This document shows, piece by piece, positions 1 to 64,000 of a stretch of DNA of 64,000 nt (the stretch's first letter is position 1; each line of letters begins with the position of its first letter). Position numbers and translations under genes: made by a program. The stretch is from positions 62,001 through 126,000 of the forward strand of contig DASYCE010000008.1 of the NCBI GenBank assembly GCA_036500345.1, in the 5' to 3' direction. The notes under the pieces are model-generated. The model saw nothing but the letters and a program-made list of their open reading frames with translations, was not told the DNA's origin and did not search any database. The DNA comes from Gemmatimonadales bacterium (lineage in GTDB: Bacteria; Gemmatimonadota; Gemmatimonadetes; Gemmatimonadales; GWC2-71-9).

Positions 1-460
1 GCATCACGGGATTGGTGAGCGCCTCGACGAAAATCGCGCGAGTGTTCTTGCGGATCGCCTTGCGCCACGCCCGTGGTTGATCGGGATCGACGTAGGTGAT
101 GCTGATGCCGTGCCGGATGAACTCATTGTCGAACAGGACGCGGGTCCCGCCGTAGATCCACAAGGCAGAGACCAGATGATCTCCCGGCCGCAGCACCGCG
201 AGATGCCCCAGTGCCGTCGCCGCCATCCCGCTCGCCACGAAGATGGCGCGTTCGGCGCCCTCGAGGAGCGCGTACTTGGTGGCGAGCTCGACCTGGTTGG
301 GATTGTTGCCGTAGCGGGTGTAGAGGACTTCGTCGTCGCTGCCGAGCGGATTGCGAAAGGTCGCGCTCTGGTAGATCGGGAGGACGGCGGGACTCCAGTC
401 GTCGCCACGGCGCGGCTTGCCGTGAATCGAGATCGTGGACAACCCGTGTCGGCGGGTCAT
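1..460 (-). CDS. Cys/Met-metabolism PLP-dependent enzyme (trans-sulfuration family), partial
   Basis: The reading frame begins at the ATG at 460 (minus strand) and is still open at the window edge, so only about the first 153 residues are present. The visible N-terminus has YTRYGNNPNQ near residue 47, the family hallmark Y-T/S-R-x-x-NP, followed by an ASGMAA segment that lies against the PLP phosphate in this family, and AIFVEALTNP at the cut end. Family members are cystathionine gamma-synthase/lyase, O-acetylhomoserine sulfhydrylase and methionine gamma-lyase; the PLP lysine lies outside the window, so the exact reaction cannot be chosen. The start overlaps the stop of the upstream STAS-like gene by four bases (ATGA), which supports this start and translational coupling. 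Confidence 0.85.
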   Translation of the reverse strand, partial: MTRRHGLSTISIHGKPRRGDDWSPAVLPIYQSATFRNPLGSDDEVLYTRYGNNPNQVELATKYALLEGAERAIFVASGMAATALGHLAVLRPGDHLVSALWIYGGTRVLFDNEFIRHGISITYVDPDQPRAWRKAIRKNTRAIFVEALTNPVM

Positions 461-1002
461 GCGACGGCTCCAATGGCGAAAGTTTCGTCGGGGTACGAGA
501 CGACGCAGCGATGCTGCGTGAGACCACGCAACGCATCAGCGGCGCGGCTCACCGGCCAGTCGAGGGCGTCCGCCACGGGGTTGATCGGGGCGCGGCCGAT
601 CCGGTCGAGCGCACCGAACGCCGTCCGCCAATCGTCGGGTGCCGCACCGAGGAGGCGCGGCTGCACCGCGTTGACGAGAATCGCGACCACGAGCAGATCG
701 TACCGTGACAGCGCCTGTTCGATCGCGTCGGCGTGGTGCTCCTGCACGCCGCGCAGCACCAGCCGCGGCACGCCCTGATCGAGCGTCGCGACCAGCAGCT
801 TGGCAACCACCTCGTCGGCGCAGGAGAAATCGACCAGCCCGACCTCGGAAAAGTCGAGTTCGGCGTCGTCGTCGCCGGTGTCGCGCAGGACGGTGAGCAC
901 GCGGTGACGCACCGCGGCACCGGTGGGGCGGGTCACCAGGTCGCGATACGGCGTCGACACCGCTTCGCGTAGCACGATATCGAGACGGATGATCGTGCTC
1001 AT
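457..1002 (-). CDS. STAS-like domain protein with C-terminal winged-helix-like segment
   Basis: A 181-residue soluble protein. The segment LDFSEVGLVDFSCADEVV near residues 50-67 resembles STAS-like modules (DUF4325 type), in which a beta strand and following helix act as a phospho-switch or partner interface. The C-terminal 50 residues look like a small helical DNA- or protein-binding module, but no family can be named. It overlaps by four bases both the upstream HATPase gene and the downstream PLP enzyme. A HATPase next to a STAS protein suggests a partner-switch pair; that role is inference. The start at 1002 was chosen over the upstream in-frame start because it gives the ATGA overlap. Confidence 0.6.
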   Translation of the reverse strand: MSTIIRLDIVLREAVSTPYRDLVTRPTGAAVRHRVLTVLRDTGDDDAELDFSEVGLVDFSCADEVVAKLLVATLDQGVPRLVLRGVQEHHADAIEQALSRYDLLVVAILVNAVQPRLLGAAPDDWRTAFGALDRIGRAPINPVADALDWPVSRAADALRGLTQHRCVVSYPDETFAIGAVA

Positions 1003-1901
1003 GCCGCCGGATCCTTGCCGGGGATGACGATCGTCACCTGTGATCCCGGAAACCATGGCAAGTTTTCCATGCGCGGCAATTCGTCGTCCCAGCCAGGGAC
1101 GATCGCCACCCGTGCCGTGCCGCTGCGGACCGAGATCTTTCCTTCCCAGCGGGCGAGATAGCGCTTGATCCCAGCGAAACCCTGGCCACGACCGGGATCG
1201 CGGAAGCGCGAGACGCCATGAATCAGCGCAGTCTCAATCGCCTGGGCGTCGCCCCAGCGGTCGCCGAAGCGACGGCTCTGCGTCGCATCGAGCGAGCGGC
1301 GGAAGCCGATCCCTGCGTCACTCACGGCGATCACGGCCACCTTTCGCCCGCCGAGCCGGCGGCGATATACGTAGACATGCACCGCGACCCATCCCGCGGT
1401 GCCGGCGTGTTCGACGATATTCTGGCACGCCTCCGACAGCGATTGCCCGAATCCACCGACGACGCTCGGCTCGAGTTCCAGTTCGTGCTTGAGAATCTGC
1501 GTTGCATGTTCCGTCAGACGCCCGACGATCTCCATCACGTCGGCGACGTTCCGAATGATCGTCAGCGGCAGCAGGATGTCGCTAGTCTCGTCCACCCGAC
1601 GGCGCGGCACCTTGCCGTGCACCTGAAAGAGCTTTTCGGCGTCGCGGAGCACGCCGGCCTTCGCCCAGTACGACGCCACGCCATCGGCGGCGGGAAGCGC
1701 CAGCTCCGGCGTCGGGGCGCCAAGCTCGGCGAGCGCCTGTCCCAATGTCAGCAGCGCCACGAATCCCGCCGGCGACGCCCACTCTGTTGCATGAGCATCG
1801 ACCAGGATCCGCTCTTCGGGAGGCCACGGCCCGAGACCGGCCGCGAGCTGATCGACGGAGAGATGATCGAGATGCTGTGGAACCGGAACGACGCGGGTCA
1901 C
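999..1901 (-). CDS. ATP-binding regulator: N-terminal STAS-like region plus HATPase domain
   Basis: A 300-residue protein starting at GTG 1901, overlapping the PfkB gene stop by four bases. The N-terminal 100 residues contain ILVDAHATEWASPAGFVALL, a STAS/anti-sigma-antagonist-like pattern. The C-terminal half has a GHKL-type ATPase: the N box SLSEACQNIVEHAG near residue 155, a G1-type box VSDAGIGF near 194 and a second glycine-rich turn GRGQGFAGIKRYL near 238. There is no DHp phosphoacceptor domain, so it resembles RsbW/SpoIIAB-type serine kinases or ATP sensors rather than a classic histidine kinase. With the downstream STAS-like protein it probably forms a small partner-switching module. 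Confidence 0.65.
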   Translation of the reverse strand: MTRVVPVPQHLDHLSVDQLAAGLGPWPPEERILVDAHATEWASPAGFVALLTLGQALAELGAPTPELALPAADGVASYWAKAGVLRDAEKLFQVHGKVPRRRVDETSDILLPLTIIRNVADVMEIVGRLTEHATQILKHELELEPSVVGGFGQSLSEACQNIVEHAGTAGWVAVHVYVYRRRLGGRKVAVIAVSDAGIGFRRSLDATQSRRFGDRWGDAQAIETALIHGVSRFRDPGRGQGFAGIKRYLARWEGKISVRSGTARVAIVPGWDDELPRMENLPWFPGSQVTIVIPGKDPAA

Positions 1902-2863
1902 GCTGGCACCAGTTCGCCGCGAAGGTGGCGTCCCAGTCCACCTGCACCGCGGAACGAGACGCTGCGCGCCGCAGCGCGATTCGCCGCATCCAGCGCGTCG
2001 GCGATGGCATCACCCGCGACAAGCCGGGCACAGCACGTGGCGCCGAAGACATCGCCGCAGCCGGTGGGATCTCCCGGGTCGACCGCCGGTGGCGCCACGA
2101 TCGCGGTGCGGAGAATCGCTTCGCGCGGCGGGATGTCGCGCGGCGAGCCGTGGAGGACGTCGAGCCGCTCGAAACCGGGGCGAGCGACATAGGCCACGCC
2201 GCGCGGACCGAGCGTCACGTTCAACAGCGAGACCCCCGCGGCGATCGCATCGGAAGCAATCGACAACGGGTCGGGGCCGAGCTGGAGCATCTCGTCTTCG
2301 TTCAGCTGCACCATATCAAAATGCGCGAACCACGCCGGTGCATTCGGCAGCGGCTGCAGCCGCCGAATTCCGTCCGGGTGCATGCCGAGAAAGAGCGAGT
2401 GAAGGTCGGCGTAGATCGGTCCGCGGAATCCGTGACGGAGCGCCTCTGCGGTGCCGAGGCACATCTCGAATCCGGAGATGAAATTGAGGTAGAGGGCATC
2501 GAGATCGTGAACCAGCGGCCCGAGCTCAGGCCAGGTCCACCCCGGCACCCCTCCCGACATCCGTTCGCAGCGCCGTTCGGCCGATTGATACCAGAGCGTC
2601 ACCCGGTTGTTCGCCACCGGGACTTCGATGCAGCGTGCGGTCGGCGCGAGACGCTCCAGCGTGCCGAGGAATTCGGCGGCGCGCGGCGCCAGGTCGCGGC
2701 CGACCTTGACCAGCGGGACCATCTCCCAGTCGGGCGGCAGCGCCGCGTCCATCCCGGCGAGCGCGTACGCGATTCCGCCCCACTCCTCGGCGACCGCTCC
2801 GGACGGGTCGCGACCGTGGATCTCATCCCAGACGAGCGAACCGAGCACGCCGATGCGTGGCAT
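1898..2863 (-). CDS. PfkB-family carbohydrate kinase
   Basis: A 321-residue sugar or nucleoside kinase of the ribokinase/PfkB fold. The C-terminal signature DPTGCGDVF at about residues 265-273 carries the catalytic Asp and anion-hole glycines of PfkB signature 2; the N-terminus IGVLGSLVWDEI is the usual first strand. The substrate cannot be read from sequence. The ATG at 2863 overlaps the glucokinase stop by one base (TGATG) and replaces a longer upstream reading that would run into the ROK gene. It sits with a ROK kinase and a glycosyltransferase, suggesting sugar activation. Confidence 0.82.
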   Translation of the reverse strand: MPRIGVLGSLVWDEIHGRDPSGAVAEEWGGIAYALAGMDAALPPDWEMVPLVKVGRDLAPRAAEFLGTLERLAPTARCIEVPVANNRVTLWYQSAERRCERMSGGVPGWTWPELGPLVHDLDALYLNFISGFEMCLGTAEALRHGFRGPIYADLHSLFLGMHPDGIRRLQPLPNAPAWFAHFDMVQLNEDEMLQLGPDPLSIASDAIAAGVSLLNVTLGPRGVAYVARPGFERLDVLHGSPRDIPPREAILRTAIVAPPAVDPGDPTGCGDVFGATCCARLVAGDAIADALDAANRAAARSVSFRGAGGLGRHLRGELVPA

Positions 2864-3843
2864 CAGACGGCCCCGCTCGCCCGCTGATCGAGGAACGCCC
2901 GCGCCGCCCCGTACACGCCGGCGAGGCCGGCGAGCGCGCCGGGAACGATGGTGCATGCCGCAACCGCCGACGGGAACGCGCGCGCGGCGACTTCGCGTCG
3001 GAGCGGCTCGAAAAGCTGAGCGTGCGCATGGGTCACGCCGCCCAGGATCACGACCACGTCGGGGTTGAAGATGTTGAGGAGGTTCGCCACGCCGATTCCA
3101 AGATACCGTGCCGTGTCGTCCGCCACCTGCTGGGCGAGTGGGTCACCTGCTGCGGCCGCATGGTAGACGAGCTCGGCGGTGATCGCGGTGAGGTCGCCGC
3201 TGGCCATCTCGCGCAGCGCACTTGGCGCGCTCCCCTGCAGCCGCTCGCGCGCCCGGCGCGCGATGTTCTTGCCCGACGCGAAGACTTCGAGGCAGCCGTG
3301 CTGGCCGCAGCCACACCTGGGGCCGTTGAAGTCGATCACCATGTGACCGAACTCGCCGGCGGCGTCCGACGCTCCATGATACAGCACGCCGTCGAGCACC
3401 AGCGCGCCGCCGATGCCGGTGCCGAGGGTGAGGCCGATCACCTGTTTTCCATGCTTCGCGGCGCCGACCCACGTCTCGGCGTGCACGGCGCAGTTGGCGT
3501 CGTTCTCGATCGCGGTTGCCATCCCGGTGCCGCGCGCCAGTTCGTCGCGCAGCGGGAGGTTGGTCCAGCCGAGGTTCGGGGTGACGAGGACGATCCCGCG
3601 TGAGACATCGAGCGGACCGGGCGCACCGGCGCCGACGCCGAGGATCTCCGCGGACTGATCGGCCTTCCGCACCGCGGCGGTCGCCTCGGCGGTCATCTCG
3701 ACGAGATCGGCGATCACCGCGGCGGAACCGCGCTCCGGCCGCGTCGGGCGGGAACGATCGCCCACCACGCGTGAGCCATCGACCGCGACCGCGCCGACGA
3801 CACAATTGGTCCCGCCGATATCGATCCCGATGATCCACTGCAT
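2863..3843 (-). CDS. ROK-family sugar kinase, probable glucokinase
   Basis: A 326-residue protein with the ROK order of motifs: ATP-phosphate loop IDIGGTNC at residues 7-14, sugar-contacting ENDANC at 113-118, a second ATP-binding LTLGTGIGG near 138-146, EFGHM with zinc-ligand His near 167, and the zinc cysteines of CGCGQHGC at 177-184. It should phosphorylate glucose or a related hexose with ATP in the cytoplasm. Presence of the complete Zn motif argues for an enzyme rather than a ROK repressor, and there is no N-terminal DNA-binding domain. It overlaps both neighbours by one base, so it is part of the lepA-led run. Confidence 0.85.
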   Translation of the reverse strand: MQWIIGIDIGGTNCVVGAVAVDGSRVVGDRSRPTRPERGSAAVIADLVEMTAEATAAVRKADQSAEILGVGAGAPGPLDVSRGIVLVTPNLGWTNLPLRDELARGTGMATAIENDANCAVHAETWVGAAKHGKQVIGLTLGTGIGGALVLDGVLYHGASDAAGEFGHMVIDFNGPRCGCGQHGCLEVFASGKNIARRARERLQGSAPSALREMASGDLTAITAELVYHAAAAGDPLAQQVADDTARYLGIGVANLLNIFNPDVVVILGGVTHAHAQLFEPLRREVAARAFPSAVAACTIVPGALAGLAGVYGAARAFLDQRASGAV

Positions 3844-5045
3844 CAGCGGATCCGTTCCATGCTTGCCTCGGAGAGATCTGTAGTTGCCGGGAGCTGCGCG
3901 CCGGTGAGAACAGCATCGTAGATGGCCAGAAGCTGCGGCGCCAGCCGGTCGCCATCAAACCGGCGCGCGTGGGCCGCGCCGTCGCGCCGCATCGCAGTGG
4001 CAACGCTGGAATTGCCAAGGATCGAGGCGATCGTCTCTGCCCACGCCGCGGGGTTCTCAGGATCGGCATATCGGGCGGCGCTTCCACCGGCTTCGTGCAG
4101 GTGCCCGCCGGCCGCGGCGATCACCGGGATCCCCGCACTCTGCCCCTCCACGATCGGCATCCCGAATCCCTCGATTCGCGACGGATACAATGCGATCGCG
4201 GCAGATTGTACGAGCGCCGGAAGATCTTCCGCCGAAACTGTCGTGAGAATCCGGACCCGCCGATCGAGCCCAGCTGCCGCGATCGCACGGCGCAACGCGG
4301 GGCCTTCGCCGCCGTCGCGGCCCACCAGGATCAGCGGGAGGGTGGCGGTGGGCGGCAGCAGCGCCATCGCGGCGACGAGGACCGCGTGGTTCTTCCGGGC
4401 TTCCAGCGTGCCCACACTGAGCAGGTATTCCGACGGCAGCCCGTAGCGCGCGAGCGCGGCCTCACGCTCCGGCGCCGGGATCGGCGCCGCAAAGGCCGGA
4501 TTGCGCGCCGGCGGGACGACGGCGATCCGCGACGGATCGATCTCGTAGCGATCGATCAGTTCCTGCCGGGTCCTGGCGCTCACGGCAACGACCGCCGTGG
4601 CGTGGCGCGCGCTCCACCGATACCGCCAGCGATAGCTCCAGCGATCGGCGATCGGGAACCATCCCGGATGCGCCTCATAGATAAGGTCGTGAAAGGTCAC
4701 GACCGACCGGATCCCGGTGGCTGGCAGGTCGCGGGGGATCTCATGGCTGAGGCCGTGGTAGAGATCGATCGCGTCGGTTGCCGCGTCGCGCCCAAGATCG
4801 AAGGTGCGCCAGATCGCGCGAACGCCGAAGCGCTGCCAACGCCGCGGCGGCAGATGGAGTTCGGCGCCAAGTGTTTCGGGGAGCGCCGCGAACTCGGGCC
4901 GGGGTGTCCGCGGCGAATAGAGATGCATCGGGAGGGCAGGGTTGGCGCGTCGCAGGCCGGCGAGGACGCCGCGCGAATAGCTTCCCAAGCCGGTGCGGTT
5001 GCGCAGGGCGCGGACCGCGTCGAACCCGATCCGCGGTGCAGTCAC
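3843..5045 (-). CDS. GT4-type glycosyltransferase
   Basis: A 400-residue GT-B fold glycosyltransferase starting at GTG 5045. The N-terminal half contains VVTFHDLIYEAHPGWF and a SARTRQELI segment typical of GT4 acceptor domains; the C-terminal half has SVGTLEARKNH, then ALYPSRIEGFGMPIVEG near residue 305, which is the E-x7-E nucleotide-sugar site, and later GIPVIAAAGG. No membrane segment is seen. It probably transfers a hexose onto a cell-surface glycan or lipid; donor and acceptor are unknown. It lies four bases downstream of lepA and overlaps the ROK kinase by one base. Confidence 0.85.
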   Translation of the reverse strand: MTAPRIGFDAVRALRNRTGLGSYSRGVLAGLRRANPALPMHLYSPRTPRPEFAALPETLGAELHLPPRRWQRFGVRAIWRTFDLGRDAATDAIDLYHGLSHEIPRDLPATGIRSVVTFHDLIYEAHPGWFPIADRWSYRWRYRWSARHATAVVAVSARTRQELIDRYEIDPSRIAVVPPARNPAFAAPIPAPEREAALARYGLPSEYLLSVGTLEARKNHAVLVAAMALLPPTATLPLILVGRDGGEGPALRRAIAAAGLDRRVRILTTVSAEDLPALVQSAAIALYPSRIEGFGMPIVEGQSAGIPVIAAAGGHLHEAGGSAARYADPENPAAWAETIASILGNSSVATAMRRDGAAHARRFDGDRLAPQLLAIYDAVLTGAQLPATTDLSEASMERIR

Positions 5046-5049
5046 GGCG

Positions 5050-6849
5050 CTAGTCGACCTGAAGCACGGCCAGGAACGCCTCCTGCGGAATCTCCACGCT
5101 GCCGACCTGCTTCATCCGCTTCTTTCCTTCCTTCTGCTTTTCCAGGAGCTTGCGCTTCCGGGTGATGTCGCCGCCGTAGCACTTGGCGAGGACGTCCTTC
5201 CGCAGCGCCGAAATCGACTCGCGAGCGATCACCTTGTTGCCGATCGCCGCCTGGATCGCCACCGCGAAAAGCTGCCGCGGAATCAGTTCCTTCAGTTTCT
5301 CCGCGATCTTGCGTCCCCACTCGTACGCCTTGTCGCGATGGATGATCACGCTGAAGGCGTCGATCGGGTCGCCGTTGAGAAGCATGTCGAGCTTCACCAG
5401 CGGCGATTCGCGGAACCCCGCCAGCTCGTAGTCGAGCGACGCGTAGCCGCGGGAAATCGATTTCAGCTTGTCGTAGAAATCGAGGACGATCTCGCCCAAG
5501 GGGAAGTCGAAGGTGAATTCGACGCGCGAGGCGTCGAGATAGGTCATGCCGAGATAGTCGCCGCGCCGCTCCTGCCCCAGGCTCATGATCCCGCCGATGT
5601 ACTCCGACGGCGCCATGATCCGCGCACGGACGTATGGCTCCTCGATCCGCGTGATGTTGGCGGGGTCGGGAAGGGCACTGGGATTCTCCACCAGCATCAT
5701 CTCGCCGTCGGTGCGGAAGACGTGGTATTCCACCGTCGGGACCGTGGTGATCAGCGACAGCGAGAACTCGCGCTCCAGCCGCTCCTGGACGATTTCGAGG
5801 TGGAGCAGGCCGAGGAATCCGCAGCGGAAGCCGAAGCCGAGCGCGGTGGATGATTCCGGCTCGTATTGGAGGGATGCGTCGTTGAGTCGCAATTTCTCCA
5901 GAGCGTCGCGAAGGTCTTCGTACTGCGCGGCGTCGGTCGGATAGACGCCGGCGAAGACCATCGACTTGACCTCCCGATATCCCGGGAGGAGTTCGCCGGC
6001 AGGCTGCGCCGCGTCAAAGACGGTATCGCCGACACGCGCGTCGCGCACGTCGCGAAGATTGGCGATGACATAGCCGACTTCGCCGGCGGCGAGCTGGTCG
6101 GTGCGGCGCTGCCCGAGCGTGAGCACTCCGACTTCGTCGACCTCGTAGACATCACCCGGATGTGCACCGAACGCGACCTGCATGCCGGGGCGCAGCGTGC
6201 CGTCGACGACGCGCACGCTGGGGATCACGCCCCGGTAGCGGTCATAGTACGAGTCGAAGATCAACGCGCGAAGCGGCGCACTGGCGGTTCCGCGCGGTGC
6301 GGGGACGCGGGCGACGATCGCTTCGAGGAGTTCGGGAACGCCGGTCCCGTCCTTCGCCGACACCGCGAGGATCTCCTCGCGCTTGGCACCGATCAGGTCG
6401 ATGATCTCCTTGGCGCGCCGCTCCGGCTCGGCGCCGGGGAGATCGATCTTGTTGAGGACCGGGATGATCTCGAGCCCGGCATCGAGCGCCAGGAAGAGGT
6501 TCGACAGCGTCTGTGCCTGGATCCCCTGCGACGCGTCGACCACGAGGATCGCGCCTTCGCATGCCGCGAGCGATCGCGACACTTCGTAGGTGAAGTCGAC
6601 GTGCCCCGGCGTGTCGATGAGGTTGAGCTCGTACTCGACGCCGTCGCGCGCGGTGTAACCCATCCGCACGGCGTTGAGCTTGATGGTGATCCCGCGCTCG
6701 CGCTCGAGGTCCATCGTGTCGAGGAGCTGTTCCCGCATGTCGCGCTTCGCCACGGTGCCGGTGATCTCGATCAGCCGGTCGGCAAGGGTCGACTTGCCGT
6801 GATCGATATGCGCCACAATACAGAAGTTTCGAACGCGTGCCTGATCCAT
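5050..6849 (-). CDS. lepA: Elongation factor 4 (LepA), ribosomal back-translocase GTPase
   Basis: A 599-residue translational GTPase. The G1 loop AHIDHGKS lies at about residues 13-20, DTPGHVDF near 80 and NKID near 135, followed by the EF-G-like domains and the LepA-specific C-terminal domain ([19 protein letters not shown]). LepA acts on stalled or mis-translocated ribosomes and in 30S assembly. The ATG at 6849 was chosen over a TTG two codons upstream. It begins a minus-strand run of seven genes that continues into sugar-kinase and regulatory genes, an unusual partner set for lepA, which is more often next to lepB. Confidence 0.97.
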
Positions 6850-6854
6850 GCGCA

Positions 6855-6880
6855 AATATAGAAGCGGCCCGGACTATATT
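6855..6880. promoter_or_regulatory. Back-to-back TATATT -10 boxes for lepA and the EamA transporter
   Basis: Only 40 bases separate the divergent start codons. TATATT occurs on the minus strand (6860-6855) five bases before the lepA ATG, and on the plus strand (6875-6880) nine bases before the transporter ATG. No Shine-Dalgarno fits either gap, so both mRNAs are probably leaderless or nearly so. No good -35 is visible. Functional assignment is inference from position and the TANNNT pattern. Confidence 0.5.
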
Positions 6881-6889
6881 CTCGCCCCA

Positions 6890-7786
6890 ATGACACCGGG
6901 CCGCCGCGGTCTTTCACCCCAGGTCGGGATGCTGTTCGTCGTCCTCTTCTGGGCCGGCAACTTCACCGCGGCCAAGATCGCCTTCACCCAGCTCGATCCG
7001 CTCGCCTTCACCGCCCTGCGGTTCCTCATCGCCTCGACGGTCTTCTGGATGGTTGTCCGGGTGGTGGAAGGGCCGGCACCGCTGCCGCGCGGAGCGTTCT
7101 GGCAGCTCGTCTGCCTCGGCGTGATCGGCAACACCATCTATCAGATCTGCTTCATGGAAGGGCTCCAGCGCACCTCGGCGATCAAGAGCTCGCTGATCAT
7201 CGCCGGGATGCCGGCGCTGGTGACGATGACCGCCGGGGTGCTGGGGATCGAACGAGTCACCACCAAGCAGCGGATTGCGGTCCTGGTGGCGACGGCCGGT
7301 GTGGTGGCAGTGGTCCTCGGCCGCGGCGGGTCGCTCGACCATGGCTTCGGCACCGGCGAGGAGCTGCTCCTCGGCGCGGTGGTGATGTGGACGGCGTACA
7401 CCCTGATGCTGCGGCGGTGGAACCTGGCGATGTCGCCGCTGCGACTGACCGCGTGGACGATGTACACCGGGACGCCGGGGCTGGTCATTGTCGGGATTCC
7501 CGCGATCCGCCATACGCCGTGGCTGCATATCGGGGCCGCGCCGTGGGCGGGACTGTTCTACTCGTCGCTACTGTCGCTGGTGGCGGCGTACACCTTCTGG
7601 AACCGCGGCGTGGCGATGCTCGGCGCGGCGCGCACTGTAGTATTCAATACCATAGTACCGCTGGTGGCGACGGTGATCGCGATCGTGATGCTCGGCGAGC
7701 GGCCGGGGTGGATCCATGTGGTGGGCGGGGCGCTGATCGTGGGCGGGGTGCTGCTGACCGGCGGGGCGGTGCCGCCGGAGGGGTGA
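6890..7786 (+). CDS. EamA/DMT-family transporter
   Basis: A 298-residue protein with about ten hydrophobic segments and the two-fold EamA repeat (first repeat about residues 10-140, second about 155-290). Characteristic segments are LFWAGNFTAAKIAF near the start, where the first helix carries the conserved W-x-G-N-F, and SLVAAYTFWNRGVAMLGAAR near residue 235. It is a small-molecule or metabolite exporter of the inner membrane; the substrate cannot be predicted. The ATG at 6890 was chosen because it directly precedes the first membrane segment and lies just after a TATATT box. Confidence 0.85.
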   Translation: MTPGRRGLSPQVGMLFVVLFWAGNFTAAKIAFTQLDPLAFTALRFLIASTVFWMVVRVVEGPAPLPRGAFWQLVCLGVIGNTIYQICFMEGLQRTSAIKSSLIIAGMPALVTMTAGVLGIERVTTKQRIAVLVATAGVVAVVLGRGGSLDHGFGTGEELLLGAVVMWTAYTLMLRRWNLAMSPLRLTAWTMYTGTPGLVIVGIPAIRHTPWLHIGAAPWAGLFYSSLLSLVAAYTFWNRGVAMLGAARTVVFNTIVPLVATVIAIVMLGERPGWIHVVGGALIVGGVLLTGGAVPPEG

Positions 7787-7795
7787 GACAACGTG

Positions 7796-8146
7796 CTAGG
7801 GCTGGAGCGCTTCCACCCGCGCCATCGCCCGCCGCAGATGCGGGATCACGATGCTCCCCCCCACCACCAAGCCCACCGAAAAGATCTCGAGGAACTCCTC
7901 CCTCGTGACGCCTTCTTCATGACACCGGATCACGTGATACGTGATGCAGTCGTCGCAGCGCAACACCAGGCTCGACACCAGCCCCAGCATCTCCTTCGTC
8001 TTCGTGCCGAGCGCGCCCGGTTCGTAGGCGCGATGGTCGAGCGCAAAGAACCGGTTGATGGTGAGATTCCCCGCGCCGAGGATGATGTCGTTCATCTTCG
8101 AGCGGAAGGCGTTGAACTCCTCGATGGTACTCGTCTCGTCGCTCAT
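7796..8146 (-). CDS. Carboxymuconolactone decarboxylase/AhpD-like protein
   Basis: A 116-residue all-helical protein. It has the CxxC-type motif RCDDCITYHV (about residues 62-71), in which the two cysteines and following His form the thiol site of AhpD-like peroxidase/decarboxylase proteins. The C-terminus SVGLVVGGSIVIPHLRRAM is the usual helix pair of the family. A role in thiol redox defence is likely from family membership; no substrate can be stated. Its ATG at 8146 overlaps the stop of the M28 peptidase by four bases, so the two are probably co-expressed. The 3' end converges on the EamA transporter with a nine-base gap. Confidence 0.82.
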   Translation of the reverse strand: MSDETSTIEEFNAFRSKMNDIILGAGNLTINRFFALDHRAYEPGALGTKTKEMLGLVSSLVLRCDDCITYHVIRCHEEGVTREEFLEIFSVGLVVGGSIVIPHLRRAMARVEALQP

Positions 8147-9750
8147 GGCCGGCGGCTCACCGGCGGCGCGCGATGCTCGATCACCACCGTCTGGTAGCTC
8201 TGCGGGTTCCACTCCGGCTTGGTCGGCGAATTGGCGATCTCGATGCCGAGGTAGAAGGCGAGCTGCGCCACGCGCGACAATTTGCTCGTGTCGATCAGCT
8301 TCACTTCATCATCAGGACGATGATACTGCGGGTGCGTGCCATTGAAGAAGAAGAGGACCGGCACGCCGTTGCGGGCAAAGTTGAAATGATCCGACCGCGT
8401 GTAGAAGCTCTCCTCCGGCCAGATATCGTCCGACGCAATCAGGTGCAGCTCGGGATGCGCGGCGTCGACGCGCGCCAGCGTCTGCCCCATGTCCGAGTGC
8501 TCCTTCCCGATCACCACGATCGAATCGGGACTGTTCCGGCCGATCATGTCCATGTTGATGTCGGCGACGATATTCCCGAGCGGCACCGGCGGGTGCGCCA
8601 CGAAGTACGCCGAGCCGAGTAACCCCTTCTCCTCACCCGAGACATTGAGGATGATGATCGAGCGGCGAGTGTGCCCCTTGAGGCTCGCCACCGCTTCGGC
8701 GATCGACAGCACACCGGTTGTCCCGGAGCCGTCATCGTCGGCGCCGTTGCAGATGCTGTCGGCCCCCTTCGCGCTGCACCCGCCGACGCCGTCACCGGCG
8801 CGGCCGACATGATCCATATGTCCGGAGAAGACGACGTACTCGTGCTTGAGCACCGAATCGGTTCCCGGGAAGACGGCCACCACATTCGGCGCGCTGTTGC
8901 GCGAGACCGTCTCGTCCTTGGCGATGATCGTGATTTCTTCCTGCGGCGGCACATCCATGATCACCGGCGTCGGCGACGCGCGCATCGCCGCGAAGTCGGG
9001 AAGGTTCTGCAGCTCCGCAATCAGCGAGTCGTGCGCCACGACGGTGAGGACGCCGGTCGTCGGCACCCCCTCGACGACCGGCCGCGGGTTTCCATCGCGC
9101 ATCACCGCGGCGACGGTGGCGCGGAACGCCGCGGGATCGGTCGATTGAAAGATCACCAGTGCCGCGGGCCCCTTCTGTATGATGGCGCGAGTGACCTGCT
9201 GATTGTCGGCGGCGCGCGCTGGATTCTGGATGAACGCGACCAGCGTCCCGGCGAGATTGAGCGGAGCGATGTCGACCGCCGTGACCGCGCCCGAGATCAG
9301 CTTCGCCGGGCCAGTGATCGGCGTTGCGGTCATCGGTCCGGAGACCGTCGCCCAGGTGGTGAGCGGAAAGCGCTGCGTGTTGCCGCCGCCCGACACGATC
9401 AACGTCGATGTGGTCGGCTCCGGCCGCACCCGCCCCAGCGTGTAGCGCTGCAGGAAGGTGGCGCTGTCGCCAAGGGGGGTGAATCCCCACCGGCGATAAT
9501 TGTCGGCGAGGTATCGCGCCGTGAGCTCCAGCCCGCGACTCGGCGTGTTCCGCCCCTCCATCGAGTCATCGGCGATCACCGAAATCCGTTGCAGCGCCTT
9601 CTCCGGCGTGATCAGCGCGCCGGCGGCGCGGATCTCGGCGTCGGTCGCGACGCTCCCGGGTGCTGGCTGCGGTACCGCGGCCGGACGATGCCCGCCGCAC
9701 GCCGCGGCGGCGATCGTCACAAGGGCAAGTCCTGCGCATGATCGGAACAT
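8143..9750 (-). CDS. Secreted M28-family metallopeptidase lipoprotein with PA-like insert
   Basis: A 535-residue protein. The N-terminus has a hydrophobic stretch ending in AAAAC near residue 18, a lipobox, so it is probably a lipoprotein. Residues about 150-270 look like a protease-associated (PA) insert. The di-zinc catalytic part follows: SGHMDHVG, then NGADDDGSGTTGVL, VSGEEKGLLG with the catalytic Glu pair, DMIGRN, and the last ligand His in THPQYHRPDDE. Such enzymes are aminopeptidases or carboxypeptidase-like exopeptidases. A GAGGA ribosome site precedes the ATG at 9750 and a TATCTT box lies 27 bases upstream (9783-9778). Confidence 0.9.
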   Translation of the reverse strand: MFRSCAGLALVTIAAAACGGHRPAAVPQPAPGSVATDAEIRAAGALITPEKALQRISVIADDSMEGRNTPSRGLELTARYLADNYRRWGFTPLGDSATFLQRYTLGRVRPEPTTSTLIVSGGGNTQRFPLTTWATVSGPMTATPITGPAKLISGAVTAVDIAPLNLAGTLVAFIQNPARAADNQQVTRAIIQKGPAALVIFQSTDPAAFRATVAAVMRDGNPRPVVEGVPTTGVLTVVAHDSLIAELQNLPDFAAMRASPTPVIMDVPPQEEITIIAKDETVSRNSAPNVVAVFPGTDSVLKHEYVVFSGHMDHVGRAGDGVGGCSAKGADSICNGADDDGSGTTGVLSIAEAVASLKGHTRRSIIILNVSGEEKGLLGSAYFVAHPPVPLGNIVADINMDMIGRNSPDSIVVIGKEHSDMGQTLARVDAAHPELHLIASDDIWPEESFYTRSDHFNFARNGVPVLFFFNGTHPQYHRPDDEVKLIDTSKLSRVAQLAFYLGIEIANSPTKPEWNPQSYQTVVIEHRAPPVSRRP

Positions 9751-9842
9751 CGGTCCTCGATGCGAATGTCAGCAGCAAAGATACGCCGGGGCACTGGCGG
9801 GGAGCGGCATCGCACGGGGTGCGGGCGCGTTCGAGATTCGGC

Positions 9843-9848
9843 TACCTT
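9843..9848 (+). promoter_or_regulatory. TACCTT -10-like box immediately before the DUF58 gene
   Basis: TACCTT lies seven bases before the ATG at 9856 with no ribosome-binding site in between, matching the TANNNT arrangement seen before other operon-leading genes here. It would give a leaderless transcript for the seven-gene run that follows. There is no recognisable -35. Confidence 0.35.
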
Positions 9849-9855
9849 CCCCGGC

Positions 9856-10749
9856 ATGACGCCGCACGCTCTCCGTCCCGACCTACTCGATCCGGCCGAA
9901 GTCGCGAGACTCGGCGGCCTCGAAGTCGTGACCGACGGCATTGTCGAGGGGTTCCTCGCCGGACAGCATCGCTCGCCGCGACGCGGCTTCTCGGTCGAAT
10001 TCGCGGAACACCGGCAATATCAGCCGGGTGACGAACCACGCTACGTCGACTGGAAGCTGCTGGCGCGCACCGACCGACTCTACGTCAAGCAATTCGAGGA
10101 AGAGACCAACCTTCGGGCGATGCTTGTCCTCGATGCGAGTGCATCAATGGGATGGAGTGGCGCGCCTGATCGATTGAGCAAGATCGAATACGCCACCCGG
10201 CTCGCCGCGGCGCTGTCGCTGGTGCTGGTGCGGCAGCGCGACGCCGCCGGGCTCATCACCTTCGATGCGTCGGTACGTTCCGTCACGCCGGCGCGAATCC
10301 GCAGCGGGCACTGGAGCCTGATCGCGCGGACGCTCGCCGATACGACGGCTGGCGCCGGCACGGCGGCAGAGCCGGCGCTGCGACAGGTGGTCGGCGCGCT
10401 GCGCCGTCGCGGCCTCGTGATCTTCATCTCCGATCTCCTCTTCGATCGTGACCTCGCCATCAAGGCGCTGCGCTATCTCCGTCATCGCGGGCACCAGGTG
10501 CTGGTGCTGCACATCGCCGATCCCGGTGAACTCGAACTTGCGCGCGGCACCGAGACCCGTTTTCGCGATCTCGAGTCGGACGCGAACGTGACCCTCGCGC
10601 CAACGGAATGGGCTGATGCATACCGGCAGACGGTACGCGGCGTGGTGCGCGCGTGGGGTGAGGCATGCCGCGCCTCCGGTGTTCGCTACGCACTGGTGAC
10701 GACCGACACGCCCTTTGGTCCGGCGCTGAGCCGCGCGTTGCGGGCGTGA
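9856..10749 (+). CDS. DUF58 protein with von Willebrand A-like domain
   Basis: A 297-residue protein. The DUF58 signature QYQPGDEPRYVDWKLLARTD lies near residues 55-74, and a MIDAS-like metal site DASASMGWSG (D-x-S-x-S) near 94-103. Members are usually encoded with MoxR ATPases and BatA/BatB membrane proteins and are thought to help protein or complex maturation at the cell envelope. Here the following gene is BatA-like, which fits, but no MoxR gene is visible in the window. The ATG at 9856 was selected because upstream codons lie before a -10-like box. It overlaps the next gene by four bases. Confidence 0.85.
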   Translation: MTPHALRPDLLDPAEVARLGGLEVVTDGIVEGFLAGQHRSPRRGFSVEFAEHRQYQPGDEPRYVDWKLLARTDRLYVKQFEEETNLRAMLVLDASASMGWSGAPDRLSKIEYATRLAAALSLVLVRQRDAAGLITFDASVRSVTPARIRSGHWSLIARTLADTTAGAGTAAEPALRQVVGALRRRGLVIFISDLLFDRDLAIKALRYLRHRGHQVLVLHIADPGELELARGTETRFRDLESDANVTLAPTEWADAYRQTVRGVVRAWGEACRASGVRYALVTTDTPFGPALSRALRA

Positions 10750-12524
10750 TCTCCTTCACGCTGCCGTGGGCGCTCGCGGGACTCGTCGCTGCCGCGCTGC
10801 CGCTGTTGCTCCATCTGGTACAGCGCCACGACGTCCCGGAAGTGCGATTTCCCGCCGTGCGCTATCTCCAGGACGCCACGCAACATGAGCAGCGCCGACT
10901 GCAACTCCGGCACTGGCTCCTCCTCCTCGTCCGCACGCTGCTGATTCTCGCGCTGGTCCTCGCCGCCGCCGGGATGACGATGCGAAAGACGCGCCTCGGA
11001 ACCCACGTGCCGAGCGCGCTGGTCCTCGTGGTGGACAATTCCGCGGCGAGTGCAGTGGTGGTCGACGGGCAATCGCAGCTCACCGCGCTGGTGCGCGCGG
11101 CATCAGGCGTGCTCGATCGTGCCCTTCCCGGTGATCGCGTCTGGCTCGTGGCCGCCGACGGCATCGCCCGGACCGGCACACCATCGCAACTGCGCCAGCA
11201 CCTTGCCGCGCTGAAAACAGAAGCGGCGCGCCTCGATCTCGGCCGCGCCATCTCGACCGCGCGCGACCTGATCCGCAGTAGCGGACGCACCGGTGAAGTC
11301 GCCCTCGTCTCGCCGCTGCAGCGCACCGCGCTCGGTGTGGCGCGCGGAAGCGGGCCGGTGCTGGTGATCCGGCCGACCACATCGTCGCCGGCGAATCGCG
11401 GCGTGGTCCATCTCTCCGCCGGATCGCAGCCGTGGGACGCCGCCGGTGGCCACCTGACGCTCACTATAGTGTCCAATGATACAGCGGCATCGCCGGTGAC
11501 TCTTGCGGTTGGCGGGCGCCCGCTCCGCGACGTACTCGTCATTCCCGGCACTCCCTCGGTGCAGCATGTCGGGACCCTTCCTGCCGGATGGAACGAGATC
11601 TCGGCGTCGCTACCACCGGACGAATTCCGCCTCGATGATCGGCTTGCAGTGCCGGTGCATGTGGTGCCGCCGGCGCTGGTGTCGTGGGACACGACCGACC
11701 GCTACGTCGACGCTGCGGCAACAGTCCTCGCCGCCGACGGACGGATCCGTCGCGGCAACGGGATTCATCTCGGCGATCCCGGCCCGGGGCGCGGCGTCGT
11801 GCTCCCCCCGGCTGACCCGGCGAGGATCGGCGCGATCAATCGCGCGCTCGCGGCGCGAGGCGTGCCGTGGCGATTCGGCGCGCTGATTGGCGCGGCGCAG
11901 CGGATCGATTCGTCGTCGTTCCTTCCCGCGCGGGACGCGGTCACGCGCCGCTACATGCTGCAGGCGACCGGCCCGTCGGCGGAGATCCTTGCGTCGGTCA
12001 ATGGCGATCCGTGGGTCGTGCGCGGCGGCGGACTGGTGCTGGTGGGATCGCGTCTCGACCCGACCTGGACGGCGTTGCCGCTCTCGGCATCGTTCGTTCC
12101 GTTCATCGATGCGCTGCTCACCGGGGCGGCGGTCGGTGAACTCCAGATCCCTGACGGCATCGCCGGGGAGCCGGTCACCCTTCCCCCGCAGGTCACTGCC
12201 ATCGCGCACAACGGCACTGTCGTCCGCGTCGCCGGTCGATGGGTGCCGCAGGAAACCGGCGTGTTCCATTTGCTCGGCGGTACGGATACCTTGGGCGCCG
12301 TCGCGATTCGACTCGACGCGCGAGAATCCGATCTCACGCGCGCCACCGATCGCGAGGTGCATGCCCTCTGGCCGGGCAGCACGATCGCGGGACTGCGGGA
12401 TGGACCCGCGTTGGCATTCACCGCCGGGAGTCGCGCAGATCTGCGCGGCGCCCTGCTCTTGTTGGCGCTGTGCTGCGTCCTGGTCGAGACGGTACTGGCC
12501 GGCCGCGTTCGTAGACGAGACTGA
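10746..12524 (+). CDS. BatA-domain membrane protein
   Basis: A 592-residue protein from the GTG at 10746, which overlaps the DUF58 stop. The N-terminal 90 residues are the BatA (aerotolerance regulator N-terminal) domain: FTLPWALAGLVAAALPLLLH, then VPEVRFPAVRYLQ, then a second membrane helix. The middle contains a degenerate vWA-like domain (ALVLVVDNSAASAVV, lacking the full D-x-S-x-S) and an all-beta region. A last helix lies near residues 565-585 before a basic tail. The topology places the bulk outside the cytoplasm or between helices. With the DUF58 protein it forms the familiar pair of the MoxR/Bat system. Confidence 0.8.
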   Translation: MISFTLPWALAGLVAAALPLLLHLVQRHDVPEVRFPAVRYLQDATQHEQRRLQLRHWLLLLVRTLLILALVLAAAGMTMRKTRLGTHVPSALVLVVDNSAASAVVVDGQSQLTALVRAASGVLDRALPGDRVWLVAADGIARTGTPSQLRQHLAALKTEAARLDLGRAISTARDLIRSSGRTGEVALVSPLQRTALGVARGSGPVLVIRPTTSSPANRGVVHLSAGSQPWDAAGGHLTLTIVSNDTAASPVTLAVGGRPLRDVLVIPGTPSVQHVGTLPAGWNEISASLPPDEFRLDDRLAVPVHVVPPALVSWDTTDRYVDAAATVLAADGRIRRGNGIHLGDPGPGRGVVLPPADPARIGAINRALAARGVPWRFGALIGAAQRIDSSSFLPARDAVTRRYMLQATGPSAEILASVNGDPWVVRGGGLVLVGSRLDPTWTALPLSASFVPFIDALLTGAAVGELQIPDGIAGEPVTLPPQVTAIAHNGTVVRVAGRWVPQETGVFHLLGGTDTLGAVAIRLDARESDLTRATDREVHALWPGSTIAGLRDGPALAFTAGSRADLRGALLLLALCCVLVETVLAGRVRRRD

Positions 12525-15500
12525 ATGACGCTGCGTCCCATCCTTGAAGCCTTTGACCGCTGTGCCACGGTTCGTGCGCTGGCGGAACGGATTCCTGCGC
12601 GCGGTCGCACCCTTCGTCTCGCCGGTTTGCCCGGTTCGAGCGGAGCGGTGCTCGCCACCTGGCTCGCCGGCGACACGCTTCGCGGCCGCCTCGTCACTGT
12701 CCTCGCCGCGACGCCCGCCGACGCCGAACGATGGTTCACCGATCTGCAGCATCTCGCCAGTGACGGCGTCGCGTTGTACCCGCAGCGCGAAGCACTTGGC
12801 GAGGACGAGCCGCACTTCGAAATCGCCGGCGAACGGGTCGAGACCATCGAGGCGCTCCTTCGCGGCGAACTCCGGATCCTCATCACGACGGCGCGAGCGA
12901 GTGCGGAGCGGACGGCGATTCCGTCGTCGCTGGAAGCGCTGCGATTGCAGATCGGCGTGGGAGCCGAGCTGCCGCTCCGCGACCTGATCGAATCGCTCGG
13001 TGCGATGGGCTACAATCGCGTTGCGGCAGTGACCGAAGTGGCGGAATTCTCGGTCCGCGGCGGGATCGTCGACATCTACGGATTCGGGATGTCGGCGCCG
13101 GCGCGGCTGGAATGGTGGGGCGACGCGGTCAGCTCGATCCGCGCGTTCGACCTCACCACGCAGCGCTCGGCGGCGGAGATGCAGGAGATCACGGTGCTCC
13201 CGATCCGGAGCAACGCCGATCGCGTCGTGACGATGGGAGGCCCGACGGCGCGGAAATCGCTGCTCGAGCTCCTTCCCACCGACACTCTGCTCCTCGAGGA
13301 TGCCTCGCATCCCGACGAGGAAGAGGTCGACCGTGCGTGGCGCGAAGCGGAGCATCATCTCGAGATCGCGCGGCGCCTGGGCGAAGAGACGCCGCGGCGC
13401 GAGGAGCTGTTTGTCGATCCGTCAGAGTGGCGCCAGCGCGTGGCGGCCTTTGCCAGGCTGGTGCTCCGCGACGAGCCGGCCGACCTGCAGGTCGGCTTCT
13501 TCCCGCCGGAGAAGGTCGATCGTGACCTGAATCGCCTGCGCGCCATGCTGGGGCACGGCACGCCGACGCTGATCCTGTGCGACAATGAAGGGCAGCGTGA
13601 GCGGCTCGACGAGCTGCTCGAGGACAACGGCTTCCGGCCGGCGGGGACGACGCTCGTCGTCGGCGCCCTCGACGGCGGGTTCGTGATGCCGACGCTTCGC
13701 GTCCTCACCGATCACGAAATCTTCCGTCGCGCTCGCCGCCTGCGCCGGTCGCGACGATACCGGCAGGCAGCGCCGTCGACGGTGACGGGAACGCTGGCGC
13801 TCGGCGACTATGTGGTGCATCTCGAGCACGGTATCGGGATCTACCGCGGAATTGCCGCGATCACCGTCGAGGGCGGCGTGATCGAGGTCGCCGTACTGGA
13901 GTACGAGGGCGGCGACCGGCTGAACGTCCCGCTCTATCGTCTCGACCAGCTGGAGCGATATCGCGCCGCCGACGATGATGGCGATCATCCGCCGCCCAAG
14001 CTGCATCGGATCGGGGGGACACAGTGGCGCAAGGTGCGCGAACGGACCCGGCAGGCGATCCAGGCGATGGCGGCGGAGCTTCTCGATCTCTACGCGCGGC
14101 GAAAGTCGGTCGCGGGCTACGCCTTCCCGCCCGACACTCGCTGGCAGCGTGAACTCGAATCGTCGTTTCTCTACGAGGACACGCCGGACCAGCGCACCGC
14201 CTCCGAAGCGATCAAGCGTGACATGGAACGGCCGATGCCGATGGACCGGCTCCTTGTCGGCGACGTCGGCTATGGCAAGACCGAAGTCGCGGTGCGCGCC
14301 GCGTTCAAGGCGGTGGCGGGCGGCAAGCAGGTCGCGGTGCTCGTCCCGACCACGATTCTCGCCGAGCAGCATTTCCGCACCTTCGCCGACCGCCTCGCCG
14401 ACTATCCGGTCAAGATCGAGGTCCTCTCACGCTTCCGCACGCTCAAGGAACAGAAGGAAACGGTCCGCAAGCTCGCCGTTGGTGAGCTCGACATCGTGAT
14501 CGGCACGCACCGGATCCTTTCCAAGGACGTGATGTTCAAGGATCTCGGCCTGCTGATCGTCGACGAGGAGCATCGCTTCGGCGTGAAGCACAAGGAGCGG
14601 CTCAAGCAGCTGCGGCTGGCGGTCGACGTGCTGACCCTCACGGCTACGCCGATCCCGCGGACGCTGCATCTCTCGCTGGCGGGGCTCCGCGATCTCACCG
14701 TGATCGAAACGCCGCCGCGCGACCGCTCACCGATTCTGACCTTCGTCGAACCGTGGGACGACGGGCTGCTCGACGAAGCGATTGCGCGCGAACTCGACCG
14801 CGGCGGCCAGGTCTTCTTCGTCCACAACCGGATCGAGACGATTGCGACGATCGTGGCGCGAGCCAGGGCGCTGGCACCGCGCGCACGCGTGGCGCTCGGC
14901 CACGGCCAGATGCCGGCCGACGAACTCGAAGAGGTCATGCGGCGTTTCGTGGTGGGCGACGTCGACATCCTCGTGTCGACGATGATCGTCGAATCGGGAC
15001 TCGACGTTCCCAACGCCAACACGATGATCGTGCACGATGCCCATCGATTCGGATTGGCACAGCTCTATCAACTGCGAGGTCGTGTCGGGCGGTCGCACCG
15101 CCGGGCGTTCTGTTACCTCGTGGTCCCCGACCTGATCGACCCGGCGGCGGAGGAACGGCTGAAGGTGCTGGAGCATCATACTGATCTCGGGGCCGGGTAC
15201 CGGATCGCGCTCAAGGATCTCGAGTTGCGCGGAGCGGGGAACCTGCTCGGGTCGGAACAGTCCGGGCACGCCCAGGCGGTCGGGTTCGACCTCTACCTCC
15301 GCTGGCTGGAGGAGACGGTGACGGCGATGAAGGGGCGGGTCGAGGGTGAACTCCCCCCGCCGCCCGACGTGGTCTTCGATACCCCGGCGCACCTCCCGGA
15401 CACGTATGTCCCGGATGACGCCACCAAGCTCGACCTCTACCGCCGACTGGCGCGGGCGTCGGCACCGGGCGACATTGATGACCTTCGTGCCGAGCTGCGC

Positions 15501-15794
15501 GATCGCTTCGGGACCCCTCCGGTCGAGGCCGACGCATTGCTCGACATGGGCCGGTTGCGGACGATGGGTGCTCGCCTGGGGCTGCAGCACGTTCTGGTGC
15601 GCGGCGACGAAGCGCGGCTCACGTTCCGGCATGGAGCGGCCCCGCGCCTGGCTGGTTTGACCCAGGCGCTTGATGATGTCCAACTCGCCGCCGAGGTGCG
15701 GCGGACGGTGCCGCTGTCGCTCCGGCTGTTACGGCTGGGCGGCGAAGCGTTGGTGCCATCGCTGGTTCGAGCGCTGCGGCAGGTGGCGGCGTGA
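12525..15794 (+). CDS. mfd: Transcription-repair coupling factor Mfd
   Basis: A 1089-residue superfamily-2 translocase that removes stalled RNA polymerase and recruits UvrA. The N-terminal UvrB-homology region is followed by the CarD-like RNA-polymerase-interaction domain beginning near residue 424 (LALGDYVVHLEHGIGIYRG). Walker A GDVGYGKTEV lies near 579 and the DEEH helicase box near 680, then LTLTATPIPRTL and the TRG motif. The QLRGRVGRSHRRAF helicase motif VI is present, followed by the C-terminal TRCF domain. Its ATG directly abuts the previous stop codon. Confidence 0.97.
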   Translation: MTLRPILEAFDRCATVRALAERIPARGRTLRLAGLPGSSGAVLATWLAGDTLRGRLVTVLAATPADAERWFTDLQHLASDGVALYPQREALGEDEPHFEIAGERVETIEALLRGELRILITTARASAERTAIPSSLEALRLQIGVGAELPLRDLIESLGAMGYNRVAAVTEVAEFSVRGGIVDIYGFGMSAPARLEWWGDAVSSIRAFDLTTQRSAAEMQEITVLPIRSNADRVVTMGGPTARKSLLELLPTDTLLLEDASHPDEEEVDRAWREAEHHLEIARRLGEETPRREELFVDPSEWRQRVAAFARLVLRDEPADLQVGFFPPEKVDRDLNRLRAMLGHGTPTLILCDNEGQRERLDELLEDNGFRPAGTTLVVGALDGGFVMPTLRVLTDHEIFRRARRLRRSRRYRQAAPSTVTGTLALGDYVVHLEHGIGIYRGIAAITVEGGVIEVAVLEYEGGDRLNVPLYRLDQLERYRAADDDGDHPPPKLHRIGGTQWRKVRERTRQAIQAMAAELLDLYARRKSVAGYAFPPDTRWQRELESSFLYEDTPDQRTASEAIKRDMERPMPMDRLLVGDVGYGKTEVAVRAAFKAVAGGKQVAVLVPTTILAEQHFRTFADRLADYPVKIEVLSRFRTLKEQKETVRKLAVGELDIVIGTHRILSKDVMFKDLGLLIVDEEHRFGVKHKERLKQLRLAVDVLTLTATPIPRTLHLSLAGLRDLTVIETPPRDRSPILTFVEPWDDGLLDEAIARELDRGGQVFFVHNRIETIATIVARARALAPRARVALGHGQMPADELEEVMRRFVVGDVDILVSTMIVESGLDVPNANTMIVHDAHRFGLAQLYQLRGRVGRSHRRAFCYLVVPDLIDPAAEERLKVLEHHTDLGAGYRIALKDLELRGAGNLLGSEQSGHAQAVGFDLYLRWLEETVTAMKGRVEGELPPPPDVVFDTPAHLPDTYVPDDATKLDLYRRLARASAPGDIDDLRAELRDRFGTPPVEADALLDMGRLRTMGARLGLQHVLVRGDEARLTFRHGAAPRLAGLTQALDDVQLAAEVRRTVPLSLRLLRLGGEALVPSLVRALRQVAA

Positions 15795-15826
15795 GCCGGC
15801 ATTCATTCACACTCTTGGGGAGTCCG

Positions 15827-17314
15827 ATGCGTCGTAACATGCTGTTGGCTGTGGGGCTGGCCGTCGCGGTTGGCGGGTGCGGGATGTTCTCGGCGCACTC
15901 CGATGTGGTCGAGCAGGCAGCCGGCCAGAAATTCACTTCGCAGCAGCTCGCCACCTTCCTCGATTCGGTGAAAGGACCGATCCGCCTCGACGCCCAGACC
16001 GGCAACCTGGTCACGGCGCTGTGGACCGACATGACGCTCTTCGGCCAGGCCGCCGCGGATAACAAGCTGACCACCGACTCGGCGTTCGTGGCCGAAGCGA
16101 TGTGGCCGATGATCGCGCAGGCGACGGCGGCTCGCTGGATGGATACCGTGGTCACCCGGAAGGCGAAGATCACCGACGCCTCGATCGACAGCGCCTACAA
16201 TGCCGATCAGGCGCGCGCAGTGCAGCACATTCTCATCACCGCCGATTCCAACGCGCCCAAGGCGGTGCACGACTCCGCCCGGAAGAGGATTGAGGGCATT
16301 CTCGCGCAGTTGAAGGGTGGGGCGTCGTTCAGCAAGCTGGCGTTCGAACAGACGCAGGATCCCGGCTCCAAGGCCGACAGCGGCTATTACCCGCCGCAGC
16401 CGCACGGCAAGTACGTGCCGGCGTTCGAGAAGGCGCTCTGGTCGCTCAAGCCCGGCGAGATGTCCGGCATCGTCACCACGGCGTACGGGTATCACATCCT
16501 GCGGCGTCCCACCGCGGCCGAATCGGCGCGCTGGTGGCGTGATTCGCTGAGCCGCTCGATGGCGACCAAGATCACCGAGCAGTATTTCAGCGACCTCAAT
16601 ACCAGTTACGCCGTCAAGCTCGACGCCAACGCGGTGCCGCGGATGCGCGGATCGCTCGACGATTTCGACGACCATGCGGACGACAAGTCCACGATCGCCT
16701 CGTACAAGGGCGGCGCCTTCACCACCGCCGACTTCGTCCACTGGATGCGGGCGCTCACCTCCGATCCGTTCCAGGGACAGGCGCAGCTGGGCCAGCTCAA
16801 GACGGCCCCCGACAGCGTCTTCCGCAAGTTTGCCCAGACGATGGTGCAGGAAGACCTGATGCTCAACGACGCCGTCAAGAACGGCATTCACCTGCAGCCG
16901 GCGGAATGGAAGGAGCTCGAGACCGGGTTCGCGGCCTCGATCGACACCATCAAGCAGGTACTGGGTCTCACGCCGCAGGTGCTCGACCCCAAGGCCTCCA
17001 CGTCGGCTCGCGAAAAGGCGGCGCAGGAGAGGGTCGATCAGTTCTTTGTCGACATGGCGACGCAGAAGCAACAGCCGCACCCGCTCCCCGGCGTGCTCGC
17101 GGCGACCTTGCGCGCACGCAACAAGACGAAGTTCAACGCGGTCGCGATGGAACACGCCCTCGACCTGTCGCGCAGCAAGCGGGCGGCCGATTCGCTCAAG
17201 TCGGCGGGGCAGCAGCCGGCCGCAGCACCTCCGGCCGGGATGAAGCCGGCGCCCAGCGGACCGCCGATCCCCGGCGGTGACACCGGCACGAACGGAGCGG
17301 CAAAGAAGCCGTGA
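15827..17314 (+). CDS. Parvulin-type peptidyl-prolyl isomerase lipoprotein
   Basis: A 495-residue protein beginning at ATG 15827, preceded four bases upstream by GGGGAG; an earlier GTG overlapping the mfd stop is possible but gives no better signal. The start MRRNMLLAVGLAVAVGGC is a lipoprotein signal with lipobox VGGC. The PpiC/rotamase domain runs from about residue 127 (AVQHILIT) to 230 (AYGYHILRR). The C-terminal 200 residues are helical, ending in a Pro/Ala/Gly tail. It should assist folding of periplasmic or outer-membrane proteins and overlaps the following SurA-like gene by four bases. Confidence 0.85.
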   Translation: MRRNMLLAVGLAVAVGGCGMFSAHSDVVEQAAGQKFTSQQLATFLDSVKGPIRLDAQTGNLVTALWTDMTLFGQAAADNKLTTDSAFVAEAMWPMIAQATAARWMDTVVTRKAKITDASIDSAYNADQARAVQHILITADSNAPKAVHDSARKRIEGILAQLKGGASFSKLAFEQTQDPGSKADSGYYPPQPHGKYVPAFEKALWSLKPGEMSGIVTTAYGYHILRRPTAAESARWWRDSLSRSMATKITEQYFSDLNTSYAVKLDANAVPRMRGSLDDFDDHADDKSTIASYKGGAFTTADFVHWMRALTSDPFQGQAQLGQLKTAPDSVFRKFAQTMVQEDLMLNDAVKNGIHLQPAEWKELETGFAASIDTIKQVLGLTPQVLDPKASTSAREKAAQERVDQFFVDMATQKQQPHPLPGVLAATLRARNKTKFNAVAMEHALDLSRSKRAADSLKSAGQQPAAAPPAGMKPAPSGPPIPGGDTGTNGAAKKP

Positions 17315-18678
17315 GCCGATTCCTCCGGGTCCGCGCAGCCGCGACCGCGCTGCTCTGCTCGATCGCCGTAACGTCGGCGCGGGCCCAGGGGGCAACCGCC
17401 CCCGACACGACCACGGTCGATCATATCGTGGCAGTGGTTGGAACCCATGCGATTCTTTCGAGTGAACTACTCGAAGAGGTGTACGCGCGGGCGAGCGGCG
17501 GCACGGACCGCATTCCGCAGCCCACGCAGGATTCGGCGGGATATCACAAGGCGCTGCGACGCTACATCGACACCCTGGTGAACTTCCAGCTGCTGCGCCA
17601 GGAAGCCGAAGCCGACACCACCATCAAGGTGACCGATCAGGAGGTCCAGGACGCGGCCGACCAGATCGTCAACAACGCGCGGAAGCAGTTCAAGACCGAA
17701 GCAGAATTCCGCGACCAGCTCAAGGCGATCGGTTTCACCAATTCCGACGAGTGGCGCGCGTCGCTGCTCGACCGCCAGCGCGGTACGATCGAGGTGAGCC
17801 GCTTCCGGTCGCAGCTCGCCGATGAAGGAAAGATCAAGTCGCTGACGCCGACGGAGAAGGAGATGCGCGCCTACTACGATGCGCACGTCGCCGAGCTCCC
17901 GCCGTCGCCCGAAACCATTTCGTTCAAGCAGATCGTCGTGGCGCCGCGGCCGACCCCCGAGGCGAAGGCGCGCGCGAAGGCGCTGGCCGATTCGCTGGTG
18001 GTGGAGCTGCGCAAGGGCGCCGACTTCGCGGCGACCGCGCGACGGTTTTCGATGGACGAGAAGAGTCGTGCCGATGGCGGCAACCTCGACTGGTTTGCCC
18101 ACGGCGTCATGGTGCCGGCGTTCGAAGCCGCCGCGTTCTCGCTTCCCGTCGGCACCATCTCCGATCCGGTGGAGAGTCCGTTCGGTTACCACATCATCCA
18201 GGTGCAGCGGAAGCAGCCGGGTGAAGTGCAGGCGCGGCACATCCTGATCATGCCAGTCATCGATTCTGCCGGTGCCCGCGCCGCGCGCGACACGGCGGGC
18301 GCGATTGCCGCCGCACTCGCGAAGGGCGCCTCCTTCGACTCACTCCAGCACACCTATCACGACAACGCCGAGGACAAGGAGATCGACGACTATCCGATCC
18401 CGGCGATGCAACAGGACCCCGCGGGGAAGCCATATCTCCCGGCGATCGCCGGTCTCGACAGCGGCCAGGTCAGCAAGGTCTTCGAGCTTCCGGCGGCCGG
18501 AACGCCGCTGCGAAGCAAGTGGGCGGTGCTGCTGGTGCTGAAGCGCCGGGCGCAGGGACAGCGATCGTACGACGATCTCAAGGACCAGCTCCGCAAGCTG
18601 CTCGGCACGATGCTGGGCGAGCAGGACTATCTCACGCAGCTTCGCAACAAGACCTACGTGGACATCCGAGAGCCGTGA
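17311..18678 (+). CDS. SurA-like periplasmic chaperone/PPIase
   Basis: A 455-residue protein from GTG 17311. An N-terminal secretion signal ends near residue 25 (ARAQ). It is followed by the SurA N-terminal chaperone region (DHIVAVVGTHAILSSEL) and a parvulin domain from about residue 202 (SFKQIVVAPRP) to 300 (FGYHIIQVQ). A second parvulin-like repeat starts at about 308 (ARHILIMP) and is more divergent. The order matches SurA, which carries outer-membrane proteins across the periplasm. In Escherichia coli surA is also followed by pdxA, as here, an old conserved gene pair. Confidence 0.88.
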   Translation: MSRFLRVRAAATALLCSIAVTSARAQGATAPDTTTVDHIVAVVGTHAILSSELLEEVYARASGGTDRIPQPTQDSAGYHKALRRYIDTLVNFQLLRQEAEADTTIKVTDQEVQDAADQIVNNARKQFKTEAEFRDQLKAIGFTNSDEWRASLLDRQRGTIEVSRFRSQLADEGKIKSLTPTEKEMRAYYDAHVAELPPSPETISFKQIVVAPRPTPEAKARAKALADSLVVELRKGADFAATARRFSMDEKSRADGGNLDWFAHGVMVPAFEAAAFSLPVGTISDPVESPFGYHIIQVQRKQPGEVQARHILIMPVIDSAGARAARDTAGAIAAALAKGASFDSLQHTYHDNAEDKEIDDYPIPAMQQDPAGKPYLPAIAGLDSGQVSKVFELPAAGTPLRSKWAVLLVLKRRAQGQRSYDDLKDQLRKLLGTMLGEQDYLTQLRNKTYVDIREP

Positions 18679-19589
18679 CGCGGCGTGCCCGGCTCGCGAT
18701 CACGTTGGGCGATCCGCGAGGCATCGGGCCGGAAATTACTGCTGCAGTCCTTGCCTCCGGTGTCGACGCCGATATCACCGTGATCGGCGCGCGCGAACAG
18801 CTCGGCCAGATCGAAGGCGTGACCCCGATTGCCACCGGAAGCTGGCGGCCGGGCGACCGCATCGCCCGGAACACCGCCGTCGAAGCGGGACTGATCGCCG
18901 GCCGGGCGATCGAACAGGCCGCGCGCCTCGCGCTGGCCGGCGAGGTCGACGCAATCGTCACCGCCCCCATTGAAAAACACGCCGTGCATCTCGCCGGATT
19001 CCCGTTTCCCGGGCATACCGAATGGCTCGCCCATCTTGCCGGCGGGTGCGATGTCGCGATGATGCTCGCGAGCGACCGGTTGCGGGTCGTGCTCGTCACC
19101 ACGCACGTGGCGCTGCGCGACGTGCCGCTGCTGCTCACCACCGACAGGATTGTCCGGGTCGGTGCGGTGACCCGCACGGCGCTGCAACGCTGGTTCGGAA
19201 TCGCCGAGCCGCGGCTCGCCGTCTGCGCCCTCAATCCGCACGCCGGAGAGCAGGGTCTGTTCGGCGATGAGGAGCAGCGGATCCTCGCGCCGGCGGTCGA
19301 ACGCCTCGGCGCTCATGGTCCGCTTCCCGCCGATACCGTGTTCGTGCGCGCGATGCGCGGTGATTTCGACGTGGTCCTGGCGCCCTACCACGATGTCGGA
19401 ATGACCGCCATCAAGGTGGCGTCGTTCGGGCACGGCGTGAACGTGACACTTGGGCTTCCGTTCGTGCGGACTTCCCCCGACCACGGCACGGCGATCGATA
19501 TTGCCGGCACCGGACGCGCTGATACCGGCAGCATGCGCGCCGCCGTGGATCTTGCCCTCGACCTTGCCACCCGGAGCCGTGCGGCATGA
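18675..19589 (+). CDS. pdxA: 4-hydroxythreonine-4-phosphate dehydrogenase
   Basis: A 304-residue enzyme of the DXP-dependent pyridoxal 5'-phosphate pathway that oxidises 4-phosphohydroxy-L-threonine with NAD+. Motifs include [15 protein letters not shown] at the N-terminus, [14 protein letters not shown] near residue 95, PGHTEWLA near 113 with a metal-ligand His, [13 protein letters not shown] near 190, and [12 protein letters not shown] near 236. The GTG at 18675 was chosen because it overlaps the surA stop by four bases and directly precedes the first conserved strand; the longer upstream reading would lie inside surA. Confidence 0.95.
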
Positions 19590-20350
19590 GCCTGCGCGTG
19601 TCGATCCTGATCCCGGTGTACAACGAAGCCCGGACCCTCGAACGCCTGATCGACAGGGTCCGCGAAGTCGACCTCGACAAGGAGATTGTCTGCGTCGACG
19701 ACGCCTCCGGCGACGGCAGTGCCGCGATTCTCGACGGGCTGCTGGAGGAAGGGAAGATCGATCAGGTGCTCCGCCATCGCGTGAATCGCGGCAAGGGCGC
19801 TGCGATCCGCACCGCGATCGACGCTGCCACCGGTGACGTCATCGTGGTGCAGGATGCCGATCTGGAATACGACCCGCGCGAAATCCCGGGACTTCTCGGG
19901 CCGATCGTCGCCGGGAACGCCGACGCCGTCTTCGGGTCGCGCTTCCTCGGCGGCCCGCACCGCGTCCTCTACTTCTGGCACTCCGTCGGCAACTCGATGC
20001 TCACGCTGATGTCGAACATGTTCACCGACCTGAACCTGACCGACATGGAAACCTGCTACAAGCTGGTGCGCGCGCCGTTGATGAAGAAGCTGATCTTCAC
20101 CACCGATCGCTTCGGCTTCGAACCGGAAATCACGGCCCGGCTCGCGCAGGCGCGCGCGCGAATCTGGGAGCTGCCGATCTCGTACTCCGGCCGCACCTAC
20201 GAGGAGGGGAAGAAGATCGGCTGGAAGGACGGGATCGCGGCGTTCTGGCACATCTTCCGCTTCAATGTCCTCCCCCCGCGAAACGACGTCGTGCGGCACA
20301 GGGACCGCGATCAGTATCTCGAGGGTCCATTCAAGCGGAAAGGCGAGTAG
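19586..20350 (+). CDS. GT2-family glycosyltransferase (polyprenyl-phosphate type)
   Basis: A 254-residue GT-A fold enzyme. Family features are [17 protein letters not shown] at the N-terminus, [11 protein letters not shown] near residue 35, [14 protein letters not shown] near 90 with the DXD-like metal site, and [10 protein letters not shown]-type segment [12 protein letters not shown] near 175. Similar proteins make dolichyl- or undecaprenyl-phosphate-linked sugars; membrane helices are absent. The ATG overlaps the pdxA stop by four bases and the gene ends one base from the convergent CBS-domain gene. Confidence 0.87.
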
Positions 20351-20351
20351 G

Positions 20352-21674
20352 TCACTCCGCCCCGTCGGGCGCGGGCGGACCCGGCACGTCGCGGACCACG
20401 ACGGTCTGCACCCGCCGGCCGTCCATCGCGACGATCTCGAACCGGTGATTGCCGATGGTGACGCTGTCGCCATTGGCCGGCAGGCGCCCCAGCTGTCCGA
20501 AGAGGTAGCCGCCGATCGTGGTGTAGTCGGTGTCGTCGAGCTCGGCCTGGAATCGCGCATTGAAATCGCTGACCGGGAGTGCTCCGGGAATGCGCGTCGC
20601 GCCATCGCTGGTCACGCGCGACATCTGCCGCACCGGATCATGCTCGTCGTAGATCTCGCCGACGATTTCTTCCAGCAGGTCTTCCATCGTCACCAGTCCG
20701 GCGGTCCCGCCGTACTCGTCGAGGACCACGGCGAGATGACTCTTCAGCCGCTTCATGTCCGCCAGCACATCCTCGACCTCGCGTGTGCCGGGAACGAAGA
20801 GCGGTTCGCGCAGGATCGTGCCGACCATCGCCGACGGCGTGTCCCGCAGTGCGCGCAGGATGTCCTTCGCGTGCACCACGCCGACGATCTCGTCGAGTGA
20901 ATCGCGATAGACGGGATAGCGGGACCGGCCGGCACGGGCGACGACATCGGCGGCGTCGGCCACCGTCATGTCGGCTTCGATCGTCACCATTTCGGTCCGG
21001 GGCGTCATCACTTCTTCGGCGCTCTTCTCGCTGAATTCAAAGACCCCTTCGAGCAGCCGCGCGTCGCTCGCTTCGAGTGCGCCCGATTCTCCCGAATGTT
21101 CCACCAGCAACCGGATCTCCTCGGGGGAGTGGAGCGGTTCGCGCTCCGAGAGCGGCTGGAGTCCCAGCAGCAGGACAAGCCGGTTGGCCGACCGGCGCAG
21201 CAACGCGATCGGATAGTGCATCACCCAGGCGAAGCCGAGGAGCGGTGGCGCGAGCCAGCATGCCACCAGTTCGGCGTGCAGCAGCGCGATCGCCTTCGGC
21301 ACCAGTTCTCCGAGGAGAATGTGCAGCACGGTGATCAGGGTGAACGCCACCGCGACCGCGACGCCGTGTGTGGCGATCTTCGCGGCCGCGGGCGGCAGGG
21401 CCGCGAAGAAGGTCGCGAACATCCGTGCCACGGCTGGTTCGCCGACGGAACCCAGGCCGAGGGACGCCAGCGTGATCCCCAGCTGGGTGGCGGAGATCAC
21501 GCGGTCGAGGGATTGGACCGCCCGGAGCGCCAGCGTAGCTTTGCGATTACCGCCGCCCGCCATCTCTTCGAGGCGGGTCTTTCGCGCAGAGACCAGCGCG
21601 AACTCCGCGGCGACGAAGAAGGCATTCGCCACGACGAGTGCGAGGACGACGATGACGCCGAAGCCGGTGGACAT
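20352..21674 (-). CDS. CorC/HlyC-type CNNM membrane protein with CBS pair
   Basis: A 440-residue protein with the usual three parts: an N-terminal DUF21 membrane domain of about four helices (residues 1-150), a CBS pair (about 200-320, including SRYPVYRDSLDEIVGVV and LDEYGGTAGLVTMEDLLEE) and a C-terminal CorC_HlyC domain (about 350-440). Such proteins take part in Mg2+/Co2+ homeostasis. The ATG at 21674 precedes the first helix, and TAACCT lies eight bases upstream, suggesting a leaderless transcript. Its start codon shares the CATG at 21672-21675 with the divergent CDF gene. Confidence 0.88.
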   Translation of the reverse strand: MSTGFGVIVVLALVVANAFFVAAEFALVSARKTRLEEMAGGGNRKATLALRAVQSLDRVISATQLGITLASLGLGSVGEPAVARMFATFFAALPPAAAKIATHGVAVAVAFTLITVLHILLGELVPKAIALLHAELVACWLAPPLLGFAWVMHYPIALLRRSANRLVLLLGLQPLSEREPLHSPEEIRLLVEHSGESGALEASDARLLEGVFEFSEKSAEEVMTPRTEMVTIEADMTVADAADVVARAGRSRYPVYRDSLDEIVGVVHAKDILRALRDTPSAMVGTILREPLFVPGTREVEDVLADMKRLKSHLAVVLDEYGGTAGLVTMEDLLEEIVGEIYDEHDPVRQMSRVTSDGATRIPGALPVSDFNARFQAELDDTDYTTIGGYLFGQLGRLPANGDSVTIGNHRFEIVAMDGRRVQTVVVRDVPGPPAPDGAE

Positions 21675-22641
21675 GGCCCAGAAGGTTAGCAGCCCGAGTC
21701 CGATCCCGCGCAAGATCGCGATCGTCCTTGCGCTGACCGCGGCGTTCACCGTGGTCGAGATCGCCGGCTCGTTGATGAGCAACTCGCTCACGCTGCTCGC
21801 CGACGCCTCGCACATGGGGACCGACGTCGCGGCGCTCGCCCTGGCACTCGTCGGTGCCCGCATCGCCCAGCGGCGCGAAGGCCCCGCGCAGCACTTCGGC
21901 AACCTCCGCTGGGAAGTGCTCGCCGCGATGATGAACGGCCTGGCGCTGTTCGTGATCGGCATCCTGATCACCGTCGAAGCCATCGATCGCTTCGGACACC
22001 CGCGCGCCATCAACGCCGTCCTCTTCGGCGGCGTCGCCGCAGCGGGGCTGCTCGTCAACCTCCTCTCGCTGCGCGTGCTGCACGGCCATCACGAAGAGAA
22101 CCTCAACGCGCGCGGTGCCTACCTCCACATTCTTGGCGACGTCCTCGGATCCGTCGGCGCGATCGTCGGCGCGATCGTGATCCACTACACCGGGTGGACG
22201 CGCGTCGATCCGATCATCTCGGTGCTCGTCTCGGTCATCATCCTCCGCAGCGCCTGGCGGCTGGTCCGGACCAGCGGGCTGATTCTCCTCGACCGGGTTC
22301 CCGACCACCTCCAGCCGGCGCGCGTCGAGGCGGCGATGATGGCAGTCCAGGGCGTCACGCGCGTGCACGACCTGCACGTCTGGACCGTCGCCAGCGGGCT
22401 CATCGCGATGAGCGCCCACGCGGTGGCACCCGACCTCGACGCCCACCCGGCGATCCTGCGCCGCCTCGAACAGGCGATGGGAGGGATGGGGATCCGGCAC
22501 GTCACGATCCAGCTCGAAACCGGTGACGAATGTGTCGGGGAACTGTGCGGCGATGATGACGGTTCTGCCGACACGCTCATGCTGGATCACGGGCACGGGC
22601 ACAGCCACACGCACGGGCACCCCCACGGTCACGTCCATTAG
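21673..22641 (+). CDS. Cation diffusion facilitator (zinc/cobalt/cadmium exporter, CzcD type)
   Basis: A 322-residue CDF transporter with six membrane helices. Metal-site motifs HxxxD are seen as the LADASHMGTD pair in helix II (near residue 40) and HILGDVLGSVGA in helix V (near 153). A cytoplasmic CDF dimerisation domain follows from about 215. The C-terminus ends in a His/Gly-rich tail (alternating HGH units) suited to Zn2+ or Co2+ binding. The ATG at 21673 has the best fit to the first helix, but upstream in-frame ATG 21652 and GTG 21667 remain possible because no ribosome site favours any of them. Confidence 0.88.
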   Translation: MAQKVSSPSPIPRKIAIVLALTAAFTVVEIAGSLMSNSLTLLADASHMGTDVAALALALVGARIAQRREGPAQHFGNLRWEVLAAMMNGLALFVIGILITVEAIDRFGHPRAINAVLFGGVAAAGLLVNLLSLRVLHGHHEENLNARGAYLHILGDVLGSVGAIVGAIVIHYTGWTRVDPIISVLVSVIILRSAWRLVRTSGLILLDRVPDHLQPARVEAAMMAVQGVTRVHDLHVWTVASGLIAMSAHAVAPDLDAHPAILRRLEQAMGGMGIRHVTIQLETGDECVGELCGDDDGSADTLMLDHGHGHSHTHGHPHGHVH

Positions 22642-22744
22642 CGGCTTGCCGCGGGGGTAGGCGGGGTCTATATATGCGCCCCGGTCCCGAGGGGTATCGC
22701 GCCCGAAGGACCGGGGCGTTGACACAAAACGAACTGAGAACACA

Positions 22745-24601
22745 TTGCCGATCCGCAACATCGCCATCATCGCCCACGTCGATCACGGCAAGACGACGCT
22801 GGTTGATCAGATGCTTCGCCAGGCAGGCGCCTTCCGTGCCAATCAGCACGTGGAGGAGCGGGTCATGGATTCCAACCCGCTCGAGCGCGAGCGGGGCATC
22901 ACCATTCTCGCCAAGAACACCTCGGTGCAATGGGGCGGGACCAAGATCAACATCGTCGATACGCCGGGTCACGCCGATTTCGGCGGTGAAGTCGAACGGA
23001 TTCTCCGGATGGTCGATGGGGTGCTGATCCTGGTCGATGCCGCCGAAGGTCCGATGCCGCAGACGCGCTTCGTCACCCGCAAGGCACTCGCCCTCGGGCT
23101 CCAGCCGATCGTCGCGATCAACAAGATCGACCGCGGCGACGCCGAGCCGCTCCGGGTGCACGACGAAGTGCTGAGCCTCTTCCTCGACCTCGAAGCGACC
23201 GACAAGCAGCTCGAATGCCCGTTCCTCTACACCTCGAGCCGGGCCGGTACCGCGACCCTCGAACTCGACCATCCGGGAACCAACCTCGAGCCGCTCTTCC
23301 AGGCGATTCTCGACACCGTCCCGGCGCCGACCGGCGATCCTGAAAAGCCGTTCCAGATGCTGGTGTCGACCCTCGACTTCTCGAGCTTCCTCGGGCGCAT
23401 CGCGATCGGGCGGATCGAGCGGGGCCGTCTCGCCGCTGGCGACCAGGTGACCCTCCTTCCGATGGGCGCCCCGGGGATGGTCAGCGCCGAAGAGCCTGGC
23501 GTCGAACGTGGGCGTGTTACCAAGCTCTACACCTTCGACGGACTCCACCGCGTCGAGACGGCGTCGGTCGACGCCGGCGATATCGTCGCCCTCTCGGGAT
23601 TCGAAACGATCGAGATCGGGAAGACCTTCACGGCTCCCGACTATCCCGAGCGGCTCGAAGGGATCGCGGTCGAGGAACCGACGATTTCGGTTGATTTCAT
23701 CGTCAACAATTCGCCGTTCGCCGGACGCGAGGGGAAGTACGTCACCTCCCGGCAGCTGCGGGACCGCCTCTTCAAGGAACTCGAGCGCAACGTGGCGCTC
23801 CGGGTCGAAGAGACCGATTCCCCCGACACCCACACCGTCTCGGGACGCGGCGAGCTTCACCTCGGCATCCTGATGGAGACGATGCGGCGCGAAGGCTACG
23901 AATTCCAGGTGTCGCGTCCCCGGGTGATTCTGCGCGAAGGCGAGAACGGCGAGCGGCTCGAGCCGTACGAGGAACTCACGATCGACGTCGCCGAGTCGTT
24001 CATGGGCGTGGTGATGGAGAAACTCGGTCCGCGGCGTTCGGAAATGCTGGAGATGCGGAATCCGGGTCAGGGAATGGTGCGGATCACCTTCAAGATTCCG
24101 GCACGTGGCCTGTTCGGGTACCGGTCGGAGTTCCTGACCGACTCGCGCGGCACCGGGATCATGCACCACCGCTTCCTCGAATACGGGCCGTGGGCTGGGC
24201 CGTTGAGCGGCAGGAAGCGCGGGGTGATGATTGCTGACCGCGAGGCGCCGGTGGTGGCGTTTGCACTGGGGAACCTGCAGGAGCGGGCGCAGATGTTCGT
24301 CGCTCCGGGTGAACAGGTGTACGAGGGGATGATCGTGGGTGAGAGTGCCCGTCCCGGCGACATGGACGTCAATGTCGGGAAGGAAAAGAAACTCACCAAC
24401 ATGCGGACCACGGCGTCCGACGATCACATCCTCCTCGAACCACCGCGGGAGATCACCCTGGAGTACGCGCTGGAGTACATCGAAGAGGACGAACTGATCG
24501 AGGTTACGCCCGAAAATATCCGGCTCCGCAAGCGGGTGTTGCAGGCGACCGAACGGAAGAAGGCCCAGCGTGCGGCGAACCGGGTCGCCGACGCATCTTG
24601 A
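22745..24601 (+). CDS. typA: Ribosome-associated GTPase TypA/BipA
   Basis: A 618-residue translational GTPase that binds the 70S ribosome and is needed for growth under stress or cold. G1 is [10 protein letters not shown] at residues 11-20, G3 [12 protein letters not shown] near 75 and G4 NKIDRGDAE near 128. The BipA-specific C-terminal region contains [17 protein letters not shown] and ends with [11 protein letters not shown]. The start is TTG at 22745; no ATG or GTG gives the required N-terminal strand. A 9-bp inverted repeat (22679-22687 with 22708-22716) lies in its leader. Confidence 0.96.
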
Positions 24602-24686
24602 CTTGCAGGCCCGACCGCTCCTTTTTGCCGCCGGTCGGAGGTTGATCCGTCAACAGCAGGCTCAGTTCGGAACCGCGGAGGTTACC

Positions 24687-24920
24687 ATGTCGGCGTGGGA
24701 GGCGTCTCTCGAAGGAATTCCGCAATCGGTGATGCGGGGGCGCTTCGACGAGGACGAAGAGGAGGAGAAGTTCGAGGGCGGAGGCTTCGACTTCGACGAG
24801 GACGATGAAGACCTCGACGAAGACGATGAAGAAGGTTTCGACGACGAAGATGACGATTTCGAGGACGAGGAGTTCGAAGGGGGAGACTTCTCCTTCGATG
24901 AGGAAAGCGAAGAGGAGTAG
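24687..24920 (+). CDS. Highly acidic 77-residue protein of unknown function
   Basis: No family is recognised. The ATG at 24687 has a good ribosome site (GGAGG six bases upstream). About 41 of the 77 residues are Asp or Glu, against only three Arg/Lys, with Phe spaced regularly through the acidic part (units such as GGFDFDEDDED and EGGDFSFDEESEEE). The first 19 residues are not acidic and form a short helix-like start. It is probably disordered and could be a nucleic-acid mimic, metal-binding or chaperone-like protein; no function is claimed. A terminator follows directly. Confidence 0.65.
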   Translation: MSAWEASLEGIPQSVMRGRFDEDEEEEKFEGGGFDFDEDDEDLDEDDEEGFDDEDDDFEDEEFEGGDFSFDEESEEE

Positions 24921-24946
24921 CCGGTCCGTCCCCTCCCGCAATGAGA

Positions 24947-24976
24947 AACGCCCCGCTGATCCGCCGGCGGGGCGTT
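24947..24976. terminator. Bidirectional terminator between the acidic protein gene and flgM
   Basis: A perfect 10-bp stem (AACGCCCCGC pairing with GCGGGGCGTT) and a 10-base loop lie between two convergent genes. The T-run on each side is short (TT), so strength is moderate. Position between convergent transcription units supports use by both. Confidence 0.7.
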
Positions 24977-24998
24977 CGCATTCATCAACTGCCCTGAT

Positions 24999-25313
24999 TC
25001 ACCCGGCAATCTCTCCCGCGTCGAGCAACCGCCCTGCGATCCGGTCGGCCACGGCCGGGTCATCATACGCTCCGCTAGCGACCTTCTGCGCGATCGTCTG
25101 GAGCGCCGCGGGCGACAATTCGCCGGTGGGGATGGTGGCGTCGGAAATTCCGGCGGCGGCAGGAGAGAGCTCGACCTGATCGGTGGGGGCCGTATCGCTC
25201 GCGGGGCGGTCGCCGTCGCGCGGCGCACCGACGCGGTTGCCGTGCGCCGTCCCCTGGGCGCGCTGCGGATCGGGCTGTGGGACGCTCCCTGAGACCACCG
25301 GATCGATCGCCAT
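24999..25313 (-). CDS. flgM: Anti-sigma-28 factor FlgM
   Basis: A 104-residue protein that would hold FliA (sigma-28) inactive until the hook is finished and FlgM is exported. The N-terminal 45 residues are polar and rich in Pro/Gly, as expected for an exported disordered region. DQVELSPAAAGI near residue 45 is the FlgM family core, and the C-terminal helices (LQTIAQKVASGAYDDPAVAD) match the sigma-binding part. A GGAGGAG ribosome site precedes the ATG. It has its own sigma-28-type promoter about 70 bases upstream, giving negative feedback. Confidence 0.85.
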   Translation of the reverse strand: MAIDPVVSGSVPQPDPQRAQGTAHGNRVGAPRDGDRPASDTAPTDQVELSPAAAGISDATIPTGELSPAALQTIAQKVASGAYDDPAVADRIAGRLLDAGEIAG

Positions 25314-25381
25314 CCGAACTCCTCCGCGCGCGGGTCGGGGTAGAGAATACCCGATTCACCAGCACCATTCCACCGCGCTCT

Positions 25382-25408
25382 TTATCGGCCAGCGCGGCAG
25401 AAGTGTGA
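25382..25408 (-). promoter_or_regulatory. Sigma-28 (FliA) promoter of flgM
   Basis: On the minus strand the -35 TCAC (25408-25405), a 15-base spacer and the -10 GCCGATAA (25389-25382) match the FliA pattern TAAA-N15-GCCGATAA. The flgM ATG lies 68 bases downstream of the -10. Confidence 0.75.
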
Positions 25409-25410
25409 GT

Positions 25411-25860
25411 CTACCCCCGCCGGTCGATCAGCGTCGGTCCCGGCGCACCCCAGCGGCTGCCATATCCTCGGACGATGGCGTTGAGCTGCTCGCTGGCGCG
25501 CTTCATCTCGACTGTCACCCGTCCCGCTTCGCCGGTCATCTGCTCGGCCAGGTTCTGCGCCGCTGCGGCGGCCATCGCCCGTTCGCGCTCGAGTTCGGCA
25601 AAGAGCGACACGGCGTGCTGGTCGGGACGCGGTGTCGCGGTATCGGACTGCACCGCGGCGCGAATCGACAGGAGCTGGACCTCGCGTGCCGAGATATCCG
25701 CAAAGACTCCCTCGGCCTCGGCGGTGAAGATCTCCAGCAGGCCGGCATCCTCCATCCGGAGCACCGCGCGCTGCGCCTCGACGATGTGCCGGTAGCGCGC
25801 CAGGTCGGCGATCTGCGCCGCGAGGAGCGCGGCCGCGTCGTCGGCGGACGGCTGGTTCAT
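25411..25860 (-). CDS. Putative FliT/FlgN-like flagellar export chaperone
   Basis: A 149-residue, almost wholly helical protein with the sequence character of flagellar export chaperones (long amphipathic helices, few aromatic residues) and a C-terminal tail ending IDRRG, seen in proteins in this position. It lies directly downstream of fliS (four-base overlap) and upstream of flgM, the place where fliT-type genes sit. FliT binds the cap protein FliD, which is two genes upstream. Assignment rests mostly on context; a true flgN lies elsewhere at 57445-57972. The ATG at 25860 is preferred over an upstream one that would overlap fliS more. Confidence 0.6.
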   Translation of the reverse strand: MNQPSADDAAALLAAQIADLARYRHIVEAQRAVLRMEDAGLLEIFTAEAEGVFADISAREVQLLSIRAAVQSDTATPRPDQHAVSLFAELERERAMAAAAAQNLAEQMTGEAGRVTVEMKRASEQLNAIVRGYGSRWGAPGPTLIDRRG

Positions 25861-26243
25861 ACCGGGTGGCCGAGGACCTGTTCTGCCGCTCCCTGCCACG
25901 CCTCGTGCAGTTCGGTGACGATCTTGGTGACGGCGTCGAGACGGCCGAGATCGGGGTGGGCGTGCACGCCGGCGAATTCGCCGAGCATCCAGCTGTAGAG
26001 GTTCGCCAGGCCGCCCGCGAGTTCGCCGCCCGCATCGTGATTGAGCGACACCTGCAGTTCGCGGACGATCTCTTCGGCGCGGAAGAGCCGCTCGCCGCGC
26101 TGCTCGATTTCGCCGCGCTCGAGATGCCGGCGCGCCTGCCGGAGGAGGACCAGCAGGTGCGAGTAGAGCAGCACGACGCGCTGGGCCGGCTGCATCGCCA
26201 GCACTTCCATCTCACGATACCGACTCGGCTGGGAGTAGCTCAT
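25857..26243 (-). CDS. fliS: Flagellin-specific export chaperone FliS
   Basis: A 128-residue four-helix protein that binds the flagellin C-terminus and prevents early polymerisation in the cytoplasm. Family features are the N-terminal YREMEVLAMQPAQRVVLLY with the conserved tyrosine, LFRAEEIVRELQVSLNHDAGGE in the middle, and LYSWMLGEF. Length is normal. It starts three bases after the fliD stop and its stop overlaps the next chaperone gene, so all are one unit. Confidence 0.92.
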   Translation of the reverse strand: MSYSQPSRYREMEVLAMQPAQRVVLLYSHLLVLLRQARRHLERGEIEQRGERLFRAEEIVRELQVSLNHDAGGELAGGLANLYSWMLGEFAGVHAHPDLGRLDAVTKIVTELHEAWQGAAEQVLGHPV

Positions 26244-26246
26244 CGA

Positions 26247-28223
26247 TCACCCGCCCAGTGCGCTGGAGTTGCCGCTCGAACTGGTCGACGAGGTCGACGG
26301 CGACGTGAATGCGAGGAGCGACTGCGCCTGCCCCTTGAGATTGGCGATCGCCGTTTCCATCGCGGAGTACTGCGCCACCAGCGCGGCACGGCGCCCGGCG
26401 AGGCGGGTATCGATGTCTGCCACCTGCTGCACCAGCCGGTCGTTCTGTGCGCTCAGCGCGGCGACGTGCTGGTCGAGCAGGCCGCTTCCCTGATTGACAT
26501 AGGTATCGAGGAGCCGTTTCACGGCCGTCGCGGTTCCGACGTCGAGGGTGATGCTGCCGAGATCGCCGGTGGTTGCGCCGGCGTATCGAATCGTCAGACC
26601 GGCGGCTGCGGTATCAGTGTTCCCCACCAGGGTGCTTCCGGAACCGGTCGCTGCAAAGCCGCCGATCGTCCCCTGGACGTCGGTGCCGACTGCCGATGCG
26701 GTGGGACCCCACGCTTCCGACGCTCCGTCGCCGACGCCGTCGACCGCCACCGTGAAGCCGGCGTAGCTGGCGGCGTTCTGCGACGTCAGGACGATGTCGT
26801 TCCCGGAGGAGCTGACATCGATCCCCAGGCCGGCACCAGTGATCGCCGATTGCAGGGCGGTCACGATATCGCTGGTCGTCATCCCCGTCGTGAGCGCGAG
26901 CTGCACGCTCTTCCCGGACTGCTTGTCGGTCAGTGTCATCGTGTCGGGCGTGGCACCGGCGTCGTAGGTGCCGCTGAATCCGCTGGTCGACAGCGTTGCA
27001 GCCGTCGCCGGGGCGGTGATGTTCACGTCCCAGCTGCCGCTGCTCGTGGCGCTGCCGCTCGAGACGAATGACACGGCCGGGTTGTCGGCAGTGCGCGTCT
27101 CGCCGAAGAGCGCCTGGAGATCGCTGTATCGCGCCTGGAAGAGCGACGCGAACGTGGTCGAATTGAACGAGATCGTTCCGTCGGCGTTGAGCGAGAGCCC
27201 CGCCTTCCCGGCGGTGGCGAGGTCGCTGGCCGCGCCGGCAACGGTCTGCAGCAGCTCGTCGGGGAGCTGTCCCCGGATGCCGCGCACCAGCGAATCACCG
27301 TACAGCGCCGGGACGGTCCCGTCGGATCCGATCGTTCCCTGCTGCTGCACGAACCCGACGACATTGTTGTAGGCCGTGACGAACGATTGCATCGCCGTGG
27401 CGGCCGCGGACTCGTCCCGCGTCACCGTCAGCTGCGTCGTCGCGGTGGAATCTGCCGCGGTGAGATTGAGCGTCACCCCTTCGATCGCGTCGCTCACGGT
27501 ATTGCTGCTGCGGGTGAACGCGATGTTGTCGATCGAAAAGCTCGCATCGGCGCCGGTGACCAGGAACGCCGAGGCGAGCTTGGTGCCGGCGCTGTTGATG
27601 AACCCGAACGACTGCAGGACCGTCCCGCTGGAGTCCGCGAGGGTGGCGCCAGCCGCACCGGTATTGTCGCTGGTGAGCACCAGCCGGTTGTCGGTCGGCG
27701 AGACCGAGAGGATCGACGCGGTCACGCCGCTCGGCGTCGTCCCGCTGTCGAGCGCGTTGATCGCATCGCGGATCGACGACAGCGAGTCGGTCGTCGCGAC
27801 GGTCACGCTCTTGCCGTTCACGGTGAAGGTGCCGCTCACGCCGAGCGCCGCCGTGGTGCTCGATCGCGTGGTGCTGCTCAGCTTTTCCGCCGCGGCCAGC
27901 TTCGAGACCTGGATCTGATAGGTCGCCGGCGATGCCTCCGCCGTGGTCGTGGCGCTCACCACCGCTCGCGAGCCCGCCAGCACCGTCAGGTTCGTCGTGG
28001 TCGCGTCGAACGAGGTGCCGTCCTGCAGCGCTCCGGCGGCGTCATCGAGCGCACCGAGGAGGGTGCGATAGCTCGACAGCGCAGTCTGCTGGTTCTTGAG
28101 GGCGGTTTCCTGCGTTTCCATGGTCGCGGCAGGCTGGCGTTCCTGCGCGATGATCGCGTCGATCAGGCTCGACGTATCGATGCCGGAGATCAGTCCACTG
28201 ATGGAGGTGAGAGGAGTGGTCAT
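26247..28223 (-). CDS. fliD: Flagellar filament cap protein FliD
   Basis: A 658-residue cap protein (hook-associated protein 2), longer than the usual 450-550. The N-terminal D0 helix SISGLISGIDTSSLIDAIIAQE and the segment ALKNQQTALSSYRTLLGAL are typical, and the C-terminal D0 coiled coil (VNQGSGLLDQHVAALSAQN, then LKGQAQSLLAF) closes the fold. Between them lies a large Ser/Thr/Gly-rich beta region, about residues 60-560, with an extra domain near 370-540 that probably accounts for the added length. The last 20 residues are Ser/Thr/Gly only. It caps the growing filament and guides flagellin folding outside the cell. Confidence 0.93.
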   Translation of the reverse strand: MTTPLTSISGLISGIDTSSLIDAIIAQERQPAATMETQETALKNQQTALSSYRTLLGALDDAAGALQDGTSFDATTTNLTVLAGSRAVVSATTTAEASPATYQIQVSKLAAAEKLSSTTRSSTTAALGVSGTFTVNGKSVTVATTDSLSSIRDAINALDSGTTPSGVTASILSVSPTDNRLVLTSDNTGAAGATLADSSGTVLQSFGFINSAGTKLASAFLVTGADASFSIDNIAFTRSSNTVSDAIEGVTLNLTAADSTATTQLTVTRDESAAATAMQSFVTAYNNVVGFVQQQGTIGSDGTVPALYGDSLVRGIRGQLPDELLQTVAGAASDLATAGKAGLSLNADGTISFNSTTFASLFQARYSDLQALFGETRTADNPAVSFVSSGSATSSGSWDVNITAPATAATLSTSGFSGTYDAGATPDTMTLTDKQSGKSVQLALTTGMTTSDIVTALQSAITGAGLGIDVSSSGNDIVLTSQNAASYAGFTVAVDGVGDGASEAWGPTASAVGTDVQGTIGGFAATGSGSTLVGNTDTAAAGLTIRYAGATTGDLGSITLDVGTATAVKRLLDTYVNQGSGLLDQHVAALSAQNDRLVQQVADIDTRLAGRRAALVAQYSAMETAIANLKGQAQSLLAFTSPSTSSTSSSGNSSALGG

Positions 28224-28248
28224 CGTCGGGCACCGTCTTCGAAGTGGT

Positions 28249-28271
28249 GGGGGACCGCGGCTGCGGCCCCC
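28249..28271 (-). terminator. Hairpin between fliC and fliD, probable attenuating terminator
   Basis: A 9-bp GC-rich stem with one bulged base and a 4-base loop, 25 bases after the fliC stop (minus strand). No T-run follows, so it may act as an mRNA-stabilising or partial termination element that raises flagellin relative to cap protein. Confidence 0.45.
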
Positions 28272-28295
28272 GCACCGGGTATCACTCCGCCGGAA

Positions 28296-29393
28296 TTAGC
28301 GGAGCAGCGTCAGTACCTGCGCTGCCGACTGGTTGGCCTGCGAAATCATCGCCATGCCAGCCTGCTGCAGGATGTTGAACTTCGTGAACGCCGTCGTTTC
28401 CTGCGCCATGTTGGCGTCGCGGATCGTCGACTCGGCGGCGGTGGTGTTCTGCTGGATCGTGTCGACGTTGGTCTGCGCGTAGCTGATCCGGCTCTCGGCG
28501 GCGCCGATCGCGCCGATCGCCGAGTTGACGTGGTCGGTCGCGGAGTCGATCGCCGTGAGTGCTGCCTGGGCGTTCGCCGCGGTGGTCACGTTCGAGGTGC
28601 TGATACCAAGAGTCGACAGCGTCAGGTCGACCGAGCTCAGAGAGATCAGGTCGGAGCTGGCGTAGTGACCGCTGGAGCTCACCATGAAGTTGCCGCCGCT
28701 GCCGGCATTGATCGTCAGCGCGCCGATGGCGGTGTCACGGACGTACCCGGAATCGGTGTTCACCTTGACCCCGAACTCCGAGAAGTTGAGCGTCTGCGCA
28801 CCGGCCACATCGGCCACCGTCTGCGACACGCCACCCTTGGTCATCGTGATCGTGTGGTTCGTGGTGTCGGCCGTCAGCGCGTAGGTGCCCGCGGCATTTC
28901 CCGTGAAGGTCGTGCCGCTCGACGGAACGCCGGTGACCGAGAACAGCGCGCTCGACGTGTTGAGCGACGCACCGAACGAACCGTCGATCAGGTTGCTCCC
29001 CTGATACTGGGTCGTCGCGGTGATGCGGGTGATTTCCTGCAGCAGCTGCTGGAACTCCGCATCGAGCTTGTCGCGCTGGGATCCGATCGTGTCCGAGTTG
29101 GATTCCGTCGCGAGCTCCTTGAGGCGGTCAAGGATGGTGGAGATGGTGTTGGTGGCGCCGTCGGCGATCTGCAGCATCGAGTTCGCCTGCGAGGCGTTGC
29201 GGGAGGCGGCAGAAAGGCTCTGCGCCTGCCCACGGAGCTTGTTGGCGATCGCGAGGCCTGCCGCGTCATCTCCCGAGCTGTTGATGCGGAAACCGGACGA
29301 CAGGCGGGCAATTTCCTTGTTCATGTTCATGCCCGACGCGGTCGTGTTCAACAGCGCGATATTCGCCCCAAGATTGGTCTGGATACTCGACAT
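28296..29393 (-). CDS. fliC: Flagellin
   Basis: A 365-residue filament subunit. The N-terminal D0/D1 domain is highly conserved (NTTASGMNMNKEIARLSSGF, then SSGDDAAGLAIANKLRGQ near residue 40, and ATTQYQGSNLIDG near 127). The C-terminal D1/D0 starts near 285 (ESRISYAQTNVDTIQQNT) and ends AAQVLTLLR. The central variable region is small and Thr/Ser/Gly-rich, giving a lean filament. A strong ribosome site (GGGAGGA) lies seven bases before the ATG and is inside a predicted CsrA target. Transcription is predicted from a FliA-type promoter at 29469-29495. Confidence 0.97.
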   Translation of the reverse strand: MSSIQTNLGANIALLNTTASGMNMNKEIARLSSGFRINSSGDDAAGLAIANKLRGQAQSLSAASRNASQANSMLQIADGATNTISTILDRLKELATESNSDTIGSQRDKLDAEFQQLLQEITRITATTQYQGSNLIDGSFGASLNTSSALFSVTGVPSSGTTFTGNAAGTYALTADTTNHTITMTKGGVSQTVADVAGAQTLNFSEFGVKVNTDSGYVRDTAIGALTINAGSGGNFMVSSSGHYASSDLISLSSVDLTLSTLGISTSNVTTAANAQAALTAIDSATDHVNSAIGAIGAAESRISYAQTNVDTIQQNTTAAESTIRDANMAQETTAFTKFNILQQAGMAMISQANQSAAQVLTLLR

Positions 29394-29400
29394 GCGGTGT

Positions 29401-29438
29401 TCCTCCCTAAACGTGGACCCGGGGCGTCCGTGCCCCGG
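29401..29438 (-). promoter_or_regulatory. Predicted CsrA target in the fliC leader: hairpin loop ACGGAC plus GGA in the Shine-Dalgarno
   Basis: In the minus-strand leader a 7-bp stem (CCGGGGC with GCCCCGG, 29438-29419) presents the hexaloop ACGGAC, the classic CsrA GGA-in-loop target. A second GGA pair lies in the Shine-Dalgarno (29407-29401). The two GGA motifs are about 25 bases apart, which would let one CsrA dimer bridge them and block ribosomes. CsrA and its antagonist FliW are both encoded nearby. Confidence 0.65.
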
Positions 29439-29468
29439 CGATGCGACCCGATATGGTCGCTCCGCCCG

Positions 29469-29495
29469 TTATCGGTTGAGGAACCCCGACCATGA
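29469..29495 (-). promoter_or_regulatory. Sigma-28 (FliA) promoter of fliC
   Basis: Minus strand: -35 TCAT (29495-29492), 15-base spacer, -10 ACCGATAA (29476-29469). The -10 differs from the FliA consensus GCCGATAA by one base. The predicted start gives a leader of about 70 bases. Confidence 0.75.
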
Positions 29496-29512
29496 GTGGC
29501 CGGGGGGAGGGG

Positions 29513-29941
29513 TCAGGCTGGCTGCAGGAGGGTGGGGAGATCGAACGGCACCGCGGTCCGGCCGACTGCATCGGTGCGAATGAACTGATGGCCGGCGCGG
29601 CTCACCGGATCGATGATCACCGGCGCCTGGAGATTCGCCGTCGCTGTTTCATCCTGCGCCGGCAGCGTGACGATCGCATACGCGTCGCCGCCGATCTCGC
29701 CGAGCGGCTCGCTCAGCGCACCCCACCGGATGAGGAGGAAGGCGAGCGCCGGTGCATCGAGCGACTGGAGCCAGGCGAGCGCCCGTGTCTGCGCCGGCAG
29801 CAGCGCGAAGTGCGTCGAGTTGGGGAAGCCTGGCAAGCCGTCGGCGAAGTGGACCATCCGGGAAGGCGACACCTGGATGGTACCAAAGAGCCGGGTGACA
29901 AAGGTCGGTTCGATCGAGGCGGGGCGGATGGCAGCGCTCAT
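29513..29941 (-). CDS. fliW: Flagellar assembly factor FliW
   Basis: A 142-residue protein that binds flagellin and, when flagellin is scarce, binds CsrA and relieves its translational block on flagellin mRNA. Family features are TRLFGTIQV near residue 16, FADGLPGFPNSTHFALLP near 32 and the closing segment RTDAVGRTAVPFDL. Its ATG overlaps the flgL stop by four bases, and fliC lies just downstream, the same neighbourhood as in Firmicutes. Confidence 0.9.
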   Translation of the reverse strand: MSAAIRPASIEPTFVTRLFGTIQVSPSRMVHFADGLPGFPNSTHFALLPAQTRALAWLQSLDAPALAFLLIRWGALSEPLGEIGGDAYAIVTLPAQDETATANLQAPVIIDPVSRAGHQFIRTDAVGRTAVPFDLPTLLQPA

Positions 29942-30810
29942 TGCAGGTAGTTCACCAGTGAGGTGTTGAGAATCTTGCTCGTGGCGAGCAAGCCCGCCTG
30001 GAGCGCGGTCTGGATCGACGCAAGGTTGAGCGACGCTTCCTCGATCGGGATATCCGCCGCGTTGCTGCGCGCGGTGGAAAGCGAGGTCTGCTGCGCGGTA
30101 AAGGCATTGGTCGCCGACGTGAGCGCATCGGTGCGTGCGCCGACGTCGGCGAGATTGTTCTGGGTCGCATCGAACGCCGTGTCGAGACCGGTCATCGAGG
30201 CGAGAATGGCGTTCGAATCGTTGCTGTTGAGCGCGTTCTGCAGGGCCGTGAGTGATTGCATCGCCCCCGAGTCGACAAAGAGCTGCGCGCCGGTGTGCGT
30301 GGTGTTCACGGTGACGCCGTTGCCGATCTCCGCCTGTCGCTGGGCGGTGTTGCCGACGTAGCTCCCGTCCGCCTGGAACGGCTCGGCATCGGTCGCCGTG
30401 CCGGCGAAGACATACTGGTCGCCGATCTTGAGATTGCCGAGCGACACCGCCTGGGCCAGGAGCTGCGACACTTCGGCGCCGGCGGCAGCGCGGGTCTGCG
30501 CATCGCCATTGCTCCCCGCCTGCTCGGTCGCGAGTTCCTTCGCCCGGCTGAGCAGATCGGTGAGCTGGTTGAGTGTCGATTCCTCGCCGCTCAACCCGGT
30601 CTGCACCGATGAAATGTTGCGGAGATACTGGGTCACCCCGCGGGTTGCCGCATCGATCTGCATCACCTGGCCGCCGGCCACCGGGTCGTCGGAGATCGTG
30701 GCGTTGCGCTGCCCGGTCGACACCTGCGCCGATGCCTGGTCGAGTGCATTGAACTGGTTTTCCACCTGCTGCAGTGACCTGGTGTACACCATGGCATCGG
30801 TAATTCGCAT
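29938..30810 (-). CDS. flgL: Hook-filament junction protein FlgL
   Basis: A 290-residue protein (hook-associated protein 3) related to flagellin. The N-terminal helices (MRITDAMVYTRSLQQVENQF, SGQ-type ISDDPVAGGQVMQID near residue 45) and the C-terminal helix NLASIQTALQAGLLATSKIL are typical D0/D1 segments. It joins hook to filament together with FlgK, which here is encoded 28 kb away at 57972. It starts the flgL-fliW unit read from a FliA-type promoter, and its Shine-Dalgarno sits in a near-consensus CsrA site. Confidence 0.92.
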   Translation of the reverse strand: MRITDAMVYTRSLQQVENQFNALDQASAQVSTGQRNATISDDPVAGGQVMQIDAATRGVTQYLRNISSVQTGLSGEESTLNQLTDLLSRAKELATEQAGSNGDAQTRAAAGAEVSQLLAQAVSLGNLKIGDQYVFAGTATDAEPFQADGSYVGNTAQRQAEIGNGVTVNTTHTGAQLFVDSGAMQSLTALQNALNSNDSNAILASMTGLDTAFDATQNNLADVGARTDALTSATNAFTAQQTSLSTARSNAADIPIEEASLNLASIQTALQAGLLATSKILNTSLVNYLQ

Positions 30811-30816
30811 CGCGAT

Positions 30817-30826
30817 ACGTCCCTGG
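30817..30826 (-). promoter_or_regulatory. Possible CsrA site over the flgL Shine-Dalgarno
   Basis: Minus strand CCAGGGACGT matches the CsrA pattern ACANGGANGT in every defined position except the first. It includes the likely ribosome-binding AGGGA, nine bases before the flgL ATG. No stem was found around it. Confidence 0.45.
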
Positions 30827-30831
30827 AGGTT

Positions 30832-30859
30832 TTGCGGTGCGCCGATTATCGGATACCTT
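30832..30859 (+). promoter_or_regulatory. Vegetative-type promoter of the sigma-54 activator gene
   Basis: TTGCGG (30832-30837), a 16-base spacer and TACCTT (30854-30859) lie on the plus strand upstream of the regulator. The spacer holds the oppositely oriented flgL FliA -10. The leader to the ATG at 30943 would be about 75 bases. Confidence 0.45.
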
Positions 30860-30872
30860 TCGCGCGGCATGA
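30846..30872 (-). promoter_or_regulatory. Sigma-28 (FliA) promoter of flgL-fliW
   Basis: Minus strand: -35 TCAT (30872-30869), 15-base spacer, -10 TCCGATAA (30853-30846), within a CCGATTATCGG near-palindrome. It repeats the -35 and spacing of the fliC promoter exactly. Confidence 0.7.
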
Positions 30873-30942
30873 GTCGCACCACGATGTTTCGGCGGTGCAC
30901 CATCCTCCCGCAACCAAGGATGTGGATCGGAATGTCGAGACG

Positions 30943-32340
30943 ATGAAGACGGTGTTGTGTGTCGACGACGAGCCCGCCGTGGCCGCGATGTTCGAACATG
31001 CACTCACCAGTCTTGGCTACGAGCCGGTCCTCGCCCTGAGCGGTGAGGAAGCCCTCCGCGTCGTCGCCGCTCGACGGATCGATCTCATCCTCGCCGACTC
31101 CCAGATGCCCGGGATGTCCGGGCTCGAACTGCTCGACGCACTCGAACAGCAGGGCCGCAACATCCCGGTCGTGATCGTCACCGGACATAGCAGCGTGGAA
31201 CATGCCGTCCTCTCGATGCGCCGCGGTGCCGTCGACTACCTCACCAAGCCGGTTCGCCTTCAGACCCTCGAAATCACCATCCAGCACGCGCTCGATTTTG
31301 CCAGGCTTCGCAGCGAGAACGAGACCTTCCGGCAGGAGATCTCCCGGATCCAGGCGCGGCGCCGGCTCGTCGGCAACAGCTCGTCGCTGAAGGATCTGCA
31401 GGATGTCATGATCACCGTCGCGCCGACGCGCGCGGCCGTGCTGATCGAAGGTGAATCGGGGACCGGCAAGGAACTGATCGCGCGAGGGATTCACGACCAG
31501 AGCCCGCGCCGCGACCAGCCGTTCATCACCGTCAACTGCGCCGCACTGCCGGAAGGGCTCGTCGAAAGCGCGCTCTTCGGTCACGAAAAGGGAGCCTTCA
31601 CCGGCGCCACCGCGCGGATGATCGGCGCCTTCGAGCGCGCCGACGGCGGCACGCTCCTCCTCGACGAAGTCTCCGAGATGCGGCTCGACCTGCAGGCCAA
31701 GCTGCTGCGGGCGATCCAGGAGCAGGAATTCGAACGCGTCGGCGGCCGCGACCTGGTGCGGGTGGACGTGCGGATCATCGCCACCACCAACCGGGCGCTC
31801 CTGCGCGAAGTCGACGCGGGACGCTTCCGCGCCGATCTCTACTACCGGCTGCAGGTGGTGCCGATCTACACCCCGCCGCTCCGCGACCGGGCCGACGACA
31901 TTCCGCTCCTCGTCGCTCACTTCATCCATTCCAGCTGCGAAGCGCTCGGCGTCTCCTCCGCCACCCTCGCCCCCGGGACGATGGACCACCTCCAGGCGTA
32001 TCGCTGGCCTGGCAACGTTCGCGAACTGGCGAACGCGGTCGAACGGGCGGTGATCCTGAGCCGCGGCCGGCCGCTGACCGCCGAAGTCTTTGCGCTGTCA
32101 CGGAGCGGGGGCGAAGCCGCGCCACCGGTGCTGCACCTCTCCCGCAGCGACGAGCCGGCAGCGGTACCGGTGCCGGCAGCAGAATCCGATGAACTCCCGC
32201 TCAACCTCGCCGATCTCGAACGGGTCATGATCCAGCGCGCCCTCGCCGCCACCGGCGGCAACCGCACCCGCGCCGCCCGCCTTCTCGGCATCAGCGAACG
32301 GACCCTCCGCAACAAGCTGAACGTCCCGCAAGTCAGCTGA
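30943..32340 (+). CDS. Sigma-54-dependent flagellar response regulator (FlrC/FlbD type)
   Basis: A 465-residue NtrC-family activator. The receiver has acidic pocket CVDDE, phosphoacceptor Asp52 (LADSQMPG) and Lys102 (YLTKP). The AAA+ domain has Walker A GESGTGKE at 170-177 and the sigma-54-contacting loop GAFTGA at 217-222, followed by the Walker B region TLLLDE. The C-terminal Fis-type helix-turn-helix is GGNRTRAARLLGISERTLRN. It should open sigma-54 promoters before flgB, fliL and flgF, which all fit GG-N10-GC. Its partner may be the kinase at 59563-60354. The start was chosen at the ATG directly before the receiver strand. Confidence 0.9.
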   Translation: MKTVLCVDDEPAVAAMFEHALTSLGYEPVLALSGEEALRVVAARRIDLILADSQMPGMSGLELLDALEQQGRNIPVVIVTGHSSVEHAVLSMRRGAVDYLTKPVRLQTLEITIQHALDFARLRSENETFRQEISRIQARRRLVGNSSSLKDLQDVMITVAPTRAAVLIEGESGTGKELIARGIHDQSPRRDQPFITVNCAALPEGLVESALFGHEKGAFTGATARMIGAFERADGGTLLLDEVSEMRLDLQAKLLRAIQEQEFERVGGRDLVRVDVRIIATTNRALLREVDAGRFRADLYYRLQVVPIYTPPLRDRADDIPLLVAHFIHSSCEALGVSSATLAPGTMDHLQAYRWPGNVRELANAVERAVILSRGRPLTAEVFALSRSGGEAAPPVLHLSRSDEPAAVPVPAAESDELPLNLADLERVMIQRALAATGGNRTRAARLLGISERTLRNKLNVPQVS

Positions 32341-32468
32341 GCCGGTCGGCAAGCTTCGCCGGAGTTCGGAAGAAACTTCCGGCGCTCCAAACCGCGCTCC
32401 AGGAACCAGTTCGCGCATGATCTTCGCAAACCATTGCCGTCCAACGTGTTAGCTCATATGGGCCGATC

Positions 32469-32484
32469 AGGTACGCGGCTTGCC
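32469..32484 (+). promoter_or_regulatory. Sigma-54 promoter of the flgB operon
   Basis: AGGTACGCGGCTTGCC: the GG (32470-32471) and GC (32482-32483) are separated by exactly ten bases as in the -24/-12 consensus TGGCAC-N5-TTGCW. The expected start point is about 32495, 24 bases before the flgB ATG and just upstream of its GGGAG ribosome site. Confidence 0.75.
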
Positions 32485-32518
32485 AAACCGCATCGCATCA
32501 CACCAGCGGTGGGAGCCC

Positions 32519-32809
32519 ATGGTTCCGAGCCTTTTCGGTCAAGGAACACTGACGCATGACCTGCGCGGCGCACTCGAGGAACTGAGCGCCACGCACGAAA
32601 CGATCGCGCAGCGAGTGGCGAATGCGTCGCCATCCAGCGCGAACACGTCGTTTTCCGACCAGCTCAAGGCATCGATGTCGGGACAGGACGAATCGTTGAC
32701 TCGTGACATGGCCGCACTCGCCGACACCGAGACCCGGTACGAGGCGTCGGCCAAGTTGCTGCAGCAGTCGTATTCCGATATCCGCGCCGCGATGTCCAGC
32801 AATGGCTGA
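32519..32809 (+). CDS. flgB: Flagellar rod protein FlgB
   Basis: A 96-residue proximal rod protein exported by the flagellar type III system. The N-terminal helix LRGALEELSATHETIAQRVANA with the rod-type R/N-x-A pattern and C-terminal helix RYEASAKLLQQSYSDIRAAM identify it, and its position before flgC and fliE supports this. It is short relative to the usual 110-140, the loss being in the middle. GGGAG lies five bases before the ATG. The stop overlaps flgC by eight bases. Confidence 0.85.
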   Translation: MVPSLFGQGTLTHDLRGALEELSATHETIAQRVANASPSSANTSFSDQLKASMSGQDESLTRDMAALADTETRYEASAKLLQQSYSDIRAAMSSNG

Positions 32810-33227
32810 CGTCCCCGGCATCCCGATGCTCCCGCGTCCCTTTCGCGAGCTGATGGGACCCCTCGGCACCGCCGCGAGCGGGATGTCGCGCCAGCAGAAG
32901 TTCATCGAGGTGATCGCCAACAACATCGCCAACGCCGAGACGACGAAGACCGCCGACGGCGGGCCGTATCATCGTCAGATCGCCGTCGCGGGGACCGATC
33001 CCGTGACCGGCGCGCCGATCACCACCGTGCACGAGGACAAGTCGGCAGGAAAGACCGTGTACCAGCCGGGTCACCCCGACGCCGACGCGCAGGGATACGT
33101 CCACTACCCCAATGTCGACGTCGCGACCGAGATGGTGGACCTGATGATCGCGCGGCGGATGAACGACGCGAATGCCACGGTGTTCGAATCGGCGAAGGCG
33201 ATGCTGCGAAAGGCGATCGACATTTGA
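32802..33227 (+). CDS. flgC: Flagellar rod protein FlgC
   Basis: A 141-residue rod protein. The rod signature SRQQKFIEVIANNIANAET lies near residue 28, and the C-terminus EMVDLMIARRMNDANATVFE then AKAMLRKAIDI is typical of FlgC. It forms the proximal rod with FlgB and FlgF. The ATG at 32802 overlaps flgB; a longer reading would lie inside flgB. Confidence 0.93.
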   Translation: MADVPGIPMLPRPFRELMGPLGTAASGMSRQQKFIEVIANNIANAETTKTADGGPYHRQIAVAGTDPVTGAPITTVHEDKSAGKTVYQPGHPDADAQGYVHYPNVDVATEMVDLMIARRMNDANATVFESAKAMLRKAIDI

Positions 33228-33466
33228 GCACCATTCCTCCGATCGGCAGCGGCATCCCGCCGGTCAGCAATACGACCAGCCAGCCGCGTGCCCGCGCCAC
33301 CTCCGAGGTCGCATCGCAATCGGCGCTCTGGCAGGTCCTGACCGACGAAGAGCGCGCCTTCTTCGATTCGATGACGGCACTCGGTCCGGTGAGCTATGGC
33401 GCTTCCGGCCAGTCCTCGGCCAACGCCGGCGCGCCGCTCGGCCAGCGCATCGACCTCCTTGGCTGA
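33224..33466 (+). CDS. Unknown 80-residue protein between flgC and fliE
   Basis: The TTG at 33224 overlaps the flgC stop (TTGA), and the stop is only three bases before fliE. No family is recognised. The N-terminal third is Pro/Ser/Thr-rich and probably disordered; the middle SALWQVLTDEERAFFDSM resembles a short helix-loop-helix, and the end GAPLGQRIDLLG is amphipathic. It has no signal peptide or membrane segment. Its tight placement between early rod genes suggests a part in rod/MS-ring assembly or export, but this is inference only. Confidence 0.6.
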   Translation: MSTIPPIGSGIPPVSNTTSQPRARATSEVASQSALWQVLTDEERAFFDSMTALGPVSYGASGQSSANAGAPLGQRIDLLG

Positions 33467-33469
33467 TCG

Positions 33470-33775
33470 ATGACGACACCGATCCGCCCCGAGATGCAGG
33501 TCGTCTCGCCGCTGGAGCGCGGCGAGGGGACGCCGATCGGCTCCGTCACCGACGGTCCCGGATTCGGAGATCTGCTCACTCGCGCGCTCGGCGGCGCCGA
33601 GTCGATGCAGCAGCAGAAGGACAACGTCATCGGCGCCTTCCTGCGAGGCGACCCGGTCGAGTTGCATCAGGTGATGGCGGCTGCCGAAGAAGCGTCGTTG
33701 TCGTTGCAGCTGCTGGTCGAAACCCGCAACAAGCTGACCAGTGCATATCAATCGCTGATGAATACGCAGGTCTGA
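33470..33775 (+). CDS. fliE: Flagellar hook-basal body protein FliE
   Basis: A 101-residue protein linking the MS ring to the rod. The family helix GFGDLLTRALGGAESMQQQK near residue 31 and the C-terminal helix ELHQVMAAAEEASLSLQLLV, then RNKLTSAYQSLMNTQV, are clear. The order flgB-flgC-(orf)-fliE-fliF is the standard one except for the extra small gene. Confidence 0.92.
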   Translation: MTTPIRPEMQVVSPLERGEGTPIGSVTDGPGFGDLLTRALGGAESMQQQKDNVIGAFLRGDPVELHQVMAAAEEASLSLQLLVETRNKLTSAYQSLMNTQV

Positions 33776-33779
33776 TCGC

Positions 33780-35225
33780 ATGCCAGACGCCTGGACCCGT
33801 CTCGACGCCAATCGTCGCTTCGCCGTCATCGCCATCGCCGCGGGAATGGTTCTCCTCGCCTTTCTGCTGATGAAGCGCGCGTCGACTCCCGACTACGTCA
33901 CCCTCTTCCGCGAGCTCGATCTTGCCGAGGTTGGCAACATCACCGATCAGCTCGGGAAGGCGTCAATTCAGTACCAGCTCGGCAACGGCGGAAGCGAAGT
34001 GCGCGTCCCGCTCCCCGACGCAGCGCGCGCGCGAGTGCTCCTCGCCAAGGTCGGACTTCCGGCAAATGGCCGCCCCGGGCTGGAACTCTTCGACAAGCCG
34101 TCGTGGGGGATGACCGACTTCACTCAGCACATCACCTATCGTCGCGCGCTCGAAGGCGAACTCGCCCGCACCATCGGCACGCTTCGCGGAGTGACCCGTG
34201 CGCAGGTCCACCTCGCGCTGCCGGAAGAATCGCCGATTCGCGCGCAGCAGCGGCCGCCCGAGGCGGCAGTCGTCGTCTCGCTTCAGCCGAACACGTCGCT
34301 GTCGCAGGACCAGGTGCGCGGGATCACGCAACTCGTCGCCGGCAGCGTTGAGCAGATGACGGCGGATCACGTCGTCGTCCTCGACGACAGCGGCCGACCG
34401 CTCACCGGCGCGACCGACACCGAAGGCGCGGCGCTCACCGCGCACCAGCTCGATCTCGAACAGGGAGTCGAGCAGCACCTCGCCACCAAGGTCGAACAGC
34501 TGCTGTCCTCCGCCGTTGGACCTTCGGACGTGAGGGTCCAGGTCGCGGCGCGCCTCAACTTCGACCAGGTCGAACGGACCATCGACACCTACGATCCCAA
34601 CGGGAAGGTCCTCTCCAACGAGCAGCGCAGCCAGACGTCGGCGGACAGTTCCGCGGGTGATGCCGCCGGGACGGTGATCAACAACACCTATCTCAACTCG
34701 CGGAAACTCGAGAAGATCATCGGCGAGACCGGGAACGTCACGCGGCTCACCGTGTCCGTGATGCTTAACTCCCGGGCGCTCAAGGCCGATCAGGCGGCGC
34801 AGGACGACCAGCGCACGTCGCTCGCGCAGCTGGTCCGCAACGCGATCGGGATCGACAGCACCCGTGGCGACCAGCTCTCGGTAGTCGCCGTGCCGTTCAC
34901 CGATCCGGTGCCGGTCAAGGTGAACCCCGCCGACACCGCCACGATCAAGGCGTCGGCGATCGACACCCTCTCCCGCTTCAGCATTCCCGCGGTCGCCCTT
35001 CTCGCAGTGATCGTCGCTCTCGTCCTGGGTCTCCGGATGCTCAAGGGCTCCGGTGCGCCGCGCGCCATCGGTGCCGGCACCGTCAATCCCGCGGTCGCCG
35101 GGGGCATCGATCAATTGACGATCAGTGACGCCGGTGGATTGCGCACCCGCGTGCAGGCGGAATCCGCGTCGTCGCCTGATGCAGCGGCTCGGGTGATCCG
35201 CGCCTGGCTCGGAAGCACACCGTGA
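33780..35225 (+). CDS. fliF: MS-ring protein FliF
   Basis: A 481-residue inner-membrane protein forming the MS ring. The first helix lies at about residues 14-30 and the second at about 398-418 (AVALLAVIVALVLGLRML). Between them is the periplasmic YscJ-like domain (LANGGSEVRVPLPDAAR region, then GMTDFTQHITYRRALEGELA) and the beta-collar region. The C-terminal tail ends AARVIRAWLG, the helix that binds FliG. Length is shorter than the Escherichia coli protein (about 550) because the beta-collar insert is reduced. Confidence 0.95.
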   Translation: MPDAWTRLDANRRFAVIAIAAGMVLLAFLLMKRASTPDYVTLFRELDLAEVGNITDQLGKASIQYQLGNGGSEVRVPLPDAARARVLLAKVGLPANGRPGLELFDKPSWGMTDFTQHITYRRALEGELARTIGTLRGVTRAQVHLALPEESPIRAQQRPPEAAVVVSLQPNTSLSQDQVRGITQLVAGSVEQMTADHVVVLDDSGRPLTGATDTEGAALTAHQLDLEQGVEQHLATKVEQLLSSAVGPSDVRVQVAARLNFDQVERTIDTYDPNGKVLSNEQRSQTSADSSAGDAAGTVINNTYLNSRKLEKIIGETGNVTRLTVSVMLNSRALKADQAAQDDQRTSLAQLVRNAIGIDSTRGDQLSVVAVPFTDPVPVKVNPADTATIKASAIDTLSRFSIPAVALLAVIVALVLGLRMLKGSGAPRAIGAGTVNPAVAGGIDQLTISDAGGLRTRVQAESASSPDAAARVIRAWLGSTP

Positions 35226-36253
35226 CGATGGTTGCCCAGCGCACATCCCGCGGCGGTCCGCTCACCGGTGCGCAGAAGGCCGCGGTCCTCTGCATGGCGC
35301 TCGGAACCGAGGCGGCGGCGCGGATCATGATGCGCCTCAAGCCGGCCGAGGTCGAAGCGGTTTCCAAGGCGATCGCCGAGACGCCGGCCGTTCCCGCCGA
35401 GCAGATCGACGCGGTCCTGGGCGAGTTCCAGGAAGTGGCGCGGGCCGTGGCGTCGATGGCGGAGGGGGGGGAAGAGTTCGCGCGCGAAGTGCTCGAGAAG
35501 GCGATCGGCACGCAACGGACGCGCACCGTCTTCGACCGGATCCGCCAACCACCGCCGCCGACCGACTCGAGCCAGCTGCGCCGCGCCGCGCCCGATGTGC
35601 TGATGTCGGCGTTGAAGGGGGAGAGCCCGCAGACATTGGCGCTGGTGTTGGCACACCTGGAGCCGAAGGTCGCCGCCACGATGATCTCGGGCATGGATCC
35701 CGAGCTCTCCGCCGACGTCCTCTATCGGGTTGCGCGGATGGACAAGGTCTCGCCGGATGTCCTGCACCTCGTCGAATCGTCGATCGTGTCACAGTCGCAG
35801 GCGAGTGTGCCGCAGGACCTCACGCCGTCCGGCGGTCCCGCGGTCGTCGCACAGATGCTCAATCAGATGCCCGGCGGCGCCGAAACGGCGATTCTCGACG
35901 CCGTCGGTGCGAAACAGAGCGACCTCGCCGAGACGATTCGCAACCTGATGTTCGTCTTCGAGGACCTGCGCAAGCTTGACGATCGCTCGATGCAGCGCCT
36001 CCTCCGCGACGTCGAGAGTCGTGAGCTCGCGGTGGCGCTCAAGGCCGCCAGCGATGAATTGACCCAGCGCGTGATGAAGAACATGTCGGAACGCGCCGCG
36101 GCATCGCTGCGCGAAGAGCTCGAGATGCTCGGTCCGGTCAAGGTGAAGGACGTGGAAGAGGCGCACGCCAACATCATCAAGACCGCACGCGGCTTGCAGG
36201 AGGCGGGGGAGATCGTCGTCGATCGCGGCGGCGCCGACGAGATGATCGCGTGA
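35222..36253 (+). CDS. fliG: Flagellar motor switch protein FliG
   Basis: A 343-residue C-ring protein that contacts FliF and the stator protein MotA. GPLTGAQKAAVLCMALGTEAAARI-like N-terminal helices (near 14-37), the middle ARM domain (VLMSALKGESPQTLALVLAH, near 125) and the C-terminal charge-bearing torque helix (DDRSMQRLLRDVESRELAVA, near 253) occur in order. The GTG at 35222 gives a four-base overlap with fliF; an ATG two codons later is possible. Confidence 0.95.
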   Translation: MTMVAQRTSRGGPLTGAQKAAVLCMALGTEAAARIMMRLKPAEVEAVSKAIAETPAVPAEQIDAVLGEFQEVARAVASMAEGGEEFAREVLEKAIGTQRTRTVFDRIRQPPPPTDSSQLRRAAPDVLMSALKGESPQTLALVLAHLEPKVAATMISGMDPELSADVLYRVARMDKVSPDVLHLVESSIVSQSQASVPQDLTPSGGPAVVAQMLNQMPGGAETAILDAVGAKQSDLAETIRNLMFVFEDLRKLDDRSMQRLLRDVESRELAVALKAASDELTQRVMKNMSERAAASLREELEMLGPVKVKDVEEAHANIIKTARGLQEAGEIVVDRGGADEMIA

Positions 36254-36260
36254 GGAGCGG

Positions 36261-36836
36261 ATGACACCGCCGGCCGCAGCGCCGGGCGTTGGCGCGTGGC
36301 ACCCGCCCGAACTCGGGACTCTCGCCGCGGTGAACGCCGACACCTCCGCCGCCGAGGATGCGCGTCGTGCGGCGTGGCTCGAGGGCCATACTGCGGCGAT
36401 GGCCGAGCGCGACGCGCAGCTGAGCGACGCACTCACGGCGCTGGAAGCGGCGCGCCGCGCCATGCACGAAACTGCCGAACGGCTCGGCGCGCACGTCACC
36501 ACGACCGTGCACGCGCTGTCGGTCGCCATTGCCCAGCACCTGGTCGAGCGTGAGCTGGCCGCTGATCCGGCCCTGCTGCAGCGGCTGGTGACTCGTGCCC
36601 TGGGGCTGGCCCCGATGAACGGCACGATCATCATCCGCCTCAATCCCGCCGATCTCGTCGCGCTCACTGCACTCGGCACCGTCGCGGAATTTGCCGGAAC
36701 ATCGGTCGATCTCCGCTGGACGTCGGATGAGTCGATCCATCGCGGCGGCTGCGTCGTCGAGGGACCAGCCGTGATCATCGACGGACGAATCGATCGCGCG
36801 TTGCTCGACATCTACGAACAGATCTCGCATGACTGA
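36261..36836 (+). CDS. fliH: Flagellar export stator protein FliH
   Basis: A 191-residue protein between fliG and fliI that should hold the FliI ATPase in check and link it to the C ring. The middle AHVTTTVHALSVAIAQHLVE and the C-terminal IIRLNPADLVALTAL then GGCVVEGPAVIIDGRIDRAL match FliH and its V-ATPase E-subunit-like fold. The N-terminal GxxxG repeat region is short. It overlaps fliI by eight bases. Confidence 0.82.
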   Translation: MTPPAAAPGVGAWHPPELGTLAAVNADTSAAEDARRAAWLEGHTAAMAERDAQLSDALTALEAARRAMHETAERLGAHVTTTVHALSVAIAQHLVERELAADPALLQRLVTRALGLAPMNGTIIIRLNPADLVALTALGTVAEFAGTSVDLRWTSDESIHRGGCVVEGPAVIIDGRIDRALLDIYEQISHD

Positions 36837-38172
36837 CACTGCGATTCTCGAAGCCGCGTTGCCACGCCTCCACGCGGTGAAACGCCTGGCGGTCCTCGGC
36901 CGGGTGACGCGCGTCATCGGTCAGGTGGTGGAAGCGTCGTCGGTGCCGGTCGCCGTCGGAGAGGTCTGTCGGCTGTCGACCTCGTCGCGCAGCGTCCTCG
37001 CGCTCGTTGCCGGATTCCACGAGCGCGGCATCATGCTCCTCCCGATCGGCGAACTCGAGGGGATCCACCCCGGTGCCACCGTCACGCCGCTCGGTCGCTC
37101 GCTCTACGTGTCGGTGGGAAGCGGTCTCGTCGGTCGCGTCCTCGACGGCCTCGGGCGGCCGATCGACAAGCTCGGTCCGGTGGGAAGCACCGTCTCGCGG
37201 CCGTTGCTTGGCGATCCGCCAACGCCGCTCGAACGGATGCCGATCGACACACCATTCTCGACCGGCGTCCGCGCCATCGATGGGCTCGAGACCTTTGGTC
37301 GCGGGCAGCGCGTCGGGATCATGGCGGGCAGCGGCGTCGGGAAGAGCGTGCTCCTCGGCATGATCGCGCGCGGCGCCTCCTCCGATGTGAACGTCATCGC
37401 GCTCCTCGGCGAACGTGGTCGCGAAGTGCGCGAATTCATCGAACGGGACCTTGGTGCGGCGGGATTGGCGCGGTCGGTCGTCGTCGTCGCGACCAGTGAT
37501 CAGTCGGCCGTGATGCGCGCGACCGGCGCGCTCGTCGCCACGGCGATCGCCGAGCACTTCCGCGATCACGGGAAGAACGTCCTGCTGCTGATGGATTCGG
37601 TGACCCGCGTCGCGATGGCGTGGCGCGAAGTCGGACTCTCGGTTGGCGAACCGCCGACGACGAAAGGATATCCGCCGTCGGTGTTCGTGGGGCTGCCGCG
37701 GCTCCTCGAACGCGCCGGCAACGGGGCCACGGGAAGCATCACGGGACTCTACACCGTCCTGGTCGAAGGCGATGACTTCAACGAGCCGATCGCCGACGCT
37801 GCCCGGTCGATCCTCGACGGGCACGTGGTGCTCGCGCGGCGTCTCGCCGCGGCACGCCAGTTCCCGGCGATCGACATCATCGAGAGCGTCTCGCGAGTGC
37901 GCGATTCGGTCATCGATCCCGATCATCGCGCCGCCGCCAACACCCTCATCCGGCTCGAAGCGGCGTACCGCGCCCATGAAGATCTCATCGCGGTCGGCGC
38001 CTACAAGATGGGCGCCGATCGCGCCGTCGACGCGGCGATCGCGATTCGCAGCGACGTCCTCGCGCTCCTGGTGCAGCGCCCCGACGAGCCTGCCCTCTAC
38101 GCCGGAACCCGGAACGCCGTCATCGGGCTTGCCACGCGTGCCCTCCAGCACGAGAAAGGAGCGGCACGATGA
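36829..38172 (+). CDS. fliI: Flagellum-specific ATPase FliI
   Basis: A 447-residue ATPase related to F1 beta subunits that powers early steps of flagellar export. Walker A GSGVGKS lies at 167-173 and Walker B LLLMDSVTRVAMAWRE near 249; the family signature PPSVFVGLPRLLERAG near 280. The N-terminal 20 residues that bind FliH are present but divergent. It overlaps fliJ by four bases. Confidence 0.97.
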   Translation: MTDTAILEAALPRLHAVKRLAVLGRVTRVIGQVVEASSVPVAVGEVCRLSTSSRSVLALVAGFHERGIMLLPIGELEGIHPGATVTPLGRSLYVSVGSGLVGRVLDGLGRPIDKLGPVGSTVSRPLLGDPPTPLERMPIDTPFSTGVRAIDGLETFGRGQRVGIMAGSGVGKSVLLGMIARGASSDVNVIALLGERGREVREFIERDLGAAGLARSVVVVATSDQSAVMRATGALVATAIAEHFRDHGKNVLLLMDSVTRVAMAWREVGLSVGEPPTTKGYPPSVFVGLPRLLERAGNGATGSITGLYTVLVEGDDFNEPIADAARSILDGHVVLARRLAAARQFPAIDIIESVSRVRDSVIDPDHRAAANTLIRLEAAYRAHEDLIAVGAYKMGADRAVDAAIAIRSDVLALLVQRPDEPALYAGTRNAVIGLATRALQHEKGAAR

Positions 38173-38621
38173 AGCGATTCACGTTCCGTCTGCAACACCT
38201 TCTGCACCTTCGCGAGTCGCTGGAAAAGATGCAGGGCGCCTCGCTGGGCCACGCCGATCGCGAGACCGGCGAACGGCGGATCACCGCCGAAGAGAGCATC
38301 TCGCAGCTGGGCGCCGCGCAGGATCAGGTGCACGAGACGGCGAATGATCCCGTCGCAGCCGGCATGTGGCACACCCTCGGCCTCAGCGTCGAGGCGGCGC
38401 GGATTCGGGCGGAGCTCGATGCCCGTGACCTTCGCGAGGCGGAGGATGCACGCGCTGTGGAACTCGATCGCTTCAACGAAGCGCGCGCCGCGCGACGGGT
38501 CCTCGAGAAGCTCCGCGAGCGCCGTGCAGCTGATTGGACGGTGGAGTCGGGACGCGAGGAGCGGCGCGAGCACGACGAAATCACCCGCAGCCGTCTCCTC
38601 GACCAGGCGAACAAGCAATGA
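38169..38621 (+). CDS. fliJ: Flagellar export protein FliJ
   Basis: A 150-residue coiled-coil protein. FTFRLQHLLHLRESLEKMQG at the N-terminus is the standard FliJ start, and the rest is charged helix rich in Arg/Glu/Ala (EARAARRVLEKLRERR). FliJ is the stalk-like subunit that couples FliI to FlhA. Position between fliI and the motE/fliK genes agrees. Confidence 0.85.
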   Translation: MKRFTFRLQHLLHLRESLEKMQGASLGHADRETGERRITAEESISQLGAAQDQVHETANDPVAAGMWHTLGLSVEAARIRAELDARDLREAEDARAVELDRFNEARAARRVLEKLRERRAADWTVESGREERREHDEITRSRLLDQANKQ

Positions 38622-39070
38622 AGCCGGCGATCCCGATTGCAGGTGCGTTCGTCCTCGGTCTCGTTGGCTCGACAGTGGTGGGGATGAAGCACTCGCCGCC
38701 AGCTGATCCGGCGAAGACAACGCTCCCGCCAGCGGTGGCAGCGGCCCCGGCGTCGACACCGGCATCTGAGGCTTCGACGCGACCTGCACCGCCGCCGCCG
38801 AGCGCAACGGTCGGGGCGCCAGTGGTGCTCGACACTGCAGTTGGTCCCGCGGCCGATTCATCGGTGTCGCGCGTCGCGTCGGTTCTCCTCAGGCTGACGC
38901 CCGAGGACGCCGCACCGATCGCGGCGCGGATGGCCGACAGCGAACTCGTCCCTGTCCTTCGTCGGATGGGAGTCGACAAATCCGCGCCGCTCCTCGCCAA
39001 GCTCCCCACGGCGCGGGCGCGCGAATTGAGCCGGCTGATCATCGCGCCGGCGTCGAGCGGAACACCCTGA
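38618..39070 (+). CDS. MotE/YlxF-like protein with MgtE-N-type domain
   Basis: A 150-residue protein. The N-terminal helix IPIAGAFVLGLVGSTVVG is a membrane anchor, followed by a Pro/Ala/Thr-rich linker (residues 25-75) and a C-terminal helical repeat (VASVLLRLTPEDAAPIAARM, then VPVLRRMGVDKSAPLLAKL) like the MgtE N-terminal domain. Such proteins (MotE, YlxF) stand between fliJ and fliK in many flagellar operons and in known cases help MotA/MotB. Function here is inferred from context and fold. It shares ATGA with fliJ. Confidence 0.72.
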   Translation: MKPAIPIAGAFVLGLVGSTVVGMKHSPPADPAKTTLPPAVAAAPASTPASEASTRPAPPPPSATVGAPVVLDTAVGPAADSSVSRVASVLLRLTPEDAAPIAARMADSELVPVLRRMGVDKSAPLLAKLPTARARELSRLIIAPASSGTP

Positions 39071-40494
39071 TGCGCGTCGACGCGACCAGGTCGTCATCAG
39101 CGCCCGCCGCACGAAGTGACACAGCGACCCGGTCGTCCGACGCGTCCGGCGGCTTTCTCGCCGCGTTGCAGGCTGTCATCACCCCGGTCGTCCGCGCGGC
39201 CAGGCAACCTGCCACGACACCGGGCACGCAGGACGGCGCGAACGACGGCACCACCACCGCCGATGGTCAGTTGTCGGATGCTGCCGAGACGCCGTCAGCG
39301 CTTGACGCACTCCTCGCCGCGACGGCTCCCGGTGGCGCACCCGCGACAACGGGAGACACCGGCTCGACTGCACCCGCACCGTCCGGCGACCCGACATCGG
39401 CGGCGACGGCCGACGGAGCACAATCGCCGATCGGCGGTACCACTCCCGACGGCGTTGCCGATCCCGCACGCCCCTCCAAGGCCGTGGCGACCGATGGGAC
39501 TGCTGCCTCGCAGAGCGCTGCGATGCTGATGCAGGCGGCGCTGTCGGCGAGCGGATTCGCAGTGCCGGCCCGGGGTGTGTTGTCGTCGCCCTCCGGTCCA
39601 TCGAACAGCGGATCGGTCGCCGATCGCGCGGCCGCCGCTGCTGGCGGTGGATCAACGTCGACCAGCAGCTCGACCGCGGTCGCAGGCGACGGCGACGACT
39701 CGGCGCAACCGGCGCACGCCGACGCCACGCCGCAACCGGGTGCCGGCAACGCTACGCTCCCGCACGACGTCGTTGTCGCGACCAGCGGCGCTGACGACGG
39801 TGGCGGCGACGAGGGAGATGCCGCGTCCGATGATGCGCATCCCTCGGCGAAGGTCGACCGGAACGATCGCGACGGCGCCGATCAGGGGTCGCAGGCGCAG
39901 ACCGGCGCATCCGCACCGTCGATCGCATCGACCGCGGCGGCTACGACGACAGCGGCCACGACCGCAGCGGCGCCGACCTTCGTGGCTGCAGCGCTTACGC
40001 AAGGCTCGCCGCAGGTCAGCACCGCGCCGCCACCGCCGCCGCAGGTGACCCACCAGGCTCCTCCCGCGCCGCCGCCACCGCCGCGCTCGCACGTCACCCT
40101 CGCGGTTGATCCCGACGTCACCGGCGCTAGCCGCATTCACGTCTCGGTGCAGGGCGCGCAGGTGAAAGCGACGATCACCGCGACCGACGGCAACGTCACC
40201 GTGATCGATCGCCAGCTCTCCGATCTGCATCGCTCGCTCGAGGACAAGGGGTTCACCGACGTTCGGGTGGCGGTGCACAGCTCCGACCACGACGCCGGAC
40301 TCGCGGTGTCGGCCGGCGCCTCCGGCGGAATGACTGACAACGCGGGAACCGGCGCGCCGACAACTTCGCGCAGCCAGCCCGATGGCCGGCAGCAGCAATC
40401 GCAGCAACATCAATCGGGTTCGAATTCACCCGAGCAGGACAATGCGTCACAATCCCGGCACTATCGCGAAGAACCTGAGGAGGATGCGGCATGA
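39070..40494 (+). CDS. fliK: Flagellar hook-length control protein FliK
   Basis: A 474-residue secreted molecular ruler. Residues 1-330 are low-complexity, rich in Ala/Thr/Asp/Pro/Ser as in FliK, including a PPPP-type stretch near 318-340. The conserved part (SRIHVSVQGAQVKATITATD, then RQLSDLHRSLEDKGFTDVRV, residues about 355-400) is the Flg_hook C-terminal switch domain, here followed by a Gln/Ser/His-rich tail. The bulk of the protein is unalignable, as expected. Position just before flgD supports the call. Confidence 0.78.
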   Translation: MRVDATRSSSAPAARSDTATRSSDASGGFLAALQAVITPVVRAARQPATTPGTQDGANDGTTTADGQLSDAAETPSALDALLAATAPGGAPATTGDTGSTAPAPSGDPTSAATADGAQSPIGGTTPDGVADPARPSKAVATDGTAASQSAAMLMQAALSASGFAVPARGVLSSPSGPSNSGSVADRAAAAAGGGSTSTSSSTAVAGDGDDSAQPAHADATPQPGAGNATLPHDVVVATSGADDGGGDEGDAASDDAHPSAKVDRNDRDGADQGSQAQTGASAPSIASTAAATTTAATTAAAPTFVAAALTQGSPQVSTAPPPPPQVTHQAPPAPPPPPRSHVTLAVDPDVTGASRIHVSVQGAQVKATITATDGNVTVIDRQLSDLHRSLEDKGFTDVRVAVHSSDHDAGLAVSAGASGGMTDNAGTGAPTTSRSQPDGRQQQSQQHQSGSNSPEQDNASQSRHYREEPEEDAA

Positions 40495-41204
40495 CATCTC
40501 CGGTCACCGGCACGACACCCACGACGCCGACCACACCGACGACGCCGTCAACGACATCGGCCACCGACTCCAGCCAGATCCTCGGCAAGGATGATTTCCT
40601 GCAGCTGCTCGTCGCGCAGCTCAAGAATCAGGATCCGATGTCGCCGATGGACGGCACTCAGTTCGCCGCGCAGCTGGCGCAGTTCTCCACCGTCGAGCAG
40701 CTCGTCGACATGAACAGCAAGCTCGACACGCAGAACGCTGCGGCGGGCCAGTCGCAGATCGCCCAGCAGGCGGGCTTCGCCACGTCGATCATCGGTCGCG
40801 ACGTGATCCTCAACGGCGCCAAGCTCACCGCCGTCGATGGCACCGGCCCGCGGATCAACGTCGATCTCCTCGGCGCCGCCAAGACGGTGCACGTCGACAT
40901 CCTCGACAGCGACGGCAAGACGGTCCTCGCGAGCCAGGATATCTCCGGCGTTGCCGCGGGATCGCAGACGCTTACGTTGTCGAAGGATCTCGTTCCGCCG
41001 GGGACGTACAGCTACAACGTCACCGCGCAGGACCAGTCCGGACAGGCTGTCACCGTCACGGGCAACACCATCGGTACCGTCAACAGCACCCTCTTCCAGT
41101 CAGGCCAGGTCATGGTGCGCGTCGATGGCGTCGCCGTCCCTGTCACCGATATCACCGAAATCCTCCCCGCCGAGACGACGTCGGCGCCAGCCACCACCCA
41201 CTAG
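40491..41204 (+). CDS. flgD: Hook-capping protein FlgD
   Basis: A 237-residue scaffold cap for hook growth. The N-terminal 20 residues are a Thr/Pro repeat. The core LGKDDFLQLLVAQLKNQDPM and QFAAQLAQFSTVEQLVDMN, residues about 31-75, is the FlgD signature. The C-terminal part is the FlgD Ig/tudor-like beta domain (PPGTYSYNVTAQDQSGQAV). It should be shed when FlgK arrives. It overlaps fliK by four bases. Confidence 0.94.
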   Translation: MTSPVTGTTPTTPTTPTTPSTTSATDSSQILGKDDFLQLLVAQLKNQDPMSPMDGTQFAAQLAQFSTVEQLVDMNSKLDTQNAAAGQSQIAQQAGFATSIIGRDVILNGAKLTAVDGTGPRINVDLLGAAKTVHVDILDSDGKTVLASQDISGVAAGSQTLTLSKDLVPPGTYSYNVTAQDQSGQAVTVTGNTIGTVNSTLFQSGQVMVRVDGVAVPVTDITEILPAETTSAPATTH

Positions 41205-41216
41205 GAGAAACACGGA

Positions 41217-42470
41217 ATGCTGCCTGCGCTCTATTCCGGCGTCTCGGGGCTTCGCAATCACCAGGAAGCACTTGACGTCATCGCCAACAACATCGCGAAC
41301 GTGAACACCACGGCGTTCAAGGCGTCGCGTGTCACGTTCAAGGAAGCGTTCGTCCAGCTGCTCCAGGGCGCGTCGCGTCCGCCGGGCGACCTGGGCGGCG
41401 TCAACCCGATCCAGGTCGGCTCGGGAATGAACATCGGCAGCATCGATCAGCTCTTCACGCAGGGCACGCTGCAGACGACCGGGAACAACACCGATCTCGC
41501 GATCCAGGGGAACGGCTTCTTCGTCGTCGCCAACGGCGCCAAGCAGTACTACACCCGTGCCGGCAACTTCCAGCTCGACGGCAGCGGCCACCTGATCTCC
41601 GCCGACAACGGCGACATCGTGCAGGGGATCAACGCCGATTCGTCGGGGAACCTCTCGTCGTCATCGTCGCTGTCGAACATCGTCCTCCCGATCGGCCAGA
41701 AGACGCCGGCGAAGGCGACCAGCACGATCACCATGACCGGCGATCTCGATGCCGGCGCCGCCGTCGGCGATACCCACGACATGAGCGTCACCGTCTACGA
41801 CGGCCTCGGCGCGGCGCACACCCTCGACATCACCTTCACCAACACCGCGCCGGGGAAGTGGGACTGGGCGGCGACATCGCCCGATGCCGACGTCACCACC
41901 GGCACCGGCACCGTCGAATTCGATGGAACCGGCAATCTCACCGCCTTCACCTATCCGGGTGGCGGGACCTCGCTGACCATGACCCCGAGCAACGGCGCGG
42001 ATCCGTTCGACGTCTCGATCGATGCCGGCACCGTCGGCGACATCAACGGCCTCGCCGGCTTCGGCCATGCATCGAACGCCGTCATCACGGAGCAGGACGG
42101 CTACCAGTCCGGCGATCTCGAGTCGATTTCGATCGATTCCCAGGGCGTCATCTCGGGCTCGTTCTCCAACGGCGTCTCGCACGCCCTCGCCCAGATCGCA
42201 GTCGCCGATTTCAACAACCCGTCAGGCCTCCTGCGTCAGGGCGACGCCACCTACACCGAATCCGCCAACTCCGGGATTCCGGTCATCGGCTTCGCCGGGA
42301 CGAGCAACGCCTCGTCGATCACCGCCGGCGCGCTCGAGAATTCCAACGTCGATCTCTCGGAGGAGTTCGCCGAGATGATCGTCACCCAGCGTGGCTTCCA
42401 GGCCAATGCGCGGGTCATCACCACCGCCGACGAGATGCTCAACGAGCTGGTGAACATGCAGCAGGGGTGA
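41217..42470 (+). CDS. flgE: Flagellar hook protein FlgE
   Basis: A 417-residue hook subunit. N-terminal rod/hook motif SGLRNHQEALDVIANNIANV near residue 9, then LAIQGNGFFVVANG near 98; the C-terminal helix MIVTQRGFQANARVITTADE closes. The middle (about 150-330) is the FlgE D1/D2 beta domain. AGGAGA lies nine bases before the ATG. It ends the flgB operon and is followed by a strong terminator. Confidence 0.95.
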   Translation: MLPALYSGVSGLRNHQEALDVIANNIANVNTTAFKASRVTFKEAFVQLLQGASRPPGDLGGVNPIQVGSGMNIGSIDQLFTQGTLQTTGNNTDLAIQGNGFFVVANGAKQYYTRAGNFQLDGSGHLISADNGDIVQGINADSSGNLSSSSSLSNIVLPIGQKTPAKATSTITMTGDLDAGAAVGDTHDMSVTVYDGLGAAHTLDITFTNTAPGKWDWAATSPDADVTTGTGTVEFDGTGNLTAFTYPGGGTSLTMTPSNGADPFDVSIDAGTVGDINGLAGFGHASNAVITEQDGYQSGDLESISIDSQGVISGSFSNGVSHALAQIAVADFNNPSGLLRQGDATYTESANSGIPVIGFAGTSNASSITAGALENSNVDLSEEFAEMIVTQRGFQANARVITTADEMLNELVNMQQG

Positions 42471-42488
42471 TCGCACCGATCGCCTGAC

Positions 42489-42534
42489 ACGCCGGGCGGC
42501 GGAGCAATGCGCTTCCGCCGCCCGGCGTTTTTTT
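42489..42534 (+). terminator. Rho-independent terminator after flgE
   Basis: A perfect 15-bp stem (42489-42503 with 42514-42528), a 10-base loop and seven Ts (42528-42534). It closes the flgB-flgE operon and isolates the fliL operon promoter. Confidence 0.95.
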
Positions 42535-42671
42535 GGCCCGGCAACTCTCGCCGCCCCACCGGCAGTCTCTTCCCGACCTCACTTCCGCATCCAATCGCGC
42601 CGCCTCGGCTCCTGCGCGCGTCGAATGGGCAACTCATTGCCCGAAAAGCACTTCCACACTTCGCGCCCGGC

Positions 42672-42687
42672 TGGTACAGGCGTTGCC
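42672..42687 (+). promoter_or_regulatory. Sigma-54 promoter of the fliL operon
   Basis: TGGTACAGGCGTTGCC: GG (42673-42674) and GC (42685-42686) with ten bases between. It shares GGTAC-N5-TTGCC with the flgB promoter. The predicted start is about 42698, between the terminator of the flgE operon and fliL. Confidence 0.75.
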
Positions 42688-42697
42688 ATTGCACCGT

Positions 42698-43228
42698 TTG
42701 ACGCATTACCGGAGCGAACGTATCAGCGCACCAACGGCGCAGGAAACACCGGCAACCGCTGCTGCACCAGCTGCAGCCGGTTCGAAGCGGACGATGATGA
42801 TGGCGGTCGCCGCGCTCGCGGCTGGCGGCCTGATTGGCACGTTCGTCGTCGCCCCGCGCTTTCGCGGCGGGAAGGCGCCGGCGGCAGCGACCGCCTCGGC
42901 GGACCGTGCGAAGAAGAACGACAAGGAACCGCCGCGGATCGTCAAGATCGAGAACGTGATCGTCAATCCGGCGGGGAGTCAGGGGCAGCACTACCTGATC
43001 GTCTCGGCCGACATCGAGGTCAATACCGCCGACGCCGAGGCGTCCCTGCGCCGCAACGAAATCCCGATGCGGGACGCGGTGACCGGGATCCTCGAGCGGA
43101 TGACCCTCGACCGCCTGACCCAGCTCGGCGCGCGTGATTCGCTCCGCGGCCAGATCGCCAGGACCGCCGCCACCTTCGCCGGCGACACCGCGCTGAAGGT
43201 CTACCTGCCCCAGTTCCTGATCCAGTAG
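42698..43228 (+). CDS. fliL: Flagellar basal body-associated protein FliL
   Basis: A single-helix inner-membrane protein that supports the stator. The helix is at MMMAVAALAAGGLIGTFVVA, followed by a periplasmic domain with IENVIVNPAGSQGQHYLIVS and the closing VYLPQFLIQ typical of FliL. The start is uncertain. The TTG at 42698 given here coincides with the predicted sigma-54 start point; GGAG (42711-42714) sits seven bases before an in-frame ATC (42722), a rare start codon; and an ATG at 42794 would start at the helix itself. Length would be 176, 168 or 144 residues respectively. Confidence 0.85.
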   Translation: MTHYRSERISAPTAQETPATAAAPAAAGSKRTMMMAVAALAAGGLIGTFVVAPRFRGGKAPAAATASADRAKKNDKEPPRIVKIENVIVNPAGSQGQHYLIVSADIEVNTADAEASLRRNEIPMRDAVTGILERMTLDRLTQLGARDSLRGQIARTAATFAGDTALKVYLPQFLIQ

Positions 43229-43230
43229 CG

Positions 43231-44124
43231 ATGACCGAGCAGAACTACGTGCGGGTCTACGACTTCCGCGAGCCACCGCGTCTCGACACCGCGCGGGCCG
43301 CCGCGATCGAAGCGATGCAGTCGACCTTCGCCGCCGGTGTGCGATCGCTCCTGACGCCGAAGATGCGGGAAGTGGTCGATGCCGAGGCCGCCGGTATCGA
43401 GCTCCTCACCCCGACTGCGGCCGTGCTCGCGATCTCCGACGCCGGCAGCCGCTACCAGATCGAGCTGAATGACGCCCGCCGGTCTGACGTGATCATCGCC
43501 ATCGCCCCGGAACTCGCCACCCGTCTCGTCGACCGACTCTGCGGAGCCCCAGAGGACGTCGCCGGTGCGCGCGCCCTCTCGGCGATCGAGCAGCGGCTGC
43601 TCAACGAACTGGTCGAACGCTTCGTCCCGATCGTGCGCGATGCCTTCGCCGGCCTCGCTGAGATGAAACCGGCGAATCCCCGGCTGATTCATGCGGCGCC
43701 GCCACTCCTTGGCACTCCCGGCGATCATGTCGTACTCGTCCGTTTCACCGTGCGGTCAGGGCCGGTCTCGGCTCCGCTCCTCTTCGAGTTTCCGCTCGTG
43801 CTGCTCGAGGCCGCTCCGGCGCCGTCAACCGACGAAGCGCCCACGCACGCGACGCTCCTCGAACAGCATCTCCTCGGTGTTACGGTGCCGCTCCGCGTCT
43901 GCATCGAGTTCCAGACCGCTGCGCTCGATATCGCCTCGCTGCGCGAAGGCGGCATCCTCCGCACCGGCCATCCGTGCACCTCACCTGTCGACGTCACCGC
44001 CAGCGGCCGCCGCCAGTTCACCGGCACCCTCGGCCGGGAACACGGACACGTTGGCGTTCGCATCATACGCACGACTTCTCCCGACGATCCGACTTCACGT
44101 CCACACCGAAGGACCTCTCGATGA
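43231..44124 (+). CDS. fliM: Flagellar motor switch protein FliM lacking the CheY-binding peptide
   Basis: A 297-residue C-ring protein. YDFREPPRLDTARAAAIEAM-like N-terminal helix (near 10), the CheC-like middle domain (RLLNELVERFVPIVRDAF near 128) and the C-terminal SpoA-type domain (HLLGVTVPLRVCIEFQTAAL near 212) are present, which fits FliM binding to FliG and FliN. The usual N-terminal LSQxEIDALL peptide that binds phosphorylated CheY is absent: the protein begins about 8 residues before YDF. No upstream in-frame start is available. Confidence 0.9.
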   Translation: MTEQNYVRVYDFREPPRLDTARAAAIEAMQSTFAAGVRSLLTPKMREVVDAEAAGIELLTPTAAVLAISDAGSRYQIELNDARRSDVIIAIAPELATRLVDRLCGAPEDVAGARALSAIEQRLLNELVERFVPIVRDAFAGLAEMKPANPRLIHAAPPLLGTPGDHVVLVRFTVRSGPVSAPLLFEFPLVLLEAAPAPSTDEAPTHATLLEQHLLGVTVPLRVCIEFQTAALDIASLREGGILRTGHPCTSPVDVTASGRRQFTGTLGREHGHVGVRIIRTTSPDDPTSRPHRRTSR

Positions 44125-44474
44125 GTGATTCGACCCCCGGCGCGTCGCGCGACGCCGCTCCCGCCGAACTCGCGGAGCTTGGCCAGGAATCGGCGATGCC
44201 GAGCGGCGCGCGGCTCGACACCCTGCTCGACATGATGCTTCCGGTGACGATCGAATTCGGCCGAACCACCATGTCGATCCAGGACGTCCTGAACCTCGGC
44301 CCCGGCTCGGTGGTGCAGCTCGAGCGGATGGTCGGCGAACCGGTCGACATCTACGTCAGCGAACGCCGTCTGGCCGAGGGCGAAATCGTCGTGATCGGCG
44401 ACGCCTTCGCGGTGCGGGTCACGAAGATCCACAATCTTCCTCGCGAGCAATCGCCCCGTACCACCGGGCGCTGA
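44121..44474 (+). CDS. fliN: Flagellar motor switch protein FliN
   Basis: A 117-residue C-ring protein of the SpoA fold. The core LDMMLPVTIEFGRTTMSIQD and LNLGPGSVVQLERMVGEPVD (residues about 36-76), then GEIVVIGDAFAVRVTKI, are typical. The first 30 residues are an Ala/Ser/Pro-rich lead. It overlaps fliM by four bases (ATGA). Confidence 0.95.
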   Translation: MSDSTPGASRDAAPAELAELGQESAMPSGARLDTLLDMMLPVTIEFGRTTMSIQDVLNLGPGSVVQLERMVGEPVDIYVSERRLAEGEIVVIGDAFAVRVTKIHNLPREQSPRTTGR

Positions 44475-44477
44475 TTC

Positions 44478-45608
44478 ATGTTCGCTGCGATCGCCGCGCT
44501 CGTCATCACCGTCGGAGTCATGCTCCTGGCGCTCAAGGTCCTTGGGCGCCTGCAGGGCGTGCCCAGCGGCGGGACGCGCAGCGCGTCGTTGCAGCTCCTC
44601 GATCGCGTGGCGACCGGCCCGCGCCACGGGATCGTCCTCCTGCGCGTCGGTGAGCGCGTCCTCGTCGTCGGCGTGGCGGAGAATCACACGCTCCTGGGTG
44701 AGCTCACCGGCGCCGAGCGCGAAGCGGCCCTCGATGCGCGGCAGCCGGCGGCAACCGGAAACGCTGCGTGGCGTTCGGCACTCGCGCGGTTTGGTCTCGC
44801 ACTTGTCCTGATGGCGGTGCCGCACCTCGCGCGGGCGCAGGTGATTACCGCACCGAAGCCTGCCGCGACCACCCATCAAGCGCAGCGCCGCGCGTCAGTT
44901 GCCGCGCCGACGGTGCAGGGGCCGACTGCTCCGACGGTGAACGTCAGCGTCGGCACGCCGGGCGACGAGCTCAAGCTCACCGGCGCCGTCGGCATCGTCG
45001 TGCTGATGGGCGCGCTTACCGTGCTCCCCGCGGTCTTCATGCTGATGACCGGCTTCACCCGGATCCTGATCGTCCTCTCGTTCCTGCGGTCCGCACTCGG
45101 CACGCAATCGGCGCCACCAAGCTCGCTCCTCGTGGCGATCGCGCTGATCCTGACCTCGGTGGTGATGCATCCGGTCCTCGAAACCGAGAACAACACCGCG
45201 CTGCAGCCATACCTGCGGGGTGAAATCGGTCAGGTAGAGGCGTACAAGGCGGCGCTGATACCGCTTCGCAAGTTCATGCTCGCCAACACGCGTGATCGCG
45301 ACCTTACCACTTTCGCCGAGATGAGCGGCAACGCGCCCGCGGCGACTGTCGACGACATCCCCACGATGACCGTCGTCGCCGCATTCGTCACCGGCGAGCT
45401 CCGGACCGCGTTCCAGATGGGCTTCGTGATCTTCCTGCCGTTTCTGGTCATCGACTTGATCGTCGCGTCGGTGCTGATGAGCATGGGGATGTTCATGCTT
45501 CCGCCGGTGATGGTGTCGCTGCCGTTCAAGCTCCTCCTCTTCGTTCTCGCCGACGGCTGGGCGCTGGTGATGCAGAACCTCGTCGCGTCATTCAGGGTCG
45601 CGACGTGA
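44478..45608 (+). CDS. FliO-FliP fusion, flagellar export gate protein
   Basis: A single 376-residue frame joins two normally separate proteins. Residues 1-85 are FliO-like: one membrane helix (2-22) then SLQLLDRVATGPRHGIVLLR and a beta-rich tail. Residues 105-121 form a secretion-signal-like stretch ending LARAQ, as on free FliP. Residues about 170-374 are FliP (MLMTGFTRILIVLSFLRSAL, then FMLPPVMVSLPFKLLLFVLA). No ATG, GTG or TTG occurs in frame between the two parts except inside the hydrophobic segment. FliP forms the export gate; FliO is needed for its assembly. Cleavage at the internal signal may separate them. Confidence 0.88.
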   Translation: MFAAIAALVITVGVMLLALKVLGRLQGVPSGGTRSASLQLLDRVATGPRHGIVLLRVGERVLVVGVAENHTLLGELTGAEREAALDARQPAATGNAAWRSALARFGLALVLMAVPHLARAQVITAPKPAATTHQAQRRASVAAPTVQGPTAPTVNVSVGTPGDELKLTGAVGIVVLMGALTVLPAVFMLMTGFTRILIVLSFLRSALGTQSAPPSSLLVAIALILTSVVMHPVLETENNTALQPYLRGEIGQVEAYKAALIPLRKFMLANTRDRDLTTFAEMSGNAPAATVDDIPTMTVVAAFVTGELRTAFQMGFVIFLPFLVIDLIVASVLMSMGMFMLPPVMVSLPFKLLLFVLADGWALVMQNLVASFRVAT

Positions 45609-45874
45609 CACCGCTGCTCGCCTCCGACCTCCTCCAGCGTACCCTCACGCTCGTCGTGACGGTCGCGGGGCCGATGCTCCTCGCGGCACTCGTGATCGGC
45701 ATCGCTGTCTCGCTGCTGCAGGCGGTCACGCAGATCCAGGAGCAGAGCCTCACCTTCATTCCGAAGCTCGTCGTCGTGGCACTCGTCTTCATGCTCTCGC
45801 TGCCATGGATGATGCGGCTCCTGGTCGAGTTCACCGTCGGGATGTTCCGCTCGCTGCCGAGTGTGGCGCGGTGA
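45605..45874 (+). CDS. fliQ: Flagellar export gate protein FliQ
   Basis: An 89-residue protein with two membrane helices. VAGPMLLAALVIGIAVSLLQ near residue 20 and VTQIQEQSLTFIPKLVVVAL near 42 are the family core. FliQ surrounds the FliP/FliR complex in the export gate. The GTG at 45605 overlaps the FliOP stop by four bases. Confidence 0.95.
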   Translation: MTPLLASDLLQRTLTLVVTVAGPMLLAALVIGIAVSLLQAVTQIQEQSLTFIPKLVVVALVFMLSLPWMMRLLVEFTVGMFRSLPSVAR

Positions 45875-46674
45875 ATCCGCAATCGCTGGCGCAGGCACTG
45901 CAGCCGGTCCACTGGCCGCTGCTGATCCTGGTCACCTGCCGCGTTGCTGGCGTCGTGCTGATCGCGCCGGCATGGTCCCAGGCGACCGTCCCCGCATCGC
46001 TCCGCGGCGCGTTCGTCGTGATCGCCTCGCTGGCGATCCTTCCCGGCGTCCCCGACGCAGCGGTCAACGTCGATTCGATCTCCGTCGTCGCCCCTGCCGC
46101 GACCGAACTGATCCTCGGTCTCGCGATCGGCCTCTCCGCGGCGCTCTTTCTCTCCGGCGTCGCGATGGCCGCCGAAGTCATCTCGCTGCAGATGGGTCTG
46201 TCGCTCGGCGCGGCACTCGGTGGCGTCGCCGACGTTGGCTCCCCCGGCGTCGGCCAACTCGAAGGCCAGTTCTCGCTCGCCGTCTTCGTCGCTGTTGGCG
46301 GGCATCTGGCGCTCCTCACCGCCGTGGGACGGAGCTTCCACGCGATTCCTCCCGGCGCGCCGATCGCGATCTCCGACGGCGGCCGCGCGCTCCTGACCCT
46401 CTGTGGCAGCGTCTTCACCACGGCGGTGCAGGTCGCGGCCCCGATGATGGTGGCACTCCTCGTCACCAACATCGGCCTCGCAGTCCTCAACCGCGCCGTG
46501 CCGCAGCTCAACACGATGATGGTCGCCGTTCCGGTCACCGTTTCGGTCGGGCTCATCGCTATCGGCACCGCGATGCCGTATGCGCTCAACGTCGTGGCGA
46601 AATGGGCGACTGGCGTCGGTCCGCAGGCAGACGCCGTGATCAAGTCGTTCACGCCGCTCGTGGCGGGACACTGA
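45871..46674 (+). CDS. fliR: Flagellar export gate protein FliR
   Basis: A 267-residue protein with about six membrane helices. It has VTCRVAGVVLIAPAWSQATV near residue 20, the ISLQMGLSLGAALGGVADVG segment near 107, and LNRAVPQLNTMMVAVPVTVS near 205, all FliR hallmarks. The GTG at 45871 shares GTGA with fliQ. It is followed by flhB with a one-base gap, so FliP, Q, R and FlhB are co-expressed. Confidence 0.93.
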   Translation: MNPQSLAQALQPVHWPLLILVTCRVAGVVLIAPAWSQATVPASLRGAFVVIASLAILPGVPDAAVNVDSISVVAPAATELILGLAIGLSAALFLSGVAMAAEVISLQMGLSLGAALGGVADVGSPGVGQLEGQFSLAVFVAVGGHLALLTAVGRSFHAIPPGAPIAISDGGRALLTLCGSVFTTAVQVAAPMMVALLVTNIGLAVLNRAVPQLNTMMVAVPVTVSVGLIAIGTAMPYALNVVAKWATGVGPQADAVIKSFTPLVAGH

Positions 46675-46675
46675 C

Positions 46676-47770
46676 GTGGCCGAGACGCCGGCACAGGAAC
46701 GCACTGAGAGCCCGACGAATCGCCGCCTCACCCAGGCGCACGACGAAGGCCAGGTTCCGCGAAGCACCGAACTCTCTGCGGCCGTCGTTGTTCTCGGCGG
46801 CGCCACCGCGCTCCTCCTCCTCGGCGGCCGGACACTGGGCGCCGGGATGACGGGGCTGATGCACGACAGCACGCGCATGCTCGTCGCCGCGCCGTTCACC
46901 CAGGGCGACGTCGTGGTCCTCCTGCGCAACGCCGGTCAGGTGATGCTCAAGGCGATGGCGCCGTTCCTCCTTGCGATCGTGATCCCGGCACTGCTGGTCA
47001 ACGGCATCCAGGCGCGCGGCGTCCTCTCGCTCAAGCCGATCGCCCCTGACTTCTCGCGCATCAACCCCGCCAGCGGCCTGGCGCGGCTGTTGAGCGGCCA
47101 ATCGCTCTTCACGCTCATCAAGGCGATGATCAAGGTGACGATCATCGGCACCGTCGGTTGGCTGGCGATGTCGCGCGCGTGGCCGGAGATCGTGTCGCTG
47201 AGCGGCGCCGACGCGGCGACGATCCTCGTCGTCGTCCGCGATGTCACGGTGAAGCTCGTCTTCGGCTGCGGACTCGCCTTTCTGGCACTCGCGCTCGTCG
47301 ATTACGGCTACGCCACGTGGCAGCACCAGAAGCGCCTCCGCATGACGCGCCAGGAAGTGATCCAGGAATTCCGCGAGCTCGAAGGCGATCCGATCCGCAA
47401 GAGCAGGATGCGCTCGCTGGCGCAGGGGCTGGTCCGCCGCCGGATGCTGCACCGCGTCAAGGAAGCCGACGTCGTCATCGTCAACCCGACCGAGATCGCG
47501 ATCGCGATTCGCTACGACGGCACCTCGCCGGCACCGATCGTCCTCGCCATGGGGCGTCGCAAGCTCGCCGAGCGGATCCGCGAGATCGCCCGCCTGGCGA
47601 ACATCCCGGTGGTGCAGAACATTCCGGTGGCGCGCGCCCTGATTGCCACCGCCGCCGTCGGCAAGCCGATCCCGCCCGCGCTCTACGTCGCGGTCGCCGA
47701 GGTGCTGGCATTCGTCTATCGCAAGCGCGGCCATCTCCCGCGCGCGTTGACTGAACGGACCGTCGCATGA
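46676..47770 (+). CDS. flhB: Flagellar export switch protein FlhB
   Basis: A 364-residue protein. Four membrane helices occupy residues 30-210, preceded by the family start ERTESPTNRRLTQAHDEGQV. The cytoplasmic domain contains the self-cleavage site N270-P271-T272-E273; the usual fourth residue is His. Cleavage between Asn and Pro switches export from rod/hook to filament proteins when FliK signals. The catalytic Asn and Pro are intact. The start is GTG 46676. Confidence 0.95.
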   Translation: MAETPAQERTESPTNRRLTQAHDEGQVPRSTELSAAVVVLGGATALLLLGGRTLGAGMTGLMHDSTRMLVAAPFTQGDVVVLLRNAGQVMLKAMAPFLLAIVIPALLVNGIQARGVLSLKPIAPDFSRINPASGLARLLSGQSLFTLIKAMIKVTIIGTVGWLAMSRAWPEIVSLSGADAATILVVVRDVTVKLVFGCGLAFLALALVDYGYATWQHQKRLRMTRQEVIQEFRELEGDPIRKSRMRSLAQGLVRRRMLHRVKEADVVIVNPTEIAIAIRYDGTSPAPIVLAMGRRKLAERIREIARLANIPVVQNIPVARALIATAAVGKPIPPALYVAVAEVLAFVYRKRGHLPRALTERTVA

Positions 47771-49953
47771 CCGCCGTCGGCGCAACGGCACCGCCGGCCC
47801 TTCGGCCCACCGACACCTCACCTCGGGCATCGGGACCGCGCGCCGGTGGCACGGGCCCTGGCAGTGGTGGCACCGGCCCCAGCGCGGTGTCGCGCCTCGC
47901 CGCGGGACTTCGCGTCTCCGGCGGTGCACAGACCTGGCTCGCGATCGGCGTCGTGATCATCGTGGCGCTCCTCGTGGTGCCGCTGCCGCCGGTGATGCTC
48001 GACGTCCTCCTCGCCACGAGCATCGCGCTGTCGATCGTCGTGCTCCTCGTGACGCTGAGCACCGTCGATCCGATCGACTTTTCGTCGTTCCCGACACTGC
48101 TTCTCCTCCTCACCCTTCTCCGACTCGGTCTCAACGTGAGCAGCGCGCGCCTGATTCTCGGGCGCGGTTACGCGGGGCAGGTGATCAACGCCTTCGGTCA
48201 CTTCCTGATCGGCGGCAACTTCGTCGTCGGGCTGGTGATCTTCCTGATTCTCGTGGTGATCAACTTCATGGTGATCACCAAGGGCGCCGGCCGCATCGCC
48301 GAAGTCGCGGCGCGCTTCACCCTCGACGCCATGCCCGGCAAGCAGATGGCGATCGACGCCGATCTCGGCGCCGGCCTCATCGACGAAGCCGAAGCGCGCC
48401 GCCGCCGCCAGGATGTCGCCCGCTACGCCGATTTCTACGGCGCAATGGACGGTGCCGCGAAGTTCGTCCGCGGCGACGCCGTCGCGTGCCTCGTGATCAC
48501 CGCGATCAATCTCGTCGGCGGATTCATCATCGGGCTGGCGCAGCAGGGGCTGACCGCATCCGAGTCGCTCTCGACCTACACCACGCTCACCATCGGCGAC
48601 GGCCTCGTCTCCCAGATCCCGGCGCTGATCGTCAGCACGGCGGCCGGTATCCTCGTCACCTACGGCGCGTCGTCGTCGGGAGCGAGTCTCGCTCTCGCGG
48701 GCCAGCTCACTCGCCAGCCGCGCGCCCTCAACATCGCGGCAGTCATTCTCGCCGGGATGGCATTTCTCCCCGGCCTTCCGGCGATTCCGTTCCTCCTTCT
48801 CGCAGCCGGTACCGGCGCGATCGGGTGGAAGAAGCGCCCCGCCGTCGCGACGGCAGCGGCGCGCGCGGCCGCACCGGCGACTCCGGCTGCACCCGCCGCC
48901 GCGCAGATGCGCGAACTGCTGCAGGTCGAACCGCTCGAAGTCGAGATCGGCTACGCACTGATTCCGCTCGTCGACGAGGCGCAGCACGGCGATCTTCTCC
49001 ACCGGATCGGCATCGTCCGCCGGCAGGTCGCCGTCGAGCTCGGCATCGTCGTCCCGCCGGCGCGCATCCGTGACAACATCCAGCTCGCGCCGACCGAATA
49101 CGCCATCAAGCTGCGCGGGATGAAGGTCGCCGGCGGCGAAATCATGCCGCGCTATCTCCTCGCGCTCGACACCACGCACAAGAACGCGCCGATCGAGGGG
49201 ATTCGCACCACCGATCCGACCTTCGGGATGCCTGCTGTGTGGATCACGTCCGATCGTCGCGTCGATGCCGAGGCCGAGGGATACAACGTTGTCGAGGCAC
49301 CGACCGTCCTGTCGACGCACCTGATGGAGACGATTCGCCGTCACGCCGGCGATATCCTGTCGCGGCAGGATGTTCGCGAGCTCGTCGACGGCCTCCGCGA
49401 ATCGCATCCGGCACTGATCGACGACCTGATTCCCAATCGCCTTCCGCTCGGCACGCTGCATCGCGTGCTACAGCGGCTGTTGCGCGAGGGGCTGCCGGTC
49501 CGCGATCTCGTCACCATTCTCGAAACGCTCGCCGACACCGCGGATACATCGAAGGATCCGGAAATACTCACCGAGCACGTCCGTCGCGCGCTGTCCAACG
49601 TGGTGGCGCAGCTCTACGCCGAGAACGACGGATGCGTGCGCGGCATCACCATCGGGCCGCGCCTCGAGTCGGCATTGATGCAGCTCTTCGCGCCGCGTGC
49701 CAGCCGCGACGGCGCGATTCCGCTCGAACCCGATCAGCTCACCGCGCTCCTTCGCACCCTTGGCGAGCTGGTCACTGCTGCTCGTCGCGACGGACGGCCG
49801 CGTCCGCTGATCACGCCGCCCGCACTCCGGACCGGCGTGCGCCGCCTGGTCGAACCGATCCTTCCCGAACTGCCGGTGATTTCGCTCGGAGAACTACCAC
49901 CGCAGATGCCGGTGCAATCCCTTGCCATCTGGGAGATGACTCGTGGCTCTTGA
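47767..49953 (+). CDS. flhA: Flagellar export gate protein FlhA
   Basis: A 728-residue membrane protein. A 50-residue Gly/Pro/Thr-rich lead, longer than usual, precedes the first helix. Eight helices follow (about 55-350), including PTLLLLLTLLRLGLNVSSAR and the FHIPEP-type cytoplasmic loop VITKGAGRIAEVAARFTLDA with KQMAIDADLGAGLIDEAEAR. The soluble domain (from about 380) docks chaperone-substrate complexes. Its end overlaps flhF by 11 bases. Confidence 0.96.
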   Translation: MTAVGATAPPALRPTDTSPRASGPRAGGTGPGSGGTGPSAVSRLAAGLRVSGGAQTWLAIGVVIIVALLVVPLPPVMLDVLLATSIALSIVVLLVTLSTVDPIDFSSFPTLLLLLTLLRLGLNVSSARLILGRGYAGQVINAFGHFLIGGNFVVGLVIFLILVVINFMVITKGAGRIAEVAARFTLDAMPGKQMAIDADLGAGLIDEAEARRRRQDVARYADFYGAMDGAAKFVRGDAVACLVITAINLVGGFIIGLAQQGLTASESLSTYTTLTIGDGLVSQIPALIVSTAAGILVTYGASSSGASLALAGQLTRQPRALNIAAVILAGMAFLPGLPAIPFLLLAAGTGAIGWKKRPAVATAAARAAAPATPAAPAAAQMRELLQVEPLEVEIGYALIPLVDEAQHGDLLHRIGIVRRQVAVELGIVVPPARIRDNIQLAPTEYAIKLRGMKVAGGEIMPRYLLALDTTHKNAPIEGIRTTDPTFGMPAVWITSDRRVDAEAEGYNVVEAPTVLSTHLMETIRRHAGDILSRQDVRELVDGLRESHPALIDDLIPNRLPLGTLHRVLQRLLREGLPVRDLVTILETLADTADTSKDPEILTEHVRRALSNVVAQLYAENDGCVRGITIGPRLESALMQLFAPRASRDGAIPLEPDQLTALLRTLGELVTAARRDGRPRPLITPPALRTGVRRLVEPILPELPVISLGELPPQMPVQSLAIWEMTRGS

Positions 49954-50968
49954 GATCTTTACGGGCGATCACCTGCCCGCCATCCTCACCAGGATCCGCG
50001 CGGCCCTCGGCCCCGAAGCGTGCGTTGTGCAGCTGCGCCGCCGCGGTGCCGAGTTCGAGCTGATCGCTTCCGACGGCACCGGCGCCTACGCTCCGGCGCC
50101 AGCAGTCGCCGCGACCGCGCCTCGAGATCTCGCGCCGACCGCACCCCGCGATCTTCCGAAGGTAGCCCCGCGCAGCGAATGGGCTCGTCCAGTTGAAATG
50201 CAACCGGAAGAAGTCCCCGACTTCCGCAACGCACTCGATGCCCACTTTGCAGCGCCGGCCGCGCGCCCCGCTCCAGTCGCGACCGTTCGCGCTCCCGAAG
50301 CGAAGCGCGACGCCGAGACGAACGCCGCCCTCCCCAAGCGCGCGTCGTTCATGGTGCGGCCGTGGGTCGTGGCGCTCGTCGGGCCGACCGGTGCAGGGAA
50401 GACCACAACTATCGCGAAACTCGCGACGAATCGCCTCGGCTTCGGTGGTTGCCGCGTCGGCCTCATGGGGCTCGACACCTACCGCGTCGGCGCGGTGGAA
50501 CAGCTCGAGACCTACGCCGATCTCGCCGATCTTCCGATCGAGATCGTCTACAGCGATGCCGAAGCGAAGCGTGCCCTGGCGCGTCTCAACGATTGCGAGG
50601 TGGTACTCGTTGATACCCCCGGTCGCGGGCCGCGTAACACCGGCGACACAGAAACCATTCGCCGATGGCTCGCCGAGCTCGCGCCCGACGAAGTCCATCT
50701 CACCGTTCCGGCCGGTCAGCTCCCCGCCGTGACCCGGCGGATTCTCCGCGCCTACGCGCCGTTCAACATCACCCACCTTCTCGCCACCAAGCTTGACGAG
50801 CACCCCGGCGAGCAGGCGGCGTTCGATATCGCCATCGAGAACTCCCGCGGCATGCGCTGGATGACCGACGGACAGGAAGTCCCCGCCGATCTTCACGCCG
50901 CCGCGGATGCCCTCGCTCGCGCCGCAACGCGTCGCGACGCCGGTGTTCTCCTGGAATCCTGCGCGTGA
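49943..50968 (+). CDS. flhF: SRP-type GTPase FlhF (flagellar placement)
   Basis: A 341-residue protein. The N-terminal B domain (residues 1-130) starts LEIFTGDHLPAILTRIRAAL; the NG GTPase has P-loop GPTGAGKTTTIAKLAT near 150, LDTYRVGAVEQLETYADL near 175, DTPGRGPRN (usually DTAGR) near 228 and TKLDE near 280. FlhF marks the pole where flagella form. It overlaps flhA by 11 bases and flhG by four. It is shorter than proteobacterial FlhF, mainly in the B domain. Confidence 0.92.
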   Translation: MALEIFTGDHLPAILTRIRAALGPEACVVQLRRRGAEFELIASDGTGAYAPAPAVAATAPRDLAPTAPRDLPKVAPRSEWARPVEMQPEEVPDFRNALDAHFAAPAARPAPVATVRAPEAKRDAETNAALPKRASFMVRPWVVALVGPTGAGKTTTIAKLATNRLGFGGCRVGLMGLDTYRVGAVEQLETYADLADLPIEIVYSDAEAKRALARLNDCEVVLVDTPGRGPRNTGDTETIRRWLAELAPDEVHLTVPAGQLPAVTRRILRAYAPFNITHLLATKLDEHPGEQAAFDIAIENSRGMRWMTDGQEVPADLHAAADALARAATRRDAGVLLESCA

Positions 50969-51798
50969 ACGATCAGGCGAGCACGCTGCGCGCGCGCCGC
51001 GAAGCGGTCCAGTCGATCGCCGAACGCGATCCCGAGCGCCCCGTCCTCGTGATCGGGAGCGGGAAGGGCGGCGTCGGCAAGTCGATCGTTGCGGTGATGG
51101 CGAGCGCCGCGCTCGCACGCACCGGTCGTCGCGTTCTTCTCGTCGACGGCGCGCAGAATCTCGGCAACCTGCATGTGCTCCTCGGTGTGCGTCCGCCGCT
51201 CACGCCGTCGGCACTTCTCGAAGACAGTGTCGTCCCTGATCAGCTGCTGATCGAAGTCGCTCCGGCGCTCTGGCTTCTCCCAGCGGATTCCGGCGCCGAG
51301 TCGGTGCACCGCCTCGCCGCAACCGATCGCGCGCGGCTCCATCGCCGCCTCACCGGCGTCTATCGCGACTTCGATGTTGTGGTCGTCGATGCCGCTGCCG
51401 GTCTCGACGGCGCAGTTCGCTGTGTCGCGATGCACGCCACTCGCTTGATCGTGGTCACCATCCCCGAGCCCGCGGCACTCACCGACGCCTACGCGTTGAT
51501 GAAGATCGTCCACGGTCAGATGCCGCGTCTCCCATTCGACCTCCTAGTCAATCGGACCCAGCATCTCGACGAGGGACCGACCGCGTTCGATCGCCTCTCC
51601 ACCGCGACGAAGCGCTTCCTCGGCCGCGATCTCTGCTACGCCGGCGCAATCCCCGAAGACGGCGCGATGCGCGCCCTGACCCGCGATCCTCGCGCCCTCC
51701 TCGCCACCGGCGACAATGTTGCGCAGCAGGCGGTGCAGCAGCTCCTCCCGACCTGGGTCGACGCCTGGGTCCCCGATCTCCTGGAACGCTCGGCGTGA
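50965..51798 (+). CDS. flhG: MinD-type ATPase FlhG/YlxH with altered active site
   Basis: A 277-residue protein. The N-terminus has DQASTLR (residues 3-9), matching the DQAxxLR motif by which FlhG activates FlhF. The deviant Walker A is GKGGVGKS at 33-40. The switch I segment is DGAQNLGN (61-68), where the third residue, normally the catalytic Asp of D-x-D-x-G, is Ala. Switch II VVVDAAAGLDGAV lies near 135. FlhG limits flagellar number and acts at the C ring. The change at residue 63 suggests slow or absent ATP hydrolysis. Confidence 0.9.
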   Translation: MNDQASTLRARREAVQSIAERDPERPVLVIGSGKGGVGKSIVAVMASAALARTGRRVLLVDGAQNLGNLHVLLGVRPPLTPSALLEDSVVPDQLLIEVAPALWLLPADSGAESVHRLAATDRARLHRRLTGVYRDFDVVVVDAAAGLDGAVRCVAMHATRLIVVTIPEPAALTDAYALMKIVHGQMPRLPFDLLVNRTQHLDEGPTAFDRLSTATKRFLGRDLCYAGAIPEDGAMRALTRDPRALLATGDNVAQQAVQQLLPTWVDAWVPDLLERSA

Positions 51799-52574
51799 AG
51801 GGATCAACGGGAGGTGGATCTGCCTCGGCCGAACTCTGGCGCCGGTATCGCGAGACCGGCGATCCGGAGGCGCGGGCAGAACTCCTCTCGCAGTATCAGG
51901 GATTGGTGCACCATACCGTCCGCCAGATCGCCTCGCGCGTCGGCGACGCCGTCGAATTCGATGATCTCCTCGGCGCCGGTGCCCTCGGCCTCGTCCGCGC
52001 GTTCGAGGCGTTCGATTCGTCGCGCGGCACGCAGTTCACCACCTACGCCACGCAGCGGATTCGCGGCGCCGTCCTCGACGAACTTCGCGCCGCCGACTGG
52101 CGCCCGCGCACCGCTCGCGAGCAGGGGCGTCAGGTGCAGCAGGCGGAAGAATCACTCGCGCGCCAGTTCGGTCGTCATCCCACGCCCGCCGAGGTCGCCG
52201 CACAGCTTCAGGTCGACATCGGCACCTACTGGGAGTGGAAGGATCTGTCGCGCGGCGCAACGATCGTCCCGCTCGAAGGGAGCGCGCCGAGCCAGGAGCC
52301 CGGTGGCGTCACGCTGGCCGAACGGATCGCCGATCACTCACGCCCCGGCGCCGATCTGCAGATGGAGGGGCAACAGCTCCGTGTCCTCCTGCGCGATGCG
52401 ATCAAGACCCTTCCCGAACAGCAGCGCGTCGTCCTCGCGCTCTGCTACGACGAAGAACTCAATCTTCGGCAGATCGCCCAGGTCCTTCACGTCACCGAAT
52501 CGCGGGTATCGCAGGTGCGAACCGCCGCGATCCGGAACCTTCGCGCCCGCCTCGCCGAGGAGATCGCCGCATGA
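51795..52574 (+). CDS. fliA: Flagellar sigma factor FliA (sigma-28)
   Basis: A 259-residue sigma factor. Region 2 contains EFDDLLGAGALGLVRAFEAF and TQFTTYATQRIRGAVLDELR (near 56-100); region 3 starts near ARQFGRHPTPAEVAAQL; region 4 has LPEQQRVVLALCYDEELNLR then QIAQVLHVTESRVSQVRTAA. It recognises the GCCGATAA -10 sites found before fliC, flgL, flgM and motA. It starts at GTG 51795, overlapping flhG by four bases, so it is placed in a sigma-54-driven operon. Confidence 0.95.
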   Translation: MKGSTGGGSASAELWRRYRETGDPEARAELLSQYQGLVHHTVRQIASRVGDAVEFDDLLGAGALGLVRAFEAFDSSRGTQFTTYATQRIRGAVLDELRAADWRPRTAREQGRQVQQAEESLARQFGRHPTPAEVAAQLQVDIGTYWEWKDLSRGATIVPLEGSAPSQEPGGVTLAERIADHSRPGADLQMEGQQLRVLLRDAIKTLPEQQRVVLALCYDEELNLRQIAQVLHVTESRVSQVRTAAIRNLRARLAEEIAA

Positions 52575-53095
52575 ATCGCCGGATCTGGATCGTACTCCTC
52601 GTCGTGGTGACGCTCCTCGCCGTGACGCCGCATCTGCCGCAATGGAGCACCGCGATATCGCTGGCGCTGCATCACACCAACAGCGCGGATGTCGCCACCG
52701 CTTGGCACACATTCGTTGCACGGACCGAAGACCAGGTCGCGGCGAATCCGTGGCTGATCCCGGCCGGCGCCGCGGTACCGGTCGGTCTCCTCTTCGTCAT
52801 CCTTGCCGTGCGCGCCGTGCGCCGTCGCGGCGCTGAGCGCGTCGGGCGCACCGACCGCGCAGAGGCGATCACGGAACCGGCGTTCGAACTCCCGGTGAAG
52901 GAGCTGGCGCGACCCGCGGCCTCAGAGCGTCCACAGTCGGCTCCGATCGAGCCAGCGCGCGAGCCTCGCCGGCAGCGCGTCGGACGGCGTGCCACGGTCC
53001 ACCGCCTCAACGCCAGCGGGCAATCGGTCGCCGAGATCGCCCGCGTCACGCGGGTCGGACAGGACGCCGTCCGCTTCCTCGTCCGGGCCACCTGA
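52571..53095 (+). CDS. SwrB-like two-helix membrane protein after fliA
   Basis: A 174-residue protein. Membrane helices lie at about residues 5-20 (IWIVLLVVVTLLAV) and 58-80 (IPAGAAVPVGLLFVILAVRA). Between them is a short periplasmic loop. The C-terminal part is basic and polar, ending in a helix-turn-helix-like element (VHRLNASGQSVAEIARVTRV, near 143). This matches the small C-terminal domain of SwrB and relatives, which follow sigD (the fliA equivalent) in Bacillus. SwrB activates assembly of the C ring and export gate. Similarity is by layout, not proven homology. Confidence 0.55.
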   Translation: MNRRIWIVLLVVVTLLAVTPHLPQWSTAISLALHHTNSADVATAWHTFVARTEDQVAANPWLIPAGAAVPVGLLFVILAVRAVRRRGAERVGRTDRAEAITEPAFELPVKELARPAASERPQSAPIEPAREPRRQRVGRRATVHRLNASGQSVAEIARVTRVGQDAVRFLVRAT

Positions 53096-53202
53096 CCGGA
53101 TGACAGGCATGAATTGCCGGTCGGAGTTGCCGGAGCGAATCGCGCGGATTCTGGTGCCGTGTCAACATGTTGCGATACAACGAGTTGACTGTCGGCTCCC
53201 GA

Positions 53203-53218
53203 CGGCACACCGCTTGCC
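53203..53218 (+). promoter_or_regulatory. Sigma-54 promoter of the flgF operon
   Basis: CGGCACACCGCTTGCC: GG (53204-53205), ten bases, GC (53216-53217); closest of the three to the consensus TGGCAC-N5-TTGC. The predicted start is about 53229. The flgF ATG at 53249 has a GGGAGAGGGAGG ribosome site. Confidence 0.8.
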
Positions 53219-53248
53219 TTTTCGCACGGGGAGAGGGAGGGCGAACTC

Positions 53249-53938
53249 ATGACACTGCCGGCGATCGTCAACACGGCGCGTGCGCTGTCGTATTACACGA
53301 CCCTGCAGGACATCACCGCGAACAACCTCGCCAACGCCACCAGCGATGGCTTCAAGGGCGACATGGTCACCGCCCATTCGCTGGCGGGACAATCGCATCC
53401 GGTGCCGGTCCAGAGCGTCGACCTCAGCCAGGGAACCCTGCGCGACACCGGGCGTCCCCTCGACGTCGCACTTCAGGGTCACGGATTCACCGTGATCCAG
53501 ACGCCGAACGGTGAGCGCCTCACCCGCGGCGGAGCGTACACGCTCAATCCGCAGGGAACCCTCGTCGATGCGCACGGTGACCCGGTCCTCGGCACTGGCG
53601 GGCCGATCTCGATCACCGGGAACAAGGTCGACATCAAGCCCGACGGGACGATCGTCGTCGACGGGGCGGTCGCCGGAAAACTCCGCCTCGAGACCGTCGC
53701 CGATCCATCGACCCTAGTGAAGGAAGGTGCCGGCCGCTTTATCGCCAACGGTCCCACCACCGATGCCACCGACGTCGGAGTCCATCAGGGAACTCTCGAG
53801 GACAGCAACGTCAACTCGCTCCTCGGTTCTGTCGATCTGGTCATGATCCAGCGCGCCTACGCATCCGGTGTCGACGCCCTGCACACGATGGACGGTGTCC
53901 TCGGCGGGGTCATTGAACTCGGTCGTCCTCCTCAATAA
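53249..53938 (+). CDS. flgF: Flagellar rod protein FlgF
   Basis: A 229-residue rod protein. LQDITANNLANATSDGFKGD near residue 16 is the rod signature, LDVALQGHGFTVIQTPNGER near 71 the FlgE/F/G core, and VMIQRAYASGVDALHTMDGV the C-terminal helix. It is a little shorter than FlgG, and lies before flgG as in most genomes, which supports FlgF over FlgG. Confidence 0.9.
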   Translation: MTLPAIVNTARALSYYTTLQDITANNLANATSDGFKGDMVTAHSLAGQSHPVPVQSVDLSQGTLRDTGRPLDVALQGHGFTVIQTPNGERLTRGGAYTLNPQGTLVDAHGDPVLGTGGPISITGNKVDIKPDGTIVVDGAVAGKLRLETVADPSTLVKEGAGRFIANGPTTDATDVGVHQGTLEDSNVNSLLGSVDLVMIQRAYASGVDALHTMDGVLGGVIELGRPPQ

Positions 53939-53956
53939 CACCACTCCGGAGCCACC

Positions 53957-54739
53957 ATGGATCCAGGACTGCGCACCTCGGCGAGCGGCATGATCGCCCA
54001 GCAGAAGATGGTCGACGTCATCGCCAACAACCTCGCCAACGTCAACACGACCGGCTTCAAGCGGAGCCGTGCCTCGTTCGAGGACGTCCTCTACGAGACG
54101 GTGCAGGGACCGCAGAGCAACGGGGACGCGACGATCGCGCCGATGCAGGTCGGTCACGGTGTCCGCCTCAACGCGGTCACGCGGATCGACGCGCAAGGCG
54201 GCCCGCAGGTCACCGAGCGGCCGCTCGACGTCGCGATCGACGGCGAAGGGTATTTCCAGGTGCAGATGCCCGATGGCAGCACCGCGTATACCCGCGACGG
54301 TTCGTTCTCGCTCTCGGAGAATGGTCAGATCGTCACCAGCGACGGCAACGCGCTGCTACCCAACATCGTGATCCCACCTGACTCGACCGCGATCACCATC
54401 GGCAACGACGGCACGGTGTCGGTTACCGGTGGCAAGAGCAACGACAGCACCCAGGTCGGCAAGATCGAGCTGGCGCGCTTCGCCAACCCGACTGGTCTCC
54501 TTGCGATGGGCGGCAATCTCTACGACGAAACCGTCGCGTCGGGGCCGCCGTCGATTGGGCAGCCGCAGATCGACGGCTTCGGCCGATTGCTGCAGGGGAA
54601 TCTCGAATCGAGCAACGTCGAAGTGGTGCAGGAGATGACCGACATGATCGCGGCGCAGCGCGCCTACGAGATCAACGCCAAGGCCATCAGCACCGCCGAG
54701 AGCATGATGAAGTCGATCGATGATCTGCTGCAGTACTAG
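53957..54739 (+). CDS. flgG: Distal rod protein FlgG
   Basis: A 260-residue protein, the usual length. QQKMVDVIANNLANVNTTGF lies near residue 16, followed by RPLDVAIDGEGYFQVQMPDG near 89 and the C-terminal VVQEMTDMIAAQRAYEINAK. The FlgG-specific segment FKRSRASFEDVLYE near 35 is present. It forms the distal rod and passes through the P and L rings. Its end overlaps flgA by 20 bases. Confidence 0.95.
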   Translation: MDPGLRTSASGMIAQQKMVDVIANNLANVNTTGFKRSRASFEDVLYETVQGPQSNGDATIAPMQVGHGVRLNAVTRIDAQGGPQVTERPLDVAIDGEGYFQVQMPDGSTAYTRDGSFSLSENGQIVTSDGNALLPNIVIPPDSTAITIGNDGTVSVTGGKSNDSTQVGKIELARFANPTGLLAMGGNLYDETVASGPPSIGQPQIDGFGRLLQGNLESSNVEVVQEMTDMIAAQRAYEINAKAISTAESMMKSIDDLLQY

Positions 54740-55391
54740 TCTGTTGTTCGCCTTCGCGATGTCGGCATCGCCGGTTCGCGCCGACACCGCGCCCGCGGCG
54801 CTCGCGTCGCGGGTCCGCGCCGCTGTTGCCGAGCGGTGGCACGTCGACTCGTCGCGACTGCAATTGCAGTGGGATCATCTCCCCGCGGCGTCGGATTCCG
54901 TCTTCGATGCCGCGGTGCGGATCACCGGCCAGGGGAACGATGGCTGGCTCGTCGCCGTCCTCGAGCCGGCGCACGGGATGGCGCGCGCCGTCCGCTTTCG
55001 CGCCGGAATCCTCCGTTCGCTCGCCGTCGCCGCGCGCCCGCTGCGCGCCGGGCAGACCCTCGGCGCCAGCGATCTCGCCATGCACGACGAAGTCGTCTGG
55101 TCGATGAATCTGGCCGCTGACGCCACTCCGGCAGCCGGGTGGGAAGTGCGCCGCGATGTGCCGACGGGCACCGTACTGACCAATGCCATGGTCGCCGCCC
55201 CGCGCGTCATCGCCGCCGGTGACGCTGTCGTCTTCTCGTGGGTGTCGAGCGGAGTGCGGATCGAGCGTGAAGCGCGCGCCGAGACTGCCGCTCGCGTTGG
55301 CGAAACGGTGCAGGGACGGGCCAACGGCGTCCGCCTCACCGGCACCGCGACCGGCCCCGGCACCGCTCGCCTCACGGAGGTGGTGCGATGA
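54720..55391 (+). CDS. flgA: P-ring assembly chaperone FlgA
   Basis: A 223-residue periplasmic chaperone for FlgI. The start at ATG 54720 lies inside flgG and gives a signal sequence ending near residue 21. The C-terminal SAF-like domain (ARPLRAGQTLGASDLAMHDE near 105, then RRDVPTGTVLTNAM near 142) and final beta hairpin (VGETVQGRANGVRLTGTAT) identify it. It overlaps flgH by four bases. Confidence 0.87.
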   Translation: MICCSTSLLFAFAMSASPVRADTAPAALASRVRAAVAERWHVDSSRLQLQWDHLPAASDSVFDAAVRITGQGNDGWLVAVLEPAHGMARAVRFRAGILRSLAVAARPLRAGQTLGASDLAMHDEVVWSMNLAADATPAAGWEVRRDVPTGTVLTNAMVAAPRVIAAGDAVVFSWVSSGVRIEREARAETAARVGETVQGRANGVRLTGTATGPGTARLTEVVR

Positions 55392-55996
55392 AAGCATTCG
55401 TGCTTGCAGCAGCGATCATCTTCCTCCCCGCGGCGACGCTCGCGGCACAGAAGAAGAACGCGCCGCCGCCCAAGGACACCGCCGTTCAGGCGCCGCCGGT
55501 GCCGCAAGGCCGGCTCTCTTGGACCTCCGATCGCCGTCCGCTGCGCGTCGGTGACCTTCTCACCATCGTCGTCGACGAACAGACCGCGGCCTCCGAGAGC
55601 AGCACCTCGACCGCGCACGCCAGCCGCGCCCAGAACGGCACCCTCAACACCGAGATCGCGCCCGAGAAGCTCCGCTCCCTCGGCATCGGTTATGACGCGT
55701 CGTCCGACGCCGGCAGCGCCGCCGGACGCCAGGGAGATCTCACTGCCGTTCTCTCGGTGCGGATCGTCGCGATCGAACCCGGTGGCATCGCCAAGGTGAG
55801 CGGGCAGAAGGTCGTCAACGTCGATGGTCGCAAGCAGGAAGTGAAGCTCGTCGGAACTGTGCGCGCCGAAGATGTCGCCGCCGACAACACGATCCTCTCC
55901 AACCGTGTCGCCGACGCGTTGATCTCCTATCAGGGGAAGAAGCTCGGACCGACCACGGGGATCCTCGGCAAGATCCTGGCGATCCTCTGGCCATGA
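55388..55996 (+). CDS. flgH: L-ring protein FlgH without lipobox cysteine
   Basis: A 202-residue protein forming the outer-membrane L ring. FlgH core segments SLWTSDRRPLRVGDLL-like (SWTSDRRPLRVGDLLTIVVD near 44), GDLTAVLSVRIVAIEPGG near 116 and NTILSNRVADALISYQGK near 172 are clear. FlgH is normally a lipoprotein, but this protein contains no cysteine at all; the signal sequence ends TLAAQ, a type I site. How the ring is then anchored is unclear. The gene lies between flgA and flgI. Confidence 0.93.
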   Translation: MKAFVLAAAIIFLPAATLAAQKKNAPPPKDTAVQAPPVPQGRLSWTSDRRPLRVGDLLTIVVDEQTAASESSTSTAHASRAQNGTLNTEIAPEKLRSLGIGYDASSDAGSAAGRQGDLTAVLSVRIVAIEPGGIAKVSGQKVVNVDGRKQEVKLVGTVRAEDVAADNTILSNRVADALISYQGKKLGPTTGILGKILAILWP

Positions 55997-57045
55997 TCAA
56001 CCTCCCAGTTCTTCGCCGCGGCATGACGCTGACTCTCGTTGCGATCGCATCGGTCACGATGTGCGCATCGGCACAGGTCCGCGTCGCCGACCTCACTACT
56101 CACGGCGGCGACGTCCCGGTGCGTCTCGTCGGCTACGGCCTCGTCGTCGGTCTCGATGGCAGCGGCGATCGCTCGTTCGGCAGTTCGTCGGGCGCGGTGC
56201 ATACCGTTCGTTCGGTCACCAACCTCCTCCGTCGCTTCAACATCGAAGTCCCTGGCGATCGCCTGCGGCTGCGCAACGTCGCCGCCGTCCTGGTGACCGC
56301 CGAGGTCTCGCCGTATCTGCGGCCCGGTGGGCACTTCGAGATCCAGGTCGCCTCGATCGGCGATGCGACGTCGCTTCGCGGCGGCGTCCTCTGGATCACC
56401 CCGCTGGTGACTTCGCCCGATCTGCCGCCTGTTGCCTCGGCGCAGGGTCCCCTTCCGCTCGTCGAAGACGACGATCATCACTGGGGGAACCGCGGATCGG
56501 CGAGCGGTCGCGTGGCGCAGGGCGGCGTCCTCGAGACGGCGCTTCCCGCGCTCCCGCCGCAGACAGAAACGATCCTCGCCCTGCGTGATCCCGACCTGAT
56601 GACCGCATCGCGCATCGCCGCGGCGATCAACAAGGCGCGCGGCGATTCAACAGCGAAGGTCGAAGATGCCGGAGCGGTGGCGCTCAAGCTCCCCGCCAAT
56701 GCAACCGATAGTCCGCTGACCTTTCTGGCGGCACTCGATACGCTGCCAGTCACCGTACCAGCACCGGCCCGGATCGTGATCGACGCACACAACGGGATGG
56801 TCGTCGCCGGCGGCGACATGCACGTCGGCACCGCGGTCGTTTCGCTCCGGGGGATCACCGTGCGCGTCGGCGGCGACTCCACCGCGAAGCCCGTTCCCGG
56901 CGTCGTCGCAGTGAGCAGTGGCGCATCGGTCCGCGATATCGCCGTCGGCCTGCAGGCGCTTGGCGCGGTGCCATCTGAGGTCGCCGCGGTCTTCGACGGC
57001 TTGCGCGCCGCCGGCGCGATCGCCGCATCGGTCGTCGTCCGGTGA
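55993..57045 (+). CDS. flgI: P-ring protein FlgI
   Basis: A 350-residue periplasmic protein. The signal sequence ends near residue 27 (CASAQ). VRVADLTTHGGDVPVRLVGY and GLVVGLDGSGDRSFGSSSGA (about 29-67), then VSPYLRPGGHFEIQVASIGD near 103 and VVAVSSGASVRDIAVGLQAL near 310, are standard. Together with FlgH it forms the bushing around the rod, which shows a diderm envelope with peptidoglycan. Confidence 0.96.
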   Translation: MINLPVLRRGMTLTLVAIASVTMCASAQVRVADLTTHGGDVPVRLVGYGLVVGLDGSGDRSFGSSSGAVHTVRSVTNLLRRFNIEVPGDRLRLRNVAAVLVTAEVSPYLRPGGHFEIQVASIGDATSLRGGVLWITPLVTSPDLPPVASAQGPLPLVEDDDHHWGNRGSASGRVAQGGVLETALPALPPQTETILALRDPDLMTASRIAAAINKARGDSTAKVEDAGAVALKLPANATDSPLTFLAALDTLPVTVPAPARIVIDAHNGMVVAGGDMHVGTAVVSLRGITVRVGGDSTAKPVPGVVAVSSGASVRDIAVGLQALGAVPSEVAAVFDGLRAAGAIAASVVVR

Positions 57046-57452
57046 CCGCACCGGTTGGCGGGATCCCGCTCAACGCCGTGGCTCATGCGCAGTCGCCCCA
57101 GGCGAAGCTGCAGGAAGCGGCCCATCAGCTTGAGTCGGTCTTCTACGGCCAGCTCTTCCAGGCGATGCGGCAGACGATTCCCGAAGGTTCGCTGATCCCG
57201 CGTGACAGCGGCGAACAGATGTTCACCTCGATGCTCGACGACCAGGTCGCCCGCGCCGCGAGCCAGCAGACCGAGCGCGGCCTCGCCACCGCGATCTATC
57301 ACGAACTGGCGCGCTCACTTCCTGCCGCTCCGGCGCAGACCACGAACTCCGCAACGTCGCCCGCATCCACGCTGAAGCCGCTCGTCGACAGCACCCAATC
57401 CACTGGCATTCCACTCGGACAGACGCCGATCCCGATCAAGCCGAATGACTGA
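57042..57452 (+). CDS. flgJ: FlgJ-like rod-binding protein, N-terminal domain only
   Basis: A 136-residue protein from GTG 57042. KLQEAAHQLESVFYGQLFQA and AMRQTIPEG, then FTSMLDDQVARAASQQTERG, are the rod-binding (Rod-binding protein family) domain. The muramidase domain found in gamma-proteobacterial FlgJ is absent; the last 40 residues are a Thr/Ser/Pro-rich tail. This short form is common outside gamma-proteobacteria, and another enzyme must open the peptidoglycan. Confidence 0.88.
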   Translation: MTAPVGGIPLNAVAHAQSPQAKLQEAAHQLESVFYGQLFQAMRQTIPEGSLIPRDSGEQMFTSMLDDQVARAASQQTERGLATAIYHELARSLPAAPAQTTNSATSPASTLKPLVDSTQSTGIPLGQTPIPIKPND

Positions 57453-57972
57453 TACCGCCGTCACCGAACGCGCTCCCGTCGCCGTTACTGGCATCGCGAC
57501 CGATGCCACTGCGATCCTCGCCGCAATGCGCACCGAAGTCGCCCTCCTCGGCGAGCTCTGCGGTGCACTCGCCACCCAGCGCGACGGGATCGCCAGGGAT
57601 GACGCCCCGCAGATCGAGGCGGCAACGCACCGCGTCTCGCGTGCGGTGCTCACCCTCGACGAAGCGCGCCGTCGTCGCGAGCAACTGACGCAACTCTTCA
57701 GCGGCGGCGACATGGTCCCGCTCGAACGCCTCGAAGAGGAATCCGGTTCGCCGATCCCCGGACTCGCCGCAATGCGCAGTTCGCTCCGCGGCGCGGCACA
57801 GGCCACCGTCCGCGATCTCGCCCTGAACCAGGCAATCCTGCGCGGCGCCCTGCGCGCCGGCGACGCGTATCTCCAGGCACTCTTCGCGTCGGTCGCCGAC
57901 ACAATCCCCGCCTACACTCCCGCTCAGCATCCACGCGCCCCCGCCGGCGTCGTGGTGAACCGGAGGGCGTAA
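57445..57972 (+). CDS. flgN: FlgN-like export chaperone for FlgK/FlgL
   Basis: A 175-residue helical protein. The N-terminal part ILAAMRTEVALLGELCGALA, then LTLDEARRRREQLTQLF, has the FlgN pattern and the gene directly precedes flgK. FlgN delivers the junction proteins FlgK and FlgL to FlhA. Sequence conservation in this family is weak, so the call rests on fold and position. It overlaps flgJ by eight bases. Confidence 0.75.
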   Translation: MTDTAVTERAPVAVTGIATDATAILAAMRTEVALLGELCGALATQRDGIARDDAPQIEAATHRVSRAVLTLDEARRRREQLTQLFSGGDMVPLERLEEESGSPIPGLAAMRSSLRGAAQATVRDLALNQAILRGALRAGDAYLQALFASVADTIPAYTPAQHPRAPAGVVVNRRA

Positions 57973-59342
57973 TGGCCGGTCTCTCCGATCTGCTCTCGAT
58001 TGCCACCAGCGCGATGCAGACCCAGCAGCGCGCCCTCAACGTCACCGGCAACAACATCGCCAATACGTCGACGCCGGGATACACCCGCGAATCGCTCAAC
58101 ATCACCGAGGCGGTTCCCCTGCGCACGCCGGAGGGACTGGTCGGTCGCGGCGTCACCGACACCGGCGTCATCGCGCAGCGCGACACCTTCCTCGACGCCG
58201 CGTACCGGACCCAGCAGGGGATCTTCTCGCAGGCCGATTCGCTCAACACTCTGGTCACCCAGGTCCAGACCCTCTTCAATGAGCCGTCGGATCAGGGAAT
58301 CGGTGCCACCCTCGACTCGTTCCTCGGCGCGTGGGGCGATCTCGCCAACGATCCGCAGAGCGGTGCCGCGCGCGTCGTCGTGCAGCAAGACGCGGTGCAG
58401 CTCACCCAGCAGTTTCATCAGCTCGATCAGGGGCTCGACCAGGTCTCGCAGAGCGCCAGCGATCAGTTCAAGAGCGACGTCGGCCAGATCAACTCGATCT
58501 CCTCGCAGATCGCCGAGCTCAACAAGCAGATCGTGGCGTTCGGTGGCCAGAACGATCAGGCGGCGCCGCTCCAGGACAAGCGCGGCGTCCTCCTCGATCA
58601 GCTCGCTGGGATCGCCAACACTCGCGTCCTCGATCGCGCCGACGGCTCGGTCGGCGTGATCGTCGGTGACGACCTGGTTGTGGATGAAGGAGTCTCGCAG
58701 CAACTCGAGACCCGTACCAAATCCGATGGCACGCTCGGTGTCGGCGTCGTCGGCGACACGAAATTCGTCGAGATCGACTCCGGCTCACTCGCCGGATTCA
58801 GTGACGTGATCAACAAGTCGGTGGCACAGGTACGCACTTCCCTCGACACCCTCGTCGCGGCGATGGTGCAGACGATCAACTCCTTGCACGAATCGGGAAA
58901 GACCACCGCCAACACCACCGGCACCGACTTCTTCGATCCTGCCGGCCTCACTGCCGCGTCGGTCAACCTCGCCGCGCCGATCGCCGCCTCGGCGTCGAAC
59001 ATCGTCACCGGCGCCACCAGTGCTGACGGCGACAACTCCGTCGCCCTCCAGATCGCGGCCCTCCGCACCACCGGCGTCGCGGCACTCGGCGGCACCACCC
59101 TCGGCGACAACTACACCTCGATCGTCACCGGCGTCGGCACGATGGTCAGCACCGCCACGCAGCAGTCAGCGGCGGCGAAGGTGATCTCCGACGGATTGCA
59201 GGCGCAGCGGTCGTCCGAAACCGGCGTCTCCACCAACGACGAAATGATTGCCCTGATCACCCAGCAGCAGGCGTTCACCGCGGCCGCGCACATCGTCACC
59301 GTTGCCGACGATCTGATGCAGGAAGTGCTCAAGATGGTATGA
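57972..59342 (+). CDS. flgK: Hook-filament junction protein FlgK
   Basis: A 456-residue protein (hook-associated protein 1). [20 protein letters not shown] and [10 protein letters not shown] are the N-terminal signature (residues 16-45), with the D1 helix SVGQINSI-like [20 protein letters not shown] near 173. The C-terminal helix [20 protein letters not shown] matches. The start overlaps flgN by one base (TAATG). csrA follows one base after the stop. Confidence 0.95.
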
Positions 59343-59343
59343 C

Positions 59344-59598
59344 ATGCTCGTCCTGAACCGGAAGGTTGGCGAGGCGATCGTCGTCGACGGCGACATCCGG
59401 ATCGTGGTGATCTCGTCGGATCGTCGCGGCGTGCGCCTCGGGATCGAAGCGCCGCAGTCGACCAATATCCTGCGTGAGGAGTTGTTGAAGGAAGTTGAAG
59501 CGGAGAATCAGCGTGCCGGCGCCGGTGCCGCGGCGCTCGATTGGGTCGAGCGCCTGGCGCCGCTACCCGCTGCTCCGCCCGGAGCGGACCCGGTCTGA
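59344..59598 (+). CDS. csrA: Carbon storage regulator CsrA
   Basis: An 84-residue RNA-binding protein, longer than the usual 55-65 because of an Ala/Pro-rich C-terminal tail. The core [20 protein letters not shown] has Leu4 and Arg6, [20 protein letters not shown] keeps the second RNA-contact Arg (usual motif VHREE, here ILREE). It should bind GGA sites in fliC and possibly flgL leaders and be antagonised by FliW. Being last in the flgK operon ties it to late assembly. Its 3' end overlaps the convergent kinase gene by 36 bases. Confidence 0.93.
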
Positions 59599-60354
59599 GG
59601 TCCAGCGCGGCAACGAGAAGGTAAAGCGCGCGCCGCGACCGGTGCGCGATTCAGTCCGAAGCTCCCCGCCATTTCGCTGCACCAGCTCCCGTGCCACCGT
59701 GAGGCCGATGCCGAGGTGGCCGCTCGCCGCACGCGTCGTGGCAAAGGCGTCGAAGAGATGACGCTTCACCCGCGGCGCGATGCCGGGACCGTCATCTTCG
59801 ACGGTGACATTGATCGACTGCGCCGTCCCCTCGATCTGGACGATCACCGCCGCCGCCTTCCGCCCCGTAACCGCTTCCGACGCATTCATCAGCAGCGCGA
59901 AGAGCACTTCCGCGATGTCGGTTGCATTCGCCTTCGCGGGTTGGAGATGCGGCTCGTGCTCGATCACGAATTGCGGGAGCGGACCCCAATGCCCGTGCAT
60001 CAGCGCCACGGCGTTCTCGGCGATCACCGACATGTTCACCGGTCCTGAACCGGCATCATCGGTGAACCGCTCCAGCTCGTTGATCTGCTCGGTGAGCGAA
60101 TGATCGGCGGTCGACATCGCCTGCACCACCTGCGACGGCAGCTCGCGAATCCGTCGCGAAGTGTCGTGCGCCAGCCCGACAACCTGGGCCACGCTGCGAA
60201 GGCGATCGGCCGCAGCACTCGCGATGATCTGCGCCATCCGCGCGCGATGCGCCGAATGCAGCACATCGAAGCGGGTCGACGCGGTGGTCTTTGACGTGGC
60301 GTAACGGGTCGGACGCTTGGGGCGGACTACAGACTTCCGGCGGGTACGCTTCAT
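59563..60354 (-). CDS. Sensor-type histidine kinase, soluble, divergent H box
   Basis: A 263-residue cytoplasmic protein. A basic N-terminus (residues 1-20) leads into a dimerisation helix with [12 protein letters not shown] near residue 60, where His-Asp would be the phosphoacceptor, but the rest differs from the usual H-E-x-R-N-P. The ATPase domain has the N box [12 protein letters not shown] near 155, DDGPGIAP near 189 and [20 protein letters not shown] near 207. No sensor or membrane domain is present, as in FlrB/FleS-type kinases, so it could phosphorylate the sigma-54 activator. It overlaps the downstream end of csrA. Confidence 0.75.
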
Positions 60355-61499
60355 CGGTTGAGCCGCCTCGTCGCCACCGCGTGTACGATCGGGTCGATTG
60401 CATGCCGCTCGGCGATCAGCCGCAGCGACGCCGGAGTAAGTACCGCCCCAGCTGACAGTAATTTGACCCCCGAAGACGTACACAGGTCGTGAACAAGCAT
60501 CAGCCCCTCCGTCAGGTGCTCTACCCTTAGCGGTTCGAAATCTGGTTCGGATGTGTGCGGGTCCTGTTGGGAGACGACCAGGGCCAGTTCCGCCAGCACA
60601 GCCGGATCATAATATGTACCACTGTGTAACATCAACGATTCGATGGCGACTTGCGCTCCCCAGCGGCGGATCGCCCGAACCCAGAGGAAATCCCCGGTGG
60701 CGCGAAGAATCCGCGACCGCATCGGGATCTCCCCACGCTCGAGATGCACCAGCGAACCGCTTCCATCCCAGTTCGCCGCCATCCCGCCGATCAGCTTCGC
60801 AGTCCCGGTCAGCGCCGGAAGCCGGCTCAACAGCCCGGCCGACGCGGCCAGCACGCTCGGCGACACCGTTTCGAGCCGTGAAGCTGGCCCCGATTCGCTG
60901 AGCAGCCGGCCGATCTCGTGAAGCCTGGCCGCCCGGCGCATCTCCTCCAGCATCTCGGCCGGAACGTCGAGGCCGCGCGCCACCCGGAGCGACAGGCTAG
61001 CAAGTTCTTCGCCCCGGCGCTCCGCCGCAGGGTACGCCGCGTGGAGCAGCGCGACCAGGACGTCCTGGAGTTCGTCGACGGTGCGGTTCACCCGCTGGAA
61101 TTCTTCAGCGGCAAGGGCGTTCACCGATCGTCGGCGCAGCAGCGCCTGCAGGCATGCCTGGACCTCTGCTGCGTGGACCGGTTCGGTCAGCACTGCGTCG
61201 GCATCCCAGGACCAGGCGTCGATCCGCGTCCCAAGTCCGTTCGGCCGCACCACGAGGACGAAGGCGACATCCGCCGGCGTGCGCCTGGTGCGCGCTTCGC
61301 GCAGCAGCTCGATCGCTGCCTCACCCGCGCTTCCCTCTGCGCAGACCACGGCGCGCAGCCCCGGCGTCTCCAGCGATTCGATCGCGCGCGCCGCAGTCGT
61401 CGCGGTGCGCACCCTGAAGTCGCTTCGTGCCGTCAACTCGAACGCCAGCTGTTCGAGTCGCGCGGCATCGTCATCGACGATCAGGACGGCGTTCATCAT
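60351..61499 (-). CDS. Degenerate receiver plus degenerate HD-GYP-like protein
   Basis: A 382-residue protein. The N-terminal 120 residues fold like a receiver (VLIVDDD at 5-11) but the phosphoacceptor position holds VVCAEG rather than Asp, and the conserved Lys is replaced (VLTEPV). Residues about 145-330 resemble HD-GYP: LHEIGRLL replaces HDIGK, and NWDGSGSL replaces HHExxDGxGYP, with later IPMRSRILRATGDF and YYDPAVLAEL kept. Most metal ligands are therefore missing, so c-di-GMP hydrolysis is unlikely; binding or scaffolding is possible. It overlaps the kinase and motB by four bases each. Confidence 0.7.
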   Translation of the reverse strand: MMNAVLIVDDDAARLEQLAFELTARSDFRVRTATTAARAIESLETPGLRAVVCAEGSAGEAAIELLREARTRRTPADVAFVLVVRPNGLGTRIDAWSWDADAVLTEPVHAAEVQACLQALLRRRSVNALAAEEFQRVNRTVDELQDVLVALLHAAYPAAERRGEELASLSLRVARGLDVPAEMLEEMRRAARLHEIGRLLSESGPASRLETVSPSVLAASAGLLSRLPALTGTAKLIGGMAANWDGSGSLVHLERGEIPMRSRILRATGDFLWVRAIRRWGAQVAIESLMLHSGTYYDPAVLAELALVVSQQDPHTSEPDFEPLRVEHLTEGLMLVHDLCTSSGVKLLSAGAVLTPASLRLIAERHAIDPIVHAVATRRLNR

Positions 61500-62311
61500 T
61501 TCTGCACCGCCACCTGATTGCTTCCTGCAGGCGTTGCGGCTGCTGCCGAATCAGGAACGTTCACCATGATGGTGATGCGACGATTCTGCGGCGCGAACGG
61601 GTCGGCAGGAATTCGCGGATCGCGATCGGCGAGGCCGCGCACGGCGAGGATCTGTTTCTCGATCACTCCGCCGCTCCGCAGCAGGCGGCGCGCGGCGTTG
61701 GCGCGGTCGGCCGATAGCTCCCAGTTGCCGTAGTTCACGTCGTTGGAAAACTGATGCGCGTCGGTGTGACCTTCCACGATCACCGGATACTGCGCATTCG
61801 CCAGCACCGATCCGATCGCTTCGATCAGCGTCTCGGCCCGCGGAAGCGGCCGCGCGCTCCCGCTGGCGAAGAAGACATCCGACGAATCTTCCAGCAGCGA
61901 GATCCGCAGCCCGTCTGGCGTGATTTCTATCGCGACATGGCCGTTGAGCGCCGCGAGCGAGCTGTTCGATTCGAGCGCGTTCTTCACCTGTTCACTCAGG
62001 CGCAGCAGCTTGTCGCGCTTCCCGTCGGCGGGCTGGATCTGCACCGTCGGCTTGGTCGGGAGCGCGGTCTGCCCCTGTCCCGGCATCACCGACGTGCCGA
62101 ATTCATTGGCGCGGCCGAGCGGATCCTGGAAATACCCCGCGATCGCGGCGCGCACATCCGAGCTCTGCGTGATCAGCCAGAGGACCAGGAAGAGCGCCAT
62201 CATCGCCGTCATGAAGTCCGCGAAGGCGACCTTCCATGCACCGCCGTGGTGGGCCTTGTGCACCCTCTTGCGGCGGACGATGTGAATCACCTGCTCGCGG
62301 TTGCTCTTCAC
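61496..62311 (-). CDS. motB: Flagellar stator protein MotB
   Basis: A 271-residue protein with one membrane helix near residues 28-45 (VAFADFMTAMMALFLVLWLI), where Asp32 is the ion-binding residue. A plug and linker are followed by an OmpA-like peptidoglycan-binding domain (VFFASGSARPLPRAETLIEA near 143, then EGHTDAHQFSNDVNYGNWEL near 177, LSADRANAARRLL). The GTG at 62311 overlaps motA by four bases. It anchors the torque unit in the wall. Confidence 0.95.
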   Translation of the reverse strand: MKSNREQVIHIVRRKRVHKAHHGGAWKVAFADFMTAMMALFLVLWLITQSSDVRAAIAGYFQDPLGRANEFGTSVMPGQGQTALPTKPTVQIQPADGKRDKLLRLSEQVKNALESNSSLAALNGHVAIEITPDGLRISLLEDSSDVFFASGSARPLPRAETLIEAIGSVLANAQYPVIVEGHTDAHQFSNDVNYGNWELSADRANAARRLLRSGGVIEKQILAVRGLADRDPRIPADPFAPQNRRITIMVNVPDSAAAATPAGSNQVAVQK

Positions 62312-63177
62312 GCGGCCTTCTCAAGGCGGGTCGTCTTGACCGCGGTCTCCATGTCGACAAAGGTCGGACGGTCGCCGGCGGTGATCGCCTTCCGTGCGAA
62401 CTCCACCGCCACCATCGGCGGCAGATTCTTCGCGAAGGCGACAGTGCCGGCCTTGAAGACGAAGTAGAGTCGCGACTCGTCGGCGTTGCGCGCTTCCATG
62501 TTCGACGCGATCGGCGAGATGAAGCCGTACGACAGGAGAATGCCGAGGAAGGTGCCGACGAGCGCCGAGGCGACGTGATGACCGATCTGCTCGATCGGCC
62601 CGCCGAGACTCTGCATCGTCACCACGATGCCGAGCACCGCGGCGACGATCCCGATCCCGGGGAGCGCGTCGGCGAGGCGTTGCAGCGCCTGGACCGTCTT
62701 CTCGTCCGACTCGTGATGGACTTCGATCTCCATCTCGAGCATCGATTCGAGGTCGAACGCCGGGACGCTTCCCACCAGCACCGTCCTGAGCGCGTCGCAG
62801 AGGAATTCCACCGCATGGTGGTAGGCGAGGACCTGCGGGTAGCGCTTGAAGACGATCGACTGATCGGGCTGTTCGATATGCGACTCGATCGCGATCACCC
62901 CGTCGCGCCGCGCCAGCTGAAAGAGCTCGAAGAGGAGCTTGAGGGCGTCGAGGTAGAGCGGCTTCATCGACCCGCTCGGCTTCATCACCTTGGGGAGCTT
63001 CTGGACCAGCATCTTGAGGACCGCCGGCGGTGTTGAAATCAGCACCGTTCCGACCCCGGTCCCGCAGATCACGATCCATTCCGACCACGCCAGCAGGACG
63101 GCAAACGGGCCGCCGGCCAGGGCGAATCCGCCGAAAACCGCCACCATCACGACTATGAACCCAACGATCGCGTTCAC
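62308..63177 (-). CDS. motA: Flagellar stator protein MotA
   Basis: A 289-residue membrane protein with four helices (about 1-21, 31-50, 170-190, 205-225). The cytoplasmic loop carries the charged residues that face FliG. LPGIGIVAAVLGIVVTMQSL near 168 and ALVGTFLGILLSYGFISPIA near 205 are family hallmarks. The GTG at 63177 directly precedes the first helix, and GGAG lies nine bases upstream. The unit motA-motB-HDGYP-like-kinase is read from a FliA-type promoter. Confidence 0.95.
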   Translation of the reverse strand: MNAIVGFIVVMVAVFGGFALAGGPFAVLLAWSEWIVICGTGVGTVLISTPPAVLKMLVQKLPKVMKPSGSMKPLYLDALKLLFELFQLARRDGVIAIESHIEQPDQSIVFKRYPQVLAYHHAVEFLCDALRTVLVGSVPAFDLESMLEMEIEVHHESDEKTVQALQRLADALPGIGIVAAVLGIVVTMQSLGGPIEQIGHHVASALVGTFLGILLSYGFISPIASNMEARNADESRLYFVFKAGTVAFAKNLPPMVAVEFARKAITAGDRPTFVDMETAVKTTRLEKAA

Positions 63178-63214
63178 GCCCGGGCTCCAGTCGCCGAGGA
63201 AGAAGGTCGGCTCA

Positions 63215-63241
63215 TTATCGGCCGGATTCTCCCGACTATTA
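63215..63241 (-). promoter_or_regulatory. Sigma-28 (FliA) promoter of motA
   Basis: Minus strand: -35 TAAT (63241-63238), 15-base spacer, -10 GCCGATAA (63222-63215). It is the best FliA match in the window. The leader to the motA GTG is about 30 bases. Confidence 0.85.
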
Positions 63242-63341
63242 CTGAGAGCTGCCTATTGTAGGAATGCCGCGCGGGGCCTACGCTTCATGCTGATCACAGA
63301 CAGCGAGCGAGCTGGACACGGACACCACCACAGGGGGAGTC

Positions 63342-64000
63342 GTGGACATCGTCGAGGTCTTCAAGAAGTCACTCAATATCGCCAACGACCGGTCGGCGTC
63401 GGACATTCACGTCAGCGCCGGCGGACCGCTCCGGATGCGCGTCACCGGCGAGGTCATCCCCTTCGAGGACTGTCCATCGCTCACGCCGGAAGATGCCGAG
63501 GCGATCGGGCGCGAGATCCTGATCAATTCGCGCAAGGCGAACGAGAAGAACGTCGACGAAATACTCCGCCTCCTCACCGAGCTGGATTGCTCCTACTCGT
63601 TCCCCGGGCGCGGCCGCTATCGCGTCAACCTCTGTTCGCAGCGCGGTTCGCTCTCCGCCGTCCTCCGCGCCATCCCCGACGTCATCCCCACCTTCGAGCA
63701 GCTCGGTCTCCCCGAAGTCCTCCGCGACATCGCGATGGAAGACCGCGGCATGATCCTGGTGACCGGCACGACGGGAAGCGGGAAGACATCGACGCTCGCG
63801 TCGATGGTGGGATACGTCAATGAGCGGAAGGCGCGGAAGGTCGTCACGATCGAGGATCCGATTGAGTACCTCCACCGCGACCTCAAGTCGGTGGTCATCC
63901 AGCGCGAACTTGGTAACGACACCGATGGCTTCGAACCGGCGCTTCGTGCCGCGCTGCGCCAGGACCCCGACATCATCATGATCGGCGAGATGCGCGATCG
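63342..64000 (+). CDS. pilT: Type IV pilus retraction ATPase PilT, partial
   Basis: The first 219 residues of a secretion ATPase are present; the window ends before the C-terminus. The GTG at 63342 is preceded by GGGGGAG. The N-terminal PAS-like domain has ASDIHVSAGGPLRMRVTGEV near residue 20. The P-loop is GTTGSGKTSTLASMV near 146, the Asp box TIEDPIEYLH near 170, and QRELGNDTDGFEPALRAALR with QDPDIIMIGEMRD is the PilT/PilU Walker B region at the cut end. It powers pilus retraction for twitching or DNA uptake. PilU cannot be excluded without the C-terminus. Confidence 0.88.
   Translation, partial: MDIVEVFKKSLNIANDRSASDIHVSAGGPLRMRVTGEVIPFEDCPSLTPEDAEAIGREILINSRKANEKNVDEILRLLTELDCSYSFPGRGRYRVNLCSQRGSLSAVLRAIPDVIPTFEQLGLPEVLRDIAMEDRGMILVTGTTGSGKTSTLASMVGYVNERKARKVVTIEDPIEYLHRDLKSVVIQRELGNDTDGFEPALRAALRQDPDIIMIGEMRD

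Follow-up and report, generated by a model that had tools for sequence, protein, structure and literature searches.

Introduction

Excludons, as described from Listeria, are loci with remarkably long antisense RNAs that run over several genes, and the same source distinguishes alongside them a separate class, the 'overlapping 5'UTR' (PMC4179725). The locus treated here, a corC-like gene and a divergent gene for a CDF metal exporter in a Gemmatimonadales bacterium, resembles an excludon in that each predicted transcript would be both the mRNA of its own gene and antisense to the divergent neighbour. It differs in that the predicted overlap is 126-147 nt, confined to the 5' ends, and both promoters would lie in coding sequence; in scale, the overlapping 5'UTR class of that description comes closest to it.

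Leaderless genes carry a TA-like signal whose first T stands around 12 bp ahead of the start codon and which takes the form TANNNT in GC-rich groups (PMC3160421); the string 'Gemmatimon' does not occur in the main text of that paper. The predicted corC box is comparable, its first T lying 14 bases before the ATG, but unlike the boxes described there it also encodes part of the opposite gene.

Divergent overlaps make up 331 of 14,958 cases in 58 prokaryote species (summed from a table in PMC2174442), a shortage that has been attributed to the need for upstream regulatory elements, and 5'-5' overlaps have been explained by 5' elongation of a gene to a new start (PMC2174442, PMC2716372). The corC/CDF pair would be a 5'-5' overlap of this kind, with two differences from those accounts: the new start of the CDF gene would have been reached through the promoter of its neighbour, and the promoter of the lengthened gene would itself lie inside corC. 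Bidirectional promoters, described as pseudo-symmetrical shared sites (PMC12825309, PMC10268837), likewise drive divergent transcription from closely linked elements, whereas corC and CDF would have two separate promoters, pointing towards each other at a distance of about 126 bp. A symmetric bidirectional promoter is ruled out at this locus because the predicted -10 elements, at 21536-21541 on the plus strand and 21683-21688 on the minus strand, do not overlap. Our literature search found no paper treating such an arrangement, as judged by title or abstract.

Gene content and spacing of the locus

The window is the whole stretch of 64,000 nucleotides analysed, taken from contig DASYCE010000008.1, and it was compared within a sample of 101 genomes, made up of the window genome (G000) and 100 relatives. 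Three genes are concerned:

20352-21674, minus strand: corC-like gene with CNNM/DUF21, two CBS and CorC_HlyC domains (Pfam); ATG start at 21674
21652-22641, plus strand: CDF metal exporter gene with Cation_efflux and ZT_dimer domains (Pfam); preferred start ATG 21652, alternatives GTG 21667 and ATG 21673
22745-24601, plus strand: typA/bipA (Pfam), the next gene downstream

The Pfam domains agree with the identities given to the first two genes in the initial annotation. The corC product has the CNNM domain, CBS pair and CorC_HlyC domain of the CNNM/CorC family, and the exporter has both domains of the CDF family, from which metal export is predicted.

A corC match was present in 98 of the 101 genomes and a CDF match in 93. 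The survey of the pair covered 99 corC places from the 98 genomes and, for CDF, the top-scoring place in each of 82 of the 93; in the 11 omitted (G025, G031, G043, G056, G060, G069, G082, G086, G091, G094 and G095) the best CDF match had an E value of 6e-14 or weaker and was taken as another CDF paralogue. The two genes formed a divergent pair on one contig in 68 genomes. Estimated between aligned first codons, the spacing was -2 bp in G000 and G009 only (2 of 68 pairs), 19 bp in G001 and G008, and up to 344 bp in others; a further 15 pairs were 1.3-1.5 kb apart, and all 15 had hisD (histidinol dehydrogenase) in between. The zero spacing is thus a local feature, whereas many members of the order share the divergent layout.

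The intervening hisD is seen, for example, in G004, G005, G007, L036 and L096. In G043 and G026, which yielded no CDF pair, corC likewise has hisD as a neighbour; the genus members G001, G002, G003 and G006 have a distant hisD elsewhere, with 40-43% identity, and a hisD query gave no match in the window genome. In 10 sampled genomes with neither CDF nor hisD at this place, the divergent partner of corC is typA.

A probable leaderless start for corC

Two minus-strand elements precede the corC start codon:

21683-21688, minus strand: TAACCT, -10 element of the predicted leaderless corC promoter, supported by the boxes of relatives
21708-21714, minus strand: CTTGCGC, weak candidate for the -35 region of the corC promoter, picked out by eye

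The start was examined in 64 of the 68 divergent pairs, G012, G013, G021 and G052 being omitted as having a CDF locus without a corC match. All in-frame start codons lying 17-31 codons ahead of a fixed anchor were considered, and TANNNT was sought at each distance from them; several candidate starts were scored per locus, and each genome was counted once per distance. In 54 of the 64 loci an in-frame corC start codon was preceded by TANNNT at a distance of 5-12 nt. Distances of 6, 7, 8 and 9 nt were represented by 16, 6, 12 and 15 genomes, other distances from 0 to 40 by at most 4 each. This is the mark of a leaderless gene, a -10 TANNNT ending a few nucleotides before the start codon, and in the window the box ends 8 nt before ATG 21674. 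The proposal in the initial annotation that TAACCT, eight bases before the minus-strand ATG, is the corC -10 element is therefore very probably correct.

Two further comparisons bear on the position and role of the box. In several relative loci the reading frame is closed just upstream, so the corC start must sit there. In G002 the box is kept and its TAG stops the CDF frame, so that the stretch no longer encodes CDF; the box is therefore not retained merely for encoding CDF. The window genome at large (about 794 kb, 1347 candidate starts) has a peak of TANNNT 5-8 nt upstream of candidate starts, with 13, 18, 21 and 7 cases, and 48 of 73 of its boxes have T as the fifth base, a position that played no part in their selection. 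Counting against a promoter reading, TTG is hardly enriched upstream of these boxes; also on the negative side, a crude gene finder blind to relatives placed the corC start at 21815 rather than 21674. On balance, corC is very probably leaderless, and its start at 21674 is well supported.

The agreement among loci at the position of CTTGCGC was only moderate, no base exceeding 0.58 at any of the seven positions. In several loci of family f1 the TANNNT box of corC is preceded, at about 20 bp, by CTCTCGC or CTCGC, at the place of CTTGCGC here, and several loci of family f2 have GCTGGCG at the place of that block. The CTCTCGC/CTCGC block is possibly a -35 or an activator site.

A conserved promoter candidate within corC

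A second candidate promoter lies on the plus strand, entirely within corC:

21513-21518, plus strand: TTGGAC, predicted -35 of the CDF promoter, within corC codons 53-54
21536-21541, plus strand: TAGCTT, predicted -10 of the CDF promoter, within corC codons 45-47

The site as a whole is TTGGAC-N17-TAGCTT (21513-21541), with the general form TTG-N20-TANNNT. All 10 members of the genus have TTGGA and TAGCTT without variation, the last base of TTGGAC differing in 2 of the 10. With the corC codons placed side by side, those at the site are fixed in the genus and vary not even synonymously (AAA for K, GCT for A, CAA for Q), and codon 47 always begins with A, though it encodes T, M, R or I. These codons are rare in the window genome, with synonym shares of 4.2% for GCT, 10.9% for CAA and 8.7% for AAA. 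The same codons stood out in an unselected scan of third bases over all 49 family members with a CDF or hisD partner, which we preferred to a hand-picked set of 37: codons 54, 46 and 45 had the highest A/T share among 125 corC columns (0.84, 0.80 and 0.59, against a mean of 0.15). The codon alignment comprised 93 genomes, leaving out G033, G044 and G093 (paralogue-level), G072 (partial) and G097.

Presence of the site across the family depended on the divergent partner. The motif was defined after inspection of the genus, a full site being CAA at codon 54 together with TANNNT across codons 45-47. So defined, the site was found in 38 of the 49 sampled family members with a CDF or hisD partner, and 11 were without the full site. 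By partner, it was present in 20 of 26 members with CDF at 140 bp or less, 2 of 6 with CDF farther away and 16 of 17 with hisD; in the same family it was present in none of 6 with typA and in 1 of 2 with an unknown partner. The Fisher value for this dependence was 0.0008, with unknown partners counted as none and kinship ignored. At the corresponding place in two other families the site was found in 0 of 31 and 0 of 5 genomes (0 of 36). The hisD and typA labels had first been set by spacing or translated frames, and tblastn confirmed all 17 of the former and all 10 of the latter. On a poorly supported tree of 130 columns the typA label changes five times and is scattered among site-bearing genomes, so that loss of the plus site probably happened several times. 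Both the plus site and the corC box could be read in 43 family members, of which 25 had both, 7 the plus site only, 11 the corC box only and none neither.

A different codon is conspicuous in family f2: of its 17 genomes with CDF, 14 use AAT at corC codon 55, while the mean A/T share at third bases is only 0.15. It is not callable as a promoter, because the typA-partnered genomes G069, G071 and G078 also carry AAT.

By eye, each hexamer of the plus site matches the E. coli consensus at three of six positions, and a strict sigma-70 scan with that consensus (TTGACA/TATAAT) gave no match; the case for a promoter therefore rests on conservation and on the spacing preferred by the genome itself. 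In 794 kb of the window genome, the spacing of TTG to TANNTT peaks at 19 (7 sites) and 20 (11 sites), other spacings from 14 to 27 having 1-6 each. Ten of these 18 sites are followed within 160 nt by a predicted start on their own strand, compared with 7.7% of random places. The site inside corC is among the ten when counted with the start at 21652, and the other eight are farther from starts or inside genes. The plus site thus has its hexamers at the genome's own spacing, as a housekeeping-type promoter would. The sequence TAGCTTTG bears what we take to be a resemblance to the TAnnTTTG element of Bacteroidetes.

Conservation alone is silent on what reads the site. Codons 45-54 might instead be kept for the structure of the corC mRNA, as a protein-binding site or for codon effects on corC translation, and some other corC codons, such as 67, are likewise well conserved. 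Such a role seems improbable to us, because the conserved letters make up hexamers at the promoter spacing of this genome, because the site is missing in all six family members with divergent typA, and because neither an Rfam match better than chance nor an inverted repeat of at least 8 was found there. The plus site is, then, probably the promoter of the CDF exporter gene. This predicted promoter is older than the zero spacing of the pair, and most sampled family members retain it, with CDF and with hisD as the downstream gene alike.

A riboswitch or other known RNA in the CDF leader was ruled out, the sole overlapping Rfam match having an E value of 3.4, far below the gathering score. Operator-like inverted repeats of at least 8 within 30 bp were likewise absent from 21480-21760.

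The start of the CDF gene

The 5' end of the CDF gene contains two sequences that bear on its start:

21672-21675, both strands: CATG, the corC start codon on the minus strand and probably an internal CDF Met codon on the plus strand; ATA in G009, G001 and G008
21642-21646, plus strand: GAGGA, Shine-Dalgarno-like, five bases before ATG 21652, in all four genomes G000, G009, G001 and G008

The initial annotation had centred on the CATG, as a start codon shared by the two genes. The CATG is indeed present and contained in both reading frames, with an in-frame ATG on each strand: that of the plus strand (21673-21675) is in frame with the CDF ORF, which ends at 22641, and that of the minus strand, at 21674, with corC, which ends at 20352. 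The further claim that CDF translation starts at 21673 did not hold up, since the three closest relatives, G009, G001 and G008, have ATA at the corresponding place. The palindrome carries no information of its own, because a two-base overlap of divergent ATGs always spells CATG; with the plus-strand ATG unconserved, CATG as a signal per se is ruled out, and the apparent sharing of a start codon is probably due to chance. The better finding at this locus would be the conserved putative promoter in corC, facing that of corC itself.

The place of 21652 is the sole in-frame start common to G000, G009, G001 and G008, where it reads ATG, ATG, GTG and GTG, respectively. A start at 21652 had been named in advance as the result that would tell against 21673, and the comparison favours it, the start itself being an inference. 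GAGGA adds weak evidence, because it is partly dictated by Val-Leu codons of corC. In the six other genus members (G002-G007) CDF begins with M/V-x-R-K or close to that; in the four genomes the codon at this place is ATC or GTC, and the usual start is therefore lost. Taken together, these observations make ATG 21652 a reasonably probable start, preferred over 21667 and 21673.

Were CDF translation to begin at ATG 21673 or GTG 21667, through initiation of a leaderless or an unstructured kind, the genes would just touch or overlap by 8 bp. Both codons are in the CDF frame, and G009 and G008 have ATG at the equivalent of 21667, but G001 has no start codon there, the equivalent of 21673 is the ATA noted above, and in G000 neither codon has a Shine-Dalgarno-like word (of the set listed) or a TANNNT 3-12 nt upstream. 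We consider these starts a possible but lesser candidate than 21652. CDF as a leaderless gene was rejected for the window altogether, none of four candidate starts having a TANNNT 3-12 nt before it.

With 21652 as the only start position that all four genomes have in common, a gene overlap of 23 bp is probable. The initial annotation had described them as having no intergenic space; the ORFs do abut at the CATG, and the genes themselves probably go further and overlap. Relatedly, in G087 and G089, of another family, the nearest in-frame CDF start is 23 bp inside corC, so that 5' overlaps of this kind probably have more than one origin.

Probable facing promoters

Together, these results make it likely that corC and CDF are divergent genes with overlapping 5' ends and two promoters that face each other. 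Each promoter would then lie inside the coding sequence of the neighbour, as the initial annotation had supposed; comparison across relatives supports this as probable. The minus promoter, with its -10 at TAACCT, would lie within the CDF coding sequence and yield a leaderless corC mRNA from about 21674, the start being set at the ATG. The plus promoter, in corC codons 45-54, would start transcription at about 21549, set 7 nt past the -10. The CDF mRNA would then be translated most likely from ATG 21652, behind a leader some 100 nt long that runs antisense to the start of corC. Because the plus -10 ends 110 bp before that ATG, inside corC, the two promoters would face each other. The resulting region is:

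21549-21674, both strands: stretch that two working promoters would transcribe from both strands, a predicted 5' overlap of 126 nt

The facing distance, and with it the predicted RNA overlap, comes to 126 nt at this locus; across the 19 loci measurable for both sites without indels it ranges from 126 to 147 nt. In the clade of G000, G009, G001 and G008, the old CDF start near M-x-R-K would have been lost and the gene extended across the corC promoter as far as a start within corC.

Two facing promoters about 126 bp apart would give complementary 5' RNA ends in an excludon-like layout. Polymerases would converge, and each would then pass through the other promoter. Competition for one site is not expected, because the estimated polymerase footprints (about 21513-21569 and 21654-21714) do not overlap. 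Mutual exclusion through polymerase collision, promoter occlusion or antisense pairing is possible. Were the arrangement a switch under selection, activity of the exporter promoter would silence the CNNM protein by sending polymerase and antisense RNA over the corC start, and the reverse; metal export and CorC function would not be on together, and the same switch would be re-used for hisD in part of the family. A dedicated metal switch is disfavoured, because hisD would use the same promoter, and we think selection for a switch unlikely.

The overlap may equally be a neutral outcome of spacing changes and loss of the old CDF start, the promoters acting independently with no meaningful cross-regulation, and to this we give an even chance. 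The spacing of the genes varies freely, from -2 to 344 bp or with hisD in between; hisD, which would share the plus promoter with CDF, is not known to have a role in metal export; and neither a riboswitch (Rfam) nor an operator-like repeat (21480-21760) was found. Against it stands the near constancy of the facing distance in the 19 measurable loci, although this would follow as well from both promoters holding fixed places.

The locus would offer a clean, testable case of a promoter kept by selection within the coding sequence of another gene, and it comes with a natural control: the plus site is usually retained alongside its predicted target gene (38 of 49) and is missing when typA stands in place of that gene (0 of 6). 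It also suggests that divergent genes without a spacer need not be mis-annotated, since the upstream elements are here predicted to be kept inside the neighbour. Two neighbouring metal-handling genes of this member of the Gemmatimonadota would thus have their apparent on-switches inside each other's coding sequence.

Promoter-like elements elsewhere

The two kinds of site suggest a promoter grammar for Gemmatimonadota, composed of TTG-N20-TANNTT and the leaderless TANNNT; a literature search on this phylum brought up no paper that is, by its title, a start-site map. Among 77 predicted divergent pairs in 794 kb of the window genome, two overlap, corC/CDF and one on contig C7, where a minus-strand gene at 112417-114318 and a plus-strand gene at 114082-115428 have a predicted divergent overlap of 237 bp. 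The start of that plus-strand gene may be later and the overlap false, because a plus-strand TTG-N20-TANNTT with a predicted start at 114371 lies inside the gene. Downstream of CDF, at about 22665-22680, CTATATATGCGCC or close variants of it recur before typA in G006, G041, G055 and others, and this sequence looks like a conserved promoter-like element.

Follow-up and report, generated by a model that had tools for sequence, protein, structure and literature searches.

In Campylobacter jejuni, CsrA represses the flagellin gene flaA through two ANGGA stem-loops whose GGAs lie 21 nt apart (Dugar et al. 2016, PMC4894983); the optimum GGA spacing quoted in the same paper is 18 nt. The ANGGAN hexaloop is the structure observed in CsrA/RsmE-RNA complexes (PMC7652899). 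In Bacillus subtilis, the hag leader has two CsrA sites, one of them over the Shine-Dalgarno (SD) sequence, as described in PMC7652899 (relaying Yakhnin 2007 and Mukherjee 2011) and PMC6529632. With regard to the protein, R44 of CsrA serves RNA binding, and V51 and N55 serve FliW binding (PMC7829508).

The fliC leader beside its described counterparts

We analyzed a 64-kb stretch of DNA from a Gemmatimonadales genome (the window), in which a flagellin gene, fliC, is preceded by the leader features collected in Table 1. The sequence-only reading had placed a 7-bp stem with the hexaloop ACGGAC (SL1) at 29438-29419, and a second GGA within the fliC SD. The stem-loop proved right to the base, the second GGA is present, and all of the coordinates given for them were accurate. 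On the minus strand, SL1 is made up of CCGGGGC (29438-29432), the hexaloop (29431-29426), and GCCCCGG (29425-29419). GGA occurs twice in the SD, at 29406-29404 and at 29403-29401. The first of these is the candidate site 2; it is separated from site 1 by 23 nt, first G to first G, a distance that one CsrA dimer could bridge. Further upstream is a promoter motif that we take to be sigma-28-like, going by the FliA consensus. Given its position, transcription of fliC probably starts near 29463, so that the leader would be about 70 nt long and would open with a 5' hairpin, which lies at the predicted mRNA 5' end or close to it, ahead of both candidate CsrA sites.

Table 1. Positions in the window of the fliC leader features and of the fliC, fliW, and csrA genes.
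Feature	Position	Strand	Basis
Sigma-28-like promoter (presumed), TCATGGTC-N11-ACCGATAA	29495-29469	-	Sequence; loose pattern in 66/70 leaders
5' hairpin GCGACC-AUAUCG-GGUCGC, loop without GGA	29460-29443	-	Fold prediction
SL1, predicted CsrA-type site 1	29438-29419	-	Sequence; covariation, 69 leaders
Candidate SL2, GTTT-AGGGAG-GAAC around the SD	29412-29399	-	Alignment covariation
SD AGGGAGGA with candidate CsrA site 2	29408-29401	-	Sequence
fliC, flagellin, 365 aa (start codon ATG, 29393-29391)	28296-29393	-	Pfam Flagellin_N and Flagellin_C above cut-off; translation
fliW, start overlapping the flgL stop	29513-29941	-	Pfam PF02623, 67.3 bits vs 25
csrA, 84 aa, single copy in the genome, immediately after flgK	59344-59598	+	TIGR00202 equivalog above cut-off

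The arrangement resembles that of C. jejuni flaA, in which two neighboring stem-loops also present ANGGA loops and the second lies over the ribosome-binding site (a position held here by the candidate SL2). The GGA spacing is 21 nt there and 23 nt here, compensatory changes occur within the group in both cases, and fliW lies apart from csrA here as it does in C. jejuni and the Epsilonproteobacteria (PMC4894983). However, the flaA leader measures 45 nt, whereas the one predicted here is longer and has an extra 5' hairpin; SL2 is weaker than its C. jejuni counterpart; and CsrA binding, shown in C. jejuni, is a prediction here. The likeness to B. subtilis hag, as the cited papers describe that leader, consists of the two-site layout and of a fliW gene just upstream of the flagellin gene, with function again predicted in our case. 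B. subtilis csrA adjoins fliW, unlike the csrA of the window.

The layout equals that of C. jejuni flaA and of two-site hag, and we consider the same partner switch to be the best explanation: the fliC leader would be a two-site CsrA target, controlled by a CsrA-FliW partner switch that couples flagellin translation to export. We put the probability of this reading at roughly 0.88, counting against it the FliW segment that is missing in this genus, the weakness of SL2, and the separation of csrA from fliW. In the mechanism that we infer, one pocket of the CsrA dimer would hold the SL1 hexaloop as a high-affinity anchor while the other would hold the SD GGA, and a dimer bridging both sites would block the ribosome and repress fliC translation. 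FliW, supplied by the flgL-fliW unit, would bind CsrA and release the fliC message, and cytoplasmic flagellin would in turn sequester FliW. While flagellin export is running, FliW would be free and fliC translated; when export stops, flagellin would build up and take FliW, and CsrA would shut down fliC translation.

CsrA and FliW proteins and their distribution

Both CsrA and FliW had been described by the sequence-only reading as encoded in the same cluster as fliC. This holds for fliW, which lies directly upstream of fliC (fliD and fliS come after fliC), and only loosely for csrA, which is about 30 kb away in the same flagellar region. The window CsrA has the RNA-binding arginine, R44, together with a C-terminal extension, and it retains V51 and N55. 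In 23 CsrA proteins from relatives, R44 and a V or I at position 51 are each found in 23/23 and N55 in 19/23; position 55 is a threonine in 4 of the 23 (L281, L283, L284, and L296).

The FliW protein is more unusual. Pfam matches it in two stretches because a segment of ~15 to 20 residues, the DPFxFFxGY-like region, is missing from FliW in this genus (the window protein, 29516-29941, and those at L034:7752-8183 and L035:1570-2001); the other FliW proteins in the alignment have this segment. Its absence means that contacts with CsrA or with flagellin could differ. When the window FliW was compared with the NCBIfam FliW equivalogs, none reached its cut-off. These features and the lack of linkage between csrA and fliW are what favor an alternative in which CsrA still represses fliC through both sites, whereas FliW of this genus either does not antagonize it or works in another way, and the export coupling fails. 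We regard this as unlikely: the protein scores well above the Pfam FliW cut-off, and its AlphaFold model (pLDDT 92.9) matches solved FliW structures (TM ~0.72 to 5dmd), including a chain of the FliW-CsrA complex 5dmb, while the FliW-contacting V51 and N55 are kept in CsrA.

The distribution of the proteins also argues against this alternative. Among the 298 genomes of the phylum, FliW was found in 74, flagellin in 77, and CsrA in 78; FliW and CsrA occur together in 73 genomes, and all three in 72. Co-occurrence of FliW with flagellin gave a Fisher P of 1.6e-63, a value computed on species counts that were not corrected for phylogeny. In the genus to which the window belongs, three genomes encode flagellin, FliW, and CsrA, and four encode none of them.

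Conservation and covariation of the leader hairpins

Flagellin genes were gathered from the 298 phylum genomes, yielding 70 class-level leaders from flagellate members, of which 69 were distinct and made up the SL1 alignment. All 70 class-level fliC leaders contain an A-N-GGA-N hexaloop hairpin of at least 5 bp, with its GGA at -33 to -45. In one of the phylum loci, L160 (G278), the hairpin is present and the start is damaged. Covariation of the stem in related genomes, which had been suggested as a check on the sequence-only reading, was found in this set, and the conservation of stem and GGA on which that reading depended was found as well. The five inner pairs of SL1 are formed in 345/345 cells, with two-sided changes at each of the five, and the six-pair covariation score was 0.586; shuffled alignments gave 0.249 (0/500), and slid partners did not exceed 0.150. 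The shuffles ignore the relatedness of the leaders, which the slid controls preserve. The stem variants include GGAGC/GCTCC, GGGGA/TCCCC, GAGGC/GCCTC, GAGGGA/TCCCTC, and CCGGGGC/GCCCCGG, several of which recur across genera.

A conserved hairpin could, in principle, stabilize the mRNA in a general way or act as a ribosome-standby structure, or it could be bound by a different RNA-binding protein; the GGA would then be incidental. Hairpins at 5' ends can stabilize mRNAs, and the fliC leader does have a further 5' hairpin. Yet the loop A and the GGA are invariant in 69/69 distinct leaders while the stem sequence varies freely, and the hexaloop hairpin precedes only 1/263 other SD-bearing gene starts, the exception being the fliD gene of a relative. 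In addition, the motif is missing from class genomes that have no flagellin, FliW, or CsrA, bar one marginal match. On these grounds we judge a role unconnected with CsrA to be very improbable.

The fliD hairpin is worth describing in its own right. It lies at L052:5839 (minus strand), before the fliD of G079 (Pfam FliD_N), and consists of a perfect GCCTCC-ACGGAC-GGAGGC with its GGA at -32; fliD is possibly a second CsrA target in that genome.

SL1 was present in every MFE or centroid fold of the fliC leader that we tried, and a search of the leader against Rfam matched no family. The folding energy of the leader is unremarkable overall (z of -0.5 to -1.8), and, because these z-scores are not significant, the case for SL1 rests on its conservation. 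The hexaloop hairpin appeared in 8/3500 dinucleotide shuffles (0.23%) and in 22/4380 random segments of the same loci (0.5%). The 64-kb window has four A-N-GGA-N hexaloop hairpins of at least 5 bp on its two strands, of which only SL1 precedes a gene start. Judged from the alignments, SL1 is more than chance: the folding energy would suit a chance hairpin, but its conservation, its position, and above all the covariation and shuffle nulls refute that reading, to which we give almost no weight.

We are more cautious about SL2, the hairpin around the second site of the proposed two-site target. The second GGA overlaps the SD, and the spacing from the SL1 GGA to the first SD GGA is 21 to 27 nt across the 70 leaders. 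In about half of the leaders the SD GGA is able to sit in a hexaloop hairpin of its own, as in GTTA-AGGGAG-TAAC (L034) and CTGTAA-AGGGAG-TTACAG (L068), and in the window SL2 has three Watson-Crick pairs and one G-U. The SL2 helix gave a covariation score of 0.321 versus 0.127 for shuffled alignments (0/500). The SD GGA may thus itself be presented in a weak second hexaloop hairpin, which we treat as a candidate because only 62% of the cells pair and because the window version of SL2 is weak and does not appear in the MFE fold.

A covariance model of the leader ranked the window leader as the best match in its genome (54.5 bits, E 4.6e-9). The second match in that genome (30.7 bits, L254) was set aside as noise, as it falls within a long open reading frame, on the antisense strand. 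Across 91 class genomes, the only matches were flagellin leaders of flagellate members, the L254 noise, and one marginal match from a genome that has no flagellin. Since the model requires the layout of a flagellin leader, CsrA targets of other kinds may exist.

Natural variants, other phyla, and the role of CsrA

Several lineages depart from the common leader. In family f5, several leaders (L139, L141, L142, L143, and L135) have an extra A-N-GGA-N hairpin 17 to 22 nt 5' of SL1, which brings the number of CsrA-type sites to as many as three. Upstream hairpins are common in the relatives generally, and their place and loop are heterogeneous, for which reason we dropped the 5' hairpin as a conserved site outside f5. 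Family f11 contains four flagellin clades, three of which have the hairpin. The MPGLSINT clade is without it in 5/5 genomes (the deep-branching f11 paralogues L162:8466, L163:3509, L165:409, L166:461, and L167:408), and its flagellin seems to escape CsrA control. The hairpin is also missing from a flagellin-like gene of G248, a genome with neither FliW nor CsrA.

Beyond the phylum, many Bacillota loci have the hairpin, as do some loci of Bdellovibrionota and Acidobacteriota, at positions of about -33 to -46; among the flagellin genes fetched, 37/119 have any hexaloop GGA hairpin, and most have none. The likeness to Bacillus that the sequence-only reading had drawn was borne out by the Bacillota loci, many of which place this hairpin equally far upstream (-34 to -46). 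For B. subtilis itself, the hag layout is taken from the cited papers.

In the open-access papers searched, we found no report of CsrA or FliW in Gemmatimonadota. The kind of switch is already known; what is new, and well supported, is its predicted occurrence in Gemmatimonadota. Judging by the leaders and the proteins together, it is very probable that the flagellin feedback switch of Bacillus and Campylobacter also works in this phylum. The covariation evidence extends to Gemmatimonadota a switch that had been described in a handful of model species. Flagellin paralogues with and without the hairpin provide a natural control, in which flagellins that would be regulated can be set against those that would be exempt.

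A broader reading, which we offer tentatively and think somewhat less probable than its opposite, is that CsrA in this phylum is essentially a one-message regulator devoted to flagellin, and that flagellin control, not carbon storage, is an ancient function of CsrA. On this reading, csrA is gained and lost together with the flagellum, and no message other than that of flagellin has a target of such an architecture. If it is true, the third hairpin in f5 and the exempt flagellin paralogue in f11 would be lineage-specific elaborations of that control. The origin of CsrA as a flagellar regulator has been raised before (PMC4894983), and the hairpin shared with leaders of Bacillota and of some Bdellovibrionota and Acidobacteriota would support ancient flagellin control. 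Because CsrA, FliW, and flagellin co-occur so tightly, a flagellar origin of CsrA can be tested directly.
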